A DNA stretch of 64,000 bases from Fimbriimonas ginsengisoli Gsoil 348 (GTDB lineage: Bacteria; Armatimonadota; Fimbriimonadia; Fimbriimonadales; Fimbriimonadaceae): NCBI RefSeq assembly GCF_000724625.1, contig NZ_CP007139.1, positions 3,534,001 through 3,598,000 on the forward strand. The letters run 5' to 3'. The position numbers and the translations under genes were made by a program. Under the pieces are notes generated by a model. That model made no database searches. It saw only the letters and a program-made list of their open reading frames with translations, and was not told the origin of the DNA. Numbering within the stretch: the first letter of the stretch is position 1; every line of letters starts with the position of its first letter. Below are positions 1 through 64,000 of this stretch, piece after piece.

Positions 1-492
1 CGAACCATCTTTGCGCACCGCGAATATGGGAGGGTGGTAGCCCATCTCGCGCTTGCGAACGCTGGCAATGAAGCCGATACGGTAAGCGGGGTGGATACCG
101 CGCAACCTCAACGGAACCAGATCCTCGACTGAGCGGCCCACGAGCTCGGCGGCGGGATAACCGAAAAGAAGGGCGGCGTTCTCGTTTACCCGATGGATCA
201 TCCCGGTCAAGGCGTTTACTACCAGAATGGCTTCGGGCGCGGCGTCGAGGAGCGCATGGAATCTTGCCTCCAGCGAGTTGGCGGCGTTCTCGGCCCGTTT
301 TCGGAGCGCGCGCTCGTACATCACCGCCGCATTGTCCGTCGGCTCAAGCTGGTCCGCTCGCTTCGAGGCTCGATCTAAGACTTGCTGGAGCTGGGTCGGA
401 AGCAGCCCGAACTGGCGGCAAACCTCAAGGTCAGGTGCGCCTTCGCAGATCTGGCGAATGATTTCCCGATCCTTCTTGCTAAGCCCTTCCAC
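1..492 (-). CDS. PAS-domain regulator with degenerate N-terminal HTH (partial, C-terminus beyond window)
   Basis: The reading frame runs off the left edge; 164 codons are visible. The only usable start in frame is GTG at 490-492, because an in-frame TGA lies just upstream. Residues ~1-45 (VEGLSKKDREIIRQICEG) resemble the LuxR-type helix-turn-helix of the next gene upstream but look eroded. A short coiled linker follows, then a PAS domain from about residue 78 (DAAPEAILVVNALTG, ENAALLFGYPAAELVGRSV) ending at the edge with the typical RKDGS. It starts 20 bases after the stop of the neighbouring HTH-PAS gene, so the pair is probably one transcript and a tandem duplication. It is likely a cytoplasmic sensor or transcription factor; the PAS ligand is unknown. 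Confidence 0.75.
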   Translation of the reverse strand, partial: MEGLSKKDREIIRQICEGAPDLEVCRQFGLLPTQLQQVLDRASKRADQLEPTDNAAVMYERALRKRAENAANSLEARFHALLDAAPEAILVVNALTGMIHRVNENAALLFGYPAAELVGRSVEDLVPLRLRGIHPAYRIGFIASVRKREMGYHPPIFAVRKDGS

Positions 493-512
493 CTCTGTAC
501 TATAACCGACGG

Positions 513-1172
513 CTACTCTTCAACCGCACGGAGAACGCTCGTAACGAGAAGCCCGTTAGGGGTGGGAATTGCCGAGAGCGCCGCCCGCACGATGATTTCT
601 TTCCCATCCTTGCGCAATGCGGGAGTCTGAAGGTGTTCTCCCATCGTCCGCCTCCGCGGATCGTTGACGTACGCGGCCCGGTGCTCCTGATGCACTTCGC
701 GAAACCGTTCGGGGATCAGTGCCACCAACGCGAGGCCGTTCATCTCACCCGCGTCGTATCCGAACAGCTCGTGCGCCGCTCGGTTGGCTGTCTTGACCGT
801 GCCGGACTCGAAAACTAAGACCATCGCATCCGGAGCGTTATCGATCAGATCGTAGTAGAACGAATTCTCGTCCGGATCCTGGATCACCGCGTTCCTAAGC
901 TGCGAAATGAGCTGGGCGTTTTCCTGCCGCATCAGCTCCAATGCCTCTTCCTGTTGCGCTCGTAGGTGGATGCTGACGAGTTCCGTGCGGTTGTACGGAC
1001 CGATCTTGATTCGCACCCGGCCCCAATAGGTGCCGACGGTCGCCTCGCTGATCCCCAGTCGTTGCGCGATAGCGGTGTCAGTCAACCCTTCGGAGGCGAA
1101 TTTGATGAGCTGCAGCTCACGCGGGGAAAGTTGAGGCGACTGTCTCTCTGCCGGCATAGCTTCGCGGTCCAA
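513..1172 (-). CDS. LuxR-type HTH / PAS-domain transcriptional regulator
   Basis: 219 aa. Residues ~14-60 (LSPRELQLIKFASEGLTDTA, then IAQRLGISEATVGTYWGRVR) form a clear LuxR/GerE-type DNA-binding helix-turn-helix. A short helical linker follows, and residues ~105-215 are a PAS domain (DNAPDAMVLVFESG, ANRAAHELFGYDAGE, ALRKDGKEI). The order is reversed from most LuxR regulators: DNA-binding domain first, sensor last. The protein has no receiver or kinase domain, so it probably senses a small molecule or redox state directly through PAS. The gene is followed after 20 bases by a paralogue with the same architecture. Start ATG at 1170-1172; an internal ATG at codon 6 is also possible. Confidence 0.85.
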   Translation of the reverse strand: MDREAMPAERQSPQLSPRELQLIKFASEGLTDTAIAQRLGISEATVGTYWGRVRIKIGPYNRTELVSIHLRAQQEEALELMRQENAQLISQLRNAVIQDPDENSFYYDLIDNAPDAMVLVFESGTVKTANRAAHELFGYDAGEMNGLALVALIPERFREVHQEHRAAYVNDPRRRTMGEHLQTPALRKDGKEIIVRAALSAIPTPNGLLVTSVLRAVEE

Positions 1173-1291
1173 ATCGTGTTTAGGCCTCTGACCAGCCTAT
1201 TTCCGATTCTACCGACACACAGCGACCCGGTATCGTCCGTGAAAGCAAAGAGTTGCTTATCTCACCGATTCGCCTTCAACGTGGCCTCGGG

Positions 1292-1582
1292 TTACCGAGG
1301 AGCGAGGTTCTCCGCGCCAATGGTCACGAGCACGCGTGAGCCAGATCTTCTCGCCTCGAACGGCGTACGGCCGCCACCGATCCAGAGAATATGCCCTAGC
1401 AAGGGCAACTCCGATGAGATACGACGCTGCACCTCGTCGGCATCCGTTTCCGCAAAGATCAAATCCGACGCAATCGGCTCGTTGGTGTCGGCCAAAGATT
1501 CGTTTGCCATCGCCGAATAAGCTTCTTCTACGGCCGACTCGATTTCGTTTCTAAATTTAGCGACATTCATTTTCTCGCTCAT
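1292..1582 (-). CDS. small hypothetical protein
   Basis: 96 aa from the ATG at 1580-1582 (MSEKMNVAKFRNEIESAVEE); the ATG at 1568-1570 would give 92 aa. The frame stays open far upstream, but that upstream part lies opposite the flavodoxin gene and reads like a shadow. The sequence is acidic and mixed helical at the N-terminus and ends in a Gly/Arg-rich, strand-like segment (LLGHILWIGGGRT, GSRVLVTIG). No family is recognised. It is divergent from the flavodoxin gene at 1760, and the ~180 bases between them could hold promoters for both. No convincing ribosome-binding site is seen, so it remains a moderate-confidence gene. Confidence 0.45.
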   Translation of the reverse strand: MSEKMNVAKFRNEIESAVEEAYSAMANESLADTNEPIASDLIFAETDADEVQRRISSELPLLGHILWIGGGRTPFEARRSGSRVLVTIGAENLAPR

Positions 1583-1759
1583 TCTGTGGGCGAGATTCCC
1601 GCGGCGACCAGTCAGCGGTTCCATGTCCGGGGAAAGGATTACGGCCGATGCCTCCTCGCCCAATGCGCGTTTGGCGTCCTGCTTTCCATGGACGGAGTAG
1701 TCGTGACTGGCTAAAAGAAGCCCGTCGATTAAGAATGAATTCGTTGGAGACAGCAGACC

Positions 1760-2332
1760 ATGAAGCGAATCGCGCTCGTTATTTCCACCCAGTACGGACA
1801 GACCGCCAAGATCGCGGATCGTATAAAGGAGATTCTCCGGGAAGCCGGCCACGAGCCGTCGGTCTTCCTGGTCAGCTCGAAAGGCGATCTCGGATCTGTT
1901 CCGATCGACCGGTTCGATGCCGCCATCTTGGGAGCCCCCGTCTACGCCGGCAGTTTTCCGAAGCTCCTCATCGAATGGGCAAAGCTTCACGGTAAGACTC
2001 TGGGCCAAATACCGACCGCGTTCTATTCCGTTAGCCTGAACGCCGCCGATAAAAGACCGGAGGCCAGAAAGGAGGATATTCGCCTCCTGACCCAGTTCCT
2101 CAACCAAACCGGTCTCAAGACGCGCTACACCGCCAGCCTCATCGGAGCGATCAAGTATCGCCAGTACGGCTTTCTCAAGCGGTGGCTGTTGAAGAGGATC
2201 TGCAGAGCGGCCGGAGGGCCGACGGATACCTCTCGGGATCACGAGCTCACCGATTGGACGGCGGTGGCAGCCTTTGCCGAAGAGTTTTCCAACTCGCTGG
2301 CCGAAGCTCGACCCAAGGCGTTCGTCCGATAG
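1760..2332 (+). CDS. flavodoxin-domain protein, HemG-like protoporphyrinogen oxidase family
   Basis: 190 aa. The N-terminus KRIALVISTQYGQTAKIADR is the FMN-phosphate loop of the flavodoxin_5 family, to which menaquinone-dependent protoporphyrinogen oxidase HemG belongs. The second FMN-contact region is AAILGAPVYAGSFPK at about residues 53-67, and FYSVSLNA follows near residue 90. Length is close to that of HemG (~180 aa). No other haem genes are nearby, so substrate assignment is inferred from family only; a general flavodoxin reductase role is possible. A GGAGA ribosome-binding site lies a few bases before the start. The following membrane protein begins 21 bases downstream and is probably co-transcribed. 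Confidence 0.75.
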   Translation: MKRIALVISTQYGQTAKIADRIKEILREAGHEPSVFLVSSKGDLGSVPIDRFDAAILGAPVYAGSFPKLLIEWAKLHGKTLGQIPTAFYSVSLNAADKRPEARKEDIRLLTQFLNQTGLKTRYTASLIGAIKYRQYGFLKRWLLKRICRAAGGPTDTSRDHELTDWTAVAAFAEEFSNSLAEARPKAFVR

Positions 2333-2353
2333 CGAATATCCGGGAGCATTTCG

Positions 2354-3412
2354 ATGGTTCAAACAAAGGAGAGGCTCGAAGTTTCCCCCGTATCGGAGTC
2401 CCGCGAGCCTGCGCATGTCGAAATCCCAGAGCCGGCCGCCGACCGGCGGTCGGCAATATTGGTTGGTTTTGGCCTCTTTGCCTTTGGGCTATTTCACGCC
2501 TTGCCCGGAATGATCGCCACCGCGAGGCCCCAATCTCGAACGAGTCTCCTGATCGCCGTCGCCCTATGGACGGGAGCTTCCGTCGGCTTCGTCGCCGCCG
2601 CTTACGGAGTGTGGGGCTTTCCCGGCCTCCGCCGAGTTTGGGTTCTGCTTGCGGTCATCGCCTCCGCCTGTTCCCTCGTCCTGCTGGGTTTCTATCCCTT
2701 GGCAGCGTTCTGGCCGCTCGCTGTCTTGCAAGTCGCGGCCTTGGTCGGCGCCCGCTTCGAGATTCATGCCCTCACTCCTCGGCGAACCGGCATCGGCCCG
2801 CTGGTTCGCCGCGGAATCGCCTCTCTGATGCTCGCCTACGGCGCCGCCGTCATTCTCCTTCATCCCTGGTATCAGAATTGGGGGGCGACGGACGAGGAGA
2901 TCGTGAGGCCGATGATCGGCGATCCTTCGGACGGTAATCGTTTGCACCTCATCAACCACGTGGTGACCGTAAAGGCGAGTCCGGAGACGGTGTGGTCCTA
3001 TCTCATTCAGCTCGGGCAAGACCGCGCCGGCTTCTACAGTTACGATTTCCTCGAACGCATGGCCGGCACCGGAATCCATAACGTGTACGAGATTCGCCCG
3101 GAATGGCAGAGCCGCAAGGAAGGGGATTTCTTGCGGTCCTGCCCGCCCGACTGGATGGGCGGACGATTGCCCGCTCTTACCGGCTGGAAAATTGGAATGG
3201 TAGAGCCGAATCGGCTCCTTTATCTAGAGACGTGGGGTCCCATGTGGCTTCGTCCGCAACCCGACGGCACCACCCGCCTTGGCGTCCGCACCGATATCGG
3301 CGCCGTCCCATTTCTAGCCGCACCCCTCGAGCTCTTCCTCTTCGAACCGATCCACTTCGTCATGGAACAGCGGATGCTACGCACTCTCAAGGAGCTCTCA
3401 GAACGAAAGTAG
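2354..3412 (+). CDS. membrane protein with C-terminal SRPBCC (polyketide cyclase-like) domain
   Basis: 352 aa. After ~30 polar residues come about five predicted membrane helices (residues ~35-180; for example ILVGFGLFAFGLFHALPGM and WVLLAVIASACSLVLLGFYP). A soluble START/SRPBCC-fold domain follows from about residue 200 (INHVVTVKASPETVWSYLIQ, then LGQDRAGFYSYDFLERMAG), ending with a C-terminal helix (EPIHFVMEQRMLRTLKEL). Proteins of this build are usually annotated only as SRPBCC-domain proteins; the ligand is unknown. A GGGAG Shine-Dalgarno precedes the ATG. The gene follows the flavodoxin gene by 21 bases. The next feature is tRNA-Gln on the opposite strand. Confidence 0.75.
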   Translation: MVQTKERLEVSPVSESREPAHVEIPEPAADRRSAILVGFGLFAFGLFHALPGMIATARPQSRTSLLIAVALWTGASVGFVAAAYGVWGFPGLRRVWVLLAVIASACSLVLLGFYPLAAFWPLAVLQVAALVGARFEIHALTPRRTGIGPLVRRGIASLMLAYGAAVILLHPWYQNWGATDEEIVRPMIGDPSDGNRLHLINHVVTVKASPETVWSYLIQLGQDRAGFYSYDFLERMAGTGIHNVYEIRPEWQSRKEGDFLRSCPPDWMGGRLPALTGWKIGMVEPNRLLYLETWGPMWLRPQPDGTTRLGVRTDIGAVPFLAAPLELFLFEPIHFVMEQRMLRTLKELSERK

Positions 3413-3485
3413 CGACCGTGTCCGGTCGCTGGGACGCGCCAAAGAATGGCGTCACAGGGTGGCAGTCCTGCGAAAAGAGGGGAAG

Positions 3486-3561
3486 TGGCTGCCGGACTAG
3501 GTCTCGAACCTAGAACCTTCTGAGTCAGAGTCAGACGCTCTGCCAATTGAGCTATCCGGCA
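3486..3561 (-). tRNA. tRNA-Gln (anticodon CUG), CCA encoded
   Basis: The complement of this interval folds as a full cloverleaf: 7-bp acceptor TGCCGGA/TCCGGCA, D-arm GCTC/GAGC, 5-bp anticodon stem TCTGA/TCAGA with loop CTCTGAC (anticodon CTG, reading CAG), and T-arm CTAGG-TTCGAGA-CCTAG. Discriminator G73 is followed by an encoded CCA. The U1-A72 pair, G73, and anticodon U35 and G36 match known glutaminyl-tRNA synthetase identity elements. The gene lies 35 bases downstream of glnS on the same strand. Confidence 0.95.
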
Positions 3562-3596
3562 ATGCCGCGAATATTTTACCCAAGAGTTTTCGTGGG

Positions 3597-5303
3597 CTAC
3601 CCCGGCTTGTTTGCGGCTTTTTCGGTCTTCGCCCAAGAATCGCGCAGGGTCACCGTGCGGTTGAATCGCAGTTGACCGGGAGTCGAATCCTGGTCGACGC
3701 AGAAATAGCCGAGCCGCTCGAACTGATAGCGGGTCCCGGGAACGGTCCCCGCAACGCTTGGTTCGACGAAGCAGGTCCCGATCTTCAACGAATCGGGATT
3801 CAGGTTCGAGATGTAGCTCTCCCCCTCTTCCATCTCGTCGGGGTCGGCTTTCATAAACAGATGGTCGTAGAGCCGAACCTCGGCGGTCAGCGCGGTTGGC
3901 GCGGCTACCCAGTGCAGGGTCCCTTTCACCTTCCGCCCGTCCGGAGCGTCGCCGCCTCGAGTCTCCGGGTCGTAGGTGCAGTGCAACTCGACGATCTGGC
4001 CGTTTTCGTCTTTCACAACGTCGACGCACTTGATGAAATAGCCGTAGCGCAGACGGACTTCGCGTCCCGGTGCAAGACGGAAGAACTTGGGTGGTGGCTC
4101 CTCGCGGAAGTCGTCTTGTTCAATGTAAAGCTCCCGCGCAAACGGCACCTTGCGCGAGCCGGCGTCCGGATCCTCAGGGTTGTTTATCGCATCGAGTTGC
4201 TCAATCTGTTCTGCTGGATAGTTCAGTAGAACGACTTTGAGCGGATTGATGACGCCCATTACTCGCAGAGCCCGTTTGTTCAAGTCCTCGCGCACGCAGT
4301 CGTCCAGCACGTGGACCTCGATGACGCTGTCTGCTTTCGTAAGTCCGATTCGGCGGCAGAACTCGCGGATCGCCTCCGGCGTGTAACCCCGGCGGCGCAT
4401 CCCGATCAGCGTCGGCATGCGCGGGTCGTCGTACCCATCCACGTGGCCGCCCTTCACCAGTTCGATGAAGCGCCGCTTGCTCATCACCGTGTGGGTCATC
4501 TTCAGCCGCGGGAATTCGATCTGTCGCGGATGGTAGATCCCAAGCTCGTCCAAGAACCAGTCGTACAGCGGCCGGTGGATCTCATATTCAAGCGAGCAGA
4601 GTGAGTGCGTCACCCCCTCGATCGAATCCTCGTTCCCATGCGCCCAGTCGTACGACGGGTAGATGCACCATTTATCCCCTTGTCGATGGTGCTCCGCATG
4701 CCGGATCCGGTACATCACCGGGTCTCGCATGTGGATGTTTGGCGAGGCCATATCGATCTTGGCGCGCAGAGTTCGCGCGCCGTCCGGAAACTCCCCGGCT
4801 CGCATCCGGGCGAACAGATCCAGGTTTTCCTCCACGCTTCGGTCGCGCCAAGGGCTCTCGGTTCCCGGCGTCGTCAGCGTCCCGCGCATCTGCCCCATCT
4901 CTTCGGCCGAAAGATCGCAGACGAACGCCTTCCCCTTCTTAATAAGGTCGACCGCCCACTCGTACATCTGCTCGAAGTAGTCGGATGCGAAGCAGAGCCG
5001 GTCGCCCCAATCGGTACCGAGCCAGCGGACGTCCTCGATGATCCCGTCGACGAACTCCTGTTCCTCTTTCAGCGGGTTCGTGTCGTCGAACCGGAGATTG
5101 AACAAGCCTCCAAAGTCGAGCGCGATCCCATAGTTGATCCAGATCGCCTTGGCGTGGCCGATGTGGAGGTATGCGTTCGGCTCCGGCGGAAAGCGCGTGT
5201 GCACGCTTTGGAATCGCCCTTCGCGTAAATCTTCCTTGATCGCGTCGCGGATATAGTCGCTGGGCGTTTCGTTGGTTGCGATATCGAGAGGATTGTCCGT
5301 AAT
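3597..5303 (-). CDS. glnS: glutaminyl-tRNA synthetase, probable AUU start
   Basis: Class I synthetase that charges tRNA-Gln directly. HIGH motif ([16 protein letters not shown]) near residues 37-52, MSKRR signature in the middle, and the GlnRS-type anticodon-binding beta-barrels through the C-terminus ([18 protein letters not shown]). The first standard start in frame, GTG at 5204, would remove the conserved N-terminal stretch seen in GlnRS proteins, here [19 protein letters not shown]. The frame is open upstream to a TGA, with no ATG, GTG or TTG. It contains ATT at 5301-5303 preceded, 6 bases away, by a near-perfect GGAGGTGA ribosome-binding site. I therefore call AUU as start, giving 568 aa (E. 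coli GlnRS is 554). tRNA-Gln follows 35 bases downstream. Confidence 0.92.
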
Positions 5304-5394
5304 GCTCGTTCACCTCCGCGTCGGTTACGCGGCTATGGATAGTATGGCGTACCCGCCCCGAACTACCTGCCGCTTCAAACCTGTTGAAGTTTCC

Positions 5395-6129
5395 ATGCTG
5401 ATTGAGTCCGTGCTCATGTCGATGCTTGCGCTGTCCGGACCGGCGCCCAAGCTGATCGCGATCCAGGAATGGAAAGGAAGCAAGCGCGTACGGGCATGGA
5501 CGCCCGAAGGGAAGCCGCTGCCTACGATCATCCCAGTCGACCGAAGCGACGGCGTCTCTCCCCGTATCACGCCTGCGATCGAACTCGTGGCCGTGATCCC
5601 AAACGCCGAGAACGAAGAGTTTCCCAACGTCTATTGGAAAATCGTGCGTGGTCTGAAGGGCTACTACGACTCATCGGCTTGGAAAGACCATGACCCCGCC
5701 TCGAAGTTGGCCGCCTTCTCGCTCGTCGGCTTCGCTAAGGGCCGGGAAGCGACCGTCGACCTGTTCGTCGCCGCCGGGCCGCCGCACCCCATCACTCCTA
5801 CGGCCACGCTCAAGCGAGGGGTCTGGCAAAGTGTTGGGCCCGGCTTCCGCGTCCGCTACACCGTCAGCCGGCGTATGAACGACCTACGTCGATGGTGGAA
5901 CCAACCGTCTCTCGAGCTCGAAATTCCCGAAAAATACGCCAACTGGGACATCGTGCCTGAGATGAAACTCGGTGGGCACAACCTGACGGTCGTCGGTTAC
6001 CCAAGCCACACGCGGCGCCGAGTTATCGAACTTGAAAACGGAGCGGGAGATACCGCGGCCCTCACCCTTTTGGGCCGCCCGTACATCGGGCACCGCTTTG
6101 AGCATGTTCGTTTGCGGCCGAACGGCTAA
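5395..6129 (+). CDS. hypothetical secreted protein
   Basis: 244 aa from ATG 5395. The frame is open upstream to 5272, but earlier starts would overlap the glnS start region, and the 5395 start gives a plausible short signal-like N-terminus (MLIESVLMSMLALSGPAP). The rest is mixed strand-rich sequence with WKIVRGLKGYYDSSAWKD in the centre and a basic C-terminal half. No family is recognised. It is divergent from glnS, so a shared promoter region lies at about 5304-5394. A hairpin at 6204-6240 sits between this gene and the convergent ABC permease. Confidence 0.6.
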   Translation: MLIESVLMSMLALSGPAPKLIAIQEWKGSKRVRAWTPEGKPLPTIIPVDRSDGVSPRITPAIELVAVIPNAENEEFPNVYWKIVRGLKGYYDSSAWKDHDPASKLAAFSLVGFAKGREATVDLFVAAGPPHPITPTATLKRGVWQSVGPGFRVRYTVSRRMNDLRRWWNQPSLELEIPEKYANWDIVPEMKLGGHNLTVVGYPSHTRRRVIELENGAGDTAALTLLGRPYIGHRFEHVRLRPNG

Positions 6130-6148
6130 CGGAGGGTGGCGAACGTAC

Positions 6149-6182
6149 GTCCGCCGTGGCCGGTCTGGAGACCGGCGGTCCT
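6149..6182. repeat. short dispersed palindrome (GGTCTGGAGACC family)
   Basis: Contains the palindromic core CCGGTCTGGAGACCGG flanked by GTCCGCC and GGCGGTCC. Related copies lie at 13628-13650, 13705-13728, 18852-18873 (opposite orientation) and, degenerate, 62632-62659. All are intergenic. Confidence 0.6.
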
Positions 6183-6203
6183 TCCGGATTTCTCCACCCC
6201 CAA

Positions 6204-6240
6204 CCCCCTCCTCATCGCACGAACATCGACGAGGAGGGGG
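6204..6240. terminator. hairpin between convergent genes
   Basis: Perfect 10-bp inverted repeat CCCCCTCCTC / GAGGAGGGGG with a 17-base loop, located between the convergent genes ending at 6129 (+) and 6249 (-). There is no U-run, so it may be a bidirectional terminator or a repetitive element. GC-rich relatives with the same G/A-rich arms lie at 10220-10266. Confidence 0.4.
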
Positions 6241-6248
6241 CTCCGGAA

Positions 6249-7028
6249 TTACCTTAAGGCTTTCTTGAACGACCCCAACGTCAGCGTGACCATGATTACG
6301 AAGAGGGTGGTCGCGACCAGAAACCCTTGCCAGATGGCGGGGTTGCCCCAGCCGGTTAGGACGAGGGCTCGGACGCCTTCGATGATGTAGGTGACCGGGT
6401 TGTACGACGCGATCAGACGGAAGGTCGGCGGCAAGAGCGGCATCGGCGCCTGCGAAGTGGTCAGGTACAGGAAAGGGAAGACCACTACGAAGAGCGACTG
6501 CACGAGCCGGGCGTTCTGGGTGCGGAGCGCGGAGATCATGCTGACGCAACTCCAAGCCATGGCGAAGATCATCAGCATCGCGAAGATCGCGAGGAGGCCG
6601 AGAACGCCGGTCTGGATTCGCACGCCCACCAACAGCAGCAAGACCACGACGATCGTGCCCTGCATCACCGCCTGAACCGCGACCTCGGTCAGGCGTCCCA
6701 AAATGATCGTTAGCCGGCTGATCGGCATGATCAGCAGCTTCTTAAAGTATCCGTTCGAGATGTCTTGCACCAGCTCGATCCCCGCGTTTCCCGAGGAGAA
6801 GAAGACGGCCGTGAAGAGCGCAGTCGGCGCGATGAAGTCGCGATAGGTGATGCTTGGCGGAAAGCCGGGCACCTTCGAGAACGCATCGAGCGACGACGAG
6901 TTCACGACGAAGAAGAAGATCGGAATAAACAGCGACGGGATCAGCGCCAACAAAGGCCGCCAGATCTGCTTGATGCTCCGAATCGAGAGGTAGTACCAGT
7001 CGGAAAAGAAAGTGCTCATCGGTCTCAC
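6249..7028 (-). CDS. ABC-2 type transporter permease
   Basis: 259 aa with about six membrane helices in the ABC-2 arrangement: one N-terminal helix (LLALIPSLFIPIFFFVV), a cluster in the middle (AVMQGTIVVVLLLLVGV, GLLAIFAMLMIFAMAW) and a C-terminal hydrophobic stretch. The segment IASYNPVTYIIEGVRALVL is typical of DrrB/NodJ-like permeases. GTG start at 7026-7028 overlaps the stop of the ATPase gene by 4 bases (GTGA), so translation is coupled; ATG at 7017-7019 is an alternative. With the upstream ATPase it forms a simple export system; the substrate (drug, lipid or glycan) cannot be read from sequence. Confidence 0.9.
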   Translation of the reverse strand: MRPMSTFFSDWYYLSIRSIKQIWRPLLALIPSLFIPIFFFVVNSSSLDAFSKVPGFPPSITYRDFIAPTALFTAVFFSSGNAGIELVQDISNGYFKKLLIMPISRLTIILGRLTEVAVQAVMQGTIVVVLLLLVGVRIQTGVLGLLAIFAMLMIFAMAWSCVSMISALRTQNARLVQSLFVVVFPFLYLTTSQAPMPLLPPTFRLIASYNPVTYIIEGVRALVLTGWGNPAIWQGFLVATTLFVIMVTLTLGSFKKALR

Positions 7029-7816
7029 ATTCGGTTGCGCGAGTAAGGATCGGTGGCGTTCAGATTGACCTCTTCATCGCCGAGGTTGCTTCCCGTCGTG
7101 CGGAGGAAAACATCCTCTAGGTTCTTCGCTTCGTGTTTCGCCAGAAGCTCAGGGACCGTCCCTTCGGTAACGATCTGCCCCTTATCCATAATCGCGAGCC
7201 GATCGCAAAGCGTCTCCGCTTCCTCCATAAAGTGGGTGGTCAAGAAGATCGTCATCCCGGCCCGGTTTAGCTCGCGAAGGTGATTCCAGATGAGCTGGCG
7301 CGCATGCGGATCCAGACCTTGCGTCGGTTCGTCTAGGAAGAGAATCTTGGGTTCGTGCATCAATGAGAGCGCCAAATCGAAGCGCCGGCGCATGCCTCCC
7401 GAGTAGGTGGCGGTAAACCGGTCGGCGACCTTCTCCAGCTCCACCAGCTTTAGCAGCTTGTCGACTTGGCTGGCAATCCGATCGGTGGGTAGGTGGTAAA
7501 GCCGCCCGTGCAAGTGAAGCATCTCGCGAGCGGTGGACGTCTCGTCCAGGCCGATCTCCTGCATCGCGAAGCCCACTCGCCGGTAGATCTCCTGCGGCTT
7601 TTCCTCGAACTTGAGGCCGTCGATCCTTATGTCGCCGCTGGTCCGCTTAACTAGATTGACCAGCATATTGATCGTGGTCGTCTTGCCGGCGCCGTTCGGA
7701 CCAAGAAACCCGAAGAACTCGCCCGCCTGGACGGAGAACGTGACGCCGCGAACCGCCTCGACTCCGCCTGGGTACGTTTTCTTGAGGTCTTTAACTTCAA
7801 TAATGTTGTCGGGCAT
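7025..7816 (-). CDS. ABC transporter ATP-binding protein (DrrA/CcmA-like)
   Basis: 263 aa. Walker A GPNGAGKTTT near residues 39-48, signature motif YSGGMRRRFDLA, Walker B ILFLDEPTQGLDP, and the switch histidine in LTTHFMEEAE. The C-terminal extension after the ATPase core is ~50 aa, as in drug/polyketide exporter ATPases. It is the first gene of a two-gene operon with the ABC-2 permease (4-base overlap). It is divergent from the blaI-type repressor at 7915; the 98-base gap holds the repressor operator and a TATACT box on each strand, so the exporter could fall under the same control, but no second operator is seen near its own start. Confidence 0.93.
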   Translation of the reverse strand: MPDNIIEVKDLKKTYPGGVEAVRGVTFSVQAGEFFGFLGPNGAGKTTTINMLVNLVKRTSGDIRIDGLKFEEKPQEIYRRVGFAMQEIGLDETSTAREMLHLHGRLYHLPTDRIASQVDKLLKLVELEKVADRFTATYSGGMRRRFDLALSLMHEPKILFLDEPTQGLDPHARQLIWNHLRELNRAGMTIFLTTHFMEEAETLCDRLAIMDKGQIVTEGTVPELLAKHEAKNLEDVFLRTTGSNLGDEEVNLNATDPYSRNRM

Positions 7817-7867
7817 TGTCTCTAAGTATACGTAGTGAGCGGTTAAGTGTCCGCGAAAAGAAAATCG

Positions 7868-7897
7868 TTGGGCAGATTCCGAATTCGTGGTTATACT
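7868..7897 (+). promoter_or_regulatory. predicted sigma-70-type promoter of the blaI-like gene
   Basis: -35-like TTGGGC at 7868-7873, 18-base spacer, and a strong -10 TATACT at 7892-7897. Transcription would start near 7904, inside the operator, leaving a leader of only about 11 bases with no Shine-Dalgarno before the ATG at 7915. Confidence 0.4.
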
Positions 7898-7914
7898 GAC
7901 TACACAGTGTAGTC
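7898..7914. promoter_or_regulatory. BlaI/MecI-type operator
   Basis: Inverted repeat GACTACAC-A-GTGTAGTC (8-bp arms, 1-base centre) ending immediately before the start codon of the repressor gene. It contains the TACA/TGTA half-sites typical of BlaI/MecI dyads. Its place over the predicted transcription start implies autorepression. Confidence 0.7.
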
Positions 7915-8310
7915 ATGCAAGAGACCGAACCACCCCTCAGAACCCTCGGACAGCAAGAGCTCGAAGCCTTGGAAGTCGTCCGCGAACGGGCGCCGATCAC
8001 CGTCGGCGAGATGGCGAAGGCGTTCGGTGAGCCTCGCGGACTCGCCCGGACGACGGTCCTCACGATGATGGAGCGCCTGCGCAGCAAAGGATTTCTGCAA
8101 CGGTCCAAGGAAGGGGGCGTCTTCCACTATTCACCCAAGCGCGACTCCGAGGAGGCCATGAAGGGGCTCGTCGCCGACTTCGTCCGTCGCTCCCTCGGCG
8201 GCTCGCTCTCGCCGTTCGTGAGCTACCTGGTCGATTCCGGGGAACTTAGCTCGACCGAGCAAGAGCAGCTTCGCCGCCTCGTCGACACCGTCGAGAAAGG
8301 TGGCGCATGA
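7915..8310 (+). CDS. BlaI/MecI/CopY family transcriptional repressor
   Basis: 131 aa. Winged-helix domain at about residues 12-80 (LGQQELEALEVVRERAPITV, GLARTTVLTMMERLRSKGFL, then GGVFHYSPKRDSEEA) and a C-terminal dimerisation helix bundle (SSTEQEQLRRLVDTVEKG). This is the usual BlaI length. A dyad operator abuts the ATG, and the downstream M56 peptidase gene overlaps by 4 bases (ATGA), the classic repressor/sensor-protease pair. By family, signal-activated proteolysis through the M56 partner should relieve repression. No beta-lactamase is adjacent; the regulon is unknown. Confidence 0.92.
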   Translation: MQETEPPLRTLGQQELEALEVVRERAPITVGEMAKAFGEPRGLARTTVLTMMERLRSKGFLQRSKEGGVFHYSPKRDSEEAMKGLVADFVRRSLGGSLSPFVSYLVDSGELSSTEQEQLRRLVDTVEKGGA

Positions 8311-10202
8311 ACGCCGCCAACGCGGTTGCGGAGAGTTGGGCCCGCGCCCTCTTTGCCGCCTCTTGGCAGGGAGGCCTTTTTATCCTTGGAGTTTGGGCCT
8401 TGTGCATCGCTTTCCGGCGCATGCCGCCGTGGGTCAAGTCTTGGCTCTGGTGGATCGCCTGCACCCAGATGCTGCTTCGGGTGTTTCTCACTTTGCCGAT
8501 CGCCATGGCGGTCGCGACCCCGGCCCTGCCTGCCGCCGTCGCCACCGTAGAGCATGCCATCGTGATCGAGTCCTCGCCCGCTCCCGTTACCGCCCTTGTG
8601 GAGCGGTCGACGCCGGAACCCGAACGACCGTCGCCGATGCTCATCCTTATGGGCCTCTGGGGAGTGGGAGTCGTCACCGGTGGAGGCATCGCGGTTCGGC
8701 GACTCCTCGGCGCGCGCCGCCTCGTGAAACGAGCGGCACCCCTAAATAGCGAACTGGCGCTGACGATCCTCAACGAACTCACCGATCGCCCGCCCCGCCT
8801 GCTCGAGTCGCCCGATGTGAAGTGTCCGCTGCTCGCCGGCTACGTTCGCCCGGTCATCGTAGTTCCGTCCGGGTTCGCGGACGAGCACGATGCTGGCGAG
8901 ATTCGCATGGCGTTCGCTCACGAGGTTGCCCACCTGCGTCGTCGCGACCTTTGGCTCTCGTTTGCCGTCGCGACCGTGCAAACGGCTTATTTTTTCCACC
9001 CCCTCGTCTGGCTCGCGTCTCACGAAACCGCGATCGCTCGTGAAGAGGCGTGCGACCTCGACGTTTTGCGTCTATGCGGCGAGAGCCCCAGCGTCTACGC
9101 CCATTTCCTGTTCAAGTCCGCCCAAGGCCGCACCCCGGTTGCCGCGCTGGGCGCCGCCTATGGCTACCGAAACCTTCGGAGAAGAATCACCATGCTCAAA
9201 CGAACGTCCAACCTTTCGAAATCCTCGCTCCGCCGCAGTTGGCTTGTCCTCATCGCGGCCGGCGCCGCGGCCGCTCTCCCTTGGAGCGTCGTCGCCCAGT
9301 CCAGCGCCCGCACTAAGACGCTAGGTTCGACCCTCAAGACCGCGACCGGATCGAAGTCGAAGAAGAATCACTCGGCGAAAACGATCTCGAAAAGCAAGAA
9401 GTCGAAGCCGTCCAGTTCTGCCCCAACCGGTCTAACCGGGACCGCCGGCGTCCCTCTTGCAGCCTCTCTGGTCGGCGGAGGAGTTCCCGGCGGCATGGCC
9501 GGCGGGATTTCCAGCCCCCGGTTGGGCGGGCTCCAAGTAGGAGGCGGCGCGCCGGGTGGCGTCTCTACGGCCGCTCAAACGGGAGGTTTTGGCGGGGGCG
9601 GGCTCACTGGGGCCGCCGGTTCCGGTGGATTTGGTGGCTCCGTCGCGACGGGGGGCCGCCAAACGACCACTCGCTCTGTCCGAGGCGCGTCTTCCCGAGG
9701 CGGAGGTCTGGGCACTGGGAGTGCCGCCGCCGGTGGATTTGGCGGAGGAACGACTAAGGGTGGCGGCCCCAGCGCCGGCGGATTCGGCGGAATATCCGGA
9801 GGGGGCGGCTTCGGCGGTGGCAGCGCTGGCGGCGGTCTAGGAGGCGCTGTTGAAACGGTTGGCCTGGGCGGCTTATCCGGTGGCGGTGTCGGTGGTCAAG
9901 AAGGCCCGGTCGAAGCGGACGGAGTCGTTGCCACGCCGGCGGAGAATTCGGGCGGCCCTTCCCTCGAGCGCCTCATCACCGCCGATGTGGAGCACGGCAT
10001 GGTCGAGAAAGCGATCATTCAGGTGCTGAAGGCAAGCGGAACGAACTTCGTCATCAAGGCAAAGATCCGGCCCGAGATAATCACCTGCCACTTCTCCCAA
10101 TCCTCCGCCCTAACCGTCCTTTCCTCGATCCTAAAAGGCAGCGACCAAGCCCTAACCTACCGTCGAGAAGGCGACGTCATCTACATCGTCGCCAAAGAGT
10201 AG
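8307..10202 (+). CDS. M56 (BlaR1/MecR1-like) membrane peptidase with glycine-rich linker and STN-like C-terminal domain
   Basis: 631 aa. Residues ~1-300 are a BlaR1-type membrane metalloprotease: helices at ~15-35, ~45-75 and ~110-130, zinc motif HEVAH at 205-209, downstream AREEACDLDVL glutamate ligand region, and another membrane segment near 310-330. In place of the penicillin-binding sensor there is a Lys/Ser-rich tether (~335-375), a long glycine-rich stretch (~385-550, many GGFGGG units), and a C-terminal ~80-aa domain (ITADVEHGMVEKAIIQVLKA, GTNFVIKAKIRPEIITCHF, YRREGDVIYIVAKE) that reads like an STN/secretin short N-terminal domain. Translationally coupled to the repressor. Predicted to sense an extracytoplasmic cue and trigger BlaI cleavage. 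Confidence 0.87.
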   Translation: MNAANAVAESWARALFAASWQGGLFILGVWALCIAFRRMPPWVKSWLWWIACTQMLLRVFLTLPIAMAVATPALPAAVATVEHAIVIESSPAPVTALVERSTPEPERPSPMLILMGLWGVGVVTGGGIAVRRLLGARRLVKRAAPLNSELALTILNELTDRPPRLLESPDVKCPLLAGYVRPVIVVPSGFADEHDAGEIRMAFAHEVAHLRRRDLWLSFAVATVQTAYFFHPLVWLASHETAIAREEACDLDVLRLCGESPSVYAHFLFKSAQGRTPVAALGAAYGYRNLRRRITMLKRTSNLSKSSLRRSWLVLIAAGAAAALPWSVVAQSSARTKTLGSTLKTATGSKSKKNHSAKTISKSKKSKPSSSAPTGLTGTAGVPLAASLVGGGVPGGMAGGISSPRLGGLQVGGGAPGGVSTAAQTGGFGGGGLTGAAGSGGFGGSVATGGRQTTTRSVRGASSRGGGLGTGSAAAGGFGGGTTKGGGPSAGGFGGISGGGGFGGGSAGGGLGGAVETVGLGGLSGGGVGGQEGPVEADGVVATPAENSGGPSLERLITADVEHGMVEKAIIQVLKASGTNFVIKAKIRPEIITCHFSQSSALTVLSSILKGSDQALTYRREGDVIYIVAKE

Positions 10203-10548
10203 CAAGCCAACCTCCGGAGCCCCCTCGCCCTCCTTCGGATGTATGTGCCGAACGAGGGAGAGGGGGTTGGGGGAGAGGGAGTCCGGTCTAGTGATGGGTG
10301 ATGATTGACTTTTGATATGTGACGGTCCGGGCTCGACGGACCATCAGACCGGCCTCCCCTCCCTCAACGCCGAAGGTGTGTACCGTCGCCTAAACGCGAC
10401 GCTTGGCGTACCTTTGGTACGCCGGGACATGGGCGAGCCGCCCATGGAAACTCACGGGCGAGCCGCCCGTGCCACGAACGTGGGATTGTTAAGAAAGACC
10501 GCAAGATCGAAGAAGCGCCCCGGCCGCTTCAGTGGCTACCGTAGATGC
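10203..10548. other. gene-free gap with stacked palindromes
   Basis: No credible gene. It holds a long imperfect hairpin with arms 10220-10238 and 10248-10266 (possible terminator for the M56 gene) and three short palindromes in a row: GGCGTACC-TTT-GGTACGCC at 10405-10423, CATGGGCGAGCCGCCCATG at 10428-10446 and CACGGGCGAGCCGCCCGTG at 10453-10471. Confidence 0.6.
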
Positions 10549-10974
10549 ATGGTCACGAAGCTGTCCCACGTTTGCATCTACGTTCTCGATCAAGACTCGG
10601 CTAAGGAGTTCTACGTCGACAAACTTGGCTTCAAGGTAAACACCGACGCCGAGTACGGCGAAGGATTTCGCTGGCTAACCGTCACCCCGCCCGAGCAACC
10701 CGATCTCGAGATCTCCCTTATGGCGATCAAGCCGGGAATGGCGCTCGACGAGGAAGCCGCCGCGGCGATGAGGACCCTCGTTCAAAAAGGCCACTTCGGC
10801 GTCGGCGCCATGGAATCGCCGGACATCCGCAAGACCTACGAGGAGCTTAAAGCGAAGGGAGTGAAGTTCCGCTCCGAACCCGAGGAGCAGTTCTACGGCA
10901 TCGAAGCGGTGCTCCAAGACGACTCCGGAAACTGGTTCAGCCTCTGTCAGCGCGCGGAGGTTACCGTCGCCTAG
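10549..10974 (+). CDS. VOC family (glyoxalase/bleomycin-resistance-like) protein
   Basis: 141 aa. Two beta-alpha-beta-beta-beta halves: LSHVCIYVLDQDSAKEFYVD at the N-terminus and a second half around TYEELKAKGVKFRSEPEEQF and DDSGNWFSLCQR. Members bind a divalent metal and act on varied small substrates, and no substrate can be assigned. The frame is open upstream to 10312, but that part consists of intergenic palindromes, so ATG 10549 is chosen. It converges on another VOC gene and the two stop codons share the four bases CTAG (10971-10974). Confidence 0.85.
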   Translation: MVTKLSHVCIYVLDQDSAKEFYVDKLGFKVNTDAEYGEGFRWLTVTPPEQPDLEISLMAIKPGMALDEEAAAAMRTLVQKGHFGVGAMESPDIRKTYEELKAKGVKFRSEPEEQFYGIEAVLQDDSGNWFSLCQRAEVTVA

Positions 10975-11333
10975 CGGGCTTGGAATAGCTCGATCGGATT
11001 CCCGCTCGGGTCCTCGATGAGGACCTGAGTGCCGCCTGGGCCCGATAACGGCTCGTTTCGGAAGACGACTCCGGCCCCGCGTAAGGTGCTAATAAGCCCT
11101 TCAAGATCTTCCGAGCCGACGACAATCCGGTTCCACCCGCCTGGCTCCGGCTTGCGTCCGTCCGGCATCGCCTTCGCCGCCGAGCTCTCGGGGCCGCTCA
11201 GCCATAAAGTAGCCCCGTCCAATTCGACAATCGCGAACGCGCTCCCCCACTTCTCGACCTCTCGAAATCCGAGAAGCCCCACGTAAAATGCGAGGCTCTC
11301 CTCGACGTCGCGCACGATGTAGCGGGTTGACAT
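10971..11333 (-). CDS. VOC family protein
   Basis: 120 aa from ATG 11331-11333 (MSTRYIVRDVEESLAFYVGL). Contains the VOC repeat features VRDVEESLAFYVGLLGF, LWLSGPESS and GGTQVLIEDPSGNPIELFQ, the last being the conserved metal-glutamate strand. The longer open frame upstream (to 12044) is antisense to the deacetylase gene and is a shadow. Arranged tail-to-tail with the other VOC gene, so they are not one operon; the shared fold may be coincidence or an inverted duplication. Substrate unknown. Confidence 0.85.
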   Translation of the reverse strand: MSTRYIVRDVEESLAFYVGLLGFREVEKWGSAFAIVELDGATLWLSGPESSAAKAMPDGRKPEPGGWNRIVVGSEDLEGLISTLRGAGVVFRNEPLSGPGGTQVLIEDPSGNPIELFQAR

Positions 11334-11405
11334 GGCCAAATATTGGCATAGGGATGGGTGCTTGCCGCCTGCGGCGTAAAACTCGAATTGAGCGACAATC
11401 ATCCC

Positions 11406-12146
11406 ATGCTCGCCACGTTTGCAGTCCTGCTCTTGGCCGGACAGCCTGAAATACGCCACGACCTTCGGACCCGCACCCCCGTTCTCACCTACCACGACAT
11501 GGTGCCCGATCGCGGTCCCGGCGCCCTCTGGTTCGACTGCACGCCCCAAGAATTCGAGCAGCAGCTCGACTGGCTCGCCGCAAACGGCGCCCACTTCATT
11601 TCCATCGCCCAGCTCTACGATCACCTCACCCGGGGGGCAAAGCTCCCTTCGAAGGCGATCGCCATCACCTTCGCCGACAACTACCTCGGCTTCTACGGCC
11701 GAGCTCTCCCGATCCTTCGGCGGCGCCAAATCCCGGTCGCGATGTTCGTCCACACCGACTTTGTCGGCTCCTCCATCGGTCGGCCCAAGATGAGCTGGGG
11801 CCAGCTCCAAGAGCTCGACCGCGAAGGGCTCGTAACCGTCGCCTCGCAAACGAGAACCCACCCGGCCGACCTCCGGACCCTCAAGCAAAAGGCGCTCAAC
11901 GAGGAGATGGCCGGCTCCAAACACGCCCTCGAAGCCCACCTCGGCCACACGGTCCGCTTCCTCGCCTATCCGAATGGCAAATTCGACTCCCGGGTCGCCC
12001 GCGCCGCCGCCTCCGCGGGCTACGAAATGGCCTTCACCGAGCAATTGATGCCCGCGGATAGATCACCTAGCATCTTCAAAGTGGCAAGATACGTGCACAC
12101 AAAATATCGTCGCGCATGGAGCGACGCGTACGGACGGGGAAGATAA
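11406..12146 (+). CDS. NodB/PgaB-like polysaccharide deacetylase family protein with altered catalytic residues
   Basis: 246 aa with a short N-terminal signal-like stretch (MLATFAVLLLAGQ). The fold is recognisable: VLTYHDMVPD at the start of the barrel, FEQQLDWLAANGAHFISIAQ, ITFADNYLGFYGRALPILRR (motif 1) and VASQTRTHPADL (motif 2), then RFLAYPNGKFD. Two key residues differ from active enzymes: the first Asp of the TFDD motif (catalytic base) is Ala90, and the first His of the HxxxH metal site is Gln148; Asp91 and His152 remain. It may be a pseudo-enzyme or use other chemistry. Its stop overlaps the next start by one base (TAATG). Confidence 0.8.
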   Translation: MLATFAVLLLAGQPEIRHDLRTRTPVLTYHDMVPDRGPGALWFDCTPQEFEQQLDWLAANGAHFISIAQLYDHLTRGAKLPSKAIAITFADNYLGFYGRALPILRRRQIPVAMFVHTDFVGSSIGRPKMSWGQLQELDREGLVTVASQTRTHPADLRTLKQKALNEEMAGSKHALEAHLGHTVRFLAYPNGKFDSRVARAAASAGYEMAFTEQLMPADRSPSIFKVARYVHTKYRRAWSDAYGRGR

Positions 12147-13627
12147 TGAGGGGCAAACTGGTTCTTGGATTACTGATCGCGCTGACGAGCGTAGCGGTCG
12201 CAGACGAAAAGGGGGCGGAACGCGCCTTCGAGCGGGCGAAGCGGACCGAACCGGAGCTCATTGCCTTCCTCAAGCGCGTTCCAAAAGGGGGCGACCTCCA
12301 CAACCACGCCTCCGGCGCTTATTACACCGACGGCATGCTGGACGCCGCGATCCAGCAGGGGCTCTTCTTCGACCCCGCCACCTCCCGGTTCGGCACCGAC
12401 AGCACGAAGGTGCCAGCCAAGAACCTGCTGACGAACAACGCCCTCCTCTACCAATTCCTAAACGCCGCCAGCATGCGCGGCTGGACCGGCGAGGCCCAAA
12501 GCGGCCACGACCACTTCTTTGAGACGTTCGGCATCTTCGGAGGTGCGCTCAACGCGGTTCCCGAAGAGGAATTCTTCGCCGAGGTCATCGGCCGCGCAAA
12601 GCGGCAAAACCTCCAATACATGGAGCTGATGGCCGGCCCTTCCCCCAGCGACGCCCTGAACGAGTACTTCAAAGACACGCCATCCAGCGCGGATATGGCC
12701 AGGGCGCTCGATATCCTGCGCCCCCGGCTGGAAAAGCTGCTGACCGCTACAACCAAGAACCTTGACGAACGCGAAAAGCTCGCCGCCCGCATAGGCCAAA
12801 GATCGTTCACGAGTGCCGACGAGCCGATGACGGTCCGGTGGGTCTATTCGATCAACCGGCTCGCGTCCGCCGACAGCTTCTTCGCCAACGCCGCCGCCGG
12901 CATCTTCTTGGCCGCCCGCGAGCCCCGCGTTTGCGCCATGAACATGGTCGCCCCCGAAGACCATCCGCTCTCCCGCCAAAACTTCGAGAGCCAGATGCGG
13001 ATGATCGATTTCCTCTGGAGAAACCTCGGCAAGCCGAACCTGACTCTCCACGGCGGCGAGCTGACGACCGCCATCTCACCCCCCGACGCGATGCGCGACC
13101 GAATAAGGAAAACCATCGAGATCGGCCACGCCAAGCGGATAGGCCACGGAGTCTCCATCGCCTGGGAAGACGATCTCGACGGCCTATTCGACGAGATGCG
13201 AAAGCTGGGAATCGCCGTCGAGATCTGCCTCACCAGCAACGCCTCCATCCTCGGCGTCTCCGGCGACCGCCACCCGCTTCGCCTCTACCGCGCCAACGGC
13301 ATCCCCGTCTTCCTCAACACCGACGACGAAGGGGTCAGCCGAAGCACGATGACCCTCGAATGGGTCCGCGCCGTCCGCGACCAAGGGATGACCTACCGCG
13401 ACCTCAAAGAGATGGCCCGAAACTCCATCGAGTATTCCTTCCTCCCCGGTCGCTCGCTTTACGAAGGCCGAAACTACGCACAGCTTGCCGGGCCATTCCA
13501 AGGCGCCCGAGCCCCGGGTTGGAAGCAGACCGCCGAGGCCGAACAAATGCTCCGCGCCTCCGAGAAGATGCGCGTCCAGCTCCGCCTGGAGCGCGCCTTC
13601 GTAGCGTTCGAGAGCAAATACCCCTAG
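12146..13627 (+). CDS. secreted adenosine deaminase-family metal-dependent hydrolase (ADGF-like)
   Basis: 493 aa with a signal peptide (MRGKLVLGLLIALTSVAVAD). ADA-family motifs in order: GGDLHNHASGA (metal His52, His54), LTLHGGE (metal His and catalytic Glu), KRIGHGVSIA, CLTSNAS and FLNTDDEGVS (metal/catalytic Asp pair). The long insertion between the first and second motifs and the export signal resemble secreted adenosine deaminases (ADGF/CECR1 type). The likely reaction is extracytoplasmic deamination of adenosine or related nucleosides; specificity is inferred. The start ATG is embedded in the preceding stop codon (TAATG) with GGGGAAG just upstream, so it is coupled to the NodB-like gene. 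Confidence 0.85.
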   Translation: MRGKLVLGLLIALTSVAVADEKGAERAFERAKRTEPELIAFLKRVPKGGDLHNHASGAYYTDGMLDAAIQQGLFFDPATSRFGTDSTKVPAKNLLTNNALLYQFLNAASMRGWTGEAQSGHDHFFETFGIFGGALNAVPEEEFFAEVIGRAKRQNLQYMELMAGPSPSDALNEYFKDTPSSADMARALDILRPRLEKLLTATTKNLDEREKLAARIGQRSFTSADEPMTVRWVYSINRLASADSFFANAAAGIFLAAREPRVCAMNMVAPEDHPLSRQNFESQMRMIDFLWRNLGKPNLTLHGGELTTAISPPDAMRDRIRKTIEIGHAKRIGHGVSIAWEDDLDGLFDEMRKLGIAVEICLTSNASILGVSGDRHPLRLYRANGIPVFLNTDDEGVSRSTMTLEWVRAVRDQGMTYRDLKEMARNSIEYSFLPGRSLYEGRNYAQLAGPFQGARAPGWKQTAEAEQMLRASEKMRVQLRLERAFVAFESKYP

Positions 13628-13785
13628 CGGACCGCCGCTCTGGAGAGCGGCTCATCCCGGTGTACGAAGTACACCGGGAACGCGCGAGACGCCCGGGGTC
13701 AGGAGGCCGCTCTGGAGAGCAGCGGTCCAAGGCTCGCCTTTGTGTAAGATAAGGATAGTTTCGGCACGGTGAAGATAGAAAGCAC
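13628..13785. repeat. intergenic palindromic repeats
   Basis: Two copies of the short palindrome family: CCGCTCTGGAGAGCGG at 13635-13650 and a degenerate copy at 13705-13728. Between them is a palindrome around GTGTACGAAGTACACC (13660-13675). A similar GTGTACTTCGTACACC lies at 49920-49935. Confidence 0.55.
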
Positions 13786-15573
13786 GTGGAAGTAACCGCG
13801 CAAGCCCCGGCTGTCTGGATTCAACTACTGGGCAGCTTTCGAGTGGTCCTTGGCCGGAGCCCGGATCAACCGCAGCGATTTCGCTCCCGTACCGCCGAGA
13901 GGCTGCTCGCCTCCCTCGCCCTCCGGCTTGGGCACGCAGTTCACAAGGGTGAGCTTCTTGAGGCGCTTTGGCCCGCCAGCGATGGGGACCGTCAGGCGCA
14001 AAACCTAAGGAAGGCGATCTCCGATATTCGGCAAGTATTGGAGGACGGCTCAACCGTGGTACTTTCGCACGGCGATCGCCTTTGGCTCGACTCCGCCCAA
14101 GTCCAGACCGATGTCGACCGATTCAAGCGCCTCACCGACGCCGGTCTCGAAGGGAACGAGTCTGAGCAAAACCTTCGAGCGGCGCTGAAGCTTTACGGCG
14201 GCCCGCTTCTGGCCGAGGAGGAAGAGCCGTGGCTCCAGGTTCACCGGATGGAGTTGGAGGAGCGATTCGGCCAGTCCGTGGAGCAGATGATCGCGCTCCT
14301 CTTAAGCTCCGAAAAGTACGACGAGGCGCTAAGAATTGGCCGCCAAGCCGTCATCGCCGCCCCGTTGAGGGAAGACGTACACATGGCCCTCATCCGGGCC
14401 TACGCCTCCTCGGGGCTGCGAACGGAGGCGATCCGCCAATTCGAAGAGCTCGAGTCGCTTCTAAGCAACCAGTGGGGCGAGTCCCCCTCCCAGAAAAGCG
14501 TAGAGACGTTCGAAGCCCTTTGGGGCCAACGGGAACCTCCGCCCCTCCGAGAGGCCCCGCCGGAGTCGCCGGGTGGGGCGATTTCAGCGAACTCCTCCTT
14601 CTATATCTCGCGAGAGTGCGACCAGGTATTTCGCCGGGCGATCGCTCGCTCGGAAGCAACGATTCTCATTCATGGCCCCCGCCAAGTAGGAAAGACCTCT
14701 CTGCTTGGGCGGGTGTTGAATGGAGCTCGCGCCGATTTTAAGGTCGCCATCACCGACTTCCAGGTTCTCAGCCGCCCTCAGATGGCCGATGCCGACTCGT
14801 TCAGCCGGGCGCTTGCCTACGGATTCGCGACTCAGCTCGGAGTTCGAGTCGATTTCGCCGAGGTATGGAACGATTGGATCGGCCCCAACTCGAATCTTCA
14901 CTCAGTCGTCGAAGCGGTATTGCGCCAGGTCGAGGGTCCGGTCGTCTGGGCGATGGACGAAGCGGACCGTCTGTTCGGCGTAGAATTCGCCGACGACTTC
15001 TTCGGCCTCGTGCGGAGTTGGCACAACCTTCGAGCCATGGATTCCGGAGGGCCGTTCTCCCGCCTATCTCTGGTGATCTCCTATGCCACGGAGGCGCACC
15101 TGTTTATCCAGGACATCAACCAGTCTCCGTTCAATGTCGGGATCCGGATTCCGGTGAGGGACTTTGCCGAGGCGGACGTAGAGGAGTTAAGCCTTCGCTA
15201 TGGTCTGCGTCTAGCCCATCAAGACGTTCGCCGCCTTTTCGACCTCACCGGAGGACAGCCGTTCCTCACCCGAAAAGCGCTCGACGCATTGGTTCACGGC
15301 GGAGGAACCGTCGAGTCGCTGCAGAGGAACGCCGTCGATGAGGACGGTCCGTTTGGCGAGCATCTCCGGCGGCTTCTTTTCGTCACCTCGCGTGATCCGA
15401 TTACCCGCGAGGAGATTGCGAGGTTCCTCCGCCGCCAACCGTTCTCCGATCCAAAGACCCCGCTACGCCTCATGGCCGGCGGAATGCTCATCCGGAACAC
15501 GTCGGGCCAACTCGAATTCAGGGTGCCCGCTTACCGGCCGTTCCTGGAGCGCTACCTACTCGGGTCGGGGTGA
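13786..15573 (+). CDS. SARP/BTAD-type regulator fused to an AAA-like NTPase domain
   Basis: 595 aa, GTG start. Residues ~10-100: winged-helix DNA-binding domain (VWIQLLGSFRVVLG, RSRTAERLLASLALRLGHAV). Residues ~105-250: bacterial transcriptional activation domain of TPR-like helices (VDRFKRLTDAGLEGNE, ALRIGRQAVIAAPLREDVHM, SGLRTEAIRQFEEL). Residues ~270-590: AAA-like NTPase with P-loop GPRQVGKTSLL starting at 297 and Walker B VVWAMDEADRLF at 386-397. The build is like AfsR/SARP regulators, but the NTPase is of the AAA_35-like kind also present in the convergent neighbour. Likely a signal-responsive activator; targets unknown. Its last 56 bases overlap the 3' end of the neighbour. Confidence 0.85.
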   Translation: MEVTAQAPAVWIQLLGSFRVVLGRSPDQPQRFRSRTAERLLASLALRLGHAVHKGELLEALWPASDGDRQAQNLRKAISDIRQVLEDGSTVVLSHGDRLWLDSAQVQTDVDRFKRLTDAGLEGNESEQNLRAALKLYGGPLLAEEEEPWLQVHRMELEERFGQSVEQMIALLLSSEKYDEALRIGRQAVIAAPLREDVHMALIRAYASSGLRTEAIRQFEELESLLSNQWGESPSQKSVETFEALWGQREPPPLREAPPESPGGAISANSSFYISRECDQVFRRAIARSEATILIHGPRQVGKTSLLGRVLNGARADFKVAITDFQVLSRPQMADADSFSRALAYGFATQLGVRVDFAEVWNDWIGPNSNLHSVVEAVLRQVEGPVVWAMDEADRLFGVEFADDFFGLVRSWHNLRAMDSGGPFSRLSLVISYATEAHLFIQDINQSPFNVGIRIPVRDFAEADVEELSLRYGLRLAHQDVRRLFDLTGGQPFLTRKALDALVHGGGTVESLQRNAVDEDGPFGEHLRRLLFVTSRDPITREEIARFLRRQPFSDPKTPLRLMAGGMLIRNTSGQLEFRVPAYRPFLERYLLGSG

Positions 15574-18500
15574 TCCTCTCGCTACGCCAGAAGCGGACCG
15601 TGTGGTCCGCGCTGGACGTCACCAATGTTTTTCCATCGCGCGTAAATTCGGCGTCGAGGACAGAGTCGGTGTGCCCACTCAGTTTTAGGATCTCGAATCC
15701 GTCGTCGGCGTCGAAGATGCGGACGTAGCGATCCGCGCACGAGGTAACGATACGCCGGCCATCGGGCGACCACTCCGCGGCCGAGACCCACGACCCGTGC
15801 TGCAGGATCGGTCCCTGCGAGCCGTCTTTCACGTTCCAGATGCGGGCCGTTCCGTCGTAGGAGGTGCTGAGCACTTTTGAGCTATCCGGTGAGAATCTCG
15901 CTTGCCAAAGCCTCGCGCCGTGCCCCCGGAGGATCTGCTCTCGTCCCGAACCATCGAGGGGAAACAGGTAGCCGTTGGAGTCGCGGCATGAGGCCGAAAG
16001 CCACTTTCCATTGCCGGAGAATTCGATGTCGGTAACCATCGAGGCAAGCTTTTTCACGAGACGCACCGTCTTCATCGTCTTTGGTTCGAGAAGCGCGACG
16101 TCGCCGCCAATAGAGCTAACCGCGACCGTTTTCCCGTCCGGGGAAAAACAGAGGCGGTTGCAGACGAAAGATGGCGAGGCAAACAAGACCGGATTGGCTC
16201 GCCAATCGGACAAGTACGCAATTCCACCGCCGAGCAGCGGAAAGGCTATCCCTTCTTTGGGCGAGAACGCCGCGGCAACCGGATGTTTGCCGGGAATACT
16301 CAAGCGGCGCAACACTCGGCCTCCCCGGGGCTCGATAAACAAAATCGTTCCGTCGTTGTCGACGAGGGCTAACAGTCCACCATCGTTGGAGAACACCGCG
16401 GGGAGCGCCGCGAGGGGCACGCCTACCCTATAGGTGGCGACTGGACTTCCCGAGGCGATATCCAAGAGGACAGCCGTTCCATCTCTCGAAGTGGTGATTG
16501 CCCGCGTTCCGGTTGGCGACGTCTTGATGGAAAGCACGTCCAATCGGTGAACCAAGATTTTTTGAAGCGGCGGTTTTGAATCGGTGTCCCAACGCAACAG
16601 CCCCTTTTCCTGCGTGGTGGCGAGGATGGTTCGGCCGTCGGGGCTCATATCGACGCTGTATAACCCGGATCGGTCGCTTACAAAGAGATTGAGGAGTTTT
16701 TGCTGGGCGACGTCCCAGATGCGGGCCGTTCCGTCGTAACTGCAGGTAACGATCTTATTCGGGTCGCTGCGCAGCCACAGCGTGTCCATGACGGGAGCGG
16801 TATGGCCCGCGAGGCGAGCGACGGTCGATCCGTCGACGGTCCGCATGATCGACAGGATGGGTGACAGTTTCAATGACGCGATCAGCTTGTCGTCCGGACT
16901 GAAGACACCGCTTACCGGGGTGCTCTTATGAGTTGCGATGTTATACAAGAGGGGCTGGTCGCCCATGCCGATGATGGAAAGTAGCCGGCCATCGTGAGAG
17001 AAGGTGAGTCCCATGGGCTCCACCGGCGTGTCTACAAATCTGCGTTGGCCGTTAACTCGGTCGACCAATGTAAATCCTCTCGCTTTTCGGCTTCCGAGGA
17101 CGACCGTTCGCATATCGCCGCTTAGGCTCATCGTCTCGCTTAGCACGGCAGAGAAGACTCCGATACCGGCTCGGACTCGGTCAAGGAGAGGATGTTCGTC
17201 GCGAGTGAGGCGAAGCCAGTAAGCAAGGCGAACCAGGCTAGTTGGGTTGGCTACGGAGGCGACACGCTTCCCGTTAACCAGAAGGTCGCGATCGCGGGCC
17301 TCGATGAGCGAGCCACCTTCTATCCAGGCGGAATACGAGAAAACTTGGGAGCGGCCCGGGATTTCCGGAGGGCGCAATACCGTCGGTTCCCCTAAAGTGG
17401 CGTTCAGGAACCCCCATTCCCAGCCCCGTTGCGGCGACTTACGCTGGCTTTCGATTAGCTGGCGCGCCTTGAGATAGCTCCCTTCCTGAATCCGCTCGGA
17501 GGCCAGCGCCATCGAGCTTTGATAAGCGATCTTGGTGTTTTCGCGCGAGAGACGCCGGCTTTCCGCGAGAGCCCGGTCTCGGTCACGAGTGAGCGCCAGC
17601 AGCCAAACCGCGACCAGGGAGACCGCCGATAAAAGCGCAAGCGAAATCCCCGCGACTCTTCGAGTCGCGCCGGCCGAAGCCGCGCGTTGACGTCGAACTT
17701 CGGCATCGGGAAGGTTAGTCCGGCGCCAGCGTTCGTCGAAGAGCGTGCGATAGAGCCGGTTTCGGATCCGCAGCGTCCCCGCTTCCTCGACCGCGATGCC
17801 TGAGAGGAGCAGAGTCGAAATGAGCGCTTCCTCGTGGTGGGCCGAAATGAGATTCCGGCGAAGCAGCAGGCGATACACCTCCAGAAGCTGGTTGCGCGAT
17901 TCCTCCTTCGATACTCCGGGCAAGGACGCCTCGAGTAAGCGTCTTTCGGCATCCGCGATATTCGGCTCTCTCTGGCGTGCCTCCGAGCTCAGCAGCCGGC
18001 GCTCGACAAGCGCGTCGACGTCGCTCGGTTTGACGACGCTCGCGTCGGTCACCACCAAAAACGCCAACAGCTGGGTTAGGTAAGGGTGTCCGCTCACCCA
18101 ATAGTGAATCCGGCGCAAGATCGCTTTGCCATCGCGCCCATGCCGCGATAACTCCGCGGAGTAAGCATCGGTCTCCTCCAAGGTGAAGTCGGTCAGCTCG
18201 ATCCGGCGGCCGACGTTGAACGGCGTCACGTCTTCGTTGTGGATGAGCTGGCTCGGGGCTGCCACCCCGGCCAAACAGAAGCTGAGGCGGCGAAACTCCG
18301 GTGAACTGGCCCGGCGGTTGTAGCACTCGCGAATGGCGGCGAAGAACTCATCGGCGGAGAACGGAAGCGCCTGCACAAAGTCGACCTCGTCCACAAAGAC
18401 CACGACCGGTCCAGTTATTGAAGGAAGGACGACCTCCTCGATCGCTCCGAAGAACCTGAAAGAAGGGCCGAAATCGGTTCTCTCTTTCCAGTATCGGAAG

Positions 18501-18808
18501 AGAACGGCCGTCAGATTGAGCTCTTGGCCAATCGAGTGAAGCAGCCCCGCGTACCACTGCTCGGGCTGTAGGTTCGTCCCCAGGCGCTGGAGGTCGATTC
18601 GGAGCGTGGTGATGCCGCGCTCGTGCAGTCGCTCCAGAGACCGAACGATGAGAGACGACTTTCCCTTTTGCCTTGAGTCCAGGATGAAAACGAATTCGGA
18701 GGACAACAGCGCCGCCGTCGTTTCTTCGTCGGCTCGCCTCATCACATAACTGGCGGAGCCGGGCGGCAAAGTCCCCCCAGGTTCAAAGAACTCGCCGCGA
18801 TCGATCAC
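15518..18808 (-). CDS. AAA-like ATPase / WD40-repeat protein with central membrane helix
   Basis: 1096 aa. N-terminal AAA_35-type domain with ASYVMRRADEETTAALLSSE and P-loop-like DSRQKGKSSL (44-53), and Walker B VVVFVDEVDFVQ. A single membrane helix near residue 385 (GISLALLSAVSLVAVWLL) is followed by a short coiled coil. The C-terminal ~650 residues are WD40 blades (for example GHTAPVMDTLWLRSDPNKIV, TCSYDGTARIWDV, SGHTDSVLDAEFTRDGKT). Such AAA-WD40 proteins occur in bacteria with complex regulation and probably act as signal-integrating scaffolds. It converges on the SARP-like gene and overlaps its 3' end by 56 bases; the two NTPase domains belong to the same family. Confidence 0.87.
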   Translation of the reverse strand: MIDRGEFFEPGGTLPPGSASYVMRRADEETTAALLSSEFVFILDSRQKGKSSLIVRSLERLHERGITTLRIDLQRLGTNLQPEQWYAGLLHSIGQELNLTAVLFRYWKERTDFGPSFRFFGAIEEVVLPSITGPVVVFVDEVDFVQALPFSADEFFAAIRECYNRRASSPEFRRLSFCLAGVAAPSQLIHNEDVTPFNVGRRIELTDFTLEETDAYSAELSRHGRDGKAILRRIHYWVSGHPYLTQLLAFLVVTDASVVKPSDVDALVERRLLSSEARQREPNIADAERRLLEASLPGVSKEESRNQLLEVYRLLLRRNLISAHHEEALISTLLLSGIAVEEAGTLRIRNRLYRTLFDERWRRTNLPDAEVRRQRAASAGATRRVAGISLALLSAVSLVAVWLLALTRDRDRALAESRRLSRENTKIAYQSSMALASERIQEGSYLKARQLIESQRKSPQRGWEWGFLNATLGEPTVLRPPEIPGRSQVFSYSAWIEGGSLIEARDRDLLVNGKRVASVANPTSLVRLAYWLRLTRDEHPLLDRVRAGIGVFSAVLSETMSLSGDMRTVVLGSRKARGFTLVDRVNGQRRFVDTPVEPMGLTFSHDGRLLSIIGMGDQPLLYNIATHKSTPVSGVFSPDDKLIASLKLSPILSIMRTVDGSTVARLAGHTAPVMDTLWLRSDPNKIVTCSYDGTARIWDVAQQKLLNLFVSDRSGLYSVDMSPDGRTILATTQEKGLLRWDTDSKPPLQKILVHRLDVLSIKTSPTGTRAITTSRDGTAVLLDIASGSPVATYRVGVPLAALPAVFSNDGGLLALVDNDGTILFIEPRGGRVLRRLSIPGKHPVAAAFSPKEGIAFPLLGGGIAYLSDWRANPVLFASPSFVCNRLCFSPDGKTVAVSSIGGDVALLEPKTMKTVRLVKKLASMVTDIEFSGNGKWLSASCRDSNGYLFPLDGSGREQILRGHGARLWQARFSPDSSKVLSTSYDGTARIWNVKDGSQGPILQHGSWVSAAEWSPDGRRIVTSCADRYVRIFDADDGFEILKLSGHTDSVLDAEFTRDGKTLVTSSADHTVRFWRSERITPTRVGSAPGTAGKRAP

Positions 18809-18851
18809 AGCGACATCCTAACCCCATCGGTGTGACGAGAATAGTTTCCAT

Positions 18852-18955
18852 GGACCGCTGGTCTCCAGACCGGCTCTCCCTCCGAATAAGCTAACCCATG
18901 CAAAGAAAGGCCCTTCCCCCTTGAATCTCTTTGCGTCTTAGCGCCTTTGCGTGAC
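18852..18955. repeat. dispersed intergenic repeats (GGTCTCC palindrome and CTTTGCG motif)
   Basis: 18852-18873 is an inverted copy of the GGTCTGGAGACC palindrome family. At about 18921-18953 is the motif CTCTTTGCGTCTTAGCGCC followed by TTTGCGTGA; its reverse complement form (TCACGCAAAGGCGCGGAGGC) recurs at 49723-49747. Confidence 0.5.
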
Positions 18956-19097
18956 CAATCCGGCTGCCCCCCGAGCGATCGCGGTCCCAGGACTTCGCCG
19001 CCCGTCACAGATCGGTCACACCCTCATTTGTAGAGTCGCTAGCAATCGCCGCGAAATTTCGCGAGCAAGCCTGAACGCAAATTCAAGGAAAAAGCGA

Positions 19098-20960
19098 ATG
19101 ACACTTCTACTTCTATCCGCGACCCTCGCGATGGCCTTCAACCCTCCTCCCGGCGTCGGGAGCCCGACCCTCCAAGACAAATCCCAGCAAGCGACCGCGC
19201 AAGAAAAGGAGCGGGCGCGAAAGGAAGGGATCACCCCTGCCGAAATGTCGCCCTGGCTAGCGTCGACCCGAAACCGGGCTCCCCAATCCGGCTTTGATCT
19301 GAGGACCCCGCTGCTTACGCCCCAACAGCTAAGCGCTCTTGGCAGCCCCACGTCGCCAGTTTGTGCGAACGGCGGCTTCGAGCTGGGAACGTTTGCCAAC
19401 TGGCACATGTACCAAGGCTCCTTTGCGGGAGTCGGCGCGTTGACGCTCGCCGCTACCACCCCTCCGGCTCCCACCGCGACGACCCAGCTTTCGAGTCGTC
19501 ACACGATTCTGCCAGTCACCAGTTGGAGCCCGAACGGAAGCTTTACGCCGAAGACCAGCTATACGGCCGCGACGGCGCCTCCCGGATGGAACGGCCCTTA
19601 CGACCCGATCGTAAGTTTGGCCGGAGCCAGCAGCGGCAATGGGCAAGACCTGCCACTACCGTTCCCAGGCGGACAAGCCCACACTCTTCGTTTGGGCAAT
19701 CCGATGAACGGCTCGGGAGCGGAAGCGGCCGTCATGACCTTCACGGTTCCGCCGACGATGACCGACTTCACTTTCCAATACGGAATGGTGCTGGAGGACC
19801 CCGGGCACGACGCCGACCACCAGCCGCGACTCATTTACCAGCTCTACGACATGACGGCCGGCAACATGGTCGACAGCTTCCAGCGAGTGGCGAGTCAAAC
19901 CGACCCGTTTTTCAAAACCGGCATGGTTCCGGGCGGCCACATCGTTTGGCGTCGAGTCTCGTGCCAGCGAATTCCGATCGCCTCGCGGGTGGGGCACCAA
20001 CTTGTCGCGATCTTTGTGAACACGGACTGCGGCTTCGGCGGCCATTTCGGCTACTCCTACATCGATTCGCTATGCGACCAGAGCCTCGGCAAGCCGATTC
20101 TTAACTTGCCCGAAAAGATCTGTGTCGACAAGGACCTGCAGGCCGACGGGAGCCAAAGTGTCGGCGTGATCACTTATAGCTGGACCGTCACCCAGTGCGA
20201 TCAGAACGGAAACAACGAGGTCCCCAGCACCAGCGTGATCGTGAACGGAACCGGCCCCATCACGGGCCTCTTCGACGTAACGAGAGAGACGGTCGATCAC
20301 CGGCGCCCTCTGGTATGCGGCCACTATTACAAAGTCAAGCTCAAGGTCGAGACCGAGTGCGCACAGATTGACGCCGTCTCGAAAATCGTCTACGTAGACT
20401 GCTGCGCTCCCGCCGAGGAGTGTTGCCGAGACATCCGGATCGGACGCGATAACTCTCTCCGGCCGACCGCAAGAGCCGGTACCTACGCGCTGAACCTTCA
20501 GCTCACCGGCCTCCCCGGCGGCGTAAGATCGATCGACTTCGACATCGCCAGCTCCTCGCAGGCGAACACCGGAACCTCTTGCCCGCCCGGAGGCCCGGTC
20601 TTCGGATACGTATCGAATGCAGCGGCGATTAGCGGTCTCAACTTTGGCGGACCGACCTATCCGGCCAACCCATATAGCCATTGTGTCGATTGGCTCTCGC
20701 CCGGAACGACTGCCGCAAGCAGCCCGGTCCTGCCGGTAACGCTGACCTTCCCGACCGCTCCCAGATCTTGCGTGAACTTCCTTCGGTTCTGCGTGAAGAT
20801 TTCGGTCAAGACGGAAGGATGCCGCTCTTGCGAAATCTACCAGTGGTTCTACTATCGGCGCACCGCCAATGCCGCCGGCCGTGAGACGATCGATCCGATT
20901 CGAGCCGACCAGTGGCCGAGCGGGATTCGGGATCGCGAGGAAGGTGGCGATTCGCGATGA
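19098..20960 (+). CDS. large secreted Cys-containing surface protein, function unknown
   Basis: 620 aa from ATG 19098, preceded by an AAGGAA ribosome-binding site and followed by a signal peptide (MTLLLLSATLAMAFNPPPGV); the upstream open frame lacks these. The region at ~95-330 is strand-rich with a GGFELGTFANWHMYQGSF motif like a carbohydrate-binding/jelly-roll start. Residues ~330-460 look PKD/Ig-like (QADGSQSVGVITYSWTVTQC). A cysteine-rich hinge (YVDCCAPAEECCRD) leads to a final beta domain. No catalytic motif is seen. Its stop overlaps the start of the redoxin-DUF1573 gene by 4 bases (ATGA), so the two are made together; the partner could handle its cysteines. Confidence 0.7.
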   Translation: MTLLLLSATLAMAFNPPPGVGSPTLQDKSQQATAQEKERARKEGITPAEMSPWLASTRNRAPQSGFDLRTPLLTPQQLSALGSPTSPVCANGGFELGTFANWHMYQGSFAGVGALTLAATTPPAPTATTQLSSRHTILPVTSWSPNGSFTPKTSYTAATAPPGWNGPYDPIVSLAGASSGNGQDLPLPFPGGQAHTLRLGNPMNGSGAEAAVMTFTVPPTMTDFTFQYGMVLEDPGHDADHQPRLIYQLYDMTAGNMVDSFQRVASQTDPFFKTGMVPGGHIVWRRVSCQRIPIASRVGHQLVAIFVNTDCGFGGHFGYSYIDSLCDQSLGKPILNLPEKICVDKDLQADGSQSVGVITYSWTVTQCDQNGNNEVPSTSVIVNGTGPITGLFDVTRETVDHRRPLVCGHYYKVKLKVETECAQIDAVSKIVYVDCCAPAEECCRDIRIGRDNSLRPTARAGTYALNLQLTGLPGGVRSIDFDIASSSQANTGTSCPPGGPVFGYVSNAAAISGLNFGGPTYPANPYSHCVDWLSPGTTAASSPVLPVTLTFPTAPRSCVNFLRFCVKISVKTEGCRSCEIYQWFYYRRTANAAGRETIDPIRADQWPSGIRDREEGGDSR

Positions 20961-21874
20961 TTCCAAACGCGGTTTTGCTCACCGCGGCCTGTCTCTTCTG
21001 GGGGCCTCCGGGCCCCCAGAACGATACCGTCCAACTCGCCCCCACCTTCTCCGTCACCGACCTGAAGAACGAGCGTGTGGATAACACCCGATTCAGGGGC
21101 CGCACCACGGTGCTTTTTGTGTTCTGCGAATGTCGGGAATGCCGCCTGGTGGCCGAAGAATGGTCGCGACGGGCTCGAAGTGCGGTCGTCCAGACGTTTG
21201 CCTGTTACTCGGGAAAGACCGACGAGGTCAAGAAGATGGCCAACGCGTGGCCGGGAGGCAACGATTCCACTCGGTTCCTCGTCGATCCGAAGTTCACCAT
21301 CGCCGAGAAGTACCGGGCTCTCCCCTGTCCGGCCGCTTTCGTGATCGACGGTTCGGGCCGCCTCCGATACTCCAGCAAAGAGACGGCGGGAGAGCTCGAG
21401 TCGGACCCGAAGATCATCGTAGATCAAATCTTGGATTCCGTATCCGATATCAAGTCCGGGCGCCCGGTGACACTGGCCCCACGCGCCGCCGGCGCGAAGA
21501 AGACCTTGGTCCCCGTTGAGACATCCGCGAATATCCGGCGGGACGACCATACGATCTCCAACGTGATTTCCGCCCCCCGGTCCGATAAAGAAGCCACCGT
21601 CGAGCGGCAGTTCCAATTCCGCAATCCGTCGAGGGCGCCGGTACGGATCGACCAAGTTGTCAGCTCGTGCGGTTGCAGCGACGCTGGTCTGCTGATCGGA
21701 GAGTCGATGGCTTCCTCCGGCACCGTTCTACCGGGTAAGAGCGTTCGCGTTCGGGTCCGGCTAAAGGTCGCCCCGAATTACACCGGGCAGAGATCCGTAC
21801 AAGTCTGGCTACTGGCAAAAGGCACGTCCGTTCCGCTTGGATGCATTCAGATCGAGGTTCACGGAGCGTCCTGA
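20957..21874 (+). CDS. exported thioredoxin-like (redoxin) protein fused to DUF1573
   Basis: 305 aa with an N-terminal signal-like segment (MIPNAVLLTAACLFWG). Residues ~27-160 form a redoxin/AhpC-like domain (APTFSVTDLKNERVD, TTVLFVFCECRECR with C59xxC62, PAAFVIDGSGRLRYS). Residues ~200-300 match the DUF1573 pattern (ERQFQFRNPSRAPVRIDQVV, SSCGCSDA, SGTVLPGKSVRVRVRLKV). Both modules are extracytoplasmic in known proteins. The ATGA overlap with the secreted Cys-rich protein gene suggests a role in its folding or anchoring, which is inference. An earlier in-frame start at 20912 would lie inside the upstream gene and lacks a signal. Confidence 0.8.
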   Translation: MIPNAVLLTAACLFWGPPGPQNDTVQLAPTFSVTDLKNERVDNTRFRGRTTVLFVFCECRECRLVAEEWSRRARSAVVQTFACYSGKTDEVKKMANAWPGGNDSTRFLVDPKFTIAEKYRALPCPAAFVIDGSGRLRYSSKETAGELESDPKIIVDQILDSVSDIKSGRPVTLAPRAAGAKKTLVPVETSANIRRDDHTISNVISAPRSDKEATVERQFQFRNPSRAPVRIDQVVSSCGCSDAGLLIGESMASSGTVLPGKSVRVRVRLKVAPNYTGQRSVQVWLLAKGTSVPLGCIQIEVHGAS

Positions 21875-22066
21875 CCTACGTCCAAGTCCACCCCCTCGGA
21901 AGGTCGTTCTTTTGGCCCAGTGCGAATTCGGGAAACTTATCGGCTAAGCCGGGAGTTGTTAAACTAGGATCGCGATGAAGGGCGGCAGGGGGACGAGCAG
22001 TTTTTTGCTTTTTGTGCCTGCCTTTTGTCGCGTCCGCGAGGGAAGAGGGCGAAGTACACCGCAACT

Positions 22067-22096
22067 TTGACAGGGCCTAGTGTGCCCGGATAAGGT
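22067..22096 (+). promoter_or_regulatory. predicted sigma-70 promoter for the polysaccharide export gene
   Basis: Perfect -35 TTGACA at 22067-22072, 18-base spacer, weaker -10 TAAGGT at 22091-22096, 63 bases before the ATG at 22159. A GGCAGG/CCTGCC hairpin enclosing two T-runs (about 21982-22020) lies just upstream and may end transcription of the preceding operon. Confidence 0.4.
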
Positions 22097-22158
22097 TGCG
22101 GGTACGCTCGCGATCCGAAGAATTGTTGGTCCGGCATCCCGCCGGGCCAGGACGTGCA

Positions 22159-25100
22159 ATGCAACAGCGAAAACAAACTGTTTCCAGCAAACTTTCCATC
22201 CGGCATTTACTGGTCGTAGCGTTCGGCTTCGCGCTCATCGCCGGATCGATACCGGTAACCGCATTTGGCAGTCAGTCGACCGGCGCCGCCGCTACTGGAG
22301 CTGCCGCCACCGGCGCTGCTGCAACCGGGGCGCAGGCGACCGGAGCCGCTACGACCGGAGCCGCCGCGACCGGAGCGGGCGCTACTGGAGCGCAAGCGAC
22401 CGGGGCCGCCACTACCGGCGCCGCCACCACTGGAGCTCAAGCCACCGGAGCCGCGACCACGGGAGCCCAAACCACCGGAGCGCCGACCACCGGAGCACCC
22501 ACGACAGGTGCGCAAACGACAGGCGCGCCCACGACTGGCGCCCAAACAACCGGCGCTGCGACAACCGGAACGCCGACGACCGGCGTCGCCACCACCGGCG
22601 CGCAGACCACCGGAACGCCGACGACGGGAACGCCGACGGCCGGGGCTACCACGGCCATGGTCCAAACCGGCGGCGTCGCTACCGCGGGCGCATCGACCGC
22701 CAACAACCCGAATGCCGCCGGCACCAACCCCGGTCTGGTCGGATCACCCGCAGGTGGCGTTGTGAACACCTACGTTCCGTTCCGAACCTACGGTTTCCAA
22801 TTCTTCGAAGGGGCGCGAAAGGCGGTCGAGCTGCGACGAGCGAGCGGCCTCCCTCAAACGACAATTCCGCTTGGCGGACTGCAAGGGATCGCCGGCCCTG
22901 AGGGCCAGCAAACCGTCAATAACCCAGTGCCGGAGCGATACCAGCTCGGACCGGGCGACAGTCTCATCGTTCGCTACTCCAGCCCGACGATGGAGCCCAA
23001 GACCGCCGAGGTCCAGGTCGACACCCGCGGCTACGTGGTCATACCGGAAACCGGGACCCAGGTCGTAGCGCGCGGACAGACCCTCTCCCAATTTGAGAGC
23101 CGGCTTCGCCAGGAAATGGCGACCAGCATCCGCAACGTCACGCTTAGCGTGACCCTGAAAGAGCTTCGGACGATTTCGATCGTCATCCTCGGCGACTCGT
23201 ACGCCCCTGGCACCTATCAGGTCCCGTCCAGCGTCACGATGTTCAGCGCGCTGTACGCTTCCGGCGGACCGGCGGACACCGGTTCCATGCGCCGCATCCT
23301 TCTGCGGCGGGCGAACACGCCGACTCGTGTGATCGACCTGTACCGTTTCTTTATCAAGGGAGACGCGAGCCAGGACGTGCCGATCCAGCCCGGCGACGTC
23401 ATCCAGATCGAACCCTCGGAGGCGCGAGTAGAAGCGCGAGGCGAAGTCAAGCGCCCCGCCATCTATGAGCTTCTGCCGACGGAGCATCTGAAAGATCTTC
23501 TTTCTTATGCAGGGGGCATTCGCGCCAACGCGGTCGCACAAAAGGTCTCCGTGCAAACCGTTCGGCCCGGGGTTGCCCGCCAGCTCATCGACGTCAATCT
23601 CCTTCGAAACGGAACGGCCGACAACCCCTCCCTTTTCGACGGCGACGTCGTCGACGTCTTCAGCATCCGAGCCGATGTCACCAACATGGTGACGATCGAC
23701 GGCGACGTCGACCAGCCCCGGCAGTTCCAGATCACCCCCGGCATGCGCGTTTCGACCCTGGTCGAGAACGCCCGCGGAGTTCGACCCGACGCCAGTCTGG
23801 CGCGTGCCGACCTCTTCCGGCTCAATCCCGATTACTCTCTGACCCTGATCCCGATCAACCTCGGGCAAGCGCTCAGGCACGACCTAAACGCGGACGTGGT
23901 TCTCAAGCCGAACGACCGGCTGGTCGTCTACAAGGTGTCGGAGCTCCAATGGACCGGCGAGCACCAGGTCGAGATCATCGGCGCGGTGCAGCGACCCGGC
24001 GCGTTCGTTCGCGCTCAGGGAATGACGATTCGCGACCTTCTCATTCAGGCCGGCGGCCTCCTGCCCGACGCGTACGGCGACGTTGCATTCCTGCAGCGCC
24101 GCAATGCCGACGGTACGCCCGGTCAACTCTTCCGACTTAACATCGGCCGTATCGCTAACGGCGATACGCGACAGAATCTCGTCCTCGAAGATCGCGACGT
24201 TCTGAGAATCAGCACGCTCCAGGAGTTCCAGGCTCAGCCCGATCAGCTCGTGGAAATCGCGGGCGCCGTTCAGCGGCCGGGCCAGTTCCCTCGATCCGCG
24301 AACATGACGGTTCGAGACCTGCTCCAGCTTGCCGGTAACGAGACGCTCGACGCCTCGTCGAGAATCTTCCTGCAGCGAACGCAGCCGAACGGTCTTCCCG
24401 GTCAATTGTTCCAGCTCGACCTTGGTCGAGTCCGCAGCGGCGATCCGACGCAGAACCTGCCCTTGGAGCCAAGGGACCGGTTGACCCTTTACACGATCTC
24501 GCAAATCGGCTTCGTCGGCCCGCAGACCGTCGAAGTTTCCGGAGCCGTTCAACGGCCCAACGTCTTTCCGCGCTCGACGAATATGCGAGTTGGGGACCTG
24601 ATCGCCCTCGCCGGCGGCGTGATGCCCAACACGTACCTGGATCGGGCATACCTGCAGCGCACCAATCCAGATAACACCCCCGGGCCGATGCTTGTCGTCG
24701 ACCTTCAGGCCGTACTCGCCGGCAATCCGGCGGCGAACATCCTTCTCGAAGACCGCGACAAGCTGAATGTCTTCACCAAGGAGATGGCGCAGGTTCAGGG
24801 CGACAAGACGGTCGAAATCACCGGCTCGGTTCAACGGCCGGCGATCTATCCGCGGTCGGCCAACATGACGGTCAAGGACCTCATCGAGTTCTCCGGCGGC
24901 CTGACGCCGAAGGCTTACTTGGAGAAGGCTTGGCTCCAGCGGGTCAATCCGGACAACACCCAGGGACCGCTCGTTCCGTTGGACCTTAGGCAGGTCATGG
25001 CCGGCGATCCGAAAGCCAATCTGGTGCTTCAGGATCGGGATCGGTTGTCGGTCTACACCAAGGAAATGGTGTCGTTCCACGTCGATGAGCTGGTGGAGAT

Positions 25101-26229
25101 CAAAGGAGCGGTTCAGCGCCCGTCGGTCTTCCCCAAATCGAGCAACATGACCCTGAAGGATCTGTTCGAGCTGGCCGGCGGACCGCTGCCGACCGCCGCG
25201 GACACGGTTGAAATCGCGCATGCCTATACGCCGCGCGGCACGCCGTTCCAGCGGATTCGCTTGGCGGATATCCTGAGTGGAGTCCCGAGCGCAAATGCTC
25301 AGCTCCAATCCGGCGACGTCGTCATTCTTGCTGAGAAGAGCGACGTTCGGGTGCGGCCGCGAGTCGTCACCGTCCTTGGTCAGGTCGCCTTCCCCGGCCC
25401 CTACCTCCTCACCGGCTCCGACGACCGTCTGAGCAATGTGATTAAGCGAGCCGGCGGCCTCACGGCGAACGCGTTCCCCGATGGAGCGGAGTTCGATCGC
25501 GATCCGTCGAAGCTCGCGACCCCGCTTCAGCTCAAGATCCAGCCGGATCTTGCGGAGACGCTGCGGTTGGTCTCGGAGGACGAGTACAAACGCGCAGCGG
25601 CTCTTGCCGATATGGACCGGTTGCGCATCGTGTTCTCGAACGGTAGTTCCATCAACGGTGCCACCTCGCCGATTCTGCCCGGAGGAATCCCAGGCGCCCA
25701 AGGCCCGACGACGGGGATCTCCGTCGACAACGCCCTTGGCCACGCTCTTAGCAGTGAGGCGGCCACCAAGGCTCGCGTCCTGGGTCCGAAGGAGCTGCTC
25801 CCCTCGGGGAACCTGAACGTGAACCTCTCGGGCGCGGTTCGCCATCCGGGTAGCCATGACGACACGGTTCTGCAAGACGGTGACGTGATTATCATCCCGG
25901 AGATGCCGACCACGGTTAGCGTCACGGGCGCGGTCGTCCGTTCTTCGTCCATCGTGTTCGAAGAGGGTAAGGGGCTGGACTACTACCTCCAGAAGGCGGC
26001 TGGTATGACGAACGACGCCGATCCTAAATCGACGATCATCGTCCGCGCCTCCGGCGCTCTCGACCGATACCGAAAGGGTGTCAGAATCCGAGCCGGAGAC
26101 AACATCCTCGTCCCGACGAAGGTGCAAGCGATCCGCCTAGCGGAGCGTCAGAACGCCTTGGCGACGATTACCCAATCGGTCACCTCGGCCGGCATCACCC
26201 TCGCCCTAATCCGATCCCTCACCCGCTAA
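22159..26229 (+). CDS. giant polysaccharide export (Wza-like) protein with pentapeptide linker and ~10 SLBB domains
   Basis: 1356 aa. A positively charged N-terminus and signal/membrane helix (LLVVAFGFALIAGSIPVTAF) is followed by about 25 pentapeptides of type G-A-x-[AT]-T (residues ~38-160, DNA period 15 bp). A Poly_export/Wza domain begins near residue 255 (VPERYQLGPGDSLIVRY, TRGYVVIPETGTQVVARGQT). From ~338 to ~1090 nine SLBB-type units of ~80-90 aa run in tandem (recurrent VEIxGAVQRP, then DLxxLAGG, then LxxxDRLxVY), with two more near the C-terminus. Ordinary Wza is ~380 aa with two or three such domains. It should form the envelope-spanning export channel for the glycan encoded downstream. 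Start ATG 22159 is chosen because the upstream codons lack a signal. Confidence 0.88.
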   Translation: MQQRKQTVSSKLSIRHLLVVAFGFALIAGSIPVTAFGSQSTGAAATGAAATGAAATGAQATGAATTGAAATGAGATGAQATGAATTGAATTGAQATGAATTGAQTTGAPTTGAPTTGAQTTGAPTTGAQTTGAATTGTPTTGVATTGAQTTGTPTTGTPTAGATTAMVQTGGVATAGASTANNPNAAGTNPGLVGSPAGGVVNTYVPFRTYGFQFFEGARKAVELRRASGLPQTTIPLGGLQGIAGPEGQQTVNNPVPERYQLGPGDSLIVRYSSPTMEPKTAEVQVDTRGYVVIPETGTQVVARGQTLSQFESRLRQEMATSIRNVTLSVTLKELRTISIVILGDSYAPGTYQVPSSVTMFSALYASGGPADTGSMRRILLRRANTPTRVIDLYRFFIKGDASQDVPIQPGDVIQIEPSEARVEARGEVKRPAIYELLPTEHLKDLLSYAGGIRANAVAQKVSVQTVRPGVARQLIDVNLLRNGTADNPSLFDGDVVDVFSIRADVTNMVTIDGDVDQPRQFQITPGMRVSTLVENARGVRPDASLARADLFRLNPDYSLTLIPINLGQALRHDLNADVVLKPNDRLVVYKVSELQWTGEHQVEIIGAVQRPGAFVRAQGMTIRDLLIQAGGLLPDAYGDVAFLQRRNADGTPGQLFRLNIGRIANGDTRQNLVLEDRDVLRISTLQEFQAQPDQLVEIAGAVQRPGQFPRSANMTVRDLLQLAGNETLDASSRIFLQRTQPNGLPGQLFQLDLGRVRSGDPTQNLPLEPRDRLTLYTISQIGFVGPQTVEVSGAVQRPNVFPRSTNMRVGDLIALAGGVMPNTYLDRAYLQRTNPDNTPGPMLVVDLQAVLAGNPAANILLEDRDKLNVFTKEMAQVQGDKTVEITGSVQRPAIYPRSANMTVKDLIEFSGGLTPKAYLEKAWLQRVNPDNTQGPLVPLDLRQVMAGDPKANLVLQDRDRLSVYTKEMVSFHVDELVEIKGAVQRPSVFPKSSNMTLKDLFELAGGPLPTAADTVEIAHAYTPRGTPFQRIRLADILSGVPSANAQLQSGDVVILAEKSDVRVRPRVVTVLGQVAFPGPYLLTGSDDRLSNVIKRAGGLTANAFPDGAEFDRDPSKLATPLQLKIQPDLAETLRLVSEDEYKRAAALADMDRLRIVFSNGSSINGATSPILPGGIPGAQGPTTGISVDNALGHALSSEAATKARVLGPKELLPSGNLNVNLSGAVRHPGSHDDTVLQDGDVIIIPEMPTTVSVTGAVVRSSSIVFEEGKGLDYYLQKAAGMTNDADPKSTIIVRASGALDRYRKGVRIRAGDNILVPTKVQAIRLAERQNALATITQSVTSAGITLALIRSLTR
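22270..22640 (+). repeat. 15-bp coding tandem repeat (pentapeptide linker)
   Basis: Around 25 imperfect 15-bp units of the form GGxGCxxxxACTACC/GCx encode the GA-x-[AT]-T pentapeptide run in the export protein. The repeat keeps all frames open, which creates several long spurious frames on both strands here. Confidence 0.85.
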
Positions 26230-26249
26230 CCTGAGTGTGAGATCGGCCC

Positions 26250-26286
26250 AAAGAGGCCAGGCGGAGTTCCTCCGCTTGGCCTCTTT
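26250..26286 (+). terminator. predicted intrinsic terminator of the export gene
   Basis: Arms AAAGAGGCCAGGCGGAG (26250-26266) and CTCCGCTTGGCCTCTTT (26270-26286) with a 3-base loop; a near-perfect 17-bp stem ending in TTT. Confidence 0.7.
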
Positions 26287-26296
26287 CCTATGAAGG

Positions 26297-26420
26297 GCGA
26301 AGCGTTGTAGCCGCAGGTTGGCTCGTACCTGCGTGGGAGCGTCTCGTTTTCAGAGAAAGCTTGTGGATCGTTGAGGTTTGTCGCGCAGGTACGAGCCAAC
26401 CTGCGGCTACAACGCTTCGC
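26297..26420. mobile_element. MITE-like element with perfect 37-bp terminal inverted repeats
   Basis: Left arm 26297-26333 and right arm 26384-26420 are exact reverse complements over 37 bp, separated by a 50-bp non-coding centre. A second, diverged copy with the same arms is at 49790-49975, and a solo arm at 62590-62622. No transposase is encoded. It could be a non-autonomous transposable element or a large REP-type element. Confidence 0.6.
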
Positions 26421-26651
26421 GTTACCATTCCCCAGCAAACCCGGGAGTGCTCGACCCAAAGCCCCACAGCCTTGTCGCGGCCAACACGGCCGAACGATCG
26501 AAGGTGCGGACGAAGGGTTATCGCGGAATTATCTCTGGGCTACGGGTCGAATCAGACTCTTTGTGTCCGATGCGACAAAGCAGACTGTCCCAAGGGAAGA
26601 AGAGAGGCCTTATGGTCACCAACAAAATGGATTGACAATAGAGGTTCACCC

Positions 26652-26709
26652 GTAGCCCGGGGATTTATCCCCGGAGGAGCCTTGAACCGCGGCTAAAGCC
26701 ACGGGCTAC
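26652..26709. repeat. intergenic palindromic element
   Basis: Arms GTAGCCCGGGG...CCCCGG (26652-26674) and CCGCGGCTAAAGCCACGGGCTAC broken at 26687-26709 can fold into a compound hairpin. It lies 53 bases beyond the end of the convergent GHL10-like gene. Confidence 0.45.
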
Positions 26710-26761
26710 GGGCAAGATGAATGTCAACCCAATTTGTGAATGACCATCAGGCCCGACGAAA

Positions 26762-28915
26762 CTAGCGGATGCCTGGGCTATAGGTGTCGTGGACCCGCTT
26801 GTCCTCTTCGAGGGAGCTGTCGCTGAATTTGCCGGTCGAGAACGGAACGTACAACGCCAAATAGGCGCGGAAGGCCAGCACCGGGTCGTTCTTTTGCGTC
26901 CGGAACGCCTCCAGGGCCGCGCTTCCTTCGGGGCCGAATCGCACAAGTGCCTTCCCAAGGTTACGCCAGGCCCAATCTGCGTCCGGAAGCGTCGAGCCCT
27001 GGCCGTAACGGCCGAACTGCTCCTTCAGGATTGCGAACGCCTTCTTCCTCCGATCCCCGCTTAGGCGCGAAGCGAACGACGCGACGTTCTTCGTCGCCTG
27101 GCTGCGAACGGTCGACGATGGGTCATCGAGACCCGCGATCGTGATATCCCAAGACGCGGGATCCGGAATCGGAAGGATCGCCTGCAGCGCGTAGTAACGC
27201 GTCACCTCGTCCGGGTCCGATTGGGCTAGCGGGCGGAGTTGATCGAAGAAGGTGTTCTCCTTATCTTTCCACCCCATAATCGCCCGTACCGCGACCTGGC
27301 GAACGTTGGCCGACGGATCTTTCAGCGCCGCCAAGACCTGGTCCTGAGCGACGCCGCGCAAGGCGACGAACGCCTTCACCGCGACCTCTTTCTCGATCCA
27401 GTTCGTATCCCCTCGCAGCCGGTCCAGAATGAGGGGCGCCGCGGCCGCATCGCCGGACATGCCGAGCGCCTCGATCGCCGCCACCCTTACGCTTGGCTCG
27501 CTGTCGGAGAGCCGCCCTGCGAACACGTTGGCGCTCGCCGGGCCGAGCCGGGCTCGTGCCCGCAACGCCTGCCGCCGCACGATCGGGTTTTCGTCGTCGA
27601 TATCTTTCTCGACTTCGCTTGGCTCAGGCTTGATCTCATGGCGGACGATCCTGGCCAACGCCTCCGAACGGTCTTTCCAGTCCCCCGCCCTTACCCCGGC
27701 CGCGGGGACCGCCTTCAGGTTATGACGTAGCATCTGCTGCCCAGGGGCGCCCCACCCGGTAAGGTGCGCCCCTTCGGCGACGAGCGCCTGCATATCGGGC
27801 GAGAAGGGGCGATCGGTCAACAGAGTTACCGAGATCGACTCCGACTTGCGGAACGGAAGCGCCTTGCGGACGAGCGCCTTGCCCGCATCCGCGGTACCGC
27901 CCATGACGCATAGCTCGTCGATGCTCCCTTCCTGCAACCAACGTTGCCAGTCCATCGTCGCGCCCACCGCGACCCGTCCGCCGCTGAGAGGCCACTCTTG
28001 CGGAAGGTTCGGGTTTGCCGCGCTCAGAGCCACGGTCAGTTTTTTCCCTTTGGCGTGAAACGCCTTGGAGAGCTCCCTGAAGAACTGGGAAACATACTCC
28101 CCCTTGAGATCGCGCCATTTCTGGACGTCGAACGTTTCTTTCCTTGGGTCGACGCCATACCTCTGCTTGAACTCCGCCACCGCTTCGTCGCTATAACCGA
28201 ATTCGTCCGGGAAGCGGGTGGCGTAGTTCTCCATGTAGGTGTAGAAGAAGAGCCCGTCGTACCCGCCGTTGACCGCTTGATCTGTAAAGCGCTTTACCAA
28301 ATACGCCCGCGCCGCCGGAATCGAGAGCTCGTAGGGTCCCGGCTGACGCCGCTCGCCGAACCGGTCGATCGGCTTCCACTCCGGATGGGAAGCGAGCGTT
28401 GCGTCTTCCACCCCGTAAGGCAGCGTGTCCCAGTACTCGGCTTCAGGTGACGCACCGAAGTCGAACAGGGAAGCCATCATATACAGTTGCACCCCTCGCC
28501 GGTGCGCCTCCTGAACCGCGATCCGGTTGACCCCTACCGTGTCGTAGAGGTACCTCTCCCACACGGAGTAGAACTCGAAACGAGAAGGATTCTCCTTTCG
28601 ATGGATTCCCAAGTTGACGTAATTCTCGCCCTGAGCCCCTCGCCAGAACACCTTGGAGACTTTCTGTACGTTGGCAATCCGCTCGAAGAAGGAGGCGATG
28701 GTCGCATTGCTGTCGAGCGGTTCCCAAATCGGATCGTAGTGGGAGTCCGGCACGCTCACGTACATCGACAACGTGCCCGGCACGGCATCCTGGTGTTTGG
28801 GAGCTCGGTGCGGAGGCGTTCCGTGGGCGAGCATTAGCGCCCAGAATCCGGCGATTCCCGTGAGGGCCACGCTGCAGCGAATCATGTTGTTTGAGCTCAC
28901 CGATCGTCCTTTCAT
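26762..28915 (-). CDS. GHL10-like glycoside hydrolase-type protein with C-terminal HEAT repeats
   Basis: 717 aa. ATG at 28913-28915 is chosen because AGGAGAGG sits 6 bases upstream and a signal-anchor follows (ALTGIAGFWALMLAHG). Residues ~45-400 resemble the GHL10/DUF187 TIM barrel: AVQEAHRRGVQLYMMASLFD, LSIPAARAYLVKRFTDQAVN, GYDGLFFYTYMENYATRFPD, GKKLTVALSAANPN. Residues ~410-690 are HEAT-like repeats (NPIVRRQALRARARLG, EPSVRVAAIEALGMSGD, SANVRQVAVRAIMGWKD). A secreted glycan-acting enzyme is likely, but the catalytic acids cannot be assigned with certainty. It sits beside the polysaccharide export gene and the O-acetylation genes. Confidence 0.78.
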   Translation of the reverse strand: MKGRSVSSNNMIRCSVALTGIAGFWALMLAHGTPPHRAPKHQDAVPGTLSMYVSVPDSHYDPIWEPLDSNATIASFFERIANVQKVSKVFWRGAQGENYVNLGIHRKENPSRFEFYSVWERYLYDTVGVNRIAVQEAHRRGVQLYMMASLFDFGASPEAEYWDTLPYGVEDATLASHPEWKPIDRFGERRQPGPYELSIPAARAYLVKRFTDQAVNGGYDGLFFYTYMENYATRFPDEFGYSDEAVAEFKQRYGVDPRKETFDVQKWRDLKGEYVSQFFRELSKAFHAKGKKLTVALSAANPNLPQEWPLSGGRVAVGATMDWQRWLQEGSIDELCVMGGTADAGKALVRKALPFRKSESISVTLLTDRPFSPDMQALVAEGAHLTGWGAPGQQMLRHNLKAVPAAGVRAGDWKDRSEALARIVRHEIKPEPSEVEKDIDDENPIVRRQALRARARLGPASANVFAGRLSDSEPSVRVAAIEALGMSGDAAAAPLILDRLRGDTNWIEKEVAVKAFVALRGVAQDQVLAALKDPSANVRQVAVRAIMGWKDKENTFFDQLRPLAQSDPDEVTRYYALQAILPIPDPASWDITIAGLDDPSSTVRSQATKNVASFASRLSGDRRKKAFAILKEQFGRYGQGSTLPDADWAWRNLGKALVRFGPEGSAALEAFRTQKNDPVLAFRAYLALYVPFSTGKFSDSSLEEDKRVHDTYSPGIR

Positions 28916-29222
28916 TGCAATCCTCTCCTGGAGCTGAGCAATCCTGGCAAGGCCGCCGGCCGATCGCGCCATGAAATAGCTAGCGGTTCGACGGAGGGTT
29001 TGCCTGGGGTGTTCTTCTTCTACGTAGCCTACGGGTTATAGCCCCGCCGTAACGGTAAAACAACCAGGTAAGAACGGGCGTTCCTGCGAAACCGCCTCAT
29101 CCGCGAGAAATTTCGCTCGGTTGGCGAGAGGGTGGGCAGAATGGAGTACGACCGCGCAAGACGCGGCGCTCACTAGGTAGATTTTCTGTCGCAAGGGGCC
29201 TACCCGCCTTCGCTTGTCGCCG
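28916..29222. other. divergent intergenic region, no clear feature
   Basis: About 300 bases between the divergent GHL10-like and MBOAT genes. Apart from the AGGAGAGG ribosome-binding site next to 28915 I see no gene, strong promoter or terminator; it presumably holds both promoters. Confidence 0.4.
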
Positions 29223-30635
29223 ATGCTGTTCAATTCGATCGTCTTTGCCGTCTTCGCGGTCGTTTTCTTTTCGGTCTGGTGGCTTGTTAAGTGGCGTCCA
29301 ACCGCCCGGTACCTGACGATCATCGGGTTCAGCTTCTTCTTTTACGCTTACGACACCCCCTGGTGGCTGCTGCTCCTCATGGGCACGGCGATCCTGGACT
29401 ATTTCGCGGGACTCGGCATTCTCAGCCGCCCCCATCTCAAACGGTTGTGGGTAACCCTCTCGCTCAGCGGGAATCTGGGCCTGCTTCTCTTCTTCAAGTA
29501 TCAGTTCTTCATTGGGAAGAACCTATCCCACGTTCTCCAACTCTCCGGTCTCAACCTGGATATCCCGGTGCGGCAACTGGCGCTGCCGATCGGCATCAGC
29601 TTCTATACGTTCCAGTCGATGAGTTACACCATCGGCGCGTACCGAGGCATCCTCACGCCGACCCGCAACATCCTCCACTTCTTCGCGTACGTCTCGCTCT
29701 GGCCCCAGCTCGTGGCCGGTCCCATCGAGAAGGCCGCCCACCTATTGCCTCAGGTGGCCAATCCGAAACCGCTAGAGGACTCGGATGTCTGGGAAGCGAT
29801 GCTCCTTATCGTGCGTGGCTTCTTCAAGAAGATGGTCATCGCGGACAACCTGGCGCCCGCCGTCAACGCTGCGTTCGGGGCCACCTCGTTTGTCTCGTCG
29901 GCTCCGCACTGGTGGCTGATCTCCATCATGTTCGCGCTCCAGATCTACGGCGATTTCAGCGGATACACCGACATCGCCCGCGGATTTGCGAAGCTGATGG
30001 GACTGGAGTTCGCGCTGAATTTTAACCATCCCTATGGAGCGAGGTCCGTTCAGGACTTCTGGCGTAAGTGGCATATCTCGCTCTCCACGTGGTTCCGCGA
30101 TTACCTTTACATCCCGCTCGGCGGCAATCGCGGCTCGACATGGCAGGGGGTCCGCAATATGTGGATCACGATGCTCGTCAGCGGCATTTGGCACGGCGCC
30201 GCCTGGACATTCCTCATCTGGGGAGCGCTCCACGCGACCTACCTCACCGTCGAGCGATTTACCGATTGGCCGAAGAAGCTCGCCACGAAGCCGGGCGGAA
30301 AGCATCTTGCCGCCGTTCTCGTCTTCGGCCTCGTCACCATCGCCTGGGTCTTCTTCCGGTCGAACTCGACGCATCAGGCGTTCAGCATCGTCGCGACGAT
30401 GCTGAATCCGTTGCGAATGAGCCTCGCCCCTCTCAAAGCCGTTGATCCCTCCACGTACTTCTTCCTGCTGCTCGCCATTGCCATGGTGCTTAACAGCTAC
30501 TTCGGCTGGCTACGGAACCTGTACGCGAACAACTCGACGGTAAGGAACCTTCGCCCGGTCTTCGTCGCTCTCCTCATCATGGTTTGCATCTTCTGGCGCG
30601 GTCCGGGAGGCGCCTTCATCTACTTCCAGTTCTGA
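29223..30635 (+). CDS. MBOAT family O-acyltransferase (AlgI-like)
   Basis: 470 aa, ~10-12 membrane helices. AlgI/DltB-type signatures: LPIGISFYTFQSMSYTIGAY, FVSLWPQLVAGPI-like segment (FAYVSLWPQLVAGPIEKAAH), IYGDFSGYTDIARGFAKLMG, DFWRKWHISLSTWFRDYLYI-PLGGNR, and the catalytic-His segment SGIWHGAAWTFLIWG. AlgI-type proteins move acetyl groups across the membrane for O-acetylation of exported polysaccharide. ATG 29223 is preferred over the TTG at 29214. The AlgJ/X-like SGNH gene follows after 10 bases, the usual pair. The acceptor is likely the glycan made by the downstream locus. Confidence 0.92.
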   Translation: MLFNSIVFAVFAVVFFSVWWLVKWRPTARYLTIIGFSFFFYAYDTPWWLLLLMGTAILDYFAGLGILSRPHLKRLWVTLSLSGNLGLLLFFKYQFFIGKNLSHVLQLSGLNLDIPVRQLALPIGISFYTFQSMSYTIGAYRGILTPTRNILHFFAYVSLWPQLVAGPIEKAAHLLPQVANPKPLEDSDVWEAMLLIVRGFFKKMVIADNLAPAVNAAFGATSFVSSAPHWWLISIMFALQIYGDFSGYTDIARGFAKLMGLEFALNFNHPYGARSVQDFWRKWHISLSTWFRDYLYIPLGGNRGSTWQGVRNMWITMLVSGIWHGAAWTFLIWGALHATYLTVERFTDWPKKLATKPGGKHLAAVLVFGLVTIAWVFFRSNSTHQAFSIVATMLNPLRMSLAPLKAVDPSTYFFLLLAIAMVLNSYFGWLRNLYANNSTVRNLRPVFVALLIMVCIFWRGPGGAFIYFQF

Positions 30636-30645
30636 GCCAACCACC

Positions 30646-31554
30646 ATGGACCGACGCGTTACTCAAGCTCTCCTTGTCGCCGCCGTCATTTGCCCGGTGT
30701 ACGGCCTTATGGCTGGCAAAATCGACAAAGCGCCCCGGGAGGTGACTAATTTCTGGGTTCGCAAGATGCGCCTTTCCGGCGTGGCCGATGTCGTTTTCAT
30801 CGGAGACTCTCGGGTGAACCGAGGCATCTCGCCGGCGGTCGCCCAGGAAGTGCTGCCCGGACTGCGAATCGAGAACTTCGGTTTCAGCGGCCAAGGGGTC
30901 ACCCAGCCCTACTTGGATCGGGCTCGCACGGTGGTCGACCCGAACAGCAAGGTTCGCGCCCTCGTCATCGGGGTAACCCCCCGCATGTTCACCGCCGCCG
31001 CCATCAAGCTGAGCGAGTACGACAAGTGGGCGAAGATGCGGGAAGTCGACTACTACCTGCAGGACATCGGAAGCGGCGTTAACTACTTCTTCACGCCGGA
31101 AGATCCGGTCAAGTTATTTGGCCGTGCCCTCAGCTCCTCCGCACCCCGCTACACGCAATGGTTCGAACCGGGTGGCTGGATGCCGGCGACTCGCTCGACC
31201 TTCGACACGAAGAGTGCGGAAGCGGAATACCGGACCCATTTTGCTCGCGGCGGGGCGCTACCGGAGGCGATCGACCGCTTGGTCGCATTCGTTGCCCATG
31301 CCAAAGCGGATGGTTTCAAAGTGTTTCTCTTCCGTCCGCCGATTTCACCGCAGGTCCGCGCGATCGAGGACGAGATGGGCCAGTTCGACGAAGCCGCCTT
31401 GCGCTCTAGAGTCGAGGCCGCCGGCGCGGTGTGGCTCCCCACCCGTCAAGGCGCCTACCAAACGTTCGACGGCCACCACCTAGATCGAAGCGCTGCCGAA
31501 ACCTTTACCCGAGACCTTGCAACCGAACTAAAGCCCTACCTCTCTACCCGATAG
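30646..31554 (+). CDS. AlgJ/AlgX-like SGNH-type acetyltransferase partner of MBOAT
   Basis: 302 aa with an N-terminal signal-anchor (ALLVAAVICPVYGLMAG). SGNH features: FIGDSRVNRG (nucleophile Ser55 in the GDS block), an Asn/Gly region (FGFSGQGVT) and the C-terminal catalytic Asp-x-x-His in DGHHLDRSAAE. It starts 10 bases after the MBOAT gene, so the two form an operon. By analogy with AlgI-AlgJ/X it transfers the acetyl group to polysaccharide in the periplasm or outside the cell. Confidence 0.82.
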   Translation: MDRRVTQALLVAAVICPVYGLMAGKIDKAPREVTNFWVRKMRLSGVADVVFIGDSRVNRGISPAVAQEVLPGLRIENFGFSGQGVTQPYLDRARTVVDPNSKVRALVIGVTPRMFTAAAIKLSEYDKWAKMREVDYYLQDIGSGVNYFFTPEDPVKLFGRALSSSAPRYTQWFEPGGWMPATRSTFDTKSAEAEYRTHFARGGALPEAIDRLVAFVAHAKADGFKVFLFRPPISPQVRAIEDEMGQFDEAALRSRVEAAGAVWLPTRQGAYQTFDGHHLDRSAAETFTRDLATELKPYLSTR

Positions 31555-31594
31555 CCATCGGTTTTTTGGGACTCCCCCGTGTTTCGGTTAGGCT

Positions 31595-31776
31595 GATGTC
31601 GCCGCTTTCAGGGCTCGGAGGGCTTGTCGGCCTCTTTACCAGGGTTCCGCTGCGCTTACCCTAGTAAGTTCTAGGAGGTCGCGCTTTCAGCGCTGAGAGG
31701 GATTGGTGGGCTCTTTACAAGGGGTTCCGCTGTGCTACACCCTTCGGGTTGAGATGTCGCCCCCTTGGGGGCTCGG
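31595..31776. repeat. ~80-bp degenerate tandem repeat
   Basis: Units begin at 31595 (GATGTCGCCGCTTTCAGGGC), 31675 (GAGGTCGCGCTTTCAGCGCT) and 31753 (GATGTCGCCCCC, partial). The first two share CTCTTTAC and GGGTTCCGCTG followed by a C/T-rich end. It sits between convergent genes. Confidence 0.65.
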
Positions 31777-31789
31777 GTAGGAACGGCGT

Positions 31790-32458
31790 TTAGAGCCAGC
31801 CGAAAACCCGCTCCCGCGCGGTCATCTCGTTAGGCTTGATCTTCTGACCCGGGAACTGACCGATCACCACTGAATTGGACGGAACGTCCTTGTCGATAAG
31901 GAACGAGTTCGCCCCAAACACCACCTCGTCTCCGATTTGGCATCCCCCCAAGCAGCTCGACTTGGCATAAAAAACCACGCCGTCCCCGAACGTCGGATAG
32001 CCGCTCTCGGTCGCTCCGATGGCGCAGTTCTGGTAGGTGACGAAGTAGTTCCCGTACTTGGCGTTCCCCAGCACGGTGCCGACCGGATGGACGAACAGAA
32101 AGGTCTCCGGAAGACCGATCCCGTAGAATGCGTCGACCCCGTGAAGCGCCTTGTTCAAGATGAAAAGCTTCGCCGCTACATTCTCATCCCCCGCCCGGTA
32201 CACGGTATTGGAGACCAGGTACAGGAACATTGCCCAATGATCCGAGTGGAGGTGGCTGAAGAGGATGTCGTTCCCCTCCCGGTAATACTTCTTGTTGATA
32301 TTTCGGAAGCAGTCGTGAACCCGAGTCACCGCTTCCGCCACCCTCGGCCTTAGCGACTCGACAGTTAGCTCATCGCCATCGGGTACCAGGTGATTCGCTT
32401 GGCGGACAAGGAACGCCGTGAGAGAATCGTTGTCCAGCGTAGGGCGAAAGATCAACAT
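31790..32458 (-). CDS. serine acetyltransferase-like hexapeptide-repeat protein
   Basis: 222 aa from ATG 32456-32458. An N-terminal helical region (PRVAEAVTRVHDCFRNINKK) is followed by left-handed beta-helix hexapeptide turns in the last 100 residues (FVHPVGTVLGNAKYGNYFVT, YPTFGDGVVFYAKSSCLGGC, IGDEVVFGANSFLIDKDVP). It resembles CysE-like acetyltransferases found in polysaccharide loci rather than the cysteine-pathway enzyme: no cysteine genes are near, and it is next to glycosyltransferase genes. The longer frame upstream is antisense to the glycosyltransferase gene and is rejected. Acceptor sugar unknown. Confidence 0.78.
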   Translation of the reverse strand: MLIFRPTLDNDSLTAFLVRQANHLVPDGDELTVESLRPRVAEAVTRVHDCFRNINKKYYREGNDILFSHLHSDHWAMFLYLVSNTVYRAGDENVAAKLFILNKALHGVDAFYGIGLPETFLFVHPVGTVLGNAKYGNYFVTYQNCAIGATESGYPTFGDGVVFYAKSSCLGGCQIGDEVVFGANSFLIDKDVPSNSVVIGQFPGQKIKPNEMTARERVFGWL

Positions 32459-32575
32459 CGCCCGATTATGGCGGCAAGACCGCCATAATCTCCTAAGCCC
32501 GATGAGTATGCCAAGTACCTTTCCGCCGCTTTCCACCGAGCCAAACGAGAAACCGACGCCGGAAGGGAAGGGCCG

Positions 32576-33805
32576 TTGAGTCGCCGGATCTGGGTCGTTT
32601 CCGAACTCTACTATCCGGAACGAACCTCGACCGGACGGGTACTCACCGCCACCGCGGAGGCGCTGGCCCGTACCGAAGAGGTTCACGTCCTCTGCGCCCA
32701 GCCCACGTACGACGCCAAAGGGGTGCGAGCCCTGAAGCGGGAGACCCATAACGGCGCGAAGATCGTCCGGTGCTCCAGCACGACGTTTCCCCGGACCGTA
32801 TTGCCGCTGAGGGCCATCAACGCGCTCTCGCTCACCCTGTCCACCTTCTTCCACGCCCTTTTCGGGGTGAAGAGGGGAGACGTGGTCTTGGTGGTGACGA
32901 ACCCGCCGACCTTGCCGTTTATCGTCCAGCTCGCTTGCCGGCTGAAAGGAGCTCCGTGCGTGCTGCTCGTTCACGACGTCTATCCGGAGAGTCTGGCGCG
33001 GGCGGGCCTCACGTCGGAAGAAGGGTTCGCTTACCGTCTTATCGACAAGATGTCGGCCAAGCTTATCTCGCGGATGCGGCGGGTTATCGTCCTTGGTCGA
33101 GATGTTCCCCCGCTGCTCGAGGCGAGGTTGAAGCGGTATGGAAAGAACGTTCCGCCGATGGATCTCGTGCCGAACTATGGTGATGTCGACGAGGTTCAAC
33201 CAATGCCGCGGGTCGGGAACCGGATCCTTGCGGAGCTCGGCGTAGCCGACCGCTTCGTGATCCAATATGCGGGCAACATGGGCCGAACCCACGGGCTTCA
33301 GAACGTCTTGACCGTCCTCGAACGGCTTCGTGAGGATCCCAGAGCGTTCTTCCTTTTTGTCGGCTCCGGTGCCTTTAAGAAGAGGTTGGAGGATGAGGTT
33401 CGCGAACATAAGTGGTCAAACGTCGCCGTCTCGAGCTACCGCCCCATCGAGGAGCTTTCGGAATCGTTGGCCGCGTGCGACGTCGCCCTCATCACTTTCG
33501 CCGCCAATATGGAGGGAGTGTCGGTCCCGAGCCGGATGTACAACGTCATGGCCTCGGCCAGGACGATTATTGGGGTTTGCGGAGAAGAATCCGAGCTGGG
33601 TCTTGTCATTCGTGAGCACCGAATCGGCTGGATCGCAAAGCCAGACGATCCCGAATCGTTGATCCAAACCATTGCTGAGGCGATGGCGACTTCCGCTGAA
33701 GAGCGGGAGGCAATGGGTCGTCGAGCCCGCGAAGCGGTCGAGCGACTCTACACTCCCGAGCACACCTTTTCAAAAACGGCCGAGAGCCTTAGGGCGGCGG
33801 TTTGA
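32576..33805 (+). CDS. glycosyltransferase family 4 protein (WbuB-like)
   Basis: 409 aa, TTG start with a GGAAGGGAAGGG purine-rich site just upstream. GT-B fold: N-terminal domain with YYPERTSTGRVLTATAEALA and VLLVHDVYPESLARAGL. The C-terminal nucleotide-sugar domain has IQYAGNMGRTHGLQNVLTVL, FLFVGSGAFKKRLE and the ALITFAANMEGVSVPSRMYN segment carrying the EX7E-type acidic motif. WbuB-type enzymes add N-acetylated amino sugars to lipid-linked intermediates. The following epimerase and WbpL-like genes overlap in a tight operon (TTGA overlap), a common trio in O-antigen loci. Confidence 0.87.
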   Translation: MSRRIWVVSELYYPERTSTGRVLTATAEALARTEEVHVLCAQPTYDAKGVRALKRETHNGAKIVRCSSTTFPRTVLPLRAINALSLTLSTFFHALFGVKRGDVVLVVTNPPTLPFIVQLACRLKGAPCVLLVHDVYPESLARAGLTSEEGFAYRLIDKMSAKLISRMRRVIVLGRDVPPLLEARLKRYGKNVPPMDLVPNYGDVDEVQPMPRVGNRILAELGVADRFVIQYAGNMGRTHGLQNVLTVLERLREDPRAFFLFVGSGAFKKRLEDEVREHKWSNVAVSSYRPIEELSESLAACDVALITFAANMEGVSVPSRMYNVMASARTIIGVCGEESELGLVIREHRIGWIAKPDDPESLIQTIAEAMATSAEEREAMGRRAREAVERLYTPEHTFSKTAESLRAAV

Positions 33806-34764
33806 GAATTCTCCTCACCGGAGCGACCGGTTTTGTAGGCCGGGCCTGCGTCGAGCGGCTCGCCGGCCACGACCTTGTGGCGGCCGTGCGCGGCGGGTCC
33901 GAGTCGAAACCGTTGGCCGCCTCTCTCCGCGCCGTCGAGGTCGGAGACATCGGACCGACGACGGATTGGGCGGAGGCATTGGTGGGAGTGGACGCCGTGC
34001 TCCACGTCGCCGGCCGAGCCCATGTGCTGCGCGAACCGGATGCCGACGCGATATCCCGATTCCGAGCCGTGAATACGGAGGGAACGCGGGTACTGGCCGA
34101 GGCGGCGGCGAGGGCGGGCGTTCGACGCTTCGTATTCGTCAGCTCGATCGGCGTTCATGGCCGGGGTCAAGCCGCCGACTACAAGGGGCCCGGATATTCG
34201 CCGGCCGACGAACCGGCGCCGCGAGACGATTACGCGGTGAGCAAGCTGGAGGCGGAGCGGATACTGCTGCCTATGAAGGAAATCGGTCCCGTGGTGGTGC
34301 GACCTCCGCTGGTGTACGGACCGAACGTACCGGGGAACCTCCGCACTCTGCTCGGTTTGATCCGGCGGGGGTTGCCGCTGCCATTCCAAGGCGTGCGCAA
34401 CCGTCGGAGCATGATCGGAGTGCGAAACCTGGCCGATCTCCTGGCCATCACTCTCGAACATCCAAGCGCGGCGGGTGAAATCTTTAACGTCGCCGACGCC
34501 GACGAAGTGTCGACGCCGGAAATCGTCCGCGCGCTCGCCACTGGGCTAGGACGACCGGCTAGACTGTTTCCGCTGCCGAGCGGGCTCGTGGGGGGGCTGG
34601 CTCGGCTCGCGCGGAAAGAGAAAATGTACGAGCAGCTTTTCGGCAGCTTTGTGGTCGACGGTTCCCGAGCCCGCGATCTTCTCGCGTGGACGCCGCCTCA
34701 ATCGATCCAAGACGGATTGGTTGAGTGTGGCCGAAGCTACGCCGAAGCGAGGGCTCAGGGCTGA
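33802..34764 (+). CDS. NAD-dependent epimerase/dehydratase (extended SDR)
   Basis: 320 aa, TTG start overlapping the previous stop by 4 bases. Rossmann motif TGATGFVGRACVERL at the N-terminus, catalytic Ser-Ser in VFVSSIGVHG, and YAVSK (Tyr-x-x-x-Lys) near residue 145. The C-terminal half carries VYGPNVPGNLRTLLGLIRRG. The family includes the UDP-hexose 4-epimerases/reductases that sit beside WbpL-type transferases and make their substrate (for example UDP-QuiNAc or UDP-FucNAc). Exact chemistry is inferred from context: the WbpL-like gene begins within this gene's stop (TGATG). Confidence 0.87.
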   Translation: MRILLTGATGFVGRACVERLAGHDLVAAVRGGSESKPLAASLRAVEVGDIGPTTDWAEALVGVDAVLHVAGRAHVLREPDADAISRFRAVNTEGTRVLAEAAARAGVRRFVFVSSIGVHGRGQAADYKGPGYSPADEPAPRDDYAVSKLEAERILLPMKEIGPVVVRPPLVYGPNVPGNLRTLLGLIRRGLPLPFQGVRNRRSMIGVRNLADLLAITLEHPSAAGEIFNVADADEVSTPEIVRALATGLGRPARLFPLPSGLVGGLARLARKEKMYEQLFGSFVVDGSRARDLLAWTPPQSIQDGLVECGRSYAEARAQG

Positions 34765-35801
34765 TGCCGCCCGAATGGAATCCCGCTTGGCTTGCCGCCG
34801 GAGTGGTGCAGGTGATCGTCTCCGCCCTGCTCACCTACATGGTCCGGAACTACCTTGTCCGCCTGCAGATCATGGACAAGCCTTCCGAGCGGGGGATGCA
34901 CAAGGTGCCGACTCCGCGCGGCGGAGGATTGGCCATCGTCGCCATCGTTTTGATCAGCCTCGTCTTGCTCAGGCTGCTTGGCTATCTGGACAATCGGACC
35001 TTCTTCGCCTTCTTCATCGGAGGCGGAGCGATTGCCGCAGTGAGCTTCCGAGACGACCAGGTCAGTCTGCCTGCCAAGGTTCGCTACCTGGTTCAGGCGG
35101 GCGGCTGCGCCCTCGCCCTGGCGCTTTTGGGCGGGTTGGATACGCTCGACCTTGGCTTTACAAAGCTAACTATGGGTCCGGTCGGAAACGTCGTGGCGGT
35201 GATCGCGATGACTTGGACGGTCAACCTCTACAACTTCATGGACGGGATCGACGGCCTCACCGGAAGTGAGGCGGTAACCGTTGGGCTCTTCTCGGCGGTG
35301 GTGCTCTTGGCGCACCACCAGACCGGTCTCGGCCTCCTCGGCGGGAGCATCGCGATGGGGGCGCTTGGGTTCCTCTTCTTTAACTGGCCGCCGGCCAAGA
35401 TCTTCATGGGGGACGTGGGAAGCACCTTTCTCGGATTTACCTTCGCCACCTTGGCCGTCGCGGGGATGAAGGCGGGGGTCGGGTTTTGGTTCTGGCCGCT
35501 CGTGTTGGGGGTGTTCTTCGTGGACACGACGGTCACGCTCATCTGCCGCATTCTCAACAAGGAGAAGTTCACGGAGCCGCACCGCACCCACGCGTTCCAG
35601 GTCGGCACTAAGCGAATGGGCGGGAAGCATGTAAGGATGACGCTGCTGGTCGTAGCGGTCAACCTTTTGGTGCTGTTCCCGATCGCGCAAGACGCCATCT
35701 CGCATCCGGACCGGGCGGCTTACGAGGGGGGTGGCATTCTCTTGCTTCTCGCGGTCGCAGTGCTTTGGACACGGGGCGGAATGCGTGGAGTGAACCGGTA
35801 G
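34764..35801 (+). CDS. WecA/WbpL-like polyprenyl-phosphate sugar-1-phosphate transferase
   Basis: 345 aa, ~10 membrane helices. MraY/WecA family motifs: DKPSERGMHKVPTPRGGGLA near the start, NLYNFMDGIDGLTG (Asp pair for Mg2+), KIFMGDVGSTFLGF, and the cytoplasmic RTHAF loop. Short membrane helices and the PRGGG/MDGIDG set favour the WbpL/WecA group, which starts O-unit synthesis on undecaprenyl phosphate. ATG 34764 overlaps the epimerase stop (TGATG). This is the best candidate for the initiating transferase of the locus. Confidence 0.9.
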   Translation: MPPEWNPAWLAAGVVQVIVSALLTYMVRNYLVRLQIMDKPSERGMHKVPTPRGGGLAIVAIVLISLVLLRLLGYLDNRTFFAFFIGGGAIAAVSFRDDQVSLPAKVRYLVQAGGCALALALLGGLDTLDLGFTKLTMGPVGNVVAVIAMTWTVNLYNFMDGIDGLTGSEAVTVGLFSAVVLLAHHQTGLGLLGGSIAMGALGFLFFNWPPAKIFMGDVGSTFLGFTFATLAVAGMKAGVGFWFWPLVLGVFFVDTTVTLICRILNKEKFTEPHRTHAFQVGTKRMGGKHVRMTLLVVAVNLLVLFPIAQDAISHPDRAAYEGGGILLLLAVAVLWTRGGMRGVNR

Positions 35802-35867
35802 GCCGTCGAACCCAGGGCAGAGCCATGGGGCCTGAATTTTGAAAATGCCTAGGTAATATCCCGACCT

Positions 35868-36665
35868 ATGGCCCGCGGCGCTTCCGCAGTTTTCTTCGTT
35901 GCTCGCACCGGCTCGAGCCGGCTCCCGCGAAAGGTGCTTCTCCCGATCGAGGGACGCGCACTCATCCTTCACCACTTCGACCGAATGAAGCTTGCCCAGC
36001 TTCCCGAGCGGCTCGTGCTCTGCACGACCGACTCGCCCGCCGACGACGAGCTGGCGGCGGTAGCTGAGGAGTATGGGATCGACGTGTTCCGGGGACCGGA
36101 AATGGACGTTCCGCAGCGATTGCTCCAGGCGTGCGACAAGTTCGGTGTCGAGACCTTCATCCTCTGCGAGACTGACGAGCATTACACCGACCCGGCGCAT
36201 ATCGACGCGCTCCTCGAGTATGTCGAGAAGAACGGCGGCGACTGGGTGCACATCGAAGGGAACCCGATCGGCGCCTGGGCGCGGGCGATCAGCCGAAACG
36301 CGATGGCGACCCTATGCGCCGAGCGCACGACGGAAGGGCTCGACGGCTGGGGTTACTTCTTTGAGAAGCAGCCGGAGCGGTTCCAACTCGGCAACTTCTC
36401 GGTGCTCGATCCGGAGACCCAGAAGTTCAGCGAAGACGTCCGGCTCACCATCGACTACCCTGAAGATTTCGAGCTGGCGGAGGCGCTCTATGCGCGCCTT
36501 TACAAGGATGGACAGCCGCTCCGGCTTAACGCGGTGATCGATGCGCTCAAGGCCGAGCCGGCGCTGATAAACATCAACCTTCATCGCCAGGACCAATACT
36601 GGGAAAGACTTCAGGCCCAAAGCCAGGGTCTCGCAGACGGTTCGACTCCTATTCGGTCAGAATAA
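35868..36665 (+). CDS. SpsF/NeuA-like cytidylyltransferase-family protein
   Basis: 265 aa. The N-terminus FFVARTGSSRLPRKVLLPIE matches the R-x-x-SSRLPxKxL nucleotide-binding signature of SpsF/KdsB/NeuA-type cytidylyltransferases; VLCTTDSPADDELAAVAEEY and DVRLTIDYPEDFELAEALY (the C-terminal acidic motif) fit SpsF. It begins the gene run aminotransferase-gmd-fcl-SDR-neuB-neuC, so activation of a nonulosonic acid or another sugar with CMP is plausible. It is nearer SpsF than to classical CMP-sialate synthetase, so LegF function is uncertain. A TAATAT box lies shortly before the start. Confidence 0.75.
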   Translation: MARGASAVFFVARTGSSRLPRKVLLPIEGRALILHHFDRMKLAQLPERLVLCTTDSPADDELAAVAEEYGIDVFRGPEMDVPQRLLQACDKFGVETFILCETDEHYTDPAHIDALLEYVEKNGGDWVHIEGNPIGAWARAISRNAMATLCAERTTEGLDGWGYFFEKQPERFQLGNFSVLDPETQKFSEDVRLTIDYPEDFELAEALYARLYKDGQPLRLNAVIDALKAEPALININLHRQDQYWERLQAQSQGLADGSTPIRSE

Positions 36666-36670
36666 ACGCC

Positions 36671-38002
36671 ATGGCAACCCCTACCGACGTGCTAACCGGT
36701 ACCGCCCTTTGGTCGAAGGCTAAGCGGCTTATCCCCGGCGGAAACGGCATTCTCTCCAAGCGATCCGAGCGATACCTCCCCGACTACTGGCCCGCTTACT
36801 ACTCGCGAGCCAAGGGGTGCGAAGTTTGGGATCTGGAAGGGAAGCACTACTGGGACTTCGCCCAGATGGGCGTCGGCGCCTGTACGCTCGGCTATGCCGA
36901 CGATGACGTCGACGCGGCGGTCATCGAGGCGGTTCGCCGCTCGGTGATGTGCACGCTGAACGCGCCGGAAGAGGTCGAGCTCGCGGAGAAGCTGCTCGAG
37001 CTCCATCCGTGGGCCGAGATGGCCCGGTTTGCCAAGACCGGAGGCGAGGCGTGCGCCATCGCCGTCCGCATCGGTCGAGCCGCCAGCGGACGAGACCTTA
37101 TCGCTTTCTGTGGCTACCACGGCTGGACCGACTGGTACCTTGCCGCCAACCTTCAGAACAAGGAAGCGCTCGACGCCCAGCTTCTCCCCGGTCTCGACAC
37201 TGCTGGCGTTCCCGGTTCGTTAAAGGGAACGGCGCTGACGTTCAACTACAACCATCTGGAAGAGCTGGAAGCGCTCGTCGCCGCCAATCCTGGAAAGGTC
37301 GGCGTGATTATGATGGAGCCGATGCGCGGCAGCTATCCGGTTCCCGGATTCTTGGAAGGGGTTCGCGCAATCGCCGACCGGATCGGCGCGGTCCTGATCT
37401 TCGACGAAGTGACCTCGGCGTTCCGTGTCAATCGCGGCGCGATTCACCATACGCTGACCGAAGTCCGGCCTGACCTCGCCGTCTTCGGTAAGGCGCTCGG
37501 TAACGGCTACGCCATCTCCGGCGTGCTCGGAAAGCGATCAGTGATGGACGTAGCGCAAGATAGCTTCATCAGCTCCACGATGTGGTCGGAGCGAACCGGC
37601 TTCTGCGCGGCGCTCGCGGCGATCAAGAAGATGGAGAACGAACCGGTGCAAGAGCGGCTCGTCGCCACCGGCGAGGCGATCGGCGAAGGTTGGAAGGCGC
37701 TCGCCAAGAAGCACGGGATCCCGATCGGCGTAAGCGGCTGCCCGCCCCTCACGTCTCTCTCGTTCAAGGTCGAAAATCCGCTGGCCCTCCAGACGCTGTA
37801 CGCACAGGAAATGCTGAAGCGCGGTTATCTGCTCGGTGCAGCGGTGTATACCACCTACTCCTACACCGATGAGATCGTGAATCGATTCTTGGAGACTTCC
37901 GACGAGGTCTGGAAGATCCTTGCCGAAGCGCTGGACGCCGGAAACGTCGTCGAGCGGCTTGACGGTGGCGTCGCCAGCCCCGGTTTCCGGCGGCTAACCT
38001 AG
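36671..38002 (+). CDS. class III aminotransferase (glutamate-1-semialdehyde aminomutase-like)
   Basis: 443 aa, PLP enzyme of fold type [20 protein letters not shown] around the phosphate loop, [33 protein letters not shown] (Asp to pyridine N) and [19 protein letters not shown] with the Schiff-base lysine. The pattern is that of HemL-like aminotransferases found in sugar clusters, not haem synthesis. It begins 5 bases after the cytidylyltransferase stop, and is followed by gmd. It probably transaminates a sugar or sugar-acid intermediate; the substrate is not deducible. Confidence 0.82.
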
Positions 38003-38036
38003 TCGCCCCGTATCCTTTGCCTCCAACCATAAAATC

Positions 38037-39083
38037 ATGATTGCGAACAAAAAGGCCCTGGTCACGGGCATCACGGGCCAAGACGGCTCCTATCTTGCGG
38101 AACTGCTTCTTGCCAAGGGGTACGAGGTGCACGGCATCGTCCGTCGCACCAGCACCTTCACCACGGGCCGAATCGATCACATTTACGCGGATCCGCACTC
38201 GAACACGCGGCTGCACCTTCACTACGGAGATCTCTCGGACGGAACGAACCTCCGGAAACTCGTTGCCCGCGTAGAGCCGGACGAGGTGTATAACCTCGGC
38301 GCCCAGTCGCACGTACGGGTCTCGTTCGATCAACCCGAGTACAGTGCCGACGTCGTAGGAACCGGCGTGCTCCGTCTTCTCGAAGCGGTTCGCGACTACC
38401 AGGACGATAGCGGTCGTACGGTCCGGATGTATCAGGCCGGATCGAGCGAGATGTACGGGGCGGCTCCCGCCCCGCAGAGCGAAGCAACCCCGTTTTATCC
38501 CCGCAGCCCGTACGCAGTCAGCAAGGTCGCCGGGCATTGGTTTGGGATCAACTATCGCGAAAGCTACGGGATGTTCGTCTGCAACGGCATCTTGTTCAAC
38601 CACGAATCCCCTCGCCGCGGCGAGACGTTCGTGACGCGAAAGATCACCCGGGCGCTCACTCGAATCAAACTTGGCCTTCAGGACAAGCTTTTCTTGGGGA
38701 ATCTGGAATCGAAGCGCGACTGGGGTTTCGCCGGAGACTACGTGAGGGCGATGTGGCTAATGCTGCAACAGGACCAGCCGGACGACTACGTCGTCTCGAC
38801 CGGCGAGTCGTATCGGGTCAGCGAGTTCCTGGATAAAGTCGCCGCCGAGCTCGACCTGGATTGGAAGACGGTCGTGGAATTCGACCCGCGGTACTTGCGG
38901 CCGGCCGAGGTCGATCACCTCGAAGGGGACAGCAGTAAGGCGCGGCGAATACTTGGCTGGAAACCGGAAGTCTCGTTCGATGGCCTGGTGCGGATGATGG
39001 TGGAACACGACATGGAACTGGCCAAGCAGGAGCGCGTCCTGGCCGAAGCAGGGTTCAGCAAGGCAGGCGGTCGAAGTGCCTGA
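38037..39083 (+). CDS. gmd: GDP-mannose 4,6-dehydratase
   Basis: 348 aa. [23 protein letters not shown](P) motif, [53 protein letters not shown], and the catalytic [20 protein letters not shown]. Typical Gmd ~340-370 aa. It converts GDP-mannose to GDP-4-keto-6-deoxymannose. Overlaps the following GDP-fucose synthase gene by 8 bases if the GTG start of the latter is used. An odd detail is [14 protein letters not shown], the usual loop where many Gmd have SSELYGKVxE. Confidence 0.95.
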
Positions 39084-40029
39084 GGCGATGCGTCGAGACG
39101 CCCGGATTTACGTTGCGGGCCATCGCGGTCTGGTTGGCTCGGCGATTGTCCGGCGCCTGCAAAACGACGGCTACGAGAACCTGATCGTCCGAACTCACAA
39201 GGAGCTGGACCTGACGGACAGGGAAGCGGTGGAGTCATTCTTCACCGAGGAAAAGCCGGAGTACGTCATTTTGGCGGCGGCAAAGGTGGGGGGGATTCAC
39301 GCGAACAACGCCTATCCCGCCGACTTCATCTTCCAAAACCTGGCGATCCAGGGGAACGTGATCGACGCGGCGTACCGACACAAGACCGAGAAGCTGCTCT
39401 TCCTCGGGAGCTCCTGTATCTATCCCAAACTGGCGCCCCAGCCGATGCGCGAAGACGTTCTGCTTACGGGACCGCTCGAACCGACGAACCAGGCGTATGC
39501 GATCGCCAAGATCGCGGGGCTCGAGATGTGCCGCTCTTACTATAGACAGTACGGTTTCCGGTCGGTGAGCCTGATGCCTACCAACCTTTACGGCCCGTAC
39601 GACAATTTCGATCTTGAGAACAGCCACGTGCTGCCGGCGATGATGCGCAAGTTTCACGACGCCAAGGAGCGGGGCGACAAGCAGGTTACGCTTTGGGGAA
39701 GCGGAACTCCGAGGCGGGAATTCCTCCATGCGGACGACCTTGCTTCGGCGGCGGTTTTCCTGATGAACAATCACGAGGACCCAGACTTGGTAAACGTCGG
39801 CGTCGGAGAAGACGTGACGATCCGCGAGCTCGCGGAGACCGTGCGAAGCGCGGTGGGTTGGAACGGGGAGATCGTCTGGGACTCGTCCAAGCCCGACGGC
39901 ACCCCCCGCAAGCTTATGGACGTGAGCAAGATCCACTCGCTGGGGTGGAGGCATTCCATCGAATTCGAAGACGGAGTGCGAGATACGTACGAGTGGTTCA
40001 AGAACAACATGGCTGGGACGCTTCGGTGA
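39076..40029 (+). CDS. fcl: GDP-L-fucose synthase
   Basis: 317 aa from GTG 39076; the ATG at 39088 gives 313 aa and a start ([20 protein letters not shown]) closer to family norms. Motifs: [68 protein letters not shown] (catalytic Tyr/Lys), [12 protein letters not shown]. It turns the Gmd product into GDP-L-fucose by epimerisation and reduction, so the locus probably supplies fucose to the glycan. The stop overlaps the next GTG start (GTGA). Confidence 0.95.
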
Positions 40030-40838
40030 GAGACCTATTCCGCCTCGACGGTAAGGTCGCGATCGTCACCGGCGGCGCCGGCATCTTGGGCCGCCATTTT
40101 TGCGAGGGCCTCGCCGCGCACGGCGCGGATGTGGCGGTGTTCGACATCGTCGCCGACCCGGCGGCCGAGCTTGCGAGCCGTTTGAGCGCCGAGTACGGGG
40201 TTCGGGCGATCGGTCTCGCGTGCGACGTAAGCGATCCGGAGTCGGTACGGCAAGGGGTGGACCAGGTCGTGGCGGATCTTGGCGGCATTCACGTTCTGCA
40301 CAACAACGCGGCCGCCAAAACCAAAGATCTGAAGGCGTTCTTCGCCCCGTTCGAAGAGTATTCGCTGGAGGTTTGGCGCGAGATCATGGCGGTGAACCTG
40401 GACGGCATGATGCTCATGGCGCAACGGGTGGGCAAGCAGATGATCGAGCAAGGTAAGGGAGGCTCGGTGATCCAGACCGCCTCCATTTACGGTGTGGTGG
40501 GTCCGGATCCGCGTATCTACGAAGGGTCCGAGTACATGGGCGTAGGAATCAACACTCCGGCCATCTACGCCGCCTCCAAAGCCGGCGTCATCGGCCTTAG
40601 CCGTTACCTCGCTACCTACTGGGCGCCCCACGGCATCCGTGTGAACACCCTCACCCCGGGCGGAAACGAGAGCGGGCAGAACGAGACGTTTAAGAAGAAC
40701 TATTCCGCCCGCGTCCCGCTGGGCCGGATGGGGAATCCGCCGGAGATGGTTGGTGCGGTCGTCTATCTAGCGTCGGACGCCGCCAGCTACGTGACGGGGC
40801 AAAACATCGCCGTCGACGGCGGCTGGACCGCTTGGTAA
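40026..40838 (+). CDS. short-chain dehydrogenase/reductase, PtmA-like
   Basis: 270 aa from GTG 40026, overlapping fcl by 4 bases; the longer frame to 39693 is inside fcl and is rejected. Classical [47 protein letters not shown], catalytic [16 protein letters not shown], and the end [20 protein letters not shown]. The unusual SIYGVVGP-x-IYE stretch resembles (from memory) Campylobacter PtmA, which is linked to legionaminic acid synthesis; this is a family-level comparison, not a search result. The neighbouring neuB- and neuC-like genes support a nonulosonic acid role. Confidence 0.8.
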
Positions 40839-40842
40839 GAGA

Positions 40843-41868
40843 ATGGCGACCGATTGGCTTCCTTCGCACTGTCTCTTCATCGCCGAAGCCGGCGTTAACC
40901 ACAACGGCGACCTCGCCCTTGCGGTCGAGCTGATCGACGCGGCCAAGGCGGCGGGGGCCGATGCGGTCAAGTTCCAAAGCTTCAAAACCGACCAGCTCGT
41001 CACTCGCTCCGCCGCCAAGGCCGACTACCAAAAGAGGTCGACGGACGCCGAAGAGAGCCAGTTCGAGATGGTTCGCCGTCTTGAACTGAGTGAGGAGGCG
41101 CACGAGCAACTCATCCAGCGGTGCAAAGACGTAGGGATCCAGTTCATGTCCACGCCGTTCGATGAGGAGAGCGCGGCGATGCTGGCAAGGCTCGGCGTAC
41201 CGTGCTACAAGCTCCCTTCGGGCGAGGTGACTAATCTTCCGTTCCTGCGCCATGTCGCCGGGTACGGCGTGCCGATCATTCTTTCGACCGGTATGTCGAC
41301 GCTCGCCGAAGTCGACCAGGCGGTTCAAGCGATCCTCGAGACCGGCAACGACCGGCTCGCCCTGTTGCACTGCGTCAGCAACTATCCCGCCGACCCGGCG
41401 GACGTGAATCTGCGCGCGATGCACACGATGGACACCGCCTTCGGATTGCCGGTGGGGTACTCCGACCATACGACCGGATTCGAGGTGACGCTCGCGGCGG
41501 TCGCGCTGGGCGCCCGCATTATCGAAAAGCACTTTACTCTGGATCGGAACCTTCCCGGGCCCGATCACAAGGCGAGCTTGGAGCCAGACGAGATCGCGGC
41601 GGCGGTGCGGGGGGTGCGGGTGGTGGAATCGGCGCTCGGAACCGGACGCAAGGTTCCCGCGGCCTCGGAAGCGAACACGGCCTCGGTCGCGCGGCGGTCG
41701 CTGGTCGCGGCGCGGGACCTCCCGGCGGGAACGCGGCTTAGCGAAGCGGACATTGCCATTCTCCGTCCCGGAACAGGGCTTCCACCGGCGATGCTGCCTC
41801 ATTTGGTGGGGATGACCCTGAGCCATCCCGTGAGCGCCGGAGATCTGTTCCGGCTGGACGCAATTTGA
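40843..41868 (+). CDS. legI: N-acetylneuraminate/legionaminate synthase family (NeuB/LegI)
   Basis: 341 aa. NeuB barrel: CLFIAEAGVNHNGDLALAVE, DAVKFQSFKTDQLVT, FMSTPFDEESAAML, YKLPSGEVTNLPFLRHVA, STGMSTLAEVDQAV, HCVSNYPADP, GYSDHTTGFEV, IIEKHFTLDRNLPGPDHKAS. The C-terminal SAF (antifreeze-like) domain starts near residue 285 (RRSLVAARDLPAGTRLSEAD). It condenses a 6-carbon N-acyl sugar with phosphoenolpyruvate. Given ptmE, legB, legC and legH on the other strand, legionaminic acid is the most likely product; sialic acid remains possible. Overlaps the next ATG by one base (TGATG). Confidence 0.92.
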   Translation: MATDWLPSHCLFIAEAGVNHNGDLALAVELIDAAKAAGADAVKFQSFKTDQLVTRSAAKADYQKRSTDAEESQFEMVRRLELSEEAHEQLIQRCKDVGIQFMSTPFDEESAAMLARLGVPCYKLPSGEVTNLPFLRHVAGYGVPIILSTGMSTLAEVDQAVQAILETGNDRLALLHCVSNYPADPADVNLRAMHTMDTAFGLPVGYSDHTTGFEVTLAAVALGARIIEKHFTLDRNLPGPDHKASLEPDEIAAAVRGVRVVESALGTGRKVPAASEANTASVARRSLVAARDLPAGTRLSEADIAILRPGTGLPPAMLPHLVGMTLSHPVSAGDLFRLDAI

Positions 41869-43019
41869 TGAAAGTTCGAGTCGTCACCGTTGGACGGAGC
41901 GATTACGGCATTTATCAGCCGCTCCTAAAGGCGCTGCACAAAGATCCCGAGATCGATCTCGGCCTCTACGTTTCCGGCATGCATCTGAGCCCCGAGCATG
42001 GCTACACCGTTCGATTCGTCGAAGCGGACGGTTACACGATCGTCGAGCGGATCGAGATGCTTTTGGCCAACGACAGCGCCGATGCGGTGGCGAAATCGAT
42101 GGGGTTGGGGATGATGGGGTTCGCCCAGTCGTTCGCCCGCGAGAAGCCGGACTGGCTCGTCGTGCTCGGCGACCGGTTCGAGACTTTCGCCGCGGCGGCG
42201 GCCTCCGTTCCGTTCAAGATTCCGCTCGCCCATTTGCATGGCGGTGAGGCGACGTTTGGCGCGATCGACGAGGCGTTCCGTCACTCGATCTCGAAGATGG
42301 CGCACCTACACTTCGCCGCTACGGAGGCGTACGGGCGACGGCTGGTGCAGATGGGTGAGGAGCCGTGGCGAGTTCATGTCACGGGCGCCCTGGCTCTCGA
42401 CAACATCCGAACTCTCGAGCCGATGTCTCGCCAGGAGTTGGAAACGACGTTCGGAATCGACTTGGGCGAGCCTCCGCTGCTTGTCACTTTCCATCCGGTA
42501 ACTCTTCAGATCGAGCATGCCCAGGCGCACATCGACGCGCTGTTCGCGGCGCTGCAAGACTCAGGCCTGCCGGTGATCTTTACGCTGGCGAACGCCGACA
42601 CCGGGGGCCGGATGATCAATGCCCGAATTCAGGAGGCGGTCGCGGAGCGGCCGAACTTCCGCCTGGTCGAGAATTTCCGCATGCGCGGGTATTTCTCCGT
42701 GTTGCCTTACGTGCGAGCCATGGTTGGGAATACCAGCAGCGGCATCTTAGAGGCGGGGGCTTTCGGCTTACCGGTCGTGAATATAGGAGACCGGCAGGCG
42801 GGCCGGATTCGGGGCGAAAACGTTTTGGACGTAGCGCCGGAGCGGGAGGCGATCGCTGAGGCGATTCGACTGGCCGTCAGCCCCGAGTTTCGAGCCATTG
42901 CGGCGGCGGCGAACCACCCGTACGGCGGCGGCGGAGCCGCGGAGAAGATGGTTTCCGCGATCAAGGCGACGCAAATCGACGAGCGCTTGTTGGAGAAGCG
43001 GTTTTACGACCTTTCCTAG
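41868..43019 (+). CDS. legG: hydrolysing UDP/GDP-sugar 2-epimerase (NeuC/LegG)
   Basis: 383 aa. NeuC-type 2-epimerase: VVTVGRSDYGIYQPLLKAL, LGDRFETFAAAAASVPFKIP, AHLHGGEATFGAIDEAFRHS, VTGALALDNI, VTFHPVTLQ, FTLANADTGGRMIN and VGNTSSGILEAGAFGLPVVN-IGDRQAGR. Length and motifs fit the hydrolysing group that releases nucleotide while inverting C2. In the Leg pathway the substrate would be the GDP-linked diacetylated trideoxy sugar made by LegB, LegC and LegH. Starts in the stop of the synthase gene (TGATG). Confidence 0.9.
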   Translation: MKVRVVTVGRSDYGIYQPLLKALHKDPEIDLGLYVSGMHLSPEHGYTVRFVEADGYTIVERIEMLLANDSADAVAKSMGLGMMGFAQSFAREKPDWLVVLGDRFETFAAAAASVPFKIPLAHLHGGEATFGAIDEAFRHSISKMAHLHFAATEAYGRRLVQMGEEPWRVHVTGALALDNIRTLEPMSRQELETTFGIDLGEPPLLVTFHPVTLQIEHAQAHIDALFAALQDSGLPVIFTLANADTGGRMINARIQEAVAERPNFRLVENFRMRGYFSVLPYVRAMVGNTSSGILEAGAFGLPVVNIGDRQAGRIRGENVLDVAPEREAIAEAIRLAVSPEFRAIAAAANHPYGGGGAAEKMVSAIKATQIDERLLEKRFYDLS

Positions 43020-43145
43020 ACCGGCGGCTCGCTCGATGCCAGCGGGTCAACTCACTGGTAAGGGCGTGTACAAAACGTACTACAAAGAGCTTTGCAAAGA
43101 ACGCCCAGGCCGGTTGAGGAAGGACGGGCCACCCTTGCCACTTTA

Positions 43146-44573
43146 TTAGGCGGGAAGGGCGGGGGCGCTGCCGTTTAGATGGTTGCCGTTTTTGCGCTGG
43201 ATGCAGTACTTGGCGATGAGATAGGCGCCGACGATGTTCGCCATGATCGGTACGCCGAGGCCGCTTTGGATAAGGTTGTTGGTCATGAAGTTGAAGATGA
43301 CCGAGGCGAAGAACGGGTAGAGCAGAAGGGGCAGAAGGCTCCCTTGCAGGGCTCTCCGGTACAAGAACTGGGTGAAGACGCCGAGGGCGAACAGGTAGGC
43401 GAACCCCAAGATGATGCCGAAATCGATATAAGTAGGCCCGAAAAAGGTCGAGTAGACGCCAAAAGTCGCAAACTGCTCGCGCCAGCCACGTTCATTCACT
43501 TCCGATAGGCCGAGCAGGCGGAAGAAGTAGAAGGCGATGGAGTACTGCGCCACTCCCCAGTAGAGTCTCGATGGGTCGGCGTGATTGACCGTCTTACTGA
43601 ACTCGTACACGCCGTGGTTTGCGTACCAGGCAAGGCTGGCCCACCCCCATACCGTCTGAGCTGTGGTCGGGTCCGTCTCGTTGAGCCAGGTCATGAACCC
43701 TTCGGAGGGGGTGATCCCCCAACGCTCGGGAGCGATGGAGGCGGACTCTACCGCCGACATGGCGCCCTTGAGGACGTCGCGCTCCGTGGTCCCTTTGACG
43801 ACGAAGAAGAAGGCGAGGGCGAAGATCGCGATGCCGCTGTAGATCGCTTTTCGGGAGACCATCAGCCGGCCGTGGGCGAAAGCGGAGGCGACGAGGAGAA
43901 GGAACAGCGGACCGAGAACGATGTAGCGGTTCCCGGAAATCACGACATAGACGGCGTAGGTGAGAAAGAGCGAGATGCCGGTGAACCACTGCCACTTGTG
44001 CAGGAACCGGTGGAACAGCACGCAAAAGACCATCATCGGGATGGCGATGGGATAGCCCATGCCCGAGATGAATCCGACGGCGCTGGTGCTGCGGCCCTGG
44101 TCAACGCTGTTGTCGGCGTAACGGGTCGCCTGGATGCTGCCGAGTTCGAGAAGTCCACGACCAAAGAGGAGGTCGTAGACGCGCATGATAACGAACAGCA
44201 GCGTCAGGGCGAACAAGACGTTCGCCGCCGCCCGGACGCCAGGGCCGCTGACCGTTTTGAGCCAGGCTAAACCATCGGCGGCCGGCCTATCGTCCTCCAC
44301 CGACTCCTCGACATTCCCGTGGCGTCGCCCGCTGATCCAAGAGGGTACGAAGTACGTTCCAAGAACGAAGGCGCCAATATAGCCGGCGAAGAGGAGAAGC
44401 GCTCGTTCCGAGATCTCCGCGTCGTAGGTCAGATAGAACGTGCTGATCCGAAAGAAGAGCCAAACGAGGATGCCGCCAATCAGCATCCAGCGTGGGGAGA
44501 AGTAGGCGAGGGGGAGATTGAAGGCCACCGGGCCGGACTTTCCTCCTACTGAAGGCTCTTCGACATCGCTCAA
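43146..44573 (-). CDS. wzy: oligosaccharide repeat-unit polymerase (Wzy-like)
   Basis: 475 aa with ~11-12 membrane helices (for example MLIGGILVWLFFRISTFYL, ANVLFALTLLFVIMRVYDLL, IPMMVFCVLFHRFL) and a large loop at about residues 270-350 (APERWGITPSEGFMTWLNET, TTAQTVWGWASLAWYANHGV), the usual Wzy layout. The O-antigen polymerase motif SGNRYIVLGPL is in the middle. Only polymerase candidate in the locus; family is highly diverged, so the call rests on topology and context next to Wzx. It converges on legG and diverges from the flippase gene. Confidence 0.78.
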   Translation of the reverse strand: MSDVEEPSVGGKSGPVAFNLPLAYFSPRWMLIGGILVWLFFRISTFYLTYDAEISERALLLFAGYIGAFVLGTYFVPSWISGRRHGNVEESVEDDRPAADGLAWLKTVSGPGVRAAANVLFALTLLFVIMRVYDLLFGRGLLELGSIQATRYADNSVDQGRSTSAVGFISGMGYPIAIPMMVFCVLFHRFLHKWQWFTGISLFLTYAVYVVISGNRYIVLGPLFLLLVASAFAHGRLMVSRKAIYSGIAIFALAFFFVVKGTTERDVLKGAMSAVESASIAPERWGITPSEGFMTWLNETDPTTAQTVWGWASLAWYANHGVYEFSKTVNHADPSRLYWGVAQYSIAFYFFRLLGLSEVNERGWREQFATFGVYSTFFGPTYIDFGIILGFAYLFALGVFTQFLYRRALQGSLLPLLLYPFFASVIFNFMTNNLIQSGLGVPIMANIVGAYLIAKYCIQRKNGNHLNGSAPALPA

Positions 44574-44607
44574 GAGTGCCGCCCCCTATATCTCAACATC
44601 CGGGGAA

Positions 44608-44615
44608 AGTATACT
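44608..44615. promoter_or_regulatory. palindromic -10 box between wzy and wzx
   Basis: AGTATACT supplies a TATACT -10 element on both strands in the 120-base gap between the divergent polymerase and flippase genes. No good -35 was seen on either side, so this is tentative. Confidence 0.3.
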
Positions 44616-44693
44616 CGCCCGGTTGCCAGGGGATCGGCGAACGGAACTACCGCTCGGTAGCCGCCTCCTGCACTGTCCGCGTGTAGTTTTCGA

Positions 44694-45941
44694 ATGGCGT
44701 CCATTATTGCCTCCACCCTGCTGCGCCTATTGGCAATGGGCAGTAAGTTCATCCTGCTCGTCTTTTTGGCGAAGCTTCTAACGCCCGGCGAGGTGGGCAC
44801 GCTCAACCTAATGACGGTGACCATCGCCAACGGGGTGATGCTCGCCGGAATGCAGTTCTTTCTGTACGCCAATCGCGAGCTCGCCGCCGCACCCTTGGAG
44901 AAGAAAGGGTATGTGGTGCGAAATCAGATGGCGTTCTACGGAGCGCTTTACTGCGTCGTTTTCCCGCTGGCCCTCCTGGTTTTCGTCTTCGGGCTTCTGC
45001 CCTGGGCCCTGGCGGGCTGGTTCTTCGCGATCCTCGTTTCCGACCACGCTTCGTACGAGCTGCAGCGGGTTCTGGCTTCCACCCACCGGGCGGTGAAGTC
45101 GAACGTCATCCATACGGTCCGGACCGGGCTTTGGGTCTATCCGATGGTGGTGGTGATGTTCATCAAGCCGGCGGCCCGGCACCTGACGGTGGTTTGGGCG
45201 TTTTGGCTCAGCTTCTCCCTCTTCAGCGTGATGCTGGCCCTTTGGTACAACCGCCGTCTGGGCGCGAAGAGCGCGTTCAAGATGCCGACGGATTGGGAGT
45301 GGATCCGGCGCGGCATGCGGACGACGCTTAACTTTCTGCCGGTAACCATTTCGCTGCTGGCGATCACACTCGTCGACCGGTACTCGATCGAGCGATGGTG
45401 GGGACGCGACCTCGTGGGCGTCTACGCGCTGTACAGCACGATCGCCAACCTGGTGGTGGCGTTCCCCGAGGCGGGGCTGACCACGGTGATGCAACCGCAG
45501 ATCATCGCGGCTTACGCGGAGGGCCGGATGGACGATCACCGGCGTTTGCTGCGGCAGCTCGGCCTCCGTCTTGTGGTGATCGTGCTGCTATGTTCGGCGT
45601 TCGCGGCGTTCGGCCTTCTCGCGGCCCTGAAGTATTACGTGCGAAAACCGATCTATACCGAGCACCTCGCCGCCTTTTGGGTGATCTTGCTGGCGGCCGC
45701 CGTCAATGCGATGGGGATGTGGCCGCATAACGAGCTTTACTCGCGGCACGTGGACAAGATGATCTCCCGATCCTCGATCGTTTCGGCCGTCGTCCTGGTC
45801 GTTCTAATCATGACCCTGGTGCCGCGATGGGGGCTCATGGGGGCGGGAATCTCCCTTCTGATCTGCTGGACGGTCATGTTCGCTTTGAAATACGGGGCAA
45901 GCGTTCGATCCCGGTCGGCCGTCGCCGAGACCGGCGCTTAG
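44694..45941 (+). CDS. wzx: polysaccharide flippase (Wzx-like, MOP superfamily)
   Basis: 415 aa, ~12 membrane helices of the Polysacc_synt/MOP type: LLRLLAMGSKFILLVFLAKL, LTPGEVGTLNLMTVTIANGV, WIRRGMRTTLNFLPVTISLL, LITLVDRYSIERWWG-like segment at the start of the second half (ITLVDRYSIERWWGRDLVGV) and C-terminal WGLMGAGISLLICWTVM. It should carry lipid-linked repeat units across the inner membrane. Its place opposite the Wzy gene fits Wzx/Wzy-dependent assembly. The ATG is used; no strong ribosome-binding site. Confidence 0.85.
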   Translation: MASIIASTLLRLLAMGSKFILLVFLAKLLTPGEVGTLNLMTVTIANGVMLAGMQFFLYANRELAAAPLEKKGYVVRNQMAFYGALYCVVFPLALLVFVFGLLPWALAGWFFAILVSDHASYELQRVLASTHRAVKSNVIHTVRTGLWVYPMVVVMFIKPAARHLTVVWAFWLSFSLFSVMLALWYNRRLGAKSAFKMPTDWEWIRRGMRTTLNFLPVTISLLAITLVDRYSIERWWGRDLVGVYALYSTIANLVVAFPEAGLTTVMQPQIIAAYAEGRMDDHRRLLRQLGLRLVVIVLLCSAFAAFGLLAALKYYVRKPIYTEHLAAFWVILLAAAVNAMGMWPHNELYSRHVDKMISRSSIVSAVVLVVLIMTLVPRWGLMGAGISLLICWTVMFALKYGASVRSRSAVAETGA

Positions 45942-45987
45942 ACGACGTTATGGAAGGGTGAAGGGTTCCGGGGCAGGGACTAAGTCC

Positions 45988-46017
45988 TTGTCCAGGTTCA
46001 AGCGGTTGGAGTAGAAT
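45988..46017 (+). promoter_or_regulatory. predicted sigma-70 promoter before the PhyH-like gene
   Basis: -35 TTGTCC at 45988-45993, 18-base spacer, -10 TAGAAT at 46012-46017; the GTG start is 49 bases downstream. Confidence 0.45.
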
Positions 46018-46065
46018 ACTTCCGACGGTCGCATGCCGATGTGAGTCCGTCACGAGGTAACGAAC

Positions 46066-47199
46066 GTGTCTCCAGTAACGCAATTAGTGGACAAAGCCCC
46101 CATTCAGTCGGCTCCCTTAGCCGACATTAAGAGACTTCCCATTATCGATTACGATGCCCACCCGGCATATGGAAAGGCGTTCCCCAAGCCCACCCTGAAG
46201 ATGCGCGTGAAAGCGTTGATGACGCTGGCTCCGTGGATGGGATTCGTGTTGGGTAAGCGCTTGGCGAAGATGGATCGAATTCCCGCCCTGCCGTCTTACT
46301 CGGGCCACATCAGCGGCGGATTGTTAGGGCGCTTCCGAGCTCTGCCTAAGTATTTGCCTTACATTCTCAATGGCTATAAGCAAGATCTCGTTGGGCTCTT
46401 CTCGGCATCGCAGCACTCGAAGATCGATCCCAAGTTTAAGAGCCAAGCCGACGAATTCGTCGAGACCGGCTTCTTGGTGGGCGACCTAGAGGAGAACGAA
46501 CTCGAGCACCTTCAGCAACTCGTCGCGAAGCCGATCGCCGATCTTCGGAAGTCGCGAGCCGAGGCGACCGAGCGGACGTTCGTCGGCAACACCCGTTTCT
46601 TCAATACCGGCGACGATAAAGAGCTGTTCGACGCCATGAACACCTACATGGAGAAGCACGGCATGCTGGCCGCTGCGGGCGCCTATATCGGCCGTCCGGT
46701 GAAGGTAACCCACCTGCTCATCCAGATTAACGATCCGAACGACAAGTACTTCCACGGAAACTTCGTCGATGTCAACCTGCCCGATTCGCCTTGCAAATAC
46801 ATGCACGTCGACAAGAGCTACGACATGGTCAAGTGCGTGGTGTATCTCAACCAAGTCGGCATGGATAACGGAGCGTTCAGCTTCGTTCTCGGCAGCCAGA
46901 AGGTTCGGCCACTCGGCTTCGAAGGGGTGCTTCGGCGCGCCGTCGACCGAGCCGGACTATCGGGCTCCAAGCCGGAGATTCGGCGAATGTTCATGGCGCT
47001 TCCCAAATTCCTCCGCAAGAAGTGCACCTTCGGACTCGACCTGCTCGAAGGAACGCCGGACTGCGATGCAATGCTGAAGTCGGAGCTTTATCTGACTTCT
47101 GAGATGGGAAATATCGGCCTCTTCGCCAATAACGGCGTCCACCGCGGTGGCCTCACGAAGACCGGAGAGCGGATCGTGTTCTTCGCCACCATCGCCTAG
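46066..47199 (+). CDS. phytanoyl-CoA dioxygenase (PhyH)-like Fe(II)/2-oxoglutarate oxygenase
   Basis: 377 aa, GTG start. Jelly-roll oxygenase features: HxD at His247-Val-Asp249 within KYMHVDKSYDMVKCVVYLN, DNGAFSFVLGSQKVRP (the conserved turn after the HxD strand), and the distal histidine His359 in NNGVHRGGLTKTGERIVFF, with a following Arg for the 2-oxoglutarate carboxylate. Residues 1-130 are a basic N-terminal extension without match. PhyH-family enzymes hydroxylate diverse small molecules. Here it leads a three-gene glycan operon, so oxidation of a sugar or lipid-linked intermediate is an inference. Confidence 0.8.
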   Translation: MSPVTQLVDKAPIQSAPLADIKRLPIIDYDAHPAYGKAFPKPTLKMRVKALMTLAPWMGFVLGKRLAKMDRIPALPSYSGHISGGLLGRFRALPKYLPYILNGYKQDLVGLFSASQHSKIDPKFKSQADEFVETGFLVGDLEENELEHLQQLVAKPIADLRKSRAEATERTFVGNTRFFNTGDDKELFDAMNTYMEKHGMLAAAGAYIGRPVKVTHLLIQINDPNDKYFHGNFVDVNLPDSPCKYMHVDKSYDMVKCVVYLNQVGMDNGAFSFVLGSQKVRPLGFEGVLRRAVDRAGLSGSKPEIRRMFMALPKFLRKKCTFGLDLLEGTPDCDAMLKSELYLTSEMGNIGLFANNGVHRGGLTKTGERIVFFATIA

Positions 47200-47210
47200 G
47201 ACAAAGCCTG

Positions 47211-48686
47211 TTGAGTCAAGTTAACGTCTGCTTCTTTTCTATTTGGGAACGTACGGAGACCTGGATTGCCACCGGCAAAAAGCTTGCCGAGAACGGCGTC
47301 CAGGTTTTCCATGTGGTCACCCCTCGGGAATACTTCGACATGTGCCTCGCGAACGGGGTGCCAAAGGAGAACATCCTTTGGCTCCGTATCGATGATGCGC
47401 TCGCCGCGCCTTTGGATACGGAATCGTTGGACCGTATCCGGCACTACGAGGAGATCACCGGAATCTCACTCAAGAACTACCTGATGATGGACCGCTTCCT
47501 CAGGACTCGTCCTTGGGAGGAGATGATCAAGTACGCGGCTTACTGCTTCCGCCGCATTCACGACTTCCTCGATAAGAACGACGTGCGTTTCTGTTCTGGC
47601 GAGCCGAGCGATACGCACGACCTTGTGGCGATGCTGATCTGCCGGGCCACCGGCCGACACTACGGCGCGCCGTTCGATATTCGTTTTCCGGTCAACCGCT
47701 TCGTGCTGTGGGACTCGGAGATCGAGGCGACGCCGTTCATTACGGCGGCGAAGACTCCGAACGACGTATCTCCGGAAATGCTCGAACTTGCCGCCGAGGC
47801 TCGGAACAAGATTCTGAACCGCCAGCGGATGCAGCACCTCGCGGTGAAGCGGAAGGCGCCTTCGATCGGCCTGAAATTCATCAGCCGGGTGACTCGCGGC
47901 GTGATCTATCGCGCGGCGGTGCGAAGCAAGCACGACGGCCACATGTACACGGTCAAGAGCGTGCTGTTCGACCTGAAGTACCACATGATTCCGATCAATT
48001 ACCGGCGGAACAAGCTTCAATGGGACCGCCTCTTCGAGAAACCGGTCGAGGGCGAGAAGTTCGTGCTGTATACGCTGAATTATCAGCCGGAGCACTCCAT
48101 CGACGTTGAGTCTCCCCACTGGATGAACGCGTATGAAGTGGTCAAGAGCATCTCGCGGATGCTTCCGGTGGACACCCGCCTCTATATCAAGGAGCACCCG
48201 AGCGCCCTCGGTATTCGGAGCCCGCAGTATTTGAAGATGATGAAGCGTCTGCCGGGGGTACGCCTGATCGACCCTTACGTGGATAGCCACGACCTTCTCA
48301 CGAAGGCGGTCCTGACGGTAAGCCTTACCGGAACGATCTGCGTGGAGGCGGCGATGTACGGGAAGCCGGCGGCGATCATTTCCGACACTTTCATCGGCCT
48401 GTTTTCCACGGTCCGGGTTCTGTCCCATCCTCGGGAAGTGGCCGATCTGCTTCGCAAGCCGCCCCCCGTCCACGACTTGGATCACGACCTAAGAGTGATG
48501 GCTTGGATGCTGGAGAATGCCCATGAGGGAACGATCGTGGATCGCATCACCAATCCGATCGGCACCTCGGAGGAGAATATCAAGCTCGTTTCTCAGGGGT
48601 ACATGAGAGTGATCAACGCCATCTCCGACGGCCGAATTCAGCCGCGCCCGCTTCTGGATGGAACCCAGCCATGTCCCGCGTCTTAA
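47211..48686 (+). CDS. capsule/surface polysaccharide biosynthesis protein (KpsS/LipB-like glycosyltransferase fold)
   Basis: 491 aa, TTG start. The N-terminal half has Rossmann-like segments (VNVCFFSIWERTETWIATGK, VRFCSGEPSDTHDLVAMLIC), and the C-terminal half resembles capsule-synthesis transferases: VLYTLNYQPEHSIDVESPHW, TRLYIKEHPSALGIRSPQYL, VRLIDPYVDSHDLLTKAVLT, SLTGTICVEAAMYGKPAAII. The IKEHP and TGTICVEA motifs fit a GT-B enzyme that uses a nucleotide sugar. It is 11 bases after the PhyH-like gene and overlaps the next epimerase gene by 16 bases. Donor and acceptor unknown. Confidence 0.75.
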   Translation: MSQVNVCFFSIWERTETWIATGKKLAENGVQVFHVVTPREYFDMCLANGVPKENILWLRIDDALAAPLDTESLDRIRHYEEITGISLKNYLMMDRFLRTRPWEEMIKYAAYCFRRIHDFLDKNDVRFCSGEPSDTHDLVAMLICRATGRHYGAPFDIRFPVNRFVLWDSEIEATPFITAAKTPNDVSPEMLELAAEARNKILNRQRMQHLAVKRKAPSIGLKFISRVTRGVIYRAAVRSKHDGHMYTVKSVLFDLKYHMIPINYRRNKLQWDRLFEKPVEGEKFVLYTLNYQPEHSIDVESPHWMNAYEVVKSISRMLPVDTRLYIKEHPSALGIRSPQYLKMMKRLPGVRLIDPYVDSHDLLTKAVLTVSLTGTICVEAAMYGKPAAIISDTFIGLFSTVRVLSHPREVADLLRKPPPVHDLDHDLRVMAWMLENAHEGTIVDRITNPIGTSEENIKLVSQGYMRVINAISDGRIQPRPLLDGTQPCPAS

Positions 48687-49648
48687 TCACCGGTAGCACC
48701 GGTTTCATCGGCACGAACCTCGTCGAACTCTATCGAAGTCGAGGCGACGAGGTTCGGGGGCTCGACCTCGCGCCCGCGCGAGATCCGGCCCATAGCGATG
48801 TCTCGATCAAGGTGGATATCTGCGATGCCGAGGCGGTTCGAAAGGCGGTCGCGGAATTTCGACCTAACGTCATTCACCACCTGGCGGCGCGAACCGATAT
48901 CGACGGCCAGACGCTCGCCGATTATCCGGCGAACACGACCGGGGTTCGGAACGTGTTGGAGGCGGCCCGCCAACTGGATAGCTTGGACCGGATCATCGTC
49001 GCGTCGAGCCAATTGGTCAACCCGACGAACTACGTGCCGACCGACGAGTTCGACGTTCATCCACCGAACGCCTACGGCGAGAGTAAGGTGGAAACCGAGA
49101 AGATCACCCGGGAATTCACGGAGCAATTGCCATGGGTGCTGATCCGGCCTACGACGATCTGGGGCCCGTGGTTCGGCGTCAAGTATCAGGGGCTTTATCA
49201 GCAGGTCAAAGCGGGACGGTATATGCATCCCCGTGGCCAGCAGATCCGGAAGGTGTGGGGATTCGTTGGAAACGCGACCTACTGCCTGAGCCGTCTTGCC
49301 GATGCGCCGGCGGACAAGGCGGTCCATAAGGTGTTTTATGTGGCCGACTACGAGCCGTACGACCTGCTGGAGTACGCCGAAACCATCCGCCGCGTACAGG
49401 GCGCCCGCCCGATCCGGCAAGTGCCGCCGATCGCCCTCGTCGCCATCGCTCGCTTTGGAGACGTGGTCCGAGCCACCGGCCGCTCCTTTCCGCTCTACAC
49501 CTACCGGTTGAAGAACTTCTTTGCCCAGATGAGAGCCGACGTTACCCCGCTCCGGGACGTCTGCGGGCCGGCTCCGTACGATATCGAAAAGTCGGTCGAG
49601 CTGACCGTCGACTGGATGCGCCGGTATCCGGATTTCGACCGGAACTAG
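48671..49648 (+). CDS. NAD-dependent epimerase/dehydratase (extended SDR)
   Basis: 325 aa. TGSTGFIGTNLVELYRSRGD nucleotide motif, VIHHLAARTDIDG, IIVASSQLVNPTNY (serine region), and YGESKVETEKI (Tyr-x-x-x-Lys) near residue 137. C-terminal half with PTTIWGPWFGVKYQGLYQQV substrate loop. Typical nucleotide-sugar epimerase/dehydratase; no specific reaction can be assigned. It overlaps the capsule-synthesis gene by 16 bases, completing a three-gene operon. Confidence 0.85.
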   Translation: MSRVLITGSTGFIGTNLVELYRSRGDEVRGLDLAPARDPAHSDVSIKVDICDAEAVRKAVAEFRPNVIHHLAARTDIDGQTLADYPANTTGVRNVLEAARQLDSLDRIIVASSQLVNPTNYVPTDEFDVHPPNAYGESKVETEKITREFTEQLPWVLIRPTTIWGPWFGVKYQGLYQQVKAGRYMHPRGQQIRKVWGFVGNATYCLSRLADAPADKAVHKVFYVADYEPYDLLEYAETIRRVQGARPIRQVPPIALVAIARFGDVVRATGRSFPLYTYRLKNFFAQMRADVTPLRDVCGPAPYDIEKSVELTVDWMRRYPDFDRN

Positions 49649-50025
49649 ACGTTTCGGTTCTTATTCGAATCCGCCCTGCCCTTCTCCGCCCCTGAGCCTA
49701 TTTATATGGCTGTGAAGGGAGGGTCACGCAAAGGCGCGGAGGCGCAAAGTGGGAGGCGAGATGTATCCGGTGTTGGTAGGGAACCTAACGCGGAGCGTTG
49801 TAGGCGCAGGTTGGCTCGTACCTGCGGGGGGACGTTTGGACCGATGGGGCGTTGTCGTGCGCGAGGCAACCGCAGGTGTGCGGAGAGCCGGACGTGGGAT
49901 GGAAGCGTTGGCGTAGCTGGTGTACTTCGTACACCAGGAGCAGGTACGAACCAACCTGCGTCTACACGGCTTCGCCGTAGGGATACGGTGGGGAGAGGGG
50001 GCTCCGGAGACTGGGCGGTGGGAGG
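49649..50025. other. gene-free gap holding dispersed repeats
   Basis: No credible gene. It contains the CTTTGCG-type motif in reverse orientation (49723-49747), the second MITE-like copy (49790-49975) and a G-rich tract (about 49988-50020) before the Wzz gene end. Confidence 0.6.
49790..49975. mobile_element. second MITE-like element (diverged copy)
   Basis: Arms 49790-49826 and 49939-49975 match the 37-bp arms at 26297-26420 with a few substitutions. The centre is longer (112 bp) and different, and includes the palindrome GTGTACTTCGTACACC at 49920-49935. No coding capacity. Confidence 0.55.
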
Positions 50026-51288
50026 TTAGGCTAGGGTGGGTTGGAGGGACTTCTTTTCTTTTCGGATAAGCATGATCCAGGCGGCGACTAGTCCGACTAC
50101 CAGGCCGTAGAGGGAGGCTCGGATGAGTCCCTTGTTGGCGGGTTTGTCCTCGATGTATGGTTCAACGAGCACCGTCCAGCGGGTCGGGGAGGCATCGGCG
50201 TGGATGCGGGCCATTTCGTAGGCGGCGGTGACGTCCTTCACCGTCTGCTGAGCGATCTGAAGCCGGGTGAAGAGCCGGGTCATCTGGATCATTTCCTGCG
50301 GACCTAGCTTTGCGAGCGGCTTGAGGTAATCGACTTGACTCTGCCAAGTGAGTCGTTGCGCGATAAGGGCAGCGGCTTCGACCGAAAGGTCGGACTGCAC
50401 CGCCTTTAGGGCTTGAGAAATCTGAGTTTGAAGCCGCTGGCGAGCGAGATCTACTTCTTCGCGCTTGTGGACGACCTCAGGATTGCTTTCGCCCTTCGAA
50501 ATACGCAGGGTGCTGAGCTCGAAAGCGAGCTTTTCGTAGGTAGAGCGCCACTCGGTAATGTCGTTCCGCACTTCGACCGGCAGCGTTTCACTGCCAACGA
50601 GCAATCGCTGTCCGCTCTTCCGAAGGTCATTAATGAGCACCTCGACTTTGGCAAGCTCTTGGGTGGCTTTGGTGTATTCCAGTCGATAGGTGAACGCCGA
50701 ACCGGGCTGCGTCGGGTCTGGGACCGTGACCGCATGGTCCGCGAATTTGCCCATTTCGTTCTCCGCAAGTTTAAGCTGCCACTGCCGCTTCTTCAACTCG
50801 ACGGCCATCTTATTGGCATCAAGATTGCCAGGCACATAGCTGATGTTTTCTTCGATGTTGTGAAGGGCGTCGATGGCTCCGACCAAGACTTCGCGAGCGA
50901 TTTTCGGGTCTTTATCGATAAAGGTGATGCTGATTTCGCCAGACGGGGCGTCGGGGCGCACTACGTAATCGATCTTGTCCCAATAAATCTTATTGTTAAT
51001 GTGCTTTGAAACCGCGACTTTGGCCGCTCTGGTTTCCAAAAAGGCGGAAAGGATCCGGATCGGCTCCGAGGACATCGCGTTGATAAGACTAAGCGGAGAG
51101 CTGCTGTCTTGAACGCTGAACGACATTTGCAGAATCGCCACGGACCGCCAGGTGGCCGGCTTTACGAGATCGATTACGACGCTCAGCAAAATGCACGCCA
51201 AGCAAACTTTGAGGACAAGTTTGGGATGACGGCGAAACATGGCCGACACACTTTTCGGCTGCGGTTGCGGCTGTGAAGAAAGGTTCAC
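50026..51288 (-). CDS. wzz: Wzz-like chain-length determinant / polysaccharide copolymerase
   Basis: 420 aa. Two membrane helices at the ends (LVLKVCLACILLSVVIDLV near residues 24-42 and IRASLYGLVVGLVAAWIML near 390-408) enclose a periplasmic domain with long coiled coils (MAVELKKRQWQLKLAENEMG, EVVHKREEVDLARQRLQTQI). There is no C-terminal tyrosine kinase domain. Such proteins set polymer length together with Wzy and contact the export channel. It starts 7 bases after legC and is the last gene of the minus-strand legionaminic operon. Confidence 0.87.
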   Translation of the reverse strand: MNLSSQPQPQPKSVSAMFRRHPKLVLKVCLACILLSVVIDLVKPATWRSVAILQMSFSVQDSSSPLSLINAMSSEPIRILSAFLETRAAKVAVSKHINNKIYWDKIDYVVRPDAPSGEISITFIDKDPKIAREVLVGAIDALHNIEENISYVPGNLDANKMAVELKKRQWQLKLAENEMGKFADHAVTVPDPTQPGSAFTYRLEYTKATQELAKVEVLINDLRKSGQRLLVGSETLPVEVRNDITEWRSTYEKLAFELSTLRISKGESNPEVVHKREEVDLARQRLQTQISQALKAVQSDLSVEAAALIAQRLTWQSQVDYLKPLAKLGPQEMIQMTRLFTRLQIAQQTVKDVTAAYEMARIHADASPTRWTVLVEPYIEDKPANKGLIRASLYGLVVGLVAAWIMLIRKEKKSLQPTLA

Positions 51289-51295
51289 GGATCAG

Positions 51296-52486
51296 CTATT
51301 TCCTTTGTACGAGAGCACGAATGACGCGGTCTTGGTCGCTCGGCGATAGCCCGACGGAGCAGGGAAGACTAAGACAGCTTCGATACAGATTTTCCGAGAT
51401 CGTGGAGCCGACGAAGCGGCAATCGCGATGGACCTTGCTCATATGCATCGGCTCCCAAAGCGGCCGGGTCTGGATGTTGAGCTCGGTCAGGCGACGCAAA
51501 ACTCCGCGCCAGTCCTCGCCAAATCCCTCCGCGTCGATCTTGATTGTGTAGAGCCAGTAAGTGCTCTCCCCATAGGGCGGAGTCGGCATTACGGACAATC
51601 CTTTTACGCCGCCGAGCGCTTCCGCGTAGCGCGCCGCGATTTCCCGTTTCTTTTCCACATAAGAATCGAGCATTTCCAACTGGGCGCAACCAAACGCGGC
51701 CAGCATGTTCGGCATGCGGTAGTTGTAACCGATTTCGCTGTGGATGTACTCCACCGGATCGTCTTTCGCCTGAGTCGTCAGATACTTCGCGCGTGCCGCC
51801 ACCGCGGGATCGTCGGTCACGATCGCGCCGCCACCGCCGGTCGTCAGGATCTTATTCCCATTGAAACTGAAGCAGGTGGCCCGAGTGCCGTGGCTGCCGA
51901 TGCGACGTCCACGATAGACCGTTCCCAGCGCTTCCGCCGCATCCTCGACGACCGGAAGACCGTACTCGGCCGCGATCGCCTGGATCGGCGCAAGGTCCAC
52001 CGCGTGCCCGAGGATGTGAACCGGCATGATTGCGGAAACCCGTCGCTGGCGGGCTCGCTCGAATACCTGACCGTCTCGTCGCTCGCATTCTTCGGAGAGA
52101 TAGCGGCGGACCAGGTTCACGTCGATCTGCCAATAATCCGGCTCGCAGTCGATGAGCACCGGTTCCGCGTTGGCGTAGCGGATGGCGTTGGCGCTCGCGA
52201 TGAAGGTGATGTCGGAGCAGAGAACGAGGTCGCCCGGCTTAACTCCGGCAACTTGGAGCGCGATCTGCAACGCCGCCGAGCCATTGACGACGGCAACGGC
52301 GTGCGCCGCGCCGACGGCGGCGGCAATCTGCCGCTCGAACCGCTCGACGAACGGGCCGGCCGACGAGACCCAGCCGGTATCGAGGCACTCCTTCAGGTAG
52401 AGCCATTCGTTACCTCGGAGCTCGGGAACCGATAGCGGAATGAATTCCTCGGTCGAAGCGGGGCGGTTCTCAGACATTGTAGGCAT
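51296..52486 (-). CDS. legC: DegT/DnrJ/EryC1 aminotransferase, LegC-like
   Basis: 396 aa; the internal ATG at 52475-52477 (MSENRPASTEEFIPLSVPEL) is an equally good start. PLP fold I sugar aminotransferase: VNGSAALQIALQVAGVKPGD, ITFIASANAIRYANAEPVLI, VVEDAAEALG (Asp to ring N) and FSFNGNKILTTGGGG with Schiff-base Lys212. The N-terminus EFIPLSVPELRGNEWLYLKE-CLDTGWVSS fits the LegC group. Predicted to aminate the C4 keto group of the LegB product. It overlaps legB by 17 bases and precedes wzz by 7. Confidence 0.88.
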   Translation of the reverse strand: MPTMSENRPASTEEFIPLSVPELRGNEWLYLKECLDTGWVSSAGPFVERFERQIAAAVGAAHAVAVVNGSAALQIALQVAGVKPGDLVLCSDITFIASANAIRYANAEPVLIDCEPDYWQIDVNLVRRYLSEECERRDGQVFERARQRRVSAIMPVHILGHAVDLAPIQAIAAEYGLPVVEDAAEALGTVYRGRRIGSHGTRATCFSFNGNKILTTGGGGAIVTDDPAVAARAKYLTTQAKDDPVEYIHSEIGYNYRMPNMLAAFGCAQLEMLDSYVEKKREIAARYAEALGGVKGLSVMPTPPYGESTYWLYTIKIDAEGFGEDWRGVLRRLTELNIQTRPLWEPMHMSKVHRDCRFVGSTISENLYRSCLSLPCSVGLSPSDQDRVIRALVQRK

Positions 52487-53453
52487 GCGGTCGGTACCTG
52501 TGTAGATTTGTTTCGAACCAGGCGATGGTGCGTTCGAGGCCTTCCTCCAGGCTCACGCCCGGCGTCCAGCCGGTCAGCCGCTTGGCTTTCTCGTTCGCCG
52601 CCAACAACCGTTCGACTTCGCTCTTATCGGGACGAAGCCGTTCTGCCTCGGTCTGGATTTCAACTTCCCTCCCACATAACCGTGCGATGAGCTGTGCCAG
52701 TTCCCCAACCGAGATTTCTCTTCCGGATCCGAAGTTGATCGTCTCTCCGATTGCGGCGTCCGCCAGTCCGGCGGCCATGAATCCTTCCACGGTGTTCTGA
52801 ACGTAGTTAAGGTCGCGGGTTGGGCTCGTCGCGCCCAGCTTGACCACTTTGCCGGAAAGACATTGGCTAATGATCGTGGGGATAACGGCGCGGGCCGACT
52901 GCCTCGGTCCGAAAGTGTTGAACGGGCGAACCGTGACGACGGGGGTGCCGAACGACAGATAGAACGACTCGGCGATCTTGTCGGCGCCGATCTTGCTCGC
53001 CGAATACGGCGACTGTCCTTGCAGCGGGTGCTCTTCGTCGATTGGAACGATCCTCGCGGTGCCGTAAACTTCGCTGGTGCTGGTGTGCAGAATCCGCGAC
53101 GTGCCCAGCTCCCGGGCGGCCTGAACGACGTTCAGGGTGCCGGTGACATTGGTATTGACGTAACTCTGAGGAGCCCGATAGGAGTAAGGGATCGCGATAA
53201 GAGCCGCGAGATGGAAGACCACTTCGCGTCCTTCCATGGCCCCCTTAACGCTGTCGCGGTCCATGATGTCGCCCGCGACGATCTCCATCTCGTTCTTCAG
53301 CTCGCTCTCTTCGAGCCAGCCCCAACTTCCTTGAAAGTTGTAGTGGACCATCGCGCGAACCTTCGCGCCGGCTTTAACGAGATTTTCGGCTAGGTGGCTT
53401 CCGATAAAGCCTCCGGCTCCAGTGACGAGTACCGTACGCCCCTGCCAACTCAC
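52470..53453 (-). CDS. legB: LegB-like nucleotide-sugar 4,6-dehydratase
   Basis: 327 aa. TGAGGFIGSHLAENLVKAGA Rossmann motif, MVHYNFQGSWGWLEESEL, FHLAALIAIPYSYRAPQSYV, HTSTSEVYGTARIVPIDEEH, catalytic YSASKIGADKIAESFY, and PFNTFGPRQSARAVIPTII. The Y-N-F-x-SWGWLE block and LIAIPYSY are characteristic of the LegB group. Predicted reaction: 4,6-dehydration of GDP-GlcNAc (GDP route). Overlaps ptmE by 4 bases (ATGA) and legC by 17. Confidence 0.9.
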   Translation of the reverse strand: MSWQGRTVLVTGAGGFIGSHLAENLVKAGAKVRAMVHYNFQGSWGWLEESELKNEMEIVAGDIMDRDSVKGAMEGREVVFHLAALIAIPYSYRAPQSYVNTNVTGTLNVVQAARELGTSRILHTSTSEVYGTARIVPIDEEHPLQGQSPYSASKIGADKIAESFYLSFGTPVVTVRPFNTFGPRQSARAVIPTIISQCLSGKVVKLGATSPTRDLNYVQNTVEGFMAAGLADAAIGETINFGSGREISVGELAQLIARLCGREVEIQTEAERLRPDKSEVERLLAANEKAKRLTGWTPGVSLEEGLERTIAWFETNLHRYRPHAYNV

Positions 53454-54511
53454 GAAAGGAACTCTCCGCTCTTCATATCAACCTGTGCGCGGTCATAGTC
53501 CGCAGTCTGTCCAATATCGAGCCAGTACTCGATGATCGGAAAGCTGACGACCCTCCCCCCATCCGCGATGACCGATTCTACCAGTTGGGGCATGTCGAAC
53601 CGTGATCCAGAAGGGATACGGTCATAAAGGTGCGGCTCTAGCAGATAGATACCCGCGTTGACGAAGAAGGTGTAACGCGGTTTCTCGGTGATCCCCTTGA
53701 TGAACTCGCCTTCCGATTGGATCACTCCGTAAGGGACCTGGTGATCGTACTGGCGGACGCAGACGGTCATGTCCGCCTGATGCCCTTTGTGGAACTTGGC
53801 GAGGGAGCGGTAGTTGACGTTGGTAAGAATGTCGCCGTTCAGCACGAGCGTGGGATCCGCAGGGCGTCCCAAGAGACTCAACGCGCCGGCGGTACCGAGC
53901 GGAGTTTCCTCGCGGCAGTATCTAATGTTCACGCCGAACTGGCTGCCGTCGCCGAAGTGGTCGATGATTTTCTCGGCCAAGTAATGGGTGGTGATGCTCA
54001 TCTGCCGGATTCCGGCGCTTCGGAGGCTCTGGATCACGTGCTCCATCAGCGGCCGATCTCCCACGGGCAGCATCGACTTCGGAGTTTGCTCCGTTAGGGG
54101 ATAGAGGCGCGTGCCGAAACCTCCGGCCATGATCACCGCTTGGACGCCGAGCGGACCTCGGTCCACGAGCTCTTCCATCGTCACGACCTCGACGAGCCGT
54201 CCTTCGGAGTCGACGAGGGGAAGCTGCCGGACGCTCGTCTCCTTCATGGTTTCGAGCAGGTCTTCCGGGTCGCGAGACGCGAGCGCGGTCACCGGCTTAT
54301 GCGATTGCTTCGTGCCCAGGAGGTCGCCGACGGTGCTTTCGAGGCTGCAACCGGCGAGGATGGCGCGGCGGATGTCGCCGTCGGTGATCGTGTCGATCAC
54401 TTTCCTTTTGTCGTCGACGACGATCGAAATCCCTTTTGCGTTCCGGTTGATGAGGGACATCGCATTGCGGATACTGTCCTCGGGGGTGGTGGTGAAGTTA
54501 GCGAGATCCAT
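53450..54511 (-). CDS. ptmE: CBS-domain nucleotidyltransferase, PtmE-like (glucosamine-1-phosphate guanylyltransferase)
   Basis: 353 aa. Residues ~1-118: a pair of CBS motifs (AKGISIVVDDKRKVIDTITD-GDIRRAIL and VRQLPLVDSEGRLVEVVTME). Residues ~125-350: NTP-transferase domain with AVIMAGGFGTRLYPLTEQTPK, MLPVGDRPLMEHVIQSLR, LVLNGDILTNVNY and FVNAGIYLLEP. This CBS plus nucleotidyltransferase build is that of Campylobacter PtmE, which makes the GDP-sugar that feeds legionaminic acid. Placement directly upstream of legB supports it. Alternative: a mannose-1-phosphate guanylyltransferase-like enzyme. Confidence 0.85.
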   Translation of the reverse strand: MDLANFTTTPEDSIRNAMSLINRNAKGISIVVDDKRKVIDTITDGDIRRAILAGCSLESTVGDLLGTKQSHKPVTALASRDPEDLLETMKETSVRQLPLVDSEGRLVEVVTMEELVDRGPLGVQAVIMAGGFGTRLYPLTEQTPKSMLPVGDRPLMEHVIQSLRSAGIRQMSITTHYLAEKIIDHFGDGSQFGVNIRYCREETPLGTAGALSLLGRPADPTLVLNGDILTNVNYRSLAKFHKGHQADMTVCVRQYDHQVPYGVIQSEGEFIKGITEKPRYTFFVNAGIYLLEPHLYDRIPSGSRFDMPQLVESVIADGGRVVSFPIIEYWLDIGQTADYDRAQVDMKSGEFLS

Positions 54512-54553
54512 ATTGGTGTTGAGTCAGCTCACGTTCGGCTAAGTAAGTTGCGA

Positions 54554-55177
54554 TCATCGGCCATTGTATCGTTCCAGCGGTCGCGCGGGGACGCCGACCG
54601 CCGTAGTGCCCATCGCGATCTTGTCGACCACGGCGGCTCCGGCGCCGATGGAAGCCCAATCTCCCACCTCTATATAAGGGGTGGTGCAGGCGCCGCAACC
54701 GAAGAGTACGCCTTCGCCGAGGATGACACCGCCGGCGAGGGCGGCTCGGGGCGCGACATGGGAAAAATCCCCTACGCGAGCGTCGTGATCGACGCTGCAT
54801 CCGGTGTTCAAGATGACGTGCCGCCCGATAATTGCGTCGGGCTGGACGATCGCTCCCGCCAGAACGACGGTGCCCTCGCCGATCGCGGCGCCCGGCTCCA
54901 CGATGACGGACGGGTGCATGATCGTGGCCCAAGGGAGATCAAGGCGCTCCGAAATCTGCTTTCGGACCCGGTTGTTCCCGATCGCGATGGCGAACGCGGC
55001 TTCCGGGAAGCGAGCGATGAGGTCTCCCTCTTCCACCACCTCGATCCCCATGACGGTCGTACCATGGGATTTCGGATCGTCGGATACGAGGGCGAGAACC
55101 GGGACGCCTTGGGCAAGACAGGCGGCAACGACGACCTTGGCATGGCCGCCGGCGCCCAAAAGAACGACGGGTCTCAC
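54554..55177 (-). CDS. legH: NeuD/PglD/LegH-like sugar acetyltransferase
   Basis: 207 aa. The N-terminal PglD-type nucleotide-sugar domain (VVLLGAGGHAKVVVAACLAQ, AIAIGNNRVRKQI) is followed by left-handed beta-helix hexapeptides (VIVEPGAAIGEGTVVLAGAI, VQPDAIIGRHVILNTGCSVD). The catalytic-base His131 is in CSVDHDARVG, and acetyl-CoA-binding turns end the protein. In the Leg pathway it N-acetylates the C4 amine made by LegC; NeuD-type O-acetylation of the product is the alternative. First gene of the minus-strand operon, 42 bases before ptmE. Confidence 0.85.
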   Translation of the reverse strand: MRPVVLLGAGGHAKVVVAACLAQGVPVLALVSDDPKSHGTTVMGIEVVEEGDLIARFPEAAFAIAIGNNRVRKQISERLDLPWATIMHPSVIVEPGAAIGEGTVVLAGAIVQPDAIIGRHVILNTGCSVDHDARVGDFSHVAPRAALAGGVILGEGVLFGCGACTTPYIEVGDWASIGAGAAVVDKIAMGTTAVGVPARPLERYNGR

Positions 55178-55258
55178 CTCTCCGACTGTACCTTTCGGAA
55201 CCTGCGAGTCCGAAGAGGAGATTGCCGGAATCTTCTAAAAGCGGTTTAAGAAACGAAC

Positions 55259-55291
55259 AAGAGCGTAAACCCGGTTGGGTTTACGCTCTTT
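55259..55291. terminator. bidirectional intrinsic terminator
   Basis: Perfect 14-bp stem AAGAGCGTAAACCC (55259-55272), loop GGTT, GGGTTTACGCTCTT (55277-55290), followed by T and preceded by A-rich sequence. It ends the DUF4397 lipoprotein transcript just upstream of legH. Confidence 0.8.
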
Positions 55292-55315
55292 GAAGCGAAG
55301 CGGGAGGGGTCGACC

Positions 55316-56002
55316 TTAGATCGGCCGGGCCGCCAGCAGAGACAGGGTGTACGTTCCGTTGTTGACGCCAAACACGATGGTTTGGGCAAGCCGATCCTGG
55401 AACGCGAATGTGTTGGAAGCCAAAACGTTCTTGGTGCCGGCTTGGGTGACGCGCACTTCGTAGGTACCGATGGTCTCGTCGGTGTACGCCTGAGCGGCGT
55501 CTCCGATGTTATCGTTCGTCACGGTCGGAGTGGAGGTGTTGAGATTCGCTCCCGGTGCCGTGATGTAAACGTCGACGTTTTGGGTTGCTACGTTTACTAC
55601 TCGAACCATGGCGTGGCCAGAGGCGATGCCGGTGTTCGGGATATCGGAGAGGGTTATCTCGCGCGGGCCGCCGGCGGTGTTGTATCCGATAACGGTGTAG
55701 TAGTTGTCGAGCTCGAATAGCTCGGTGGTGTCGACCAATGAGGCGCCGGTGTCGGCGTTGCTGAATTGGACGGTCTGGTTCCCGTTGTCAATCACGGTGT
55801 AACCGGTCGCGAAACCGTATTGAGAATTATTCGCGAGTACCTGGTGGTTAACCGCAATCTTCACGTTGGTGGGGTTGTCGAGCGAGTCCATCACCCGAAC
55901 GCGAGGATTTCGAGCTCCGAGGGTTGTGGAGCCTGAGCCTCCACATCCAACCAGAACCAGAGCGAAAAGGGCGGCAACGCCAAGGGAAGCAAGTTTGCGC
56001 AT
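55316..56002 (-). CDS. DUF4397-domain lipoprotein
   Basis: 228 aa. Lipoprotein signal peptide with lipobox LVGC (Cys20): MRKLASLGVAALFALVLVGC. Residues ~32-130 and ~130-228 form two halves of the DUF4397 kind: NPRVRVMDSLDNPTNVKIAV, GNQTVQFSNADTGASLVDTT, then AMVRVVNVATQNVDVYITAP and QTIVFGVNNGTYTLSLL. Function of the domain is unknown; it is an extracytoplasmic beta-sandwich anchored to a membrane. A strong AAAGGAG ribosome-binding site precedes the ATG. Separate transcription unit with its own terminator at 55259-55291. Confidence 0.85.
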   Translation of the reverse strand: MRKLASLGVAALFALVLVGCGGSGSTTLGARNPRVRVMDSLDNPTNVKIAVNHQVLANNSQYGFATGYTVIDNGNQTVQFSNADTGASLVDTTELFELDNYYTVIGYNTAGGPREITLSDIPNTGIASGHAMVRVVNVATQNVDVYITAPGANLNTSTPTVTNDNIGDAAQAYTDETIGTYEVRVTQAGTKNVLASNTFAFQDRLAQTIVFGVNNGTYTLSLLAARPI

Positions 56003-56377
56003 GTTTGAGAATCTCCTTTAAGGCACCCAATCGGGTGCAACGACAAGGTAGACCGGCAATCCCAATTTCCAGTTCCAAACTCGTCCACGCGGCGGGTTGC
56101 GACCGGATTTGGGCATAAACTGACTCCCTTTTTTAGCCGATTGTTAGCTTGCCGGGCACTTTGGACTAGGTTCGGTATTGCGCTTCTTCCTATGACATAT
56201 ACTGGGTCCGTCCGATCGACCAGCCCGAGATGAGGTGTTTATCTGCGAAGTTCCTATAGGAATTCGGCGGGGGATGAATACAAGGTTGGGCGAACGGAGT
56301 AGAATTTAGCGGTTTGGGTTGGCCTTCTTGCAATATTGTGCGAAGGCAGTTAAACGACCTTTTTTGTGGGGAGTGAT
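56003..56377. other. divergent intergenic region
   Basis: No gene seen. Elements: AAAGGAG ribosome-binding site beside 56003 (minus strand), a 12-bp perfect palindrome TTCCTATAGGAA at 56251-56262, a TAGAAT -10-like box at 56300-56305 pointing to the dehydratase gene, and GGGGAGTG before the ATG at 56378. Confidence 0.4.
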
Positions 56378-58309
56378 ATGAACGGGCTACAACGACTAAG
56401 TGCGCGACTGAGAAAGCCTCCGGTTCGATGGTTTCGCCTAATCAGGGACGTAACGGTAGATCTTTTACTGGTCAATCTTTGCCTGGCCCTCGCTTTCGGG
56501 TTGGTGAATTCGTTTGCCGGTCCGTTCGCGTTTACGACGATTCCCGTGATGGCAATCTTGGGCACCTCCGTCCTGACGACGCTGCTGCTCTTCTGGCGCG
56601 GGATGTATTCCATCGACCCTCGGTATCTGGGGCTCCACGACTTTTTGAACATCTCCGGGGTTTGCTTCGCGCTTGCGATTCCGACCTCTTATATGGAGCG
56701 GATCTACCACGTTACGGATAGAAGCAACGGCGTGCTGCTGGTTCCGGTGCTGTTCGCGCTGATGTCGGCGGGCGCCCTCACCGGCTTGCGGGTCATGCGA
56801 CGAGCCCTCGCCTGGCGCCCTCGCACGAAGGAAGACGAAGGGCAGGTAAGGCCGCGGCGAACGCTTATCGTGGGAGCTGGCGATGCCGGAGAGACGATCG
56901 TTCGGGAATTGAGCCGGGGGCGGCATGCCTCGCACCAGATCGTGGGGTTCGTCGACGACTCGATGGAGAAGCAGTCGCTGCGAATCCACGGCATCTCGGT
57001 GCTGGGAACGGTCGCCGACATTCCTTCCATCGCAGAGCATTACCGCGTGGACGAGATTCTGATCGCCATGCCGACGGCCACCGGGTCGGACATCCGAAGG
57101 GTTTACGATAGCTGCAGCAAGACGCTTGCCCGGGTTCGAACTCTGCCCGGCCTGACGAACCTTATTAATGGCGACCGGCTTGCCAAGCACCTTCGCGATA
57201 TCGACATCGAGGATCTTCTCCGGCGAGAGCCGGTGAGCACCAATATGGAGGAGATCTCCCGCTACCTGCGGGGAGAGCACGTCCTCATTACGGGTGGCGG
57301 CGGATCCATCGGAAGCGAGCTGGCCCGGCAGGTGGCCCGGATGTCGCCAGCCAGCCTTATCCTTGTCGGAAAGGGTGAGAACTCGATCTACGACATCGAG
57401 CAAGAGCTGCTGCAGACGACGCAACTCGTGCCGATCACGGTCATCGCCGACGTACGCGACAAAGTTTCGATCCAACGGATCTTCGACCAGTATCGTCCCA
57501 CGGTCGTCTTCCACGCGGCGGCGCACAAGCATGTGCCGCTGATGCAGAAGAACCCGGCGGAGGCGATCCAGAACAATATCCTTGGGACGCTCAACACCGC
57601 CGAGCTATCCGTTACGTATGGAGTTCGCAAGTTCATCCTTATCTCGACGGACAAGGCGGTCAACCCCTCCAGCGTGATGGGGGCGACGAAGCGGGTCTGC
57701 GAGATGGTGGTGTGCGGAATGGGGCAGGCCTCGGAGACGCAGTTCTCCGCCGTGCGGTTTGGAAACGTGCTCGGAAGCCGCGGAAGCCTGATCCCGCTCC
57801 TGAAGGCCCAGATTCGCCGAGGGGGCCCGGTCACCGTCACTCACAAGGATATGACCCGGTTCTTTATGACGATCCCCGAGGCGGTCTCGCTGGTAACGCA
57901 GGCGGGCGCCATCGGCGATAGCGGCGAGATCTTTATCCTCGACATGGGCGAGCCGATGAAGATCGAAGAGCTGGCGCTCGAGCTGATCCGGATGCACGGC
58001 CTCGTGCCGGGCGACGACATCGAGGTGCGATACACGGGCGTGCGGCCGGGTGAGAAGATGCACGAGGAACTCCTGTACGCTCAGGAGGACCTCAAGCCGA
58101 CCAGCCATCCCAAGATTCGAATGGTCGCAGACCATCCGCGCGTCGATATGAGGGTGCTGCGCCGGGATATCGACACGCTGGTGCGATTCTGTCAGGACAA
58201 GAACGACGACGGTGCGCGGCAGTTCCTGATGGAGCTGGCGTGGGGCAAGTACAACATCTCGATCCTCGAATCCTCGGTGGACGAATCGACTCAGCACTAC
58301 GCCAAATAA
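56378..58309 (+). CDS. WbpM/PglF/CapD-like membrane nucleotide-sugar 4,6-dehydratase
   Basis: 643 aa from ATG 56378 with GGGGAGTG just upstream; GTG 56366 is an alternative. Four membrane helices within the first ~130 residues (LLLVNLCLALAFGLVNSFAG, VMAILGTSVLTTLLLFW). A first Rossmann-like domain follows (RRTLIVGAGDAGETIVREL), then the catalytic extended-SDR domain from ~300 (VLITGGGGSIGSELARQVAR, FHAAAHKHVPLMQ, ILISTDKAVNPSSVMGATKR). The STDKAV and SSVMGxxK motifs are the active site of UDP-GlcNAc 4,6-dehydratases. It provides a 4-keto-6-deoxy sugar for the glycan. A strong terminator follows. Confidence 0.92.
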   Translation: MNGLQRLSARLRKPPVRWFRLIRDVTVDLLLVNLCLALAFGLVNSFAGPFAFTTIPVMAILGTSVLTTLLLFWRGMYSIDPRYLGLHDFLNISGVCFALAIPTSYMERIYHVTDRSNGVLLVPVLFALMSAGALTGLRVMRRALAWRPRTKEDEGQVRPRRTLIVGAGDAGETIVRELSRGRHASHQIVGFVDDSMEKQSLRIHGISVLGTVADIPSIAEHYRVDEILIAMPTATGSDIRRVYDSCSKTLARVRTLPGLTNLINGDRLAKHLRDIDIEDLLRREPVSTNMEEISRYLRGEHVLITGGGGSIGSELARQVARMSPASLILVGKGENSIYDIEQELLQTTQLVPITVIADVRDKVSIQRIFDQYRPTVVFHAAAHKHVPLMQKNPAEAIQNNILGTLNTAELSVTYGVRKFILISTDKAVNPSSVMGATKRVCEMVVCGMGQASETQFSAVRFGNVLGSRGSLIPLLKAQIRRGGPVTVTHKDMTRFFMTIPEAVSLVTQAGAIGDSGEIFILDMGEPMKIEELALELIRMHGLVPGDDIEVRYTGVRPGEKMHEELLYAQEDLKPTSHPKIRMVADHPRVDMRVLRRDIDTLVRFCQDKNDDGARQFLMELAWGKYNISILESSVDESTQHYAK

Positions 58310-58329
58310 CAACTCGCAACCTTCGGGAA

Positions 58330-58370
58330 ACGGCCCCGGCTCTAAGCGAGCCGGGGCCGTTTTTTTTTTG
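58330..58370 (+). terminator. intrinsic terminator
   Basis: Stem ACGGCCCCGGCTC (58330-58342), loop TAAGC, GAGCCGGGGCCGT (58348-58360), then a run of nine T: a textbook rho-independent terminator after the dehydratase gene. Confidence 0.95.
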
Positions 58371-58482
58371 CTGTTCTTCCCCGGAATTTCGGCGATGGTC
58401 CCGCGCCGATTTGCCGTTGGTCCCAACGCTTGGTCCTGGGTCTTGGCAGGGAAGCGGCAATTGGCGAGGATGAACGGTAACG

Positions 58483-58647
58483 ATGCTAACAACGTTGCTC
58501 CTCATCATCGCCATGACCGCCGTGTCTCTCACCCTCTTCGGCCTCGCCCGCTTTTTCTCCCCTGGACCGCACGACCATTACCGAAAAGCCGCGGTTCAAG
58601 TGGCGCACCAAAAAAATAACGATTCTTGCTCCAAAAAGGGAGGTTAA
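58483..58647 (+). CDS. small membrane protein (54 aa)
   Basis: 54 codons from ATG 58483 to TAA. One hydrophobic helix at residues 1-26 (MLTTLLLIIAMTAVSLTLFG) followed by a polar basic tail with several His and Lys and a single Cys. It lies between the dehydratase terminator and two shorter ORFs of the small-peptide family, and the N-terminal 25 residues align loosely with that family (ML start, S-x-x-L-x-G-x-A-x-R). It may be a diverged, longer member. GAGG is 13 bases upstream of the ATG, rather far for a ribosome-binding site. Confidence 0.5.
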   Translation: MLTTLLLIIAMTAVSLTLFGLARFFSPGPHDHYRKAAVQVAHQKNNDSCSKKGG

Positions 58648-58724
58648 TGCGTTCTTAAACATATGGTCGGGCAACAAGCCACCGAGCAACGGGAAGCATG
58701 CGGCGGATGCCGAAGGGGGACCGG

Positions 58725-58811
58725 GTGTTGATTTTGACCTTCGCCCTGGGTCTCATCTCCGCCGGTCTGATGGGCGCCGCCGACCGGATCAAGAGCCGAT
58801 TTATCGGTTAG
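58725..58811 (+). CDS. tiny one-helix membrane peptide, family member 1 (28 aa)
   Basis: 28 codons, GTG start preceded by AAGGGGGA. Reads MLILTFALGLISAGLM, then GAADRIKSRFIG. A hydrophobic helix (residues 2-17) leads into an AAD turn and basic tail. It aligns over its full length with the ORFs at 58860, 62803, 63217 and 63456, which use different synonymous codons, so the similarity is at protein level. No known family is recognised. Candidate roles: type I toxin-like membrane peptide, small regulator of a membrane protein, or a secreted signal; none is shown by sequence. Confidence 0.6.
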   Translation: MLILTFALGLISAGLMGAADRIKSRFIG

Positions 58812-58859
58812 CCGCTAGGTCTTTTTGAAACCTCGGAGAATATCCGTCGTCGTAAGTCC

Positions 58860-58949
58860 ATGTTCATCCTCACGATGGTGTTGGGATTGGTTTCGCTGGG
58901 ATTCATGCACGCGGCGGAAGCGGCGAAGAAAAACTCCACGAGGTTTTAG
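58860..58949 (+). CDS. tiny one-helix membrane peptide, family member 2 (29 aa)
   Basis: 29 codons from ATG 58860. Reads MFILTMVLGLVSLGFM, then HAAEAAKKNSTRF: the same plan as member 1 (F/L-ILT, LGLxS, G-x-M, AA-acid, Lys-rich tail). It is 48 bases after member 1 and ends 31 bases before a strong bidirectional terminator (58981-59010), so members 1 and 2 may share a transcript. No close Shine-Dalgarno; CGGAGAA is ~19 bases upstream. Confidence 0.6.
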   Translation: MFILTMVLGLVSLGFMHAAEAAKKNSTRF

Positions 58950-58980
58950 GGCCGGTACGGGCGACCTCCGGCACAAAAGG

Positions 58981-59014
58981 AGCCGGGACCAGAGAAGTCT
59001 GGTCCCGGCTCTTT
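58981..59014. terminator. bidirectional intrinsic terminator
   Basis: 13-bp perfect stem AGCCGGGACCAGA (58981-58993) / TCTGGTCCCGGCT (58998-59010), loop GAAG, flanked by AAAAGG on the left and CTTTT on the right; separates the tiny-peptide genes from the convergent NHL lipoprotein gene. Confidence 0.9.
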
Positions 59015-59025
59015 TCGTTTGCGCT

Positions 59026-61764
59026 CTACTTGGATCCGGACTGAATCAGCCGCTGGTACAGCCTCATCGTCCGGTGAGATCCCGCATAGAGATTTCCGTT
59101 CCGGTCGAACGCCAAGGTTTGGTAGGCGCCGGTGGCTTCGCGGGCGGTCGTCGAGCAGTTGCCGTCCGCCGGTGCGGAGTCCACGCCGTACACGACGGTT
59201 GCCACCCGCTTCTGACCCGGACTGATCCGGCGGAGCCGGTTGTGCGTCCAGACATAGGCGTACCCGTAAGGGTCGACCGCGATCGACCCCGGATGATAGA
59301 CGCCGGCGGCGATCCCATCCCCGTCCGCGTACCACGTCCCCGAAGCTTCGGGGTCGGCCGCGACCTCACCCGTGCCCGCGTAGACGGAAACCGTACCGTC
59401 CGGGTCGACGCGGCGTACCAGATTGTTTTCGTGGTCCGAAACCAGGATCGCCCCGTCAGGCATCGCCGCGATGGCGACCGGCGCGGAGAAGAGCGCCGAG
59501 GCGCCCTGGCCGTCGGCAAGGCCGGAGGCTCCAGACTCGCTTCCGGCCACCAGGTCGACTTGCCAGGAAGTCGCGAGGTCGGGCGCCTCATCGCGCTGCG
59601 TCACCTTTCTCACCCGGTTTCCGTCCCACTCGCAGATGTACAGCGTGCGGGTCGACTCCGACCAGATGAGATCGGGGGCGCAGGTGCTGAAGCGGGCGTC
59701 GCCTCCTAGACCGTTGCTATAGAGGTTCGTATCTGTCGAGTTTCCGGCGATCTTTAGCACGTACCAACTTCCGGGAAGGCGCGGATCGAGACCCGGTCCC
59801 AAGTACGCCGTGCGGAGCTCGCCGCCCTTGGTGGAAATTCCGTCCGGGTCCTGATGGCAGAACATGAAGAGGCGGCGTCCGTCCGGCGAGCATTCGACCG
59901 AGTCGATCTGGCCCTGAACCACCTCGTCGCCGTATCCGTTCGTGAGGCTCCCACCCGGGTTGTAAGGCATGATCGTGGTGATCAAGCCGCTTGGCTCCAT
60001 GCGGCGAACCATGCGTGGATAGCCATCTTCCGCTTGGTCGACGAAGAAGACCGTGCCATCGGCCGCAGTGGCGATGGAGCTAACCTTTCGAATCCGGGCG
60101 CTAGTTCCAGAGCCGTCCTGCGGTCTTACGTCGGCCCCAGTGTAGCGTCCGGCGATGGTCCGGAGGAGGACGTTGTCGGCGCCGTAGAAGCCGGCCTGGG
60201 TGGGGTCGTACATCGCCCCGATCGACGACTCGATGGTTGTATCCGCCTCCACCGTGATGGTGAAAGAGAACTGACGCACGCCGGCCGGTAGCGCGAAATT
60301 CCAAGCGGGAACCGGAACCGTCGTTTGAGGCGCCAGAGTGCTCGCCAACTGGAAGTAGGGGGCGTCTCCGCCCGTCCAAGGGAGGAAACCGGTCGGGTTG
60401 GAAACTCGGACCGGCTCGGAGGTGCCGACAGAGGCCGAAGAGACGGGAAGATTTCCGCTGACGGCGGCGATCTTTTTAATCTTGTTGAACGCCGGCGAGG
60501 TCATCCAAAGGTCGCCGGATGTGTCGGTAGCCAGATAAGCCTTCCCGTCGAACTGGGCCACGTCGCCCGGGCCGTCCAGGTCGCCGGCGATGCCGTTGCC
60601 GGCGATGGTCGAGACAAGGTAGTCGTGAGGGTTCGTGATCGATCCGGAAGGATTAAGCGTCAACTGCCGCACCGTACCCGCGTCGCAGACGTAGATGCCG
60701 CCGTTGGAAATGGCGATGCCAACCGGGGTGTCGAACCTGGCCTCGACGCCAGTCCCGTCCGCCTGGACCGGTTGCCCATTGCCTGCGATCGGCGCCGAGG
60801 CGCCCGTGGTCGGGTCGATCACGAATACGCGCCGGGAGACCGTGGCGAACAGCTTGTTCGATCCCCCTACCTGTCCGTAGGTGATGCCGAGCATGCCGGC
60901 GAGCGTTCCGCTCAGCGTAAGCGTGGTAGTCGTGCGGAGGCCGTCGAGGTCCGAGATCACCCGTACCGCGTTGTTCCCGCCATCAGCCACGAAGAGTCGG
61001 GTTCCGTCGGTGTCCATAGCCCGCACGGTGTTGAACCGGGCGTTCAGGCCGTTGCCGTCGGCATATCCCGCGGCGCCGCCGGCGATCTTCTCAAGGCCGG
61101 TCCCGTCCTTGTGAACGCGCCACAACTCCCAACCGTTGTTGGCCATAAAGAAGTAGACCCAGGTCCCGATTACTGAAACCGCTTGCACTTTCGCGGTACC
61201 AGTCGCGAGGTGCGAGGTGGTGCCGTTGTCGTTCTTTCGCAGGCCGCCCACCAGCTCGCCCCAATAGAATTCGTTGTTGGAGATGGCGGCGAGGCTAAGC
61301 GGGGAAGAAAGGGTCGTCCCGCCGGCCGGTCCGTCGACACTGCTGTTGGTGCCGGTGCCGATCACTTTCGTGACGGTGGTTAACGAGCGCAGGTCGGTAA
61401 CCGAACCGGTTCCGTTGACAAAGTTGCTGAGGATCACACGGAGCCCATTGCTTCCGCCGATGTTCTCGGCAAGATTGTTCTTCAAGGAGATTTGAAGCCG
61501 GCGTAGGGTCGTTTCGCCGGGAATTTCCAGCAACCGGCTCGAAGTCACGCTTAGCGCGGAGCCTCCGAAGGTCGCCCGGCTCGTTCCGGGTTGCAGCGGG
61601 CGCACGGTTACCTCGCCCGTCTCGACATTGACGATGACGCGAGCGGTGCCCTCGCCCTTCTCCACGACCGGCGCGATGGGGTTCGAGCGACCGCCGCCAC
61701 CTCCACCACCGCAGCCCGAGACCAGCAAAGGCACCACCAAAACCCAACATTTAAGTAATTTCAT
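59026..61764 (-). CDS. NHL-repeat lipoprotein
   Basis: 912 aa. Signal peptide with lipobox SGC (MKLLKCWVLVVPLLVSGCGG) followed by a glycine run. The region at ~40-150 is an Ig-like/strand domain; from ~150 to the end there are NHL-type beta-propeller blades with repeated A-G-x-G-x-x-G-x-x-D-G and A-R-F motifs (AGGAAGYADGNGLNARFNTV, AGNGQPVQADGTGVEARFDT, IAGNGIAGDLDGPGDVAQFD, VYAGTGEVAADPEASGTWYA), interrupted by a ~100-aa insertion near 455-560. It is probably surface-anchored and binds proteins or glycans. Flanked by the two tiny-peptide clusters; no link is shown. Confidence 0.85.
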   Translation of the reverse strand: MKLLKCWVLVVPLLVSGCGGGGGGGRSNPIAPVVEKGEGTARVIVNVETGEVTVRPLQPGTSRATFGGSALSVTSSRLLEIPGETTLRRLQISLKNNLAENIGGSNGLRVILSNFVNGTGSVTDLRSLTTVTKVIGTGTNSSVDGPAGGTTLSSPLSLAAISNNEFYWGELVGGLRKNDNGTTSHLATGTAKVQAVSVIGTWVYFFMANNGWELWRVHKDGTGLEKIAGGAAGYADGNGLNARFNTVRAMDTDGTRLFVADGGNNAVRVISDLDGLRTTTTLTLSGTLAGMLGITYGQVGGSNKLFATVSRRVFVIDPTTGASAPIAGNGQPVQADGTGVEARFDTPVGIAISNGGIYVCDAGTVRQLTLNPSGSITNPHDYLVSTIAGNGIAGDLDGPGDVAQFDGKAYLATDTSGDLWMTSPAFNKIKKIAAVSGNLPVSSASVGTSEPVRVSNPTGFLPWTGGDAPYFQLASTLAPQTTVPVPAWNFALPAGVRQFSFTITVEADTTIESSIGAMYDPTQAGFYGADNVLLRTIAGRYTGADVRPQDGSGTSARIRKVSSIATAADGTVFFVDQAEDGYPRMVRRMEPSGLITTIMPYNPGGSLTNGYGDEVVQGQIDSVECSPDGRRLFMFCHQDPDGISTKGGELRTAYLGPGLDPRLPGSWYVLKIAGNSTDTNLYSNGLGGDARFSTCAPDLIWSESTRTLYICEWDGNRVRKVTQRDEAPDLATSWQVDLVAGSESGASGLADGQGASALFSAPVAIAAMPDGAILVSDHENNLVRRVDPDGTVSVYAGTGEVAADPEASGTWYADGDGIAAGVYHPGSIAVDPYGYAYVWTHNRLRRISPGQKRVATVVYGVDSAPADGNCSTTAREATGAYQTLAFDRNGNLYAGSHRTMRLYQRLIQSGSK

Positions 61765-61942
61765 TGAAATATCATCCGTTTAGCTAACGGTGCAGGCAGT
61801 ATAAACGGTTATCGGAGACCGCGCAAGATCACTAGGATCGCTTTCTCGCCCACCCCTATTACTTAGCAATCTCTAAGGTCGGTCTCTTCCACGGAACCGC
61901 ACGGCCAAATCTCTCGCCCTTTGTAAGGAAGGTCCAAATATC

Positions 61943-62512
61943 ATGAAATTAAGCGGAATTCGAATGTTACTTGCCGGAGTGGTCTGCACCATGATGCTTG
62001 GCATGGTTCAGACGAGCGTGGCCCAGAGGCCGCCTTCATCGGTCCGAGCGGAGCAGCTTCGCCGGGCGGAGGCAAAGCGTCGTCAAGCCGAGCGAGTAGC
62101 CGCCGCCCAAAGGGCGGAGCGAAACGCGATCCAGTCGTCGCGAATCCGGATGCACGCCCTCAGCGCATCTAAACTGGCGCAAGCGCGAGCACGGGAAAGG
62201 GAACGCGCGGCGATCTTACGCTCACGCGCGCAACGACTTGCGGCGGCTCAGAGGGCGGAGCGAGAAACGATCAAGGCCTCCAGGATCCGAATGCACGCGG
62301 TTTCCGCCGCGAAGTTGAGGGAGGCTCGGGCTCAGCAACGGGAGCGCGCGGCGATTTTGCGGTCGAGAGCCCAGCGAGACGCCGCGTTCCGCCGGGCGGA
62401 GCGAAAGTCCATCACCTCCTCTAGGGAGCGAATGAGGGCGCTTCGGTACGCGAAGCTTCAGGCCGAGCGAAGAAGGCACCATCGCCATCACCACGACCAC
62501 GACCACGACTAG
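61943..62512 (+). CDS. secreted Arg/Ala-rich repeat protein with His/Asp tail
   Basis: 189 aa. Signal peptide (MLLAGVVCTMMLGMVQTSVA) and an AAGGAAGG ribosome-binding site upstream. The mature part is almost entirely helical and very basic, built of about three ~45-residue repeats (RxAAAQRAERxxIxxSRIRM, HAxSAxKLxxARAxxRERAA, ILRSRAQR). It ends in HHRHHHDHDHD, a likely metal-binding tail. No known family. The helical, highly charged repeats could bind acidic polysaccharide or nucleic acid outside the cell (inference). A hairpin at 62537-62556 follows. Confidence 0.75.
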   Translation: MKLSGIRMLLAGVVCTMMLGMVQTSVAQRPPSSVRAEQLRRAEAKRRQAERVAAAQRAERNAIQSSRIRMHALSASKLAQARARERERAAILRSRAQRLAAAQRAERETIKASRIRMHAVSAAKLREARAQQRERAAILRSRAQRDAAFRRAERKSITSSRERMRALRYAKLQAERRRHHRHHHDHDHD

Positions 62513-62802
62513 CGCCGCGTTACCGGCGGATGAATCCCGGCCCCGATTGGGGCCGGAGCTACGTTTGGATCATGAGGCGTTGTCGCGTGGGTGCGAGCCA
62601 AGCTGCGCCTTCGCGGCTTCGCCCTGGCGGAGCCGCCTGCCTGGAGAGCAGCGGTCCAGGGTTGCGCGGTAGGAGACACGGGGTCGACCGGCTTTTTGGC
62701 GGCTCAATCGAGGCTCGGGCGGGGCTCGGTTTGCGGTAACGCGACTCCCGGTCGCACGAAAGATGGGCTTTTTTCGCCCTCTGCGATCTCGGAAGATAGG
62801 GC
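62513..62802. other. intergenic region with terminator-like hairpin and repeat remnants
   Basis: CCGGCCCC-GATT-GGGGCCGG hairpin at 62537-62556 ends the Arg-rich gene; a solo MITE arm lies at 62590-62622 and a degenerate GGTCTGGAGACC-family copy at 62632-62659. No other gene seen before the small ORF at 62803. Confidence 0.5.
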
Positions 62803-62916
62803 ATGGCACCCACGATCCTCCTTCTCGCAACAATCTCAATCTCTCTAATGTCTGCCGCAGACCGGCTCCGGCTCGCCCATAGCGTGATCTCTCGCGATCC
62901 AGACCTTTTCGACTAG
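62803..62916 (+). CDS. tiny one-helix membrane peptide, family member 3 (37 aa)
   Basis: 37 codons from ATG 62803. Reads MAPTILLLATISISLM, then SAADRLRLAHSVISRDPDLF and D. The hydrophobic helix plus SAADRLR matches the L-M-x-A-A-D-R core of member 1; the tail is longer and the N-terminus more divergent. GGAAGATA about 10 bases upstream may be the ribosome-binding site. It is the least certain member by sequence but sits in the same cluster as members 4 and 5. Confidence 0.5.
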   Translation: MAPTILLLATISISLMSAADRLRLAHSVISRDPDLFD

Positions 62917-63216
62917 GCCACTCGCCGCTAACTCGGGGTCGGAAGTGCCATGTCGCTCCAGGTTTTTGCGCCGATGCGCCCCATATCGCGAGACGGCCTT
63001 AACAAAAAAGCTTAACAAGATCGCCGCGTCGGATTTCCCCGATTTCAACCTAGACGAACCTGCCGAAATTGGGCTGCTACTAAAGGAGCAATAAACGATG
63101 CCCTAAACAGGGGGCATTATCCGTTTTAATTACTGAGTGCAAGGACGCCATCTGATGGCCCTGATCTTCGGTCGGGGTTTGGATGCTGTTAACAGACTCG
63201 TCAGGAAGAATACGAA
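62917..63216. other. intergenic region with terminator-like hairpin
   Basis: No gene recognised. ATGCCC-TAAACAGG-GGGCAT followed by TATCCGTTTT (about 63106-63128) resembles a terminator; a GCCATC-T-GATGGC palindrome lies at about 63148-63160. AGGAAG near 63203 is the probable ribosome-binding site of the next small ORF. Confidence 0.4.
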
Positions 63217-63303
63217 ATGTTAATCATGGCAATGACTCTTGGATTTATCTCCGCCGGCCTCTTTACTGGCGCGGATAAGCTCAAAGATCGACGGACGCTC
63301 TAA
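63217..63303 (+). CDS. tiny one-helix membrane peptide, family member 4 (28 aa)
   Basis: 28 codons from ATG 63217, with AGGAAG 8 bases upstream, the best ribosome-binding site of the family. Reads MLIMAMTLGFISAGLF, then TGADKLKDRRTL. It shares with member 1 ML-I, LG-x-ISAGL, G-A-D and the basic tail, using different codons for nearly every shared residue. Followed at once by a stretch of consecutive hairpins (63310-63400) and then member 5. Confidence 0.62.
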   Translation: MLIMAMTLGFISAGLFTGADKLKDRRTL

Positions 63304-63309
63304 CCGCGT

Positions 63310-63400
63310 TGGGCAAGGATGCCCAGCCTCAAGTGAGTGCCCAAGCGCTGCAAACAGCGAAAAAGATCTCTACGAGAGACCTTGCGGCATGGTGCGCAAG
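63310..63400 (+). ncRNA. candidate structured RNA between tiny-peptide genes
   Basis: Four hairpins in 91 bases: TGGGCA-AGGA-TGCCCA (63310-63325), CGCTG-CAAA-CAGCG (63346-63359), TCTCT-ACG-AGAGA (63367-63379) and CTTGCG-8-CGCAAG (63381-63400). It could be a leader/attenuator of member 5, a trailer of member 4, or an independent or antisense RNA. Strand is nominal. No match to a known RNA family was recognised. Confidence 0.35.
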
Positions 63401-63455
63401 ACCTGCCCTTTATTGCCGGGCTGAAACCGGCCCCTTAAATTAACGTCAAATAAAT

Positions 63456-63542
63456 ATGCTTGTCCTAACGATGGTGTTCGGGCTTATATCACTACTGTTG
63501 ATGGCGGCCGCCGACTCGGCAAAGCGCCACCACACCTATTAA
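63456..63542 (+). CDS. tiny one-helix membrane peptide, family member 5 (28 aa)
   Basis: 28 codons from ATG 63456. Reads MLVLTMVFGLISLLLM, then AAADSAKRHHTY. It shares ML-x-LTMV with member 2, GLIS with member 1 and the M-x-A-A-D core with members 1 and 3. No ribosome-binding site is visible in the A/T-rich leader (CAAATAAAT), so translation may depend on upstream structure or be leaderless. Confidence 0.58.
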   Translation: MLVLTMVFGLISLLLMAAADSAKRHHTY

Positions 63543-63796
63543 TCGCGTTCCAACGGAGAGTGAGGCGAATGCCACCCTCGAACGGGATTTAAGCGGCAGT
63601 CCCTAGTCCCTGCCCGAGCGACTAGACATACCAGGTGCAATGTGCCTACACATGGTGTCGCGCACAATATCCAAGGCATTCGGATTATTGAGTGGGCGGT
63701 TTTCTCGACATGAAACCGCGGAAAGGGATTTCTCGCAAAGAGCGCTGAGGTCCGGGGCTTCACTTTAGGGATTCCGAACCGTACGCGCGACCGTCT
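63543..63796. other. gene-free stretch
   Basis: 254 bases between the last tiny-peptide ORF and the partial gene; I see no gene, terminator or promoter that I can support. Confidence 0.4.
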
Positions 63797-64000
63797 TTAA
63801 GCTTGGTTCGCGTTTGACGGGTCGCCGGCCATTTCTTCCAGGTAAGTCGCGTATCGCTTGCGCAGGATCGGGGACTCGACCATGATCGTTGCCTTCGTGA
63901 CGGCAAGGCCTTCGCGGTCGACGAGGTCGAAGACCTCTCTTTGACGGCGTCGGTCTTGCTCCAAGACCCGGATGAGCGCGTCGATCGTTTTTGGTCCGGC
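63797..64000 (-). CDS. C-terminus of an unidentified protein (partial)
   Basis: 67 codons plus stop TAA (63797-63799); the gene continues beyond the right edge. The visible part is helical and charged (TIDALIRVLEQDRRRQREVF, DLVDREGLAVTKATIMVESP, ILRKRYATYLEEMAGDPS). There is a weak, unproven resemblance to the C-terminal half of P27-type phage terminase small subunits (helix, GLxVTK, P, helix); this could be chance. Coding potential is supported by the continuous frame to the edge and codon-like GC3. Confidence 0.55.
   Translation of the reverse strand, partial: AGPKTIDALIRVLEQDRRRQREVFDLVDREGLAVTKATIMVESPILRKRYATYLEEMAGDPSNANQA

Follow-up and report, generated by a model that had tools for sequence, protein, structure and literature searches.

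The analyzed window (64,000 nucleotides of the Fimbriimonas ginsengisoli Gsoil 348 genome) encodes a protein in which a BlaR1-type M56 protease is followed by a long flexible linker and ends in an STN domain of the kind found at the N-terminus of secretins (N0). This order of parts is virtually certain. The protein and the blaI-type repressor encoded with it may form a one-step proteolytic switch similar to BlaI/BlaR1, in which a periplasmic tether with a secretin N0-type docking domain would replace the beta-lactam sensor; a probability of about 0.5 is assigned to this reading. The signal of such a switch would probably be the condition of the cell envelope or of the pilus machinery, and not an antibiotic. 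To our knowledge, BlaR1-type signalling has been described almost solely from beta-lactam resistance, and no description of an M56-STN protein was found in the literature searched. The features of the locus are listed in Table 1.

Table 1. Features of the blaI-M56 operon and its promoter region (positions in the window).
Feature	Position	Strand	Evidence
Promoter-like site for blaI, TGGGCA-17-TATACT	7869..7897	+	Consensus scan, 9/12 matches; no proof of function alone
Predicted operator palindrome, TGACTA-CACAGTG-TAGTCA	7897..7915	.	Exact palindrome, TGACTACACAGTGTAGTCA
blaI-type repressor, 131 aa	7915..8310	+	Penicillinase_R, E = 9e-27
M56-linker-STN transducer, 631 aa	8307..10202	+	Single ORF; full-length model
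Peptidase_M56 domain, residues 15-297	8349..9197	+	Pfam, E = 5e-40; Foldseek of full-length model
HEVAH zinc motif, residues 205-209	8919..8933	+	Sequence; H205, E206, H209 invariant among orthologues
Gluzincin ExxxD motif EEACD, residues 246-250	9042..9056	+	E246, D250 invariant
Last transmembrane helix, about residues 312-330	9240..9296	+	Hydropathy; helix 305-323 in model
Disordered linker, residues 331-553, Gly-rich from about 9444	9297..9965	+	pLDDT; composition
STN / secretin N0-type domain, residues 554-631	9966..10199	+	Profiles, PDB profile matches, model, fold matches

The reading frame of the transducer contains 631 codons without internal stops, and its start overlaps the 3' end of the blaI gene immediately upstream by four bases (ATGA). 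Such overlapping gene ends are a usual mark of translational coupling. The blaI product itself scores below the NCBIfam cut-offs for BlaI/MecI/CopY. Four orthologues were identified in the same genus; they are divergent (31-36% identity over the whole alignment), and all of them keep the order M56-linker-STN with the STN domain at the terminus. The genome analyzed is complete (a single contig of 5,231,762 bp). Since the four orthologues, from other assemblies, show the same order in a single frame, a frameshift or an assembly fusion as the source of the architecture was rejected in practice. The first-pass annotation had named such an error as one finding that would refute its proposal that a BlaR1-type protease, a linker and an STN-like domain form one protein; the ORF, Pfam, profile and fold analyses all confirm that proposal. 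The orthologue of genome G019 (L045, G019:C74, upstream of 2047) has an in-frame TAG near the N-terminus, in the first transmembrane segment, so that a pseudogene or a sequencing error is possible there; the remaining frame is open.

According to the Pfam analysis, the N-terminal part of the protein is an M56 peptidase and not an anti-sigma domain, with a Peptidase_M56 profile score of 137.9 bits against a curated cut-off of 31. Residues 1-330 of the full-length AlphaFold2 model are mostly confident, and the Foldseek search with this model returned cryo-EM structures of Staphylococcus aureus BlaR1 as top matches (E = 4.5e-6), whereas phmmer with the M56 part alone found no match in the PDB. 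Six residues (H205, E206, H209, D214, E246 and D250) are invariant across the five orthologues. The motif residues are spaced exactly as H201, D210, E242 and D246 of S. aureus BlaR1, including the distance of 41 residues between H201 and E242 (PMC9834060). Judged from the sequence, the M56 active site is intact, and the protease is likely to act on BlaI. A low-confidence loop (residues 276-283) lies near the position of the BlaR1 autocleavage loop, which is a positional remark only. The last transmembrane helix, as seen in hydropathy and model, places the tail outside the cytoplasm. The NCBIfam blaR1 model matched residues 113-321 only, with 86 bits against a cut-off of 400, and no penicillin-binding class-D-like sensor domain was found by Pfam in the C-terminal tail. 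The tail is composed of a disordered stretch and the STN domain, in support of the initial suggestion that the beta-lactam sensor has been replaced; the operon contains no beta-lactamase gene.

As for the linker, its pLDDT is below 50 over residues 328-553 of the full-length model. Glycine makes up 34% of residues 331-553 and 41% of residues 380-553, so the Gly-rich stretch noticed at first is present here, but it is a feature of this species and not of the family: the linkers of the orthologues contain 4-13% Gly and are rich in Pro, Ala and Ser instead. Across the five orthologues the linker has drifted (69% aligned, 24% identity), while the STN domain is 98% aligned with a mean identity of 34%. 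The Gly-rich stretch was rejected as the functional core because of the low Gly content of the orthologue linkers; the comparison of the orthologues indicates that the conserved design is a protease, a flexible tether and an N0 domain, and that the use of glycine is a local solution. M56 proteins with a wholly Gly-rich ectodomain (36-45% Gly) and no STN domain were also observed (L040 and L042:2164-4272); each has its own blaI, and in two relatives their genes are found close to the M56-STN operon.

The identity of the C-terminal domain was assessed by profiles and by structure. Taken alone, the isolated tail matches Pfam STN with E = 0.009, which is under the curated cut-off and weak by itself. 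A profile built from the four orthologues without this protein recognised the tail at E = 3e-9 and, at 1e-16, a paralogue with two STN domains that are recognised by Pfam (4.9e-14). Compared with the PDB, a profile in which the tail was combined with its relatives matched the N0 domains of HofQ (3e-7) and PilQ (3.5e-6). The AlphaFold2 model of the domain (pLDDT 89) has the order beta-alpha-beta-beta-alpha-beta-beta, that is, two beta-alpha-beta repeats, and in the fold search PilQ N0 was the top match (Foldseek 5.4e-5; Z 10.1 for PilQ 4av2), and other matches were DotD, the FecR-type anti-sigma protein 4m0h, GspD/XcpQ N0 and FecA; 4m0h and PupR were among the best. With the relatives included, the assignment of the tail to the STN/secretin N0 fold is solid. 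The resemblance to secretin and TonB-receptor STN domains proposed at first was borne out for the secretin side (PilQ, HofQ, GspD), but the TonB-receptor type is less alike. Weak FecR_C profile matches were obtained in two relatives. Folds similar to N0 also occur in the baseplates of phages and contractile injection systems. Because FecR_C, FecA-type and baseplate domains share the same or a similar fold, neither the partner nor the function can be read from the fold by itself.

The architecture is not restricted to this protein and its orthologues. A census took in 91 M56 ORFs of sufficient completeness, collected in Fimbriimonadaceae and in genera close to this family; of these, 13 proteins carry a C-terminal STN domain in one to three copies and 2 further proteins carry Secretin_N repeats; the combination pointed out by the first-pass annotation was therefore found again, but it is not unique. 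A blaI gene lies directly upstream of all 13 STN-bearing M56 genes and of the Secretin_N-bearing ones. When the STN label is mapped on a quick M56 tree, five changes are required, and starred branches force no fewer than four of these, which points to repeated gain or loss of the STN domain on M56 proteins. The Secretin_N pair belongs to the starred group of nine rows that also holds the clade of the window. One of the two (L041/L057:6885-8729) has three Secretin_N domains of the N1 type as its ectodomain (E = 3e-29), and the other, from genome G004 (L196), has two. Nine M56 paralogues are encoded in the F. ginsengisoli genome, and many in the group; one paralogue in this genome (L006, genome positions 1046281-1047141) has a Pro-rich ectodomain with two secretin-type strings, VPFLSEIPIVGHAF and VPVLSDIPIIGRLF. 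Among 94 surveyed M56 ectodomains, many other phyla included, all four Pfam STN matches came from Fimbriimonas, and the profile built here found no STN domain outside Armatimonadota in this small sample, which was drawn by M56 similarity to the protein of the window.

The N0 domain is rather likely to serve in docking to a protein and not in binding of a small ligand. If the STN domain were instead a sensor of a ligand or of the cell wall (peptidoglycan, glycan or DNA) acting without a machine partner, the very diverse ectodomains of M56 proteins elsewhere, some of them ligand- or wall-binding, and the carbohydrate-enzyme genes near the operon in several orthologues would fit. However, no ligand site was identified, the tandem STN copies and Secretin_N domains of the relatives are as expected of ring-building modules, and characterised STN folds are mainly protein-protein modules; sensing of this kind is considered unlikely.

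If the domain docks on a protein, the candidates in the genome can be compared. There are four secretins in the F. ginsengisoli genome, in agreement with the four PulD-type genes reported previously (PMC4072686), and two of them have STN N0 domains and Gly-rich inserts. A 245-aa protein that joins an STN domain to a Gly-rich tail is encoded immediately before one of these N0 secretins (genome positions 2605091-2607368, L156). Matches to the STN profile were detected in 229 of 251 Armatimonadota genomes, and most of the 25 loci that were read (L164-L188) hold such an STN-Gly protein, usually directly before a secretin-like ORF. The STN-Gly proteins are about 200-280 aa long, with tails of mostly 36-48% Gly. 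A single Plug-domain receptor is encoded in the genome; the STN matches at E up to 1, a threshold at which a divergent STN domain could be missed, do not include it. Two N0 secretins and one Plug-domain receptor with no detected STN domain make a secretin-side partner likelier than a TonB receptor, on circumstantial grounds; the secretin or pilus machinery is tentatively taken as the docking partner. No secretin or pilus genes are co-localised with the operon in the orthologous loci or lie beside it here.

A TonB receptor would be the STN partner if the protein worked as FecR and PupR do. PupR combines a cytoplasmic effector, a transmembrane helix and a C-terminal STN domain, part of the receptor-facing region of this anti-sigma regulator, which helps to bind the STN domain of the receptor (PMC7186176). 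The presence of 4m0h and PupR among the best fold matches and the FecR_C matches mentioned above are in line with that layout. Such a partner is nevertheless quite improbable, because the only Plug-domain protein lacks a detected STN domain, the profiles favour the N0 domains of PilQ and HofQ, and neither a sigma factor nor a receptor gene is found beside the operon.

The promoter region of the operon indicates what is regulated. Shuffled controls contained 0.1 promoter-like sites of the kind listed in Table 1 in the region. The palindrome TGACTACACAGTGTAGTCA begins at the last base of the TATACT -10 box (7892-7897) and extends to the blaI start codon. All four orthologous operons show a pair of these palindromes in the same place before blaI, with a spacer of 6 and 27-29 bp apart, whereas the window has one palindrome, and its spacer is 7. 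For two BlaI proteins of C. thermocellum, paired inverted repeats with the similar half-sites GTCTAT and GACTAT are described, and one of the two repressors controls its own operon only (PMC8457756); the half-site of the window equals GACTAT except for the last base. The conserved palindrome is the predicted BlaI operator, and autoregulation by BlaI at this site is very likely. The palindrome and the repressor partner with its own operator, both proposed in the first-pass annotation, are thereby supported, together with the Penicillinase_R match, while no sign of a wider regulon was seen. Within the genome of 5.23 Mb, TGACTA-N5-8-TAGTCA occurs at 7897-7915 only. Whole-genome scans of the five genomes with the exact motif returned the operon's own sites plus one N8 site in one genome, and exact, relaxed and one-mismatch scans, once the operon sites were set aside, yielded no more sites than the reversed-pattern control, although degenerate sites would escape them. 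On these scans, the visible regulon is the operon itself.

An operator that marks its own operon alone in five genomes, with no other visible transcriptional output, would also suit a protease whose role is in quality control or assembly of the secretin machinery and whose substrates are other than BlaI, the BlaI loop setting only the level of the protease itself. This is hardly probable, as cleavage of repressors is what proteases of the BlaR1 type are known for, blaI is linked in all 13 STN members, and the PadR, permease-like and large secreted-protein genes after the operon in two genomes (G012 and G019) could be an output.

Two neighbouring genes were considered as targets. An ABC-2 type exporter (permease and ATPase, 6249-7816, minus strand) is divergent from blaI, and some 45 bp separate the operator from its promoter-like site (7853-7825); it is not conserved in the orthologous loci, none of which has this transporter beside blaI, and was left as unlikely. 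An unannotated, conserved protein of about 850 aa, reaching some 900 aa at most, is encoded near the operon in all four orthologous loci (L042:2-1537, L043:3224-5950, L044:9506-12094, L045:5232-7769). It was rejected, since its orientation varies across these loci and its homologue in the F. ginsengisoli genome lies unlinked, 1.1 Mb away (genome positions 4644301-4646820, with one in-frame TGA). No Pfam or NCBIfam match was found for this protein, and its PDB match was marginal (E = 0.01).

In the proteolytic switch with a docking domain, the N0 domain at the tip of the roughly 220-residue tether would dock on an N0 partner in the envelope, the leading candidates being a secretin of type IV pili or type II secretion and the HR-type protein that partners it in the inner membrane. 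In type II secretion, the N0 domain of secretins is bound by inner-membrane HR-domain proteins, GspC and GspB (PMC9239104). When the partner is bound, or when it is lost with the machine absent or misassembled, the last transmembrane helix would be pulled or freed. Once the extracellular sensor of S. aureus BlaR1 has moved with respect to the membrane, the protease becomes able to cleave BlaI (PMC9834060); the bound or unbound state of N0 would stand in for the acylated sensor. The cytoplasmic protease would then cleave BlaI, and the operon would derepress itself in a positive loop. It is also conceivable, though doubtful, that a proteolytic analogue of cell-surface signalling exists, in which M56 transducers reading the assembly state of pili or secretins through N0/N1 ectodomains and signalling to BlaI evolved several times in Fimbriimonadaceae by swaps of secretin parts. 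If the switch operates in this way, the assembly of an envelope machine would be coupled directly to transcription by proteolysis, in a culturable species. The C-terminal STN arrangement, reported as new for PupR in 2020, would extend to an output different from that of PupR (PMC7186176).

Compared with known systems, the operon shares with BlaR1/MecR1-BlaI/MecI the overlapping blaI-M56 pair, the gluzincin motifs and their spacing, the transmembrane helices, an extracytoplasmic C-terminal sensor and a palindromic operator at its own promoter; it differs in having a tether and an N0 domain in place of the penicillin-binding domain, no beta-lactamase gene and a blaR1 score of 86 of the 400 bits. 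Like FecR and PupR, the transducer sits in the inner membrane, has its effector in the cytoplasm and ends in an STN domain (PMC7186176), but protease and repressor take the place of the anti-sigma domain, there is no CJM subdomain, and no STN-bearing TonB receptor was found in the genome. The fold and the best profile matches are those of the secretin N0 domains of PilQ, HofQ and GspD, whereas here the domain is C-terminal, on an inner-membrane protease and with no secretin barrel. With M56 proteins bearing other ectodomains it shares a modular slot, in which TonB_C, CarboxypepD_reg, M23, LRR, PQQ and others are found; among the 94 ectodomains surveyed, STN was seen in Fimbriimonadaceae only. 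The system is a variant of BlaR1/BlaI signalling that is specific to this lineage and built with secretin parts, and not a new category.

Follow-up and report, generated by a model that had tools for sequence, protein, structure and literature searches.

A probable REPIN in Fimbriimonas ginsengisoli Gsoil 348, built from GTAG-tagged REP units with an additional outer hairpin

The closest described counterparts of the repeat reported here are the REPINs of Pseudomonas fluorescens SBW25. In the passages of the SBW25 report that concern their architecture, these are inverted REP doublets with conserved ends and a more weakly conserved spacer, they lie between genes, and a REP-associated tyrosine transposase (RAYT) gene is found beside copies; 71 bp separate the 16-mers of the GI doublets (PMC3116915). 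The sections of a 2013 study on GTAG-tagged REP families describe the GTAG tag, head-to-head dimers, an association with palindromes in some species, and hybrid dimers in Stenotrophomonas maltophilia (PMC3733652). On the enzymatic side, the portions of a third report dealing with cleavage state that the TnpA-REP of E. coli, which has HUH and tyrosine motifs, needs GTAG and cleaves at CT 5' or 3' of the REP, that for the enzymes of E. coli and Stenotrophomonas the cleavage site is a CT dinucleotide adjoining the REP, and that GTAG acts in the choice of the cut in a third system (PMC8266576; PDB 4er8).

The F. ginsengisoli repeat, which we call REP1, shares these features of the SBW25 REPINs, including the spacing, as well as the tag, the head-to-head dimers, the association with palindromes known from some species, and the hybrid dimers, here formed with another family, REP3. 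It differs from the SBW25 REPINs in belonging to another phylum, in carrying a second hairpin outside the GTAG with unlike alleles at the two ends, and in having a decayed cognate RAYT. Unlike in E. coli, where a bulged REP stem is partnered by an iREP that is not recognised (same portions of PMC8266576), the two cores are alike here, and it is the outer hairpin that distinguishes one end from the other.

The element was found in a stretch of 64,000 nucleotides, hereafter the window, with a G+C content of 60.9%; the published value for the strain is 60.8% (summary data in PMC4072686). The first-pass annotation had described positions 26297-26420 as a MITE-like element with perfect 37-bp inverted arms, and the arms are exactly as described: the first 37 letters equal those of the reverse complement. 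Each arm contains a REP unit, i.e., GTAGCC followed by a 20-nt hairpin that folds into a 7-bp stem with an 8-nt loop. Folded as single-stranded DNA, positions 26291-26426 are more stable than shuffled sequences by 13.7 SD on the + strand and 14.4 SD on the - strand. The window holds five REP1 units; a 27-nt query with up to 9 mismatches allowed yielded no others. The two relatives noted earlier are both among them, in modified form. The copy at 49790-49975 does have a different and longer centre, but its arms are similar rather than the same, with a different allele of the outer hairpin on the right; the arm placed singly at 62590-62622 is real but decayed, with its core at 62587-62612 (Table 1). 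At gathering scores, Rfam matched a tRNA and nothing else in the window. A further REPIN-like pair was seen at 26648-26717 (GTAGCCCGGGGATTTATCCCC.. and GTAGCCCGTGGCTTTAGCCGCGG..), about 230 bp from the element; its second half has 15+23 matches genome-wide against 0 for the control, and a copy of this repeat also lies near a Y1 gene at 2.311 Mb.

Table 1. Positions of REP1 features in the window
Feature	Position	Strand	Comment
Probable REPIN, family REP1 (element noted first)	26296..26423	.	two inverted REP units, spacer and outer hairpins
Left REP core, GTAGCC + hairpin	26307..26332	+	0 mismatches to consensus
Right REP core	26385..26410	-	0 mismatches to consensus
Left outer hairpin, shortened class A form	26296..26306	+	
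Right outer hairpin, class A form	26411..26423	-	in most copies, one end or the other is of a different class
Spacer, 52 nt	26333..26384	.	varies between copies
Mosaic REPIN	49787..49978	.	class A end, and end with class B outer hairpin plus extra GTGTAC hairpin
REP core of mosaic REPIN	49800..49825	+	1 mismatch to 26-nt consensus
REP core of mosaic REPIN	49940..49965	-	2 mismatches to 26-nt consensus
Extra hairpin CTGGTGTAC..GTACACCAG in mosaic REPIN	49917..49937	.	same kind joins REP1 to REP3 in hybrid dimers
Decayed single REP unit	62587..62612	-	6/26 mismatches

REP1 is repeated far beyond chance in this genome, a single contig of 5,231,762 bp. The arm core (GTAGNCGCAGGTTGGNTCGTACCTGC) has 118 matches (59+59) at up to 3 mismatches, against 0+0 for a reversed control pattern. 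The 124-bp element used as a query gave 113 alignments, many of which pick up a single copy twice, once per arm or once per strand. Units were read in 389,786 bases around most of the match places, which covers roughly nine-tenths of the genome's units. This sequence contains 115 units at up to 6 mismatches, 109 of them within 3 and 59 identical to the consensus. Head-on pairing with GTAG outward accounts for 82 of the 115 units, i.e., 41 pairs; among neighbouring units less than 300 bp apart, 41 of 42 pairs are head-on and one is tail to tail. The unit starts are 71-79 nt apart in 32 of the 41 pairs. The other 33 units were scored as single, although some (e.g., 1008461 and 4953414) have a more decayed arm opposite them. 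In a third layout, noticed by eye in about six copies, a single REP1 unit leads into a common tail (GGACAGYCCCGAAWGG...), e.g., at 121057, 1625145 and 5066738.

Mean pairwise identity in the 32 copies with the 71-79 nt spacing is about 95% for each 26-nt core and 62% for the centre, in agreement with the earlier remark that the arms are conserved and the centres variable. In about 8 of these 32 aligned copies, as read by eye, the spacer is reversed relative to the hairpins, as arm-to-arm inversion would give. Across 41 genomes, i.e., this one and 40 relatives, REP1 matched only its own genome and one congener (G019), the latter with a single match of 89% over 34 bases.

A second hairpin lies directly 5' of the GTAG in 96 of the 115 units; of 5000 positions drawn at random from this sequence, 14% have one. 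It mostly consists of a 5-bp or 6-bp stem with a 3-nt loop, and its commonest forms are AACGC..GCGTT (29 units), ACGGC..GCCGT (12) and ACGTCC..GGACGT (10). The stem co-varies: with the 6-bp class set aside, the other 94 units, counted whether or not they pair, have Watson-Crick pairs in 80% of cells, versus 58% when partners are shuffled (maximum 63% in 1000 shuffles), and the 42 distinct sequences of these units give 61% versus 44% (maximum 52%). For the 6-bp class alone (21 units), pairing of 85% falls inside the shuffle range (mean 81%, maximum 86%). Conservation extends beyond the hairpin. The base immediately 5' is T in 84/96, the hairpin starts with A after this T in 80/96, and the next two bases outward are C or T in 86/96 and C in 59/96. 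From five bases out conservation is slight, and we therefore place the edge of the unit there.

The two ends of a pair tend to carry unlike outer hairpins. Using the final bases of these hairpins, we defined three classes, which made 31 of the 41 pairs classifiable at both ends and left out 10. Both ends belong to the same class in 3 of the 31 pairs, where 11.6 are expected (none of 20,000 shuffles was as low); with class A set against the rest, the ends agree in 5/31 pairs versus 15.2 expected. The element at 26296-26423 is one of the three same-class pairs, and its left hairpin is shortened. In another, at 1475934, the left hairpin is half of one class joined to half of another, so that two of the three carry a shortened or chimeric left hairpin. 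The right half of the spacer of the 26296-26423 element is of the type that adjoins a class B or C hairpin in most aligned copies, and hence one arm was probably overwritten by the other. Thus, judging from these sequence comparisons, the perfect 37-bp arms suggest arm-to-arm conversion and not recent movement. The first-pass annotation had taken identical arms as a sign of recent activity or gene conversion; conversion fits, but recent activity does not follow, since the cores are nearly identical genome-wide and what is unusual in this element is its matching outer hairpins, not its matching cores.

Could the outer hairpin instead be a pre-existing target palindrome, beside which the REP inserted and which lies outside the mobile unit? 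Such an origin, which would compete with our reading of the outer hairpin only, has a precedent in the dimers and REPs called GTAG-15 and GTAG-23, respectively, which are inserted within palindromes according to the relevant sections of PMC3733652, and it would suit the outer-hairpin alleles that REP1 has in common with another family, REP2. We nevertheless regard it as unlikely, because each end has its own complete hairpin rather than one part of a palindrome split by the element, and because the end classes are paired non-randomly.

Some REP1 copies are hybrids with another REP family. The GTGTAC extra hairpin of the 49790-49975 copy also follows 12 of the 33 single REP1 units, and in a short string test 12 of the 33 (10 of them shared with the extra-hairpin set) face a REP3 unit. 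REP3 (GTAGCGTCGGCGCCCTCGCCGATGATCC) has 43+46 matches in the genome, with 0 for the control. Within 150 bp (28 nt, up to 3 mismatches) it accompanies 23 of the 74 REP1 elements (14/41 pairs and 9/33 singles), compared with 0.4% of 3000 control places. A near match to REP3 lies next to another RAYT-like gene, open and located at 1.983 Mb, which scores 70.3 bits with NF047646, below the cut-off of 80. REP2 has 38 matches (16+22). Four of them flank a related RAYT, at 2.102 Mb, in which the match continues in another frame; the outer hairpin is present in 24 of the 32 REP2 units read.

Related repeats occur in congeners. One of these (G010) has an open RAYT of the same clade as the F. ginsengisoli gene RAYT1 described below (46% identity), and the outer hairpin precedes 20 of its 22 units. 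For 8 of the 22, a different hairpin (AGCCC..GGGCT) is present no more than 205 nt away at a facing end, and a short string test placed no inverted copy of the same core opposite any of the 22. In G019, with a very similar REP core, the outer hairpin is found in 2/11 units, about the 14% level of the control, and therefore it is not general in the clade. Altogether, it is present in three REP families of the genus, with unlike ends in two of them. Between REP cores that adjoin related RAYTs, both strands of the stem have changed, with GCAGG/CCTGC here and GCCGG/CCGGC in G019; from sequence, such two-sided differences are as expected of REP-RAYT co-evolution.

The genome contains 13 Y1_Tnp matches. 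Only for the one at 4,202,836-4,203,096 did the surrounding 12 kb contain a REP1-like unit, with up to 7 mismatches allowed. This gene, RAYT1 (4.203 Mb), passes the NCBIfam model NF047646 REP_Tyr_transpos with 86.6 bits (cut-off 80) and matches TnpArep of PDB 4er8 with an E value of 3.4e-8. It is a truncated member, in which about 19-27 N-terminal residues are missing relative to six relatives; in place of the lost N-terminus there is now an inverted repeat of another kind, with 34-nt arms (CCCTCCCGACG family; L081:5714-5831). The PDHVHVLI and YIALNP motifs, which we take to serve as the HUH motif and the catalytic tyrosine, align with 4er8 and the same six relatives. About 70 bp after the stop lies a degraded REPIN, in which the REP has 6 mismatches, and the assignment of RAYT1 to REP1 is therefore partly by proximity. 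Some 3 kb beyond RAYT1 is a fragment, RAYT2, 81% identical to it over 53 residues and with a changed HUH motif; a REP1 unit with 1 mismatch ends 168 bp before the start of this match. A more distant relative (35%), RAYT3, is on the opposite strand and contains stops.

RAYT remnants and REP1 copies thus lie together at 4.203-4.206 Mb. REP1 does stand beside a RAYT gene, an association that is weaker than usual because the RAYTs are broken. With regard to the search for a matching transposase that the earlier annotation had suggested, the truncated RAYT1 and the RAYT2 fragment adjoin REP copies, but no intact RAYT for REP1 was found in the genome, and yet just over half of the units read (59/115) still equal the consensus. 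With RAYT1 truncated, RAYT2 a fragment and RAYT3 interrupted, the transposase of REP1 itself seems dead or impaired. Among 21 loci of RAYT relatives in named genomes, 13 are titled Armatimonadetes, Fimbriimonas or Fimbriimonadaceae and 5 are from other groups; the other 3 are titled as Methanoregulaceae isolate SJ84 but coincide, in both coordinates and contig number, with genome G046, which is assigned to the Fimbriimonas family.

The genome has other Y1 genes. Those at 1.574, 4.512, 2.311, 4.494, 0.019 and 2.983 Mb (L071-L075, L079) look IS200-type-like and have, by eye, flanking palindromes on both sides. The two tested, at 1.574 and 4.512 Mb, pass NF033573, and those at 2.311 and 0.019 Mb look near-identical. 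At 2,235,782-2,235,943 (L078), a Y1/RAYT-like domain lies in frame within an open frame of 561 aa, as if inserted with the frame preserved; the ends of this frame presumably resemble zinc alcohol dehydrogenase. A remnant at 2,936,183-2,936,302 matches only the C-terminal residues 95-134 of RAYT1, at 48%.

Perfect inverted arms, noted when the element was called MITE-like, would also suit a classical MITE, in which they are the terminal inverted repeats of a DDE transposon (e.g., IS630-like, with TA duplication) that has lost its transposase. The frequent TA at the ends (80/96) can be read as such a duplication, and the TA, as part of the ends, lies outside the reach of the following test of flanks. 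Both ends are defined in 27 of the 41 pairs, and in these, duplications of 2-8 nt outside the hairpins show no clear excess over shuffles: the largest, at k=3 with free shifts, is 7 versus 4.3 (32 of 500 shuffles as high), and duplications of at least 5 nt with shifts of at most 4 number 1 versus 0.87 in shuffles. Hence, of the two genome-wide signs that the earlier annotation looked to, the abundance of copies is borne out by the 118 core matches, whereas target duplications stay at the level of shuffles. Transposases of the RAYT class are not known to produce target duplications. Nor was a clean empty site recovered when the 41 joined flanks were compared with the 390 kb around the units. 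Three matches span the junction, namely the locus itself (4205826), 44 nt at 89% and 109 nt at 79%, the latter two in repeat-rich places. With no clean empty site and no duplication excess, movement is inferred from the number of copies, their confinement to this species and their linkage to RAYTs. The origin from a DDE transposon is very improbable: conservation continues outside the TA, no DDE_3 gene was found in the genome (the one DDE family searched), REP1 forms hybrid dimers with REP3, and its neighbours are RAYTs. The label MITE-like remains apt for a short, non-autonomous, many-copy repeat, but not in the classical sense of terminal repeats with target duplications, as the arms are GTAG-tagged, RAYT-linked REP hairpins.

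All 74 elements (41 pairs and 33 singles) are intergenic, as judged with a simple home-made gene finder on 390 kb that is 80% coding. Genes around 69 elements are converging in 26 cases, tandem in 34 and diverging in 9, and since converging gaps make up the same share (38%) of the intergenic length of this sequence, there is no orientation preference beyond available space. Although the intergenic sites, the very stable fold and the position of both of the window's pairs between converging genes would suit immobile 3' hairpins selected by the host as transcription terminators or mRNA stabilisers, we see next to no likelihood in that origin, given the mixed gene orientation, the absence of the family from the 40 relatives searched save for one weak match, and the fact that terminators need neither conserved GTAG tags nor long cores. 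A secondary role of the elements at the RNA level may still exist.

Taken together, the REP anatomy, the copy number, the head-on pairs, the intergenic sites, the lack of a duplication excess and the RAYT remnants adjoining REP copies argue strongly that the element at 26296-26423 is a REPIN, i.e., two inverted REP units that a RAYT, working on folded single-stranded DNA, dispersed among intergenic sites. The RAYT, an HUH transposase of the Y1 type, would bind the GTAG and the inner hairpin. Given the CT cleavage and the role of GTAG in other systems, the enzyme might cut at the CT 5' of the outer hairpin, which would bring that CT next to the GTAG guide, and two unlike outer hairpins could then mark the two ends. 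That the outer hairpin in this way lets the transposase distinguish left from right and positions the CT cut by the GTAG guide is a tentative proposal, to which we give less than even odds. In the element described here, overwriting of one end by the other would have produced the perfect arms. Because the cognate RAYT is truncated or broken, the family has probably stopped moving, unless a different RAYT still mobilises it.

REPINs and RAYTs are a known kind of system, and we found no earlier report of them from this phylum in the sources consulted. The text of PMC3733652 does not mention Armatimonadetes, Fimbriimonas or Chthonomonas, and in the sections cited we found no description of end-specific outer hairpins for GTAG-tagged REPs; the phylum is likewise unnamed in another REP paper searched. 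In the literature searched, no paper was found that joins Armatimonadetes with REPs or REP-associated tyrosine transposases. Among papers from 2022 on that name any two of REPIN, RAYT and Armatimonadota, none, judged by title and the start of the abstract, concerns REPs of that phylum. We found no description of the two-hairpin, end-specific architecture in the passages cited.

With REP1, the Armatimonadota join the REPIN/RAYT world, in a genome whose report, in its summary of mobile elements, counts only 12 transposase genes and states that known IS elements are lacking (PMC4072686). If the proposal above is true, the outer hairpin would be a mode of end recognition for which we found no description for REPs in the portions of the literature cited. 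The family also provides evidence, from naturally occurring sequences, on how a RAYT may choose its cut site and tell two ends apart, matters that the cited portions of PMC8266576 treat as unsettled. As for REP1 itself, it looks like a case of repeats outliving their own transposase.
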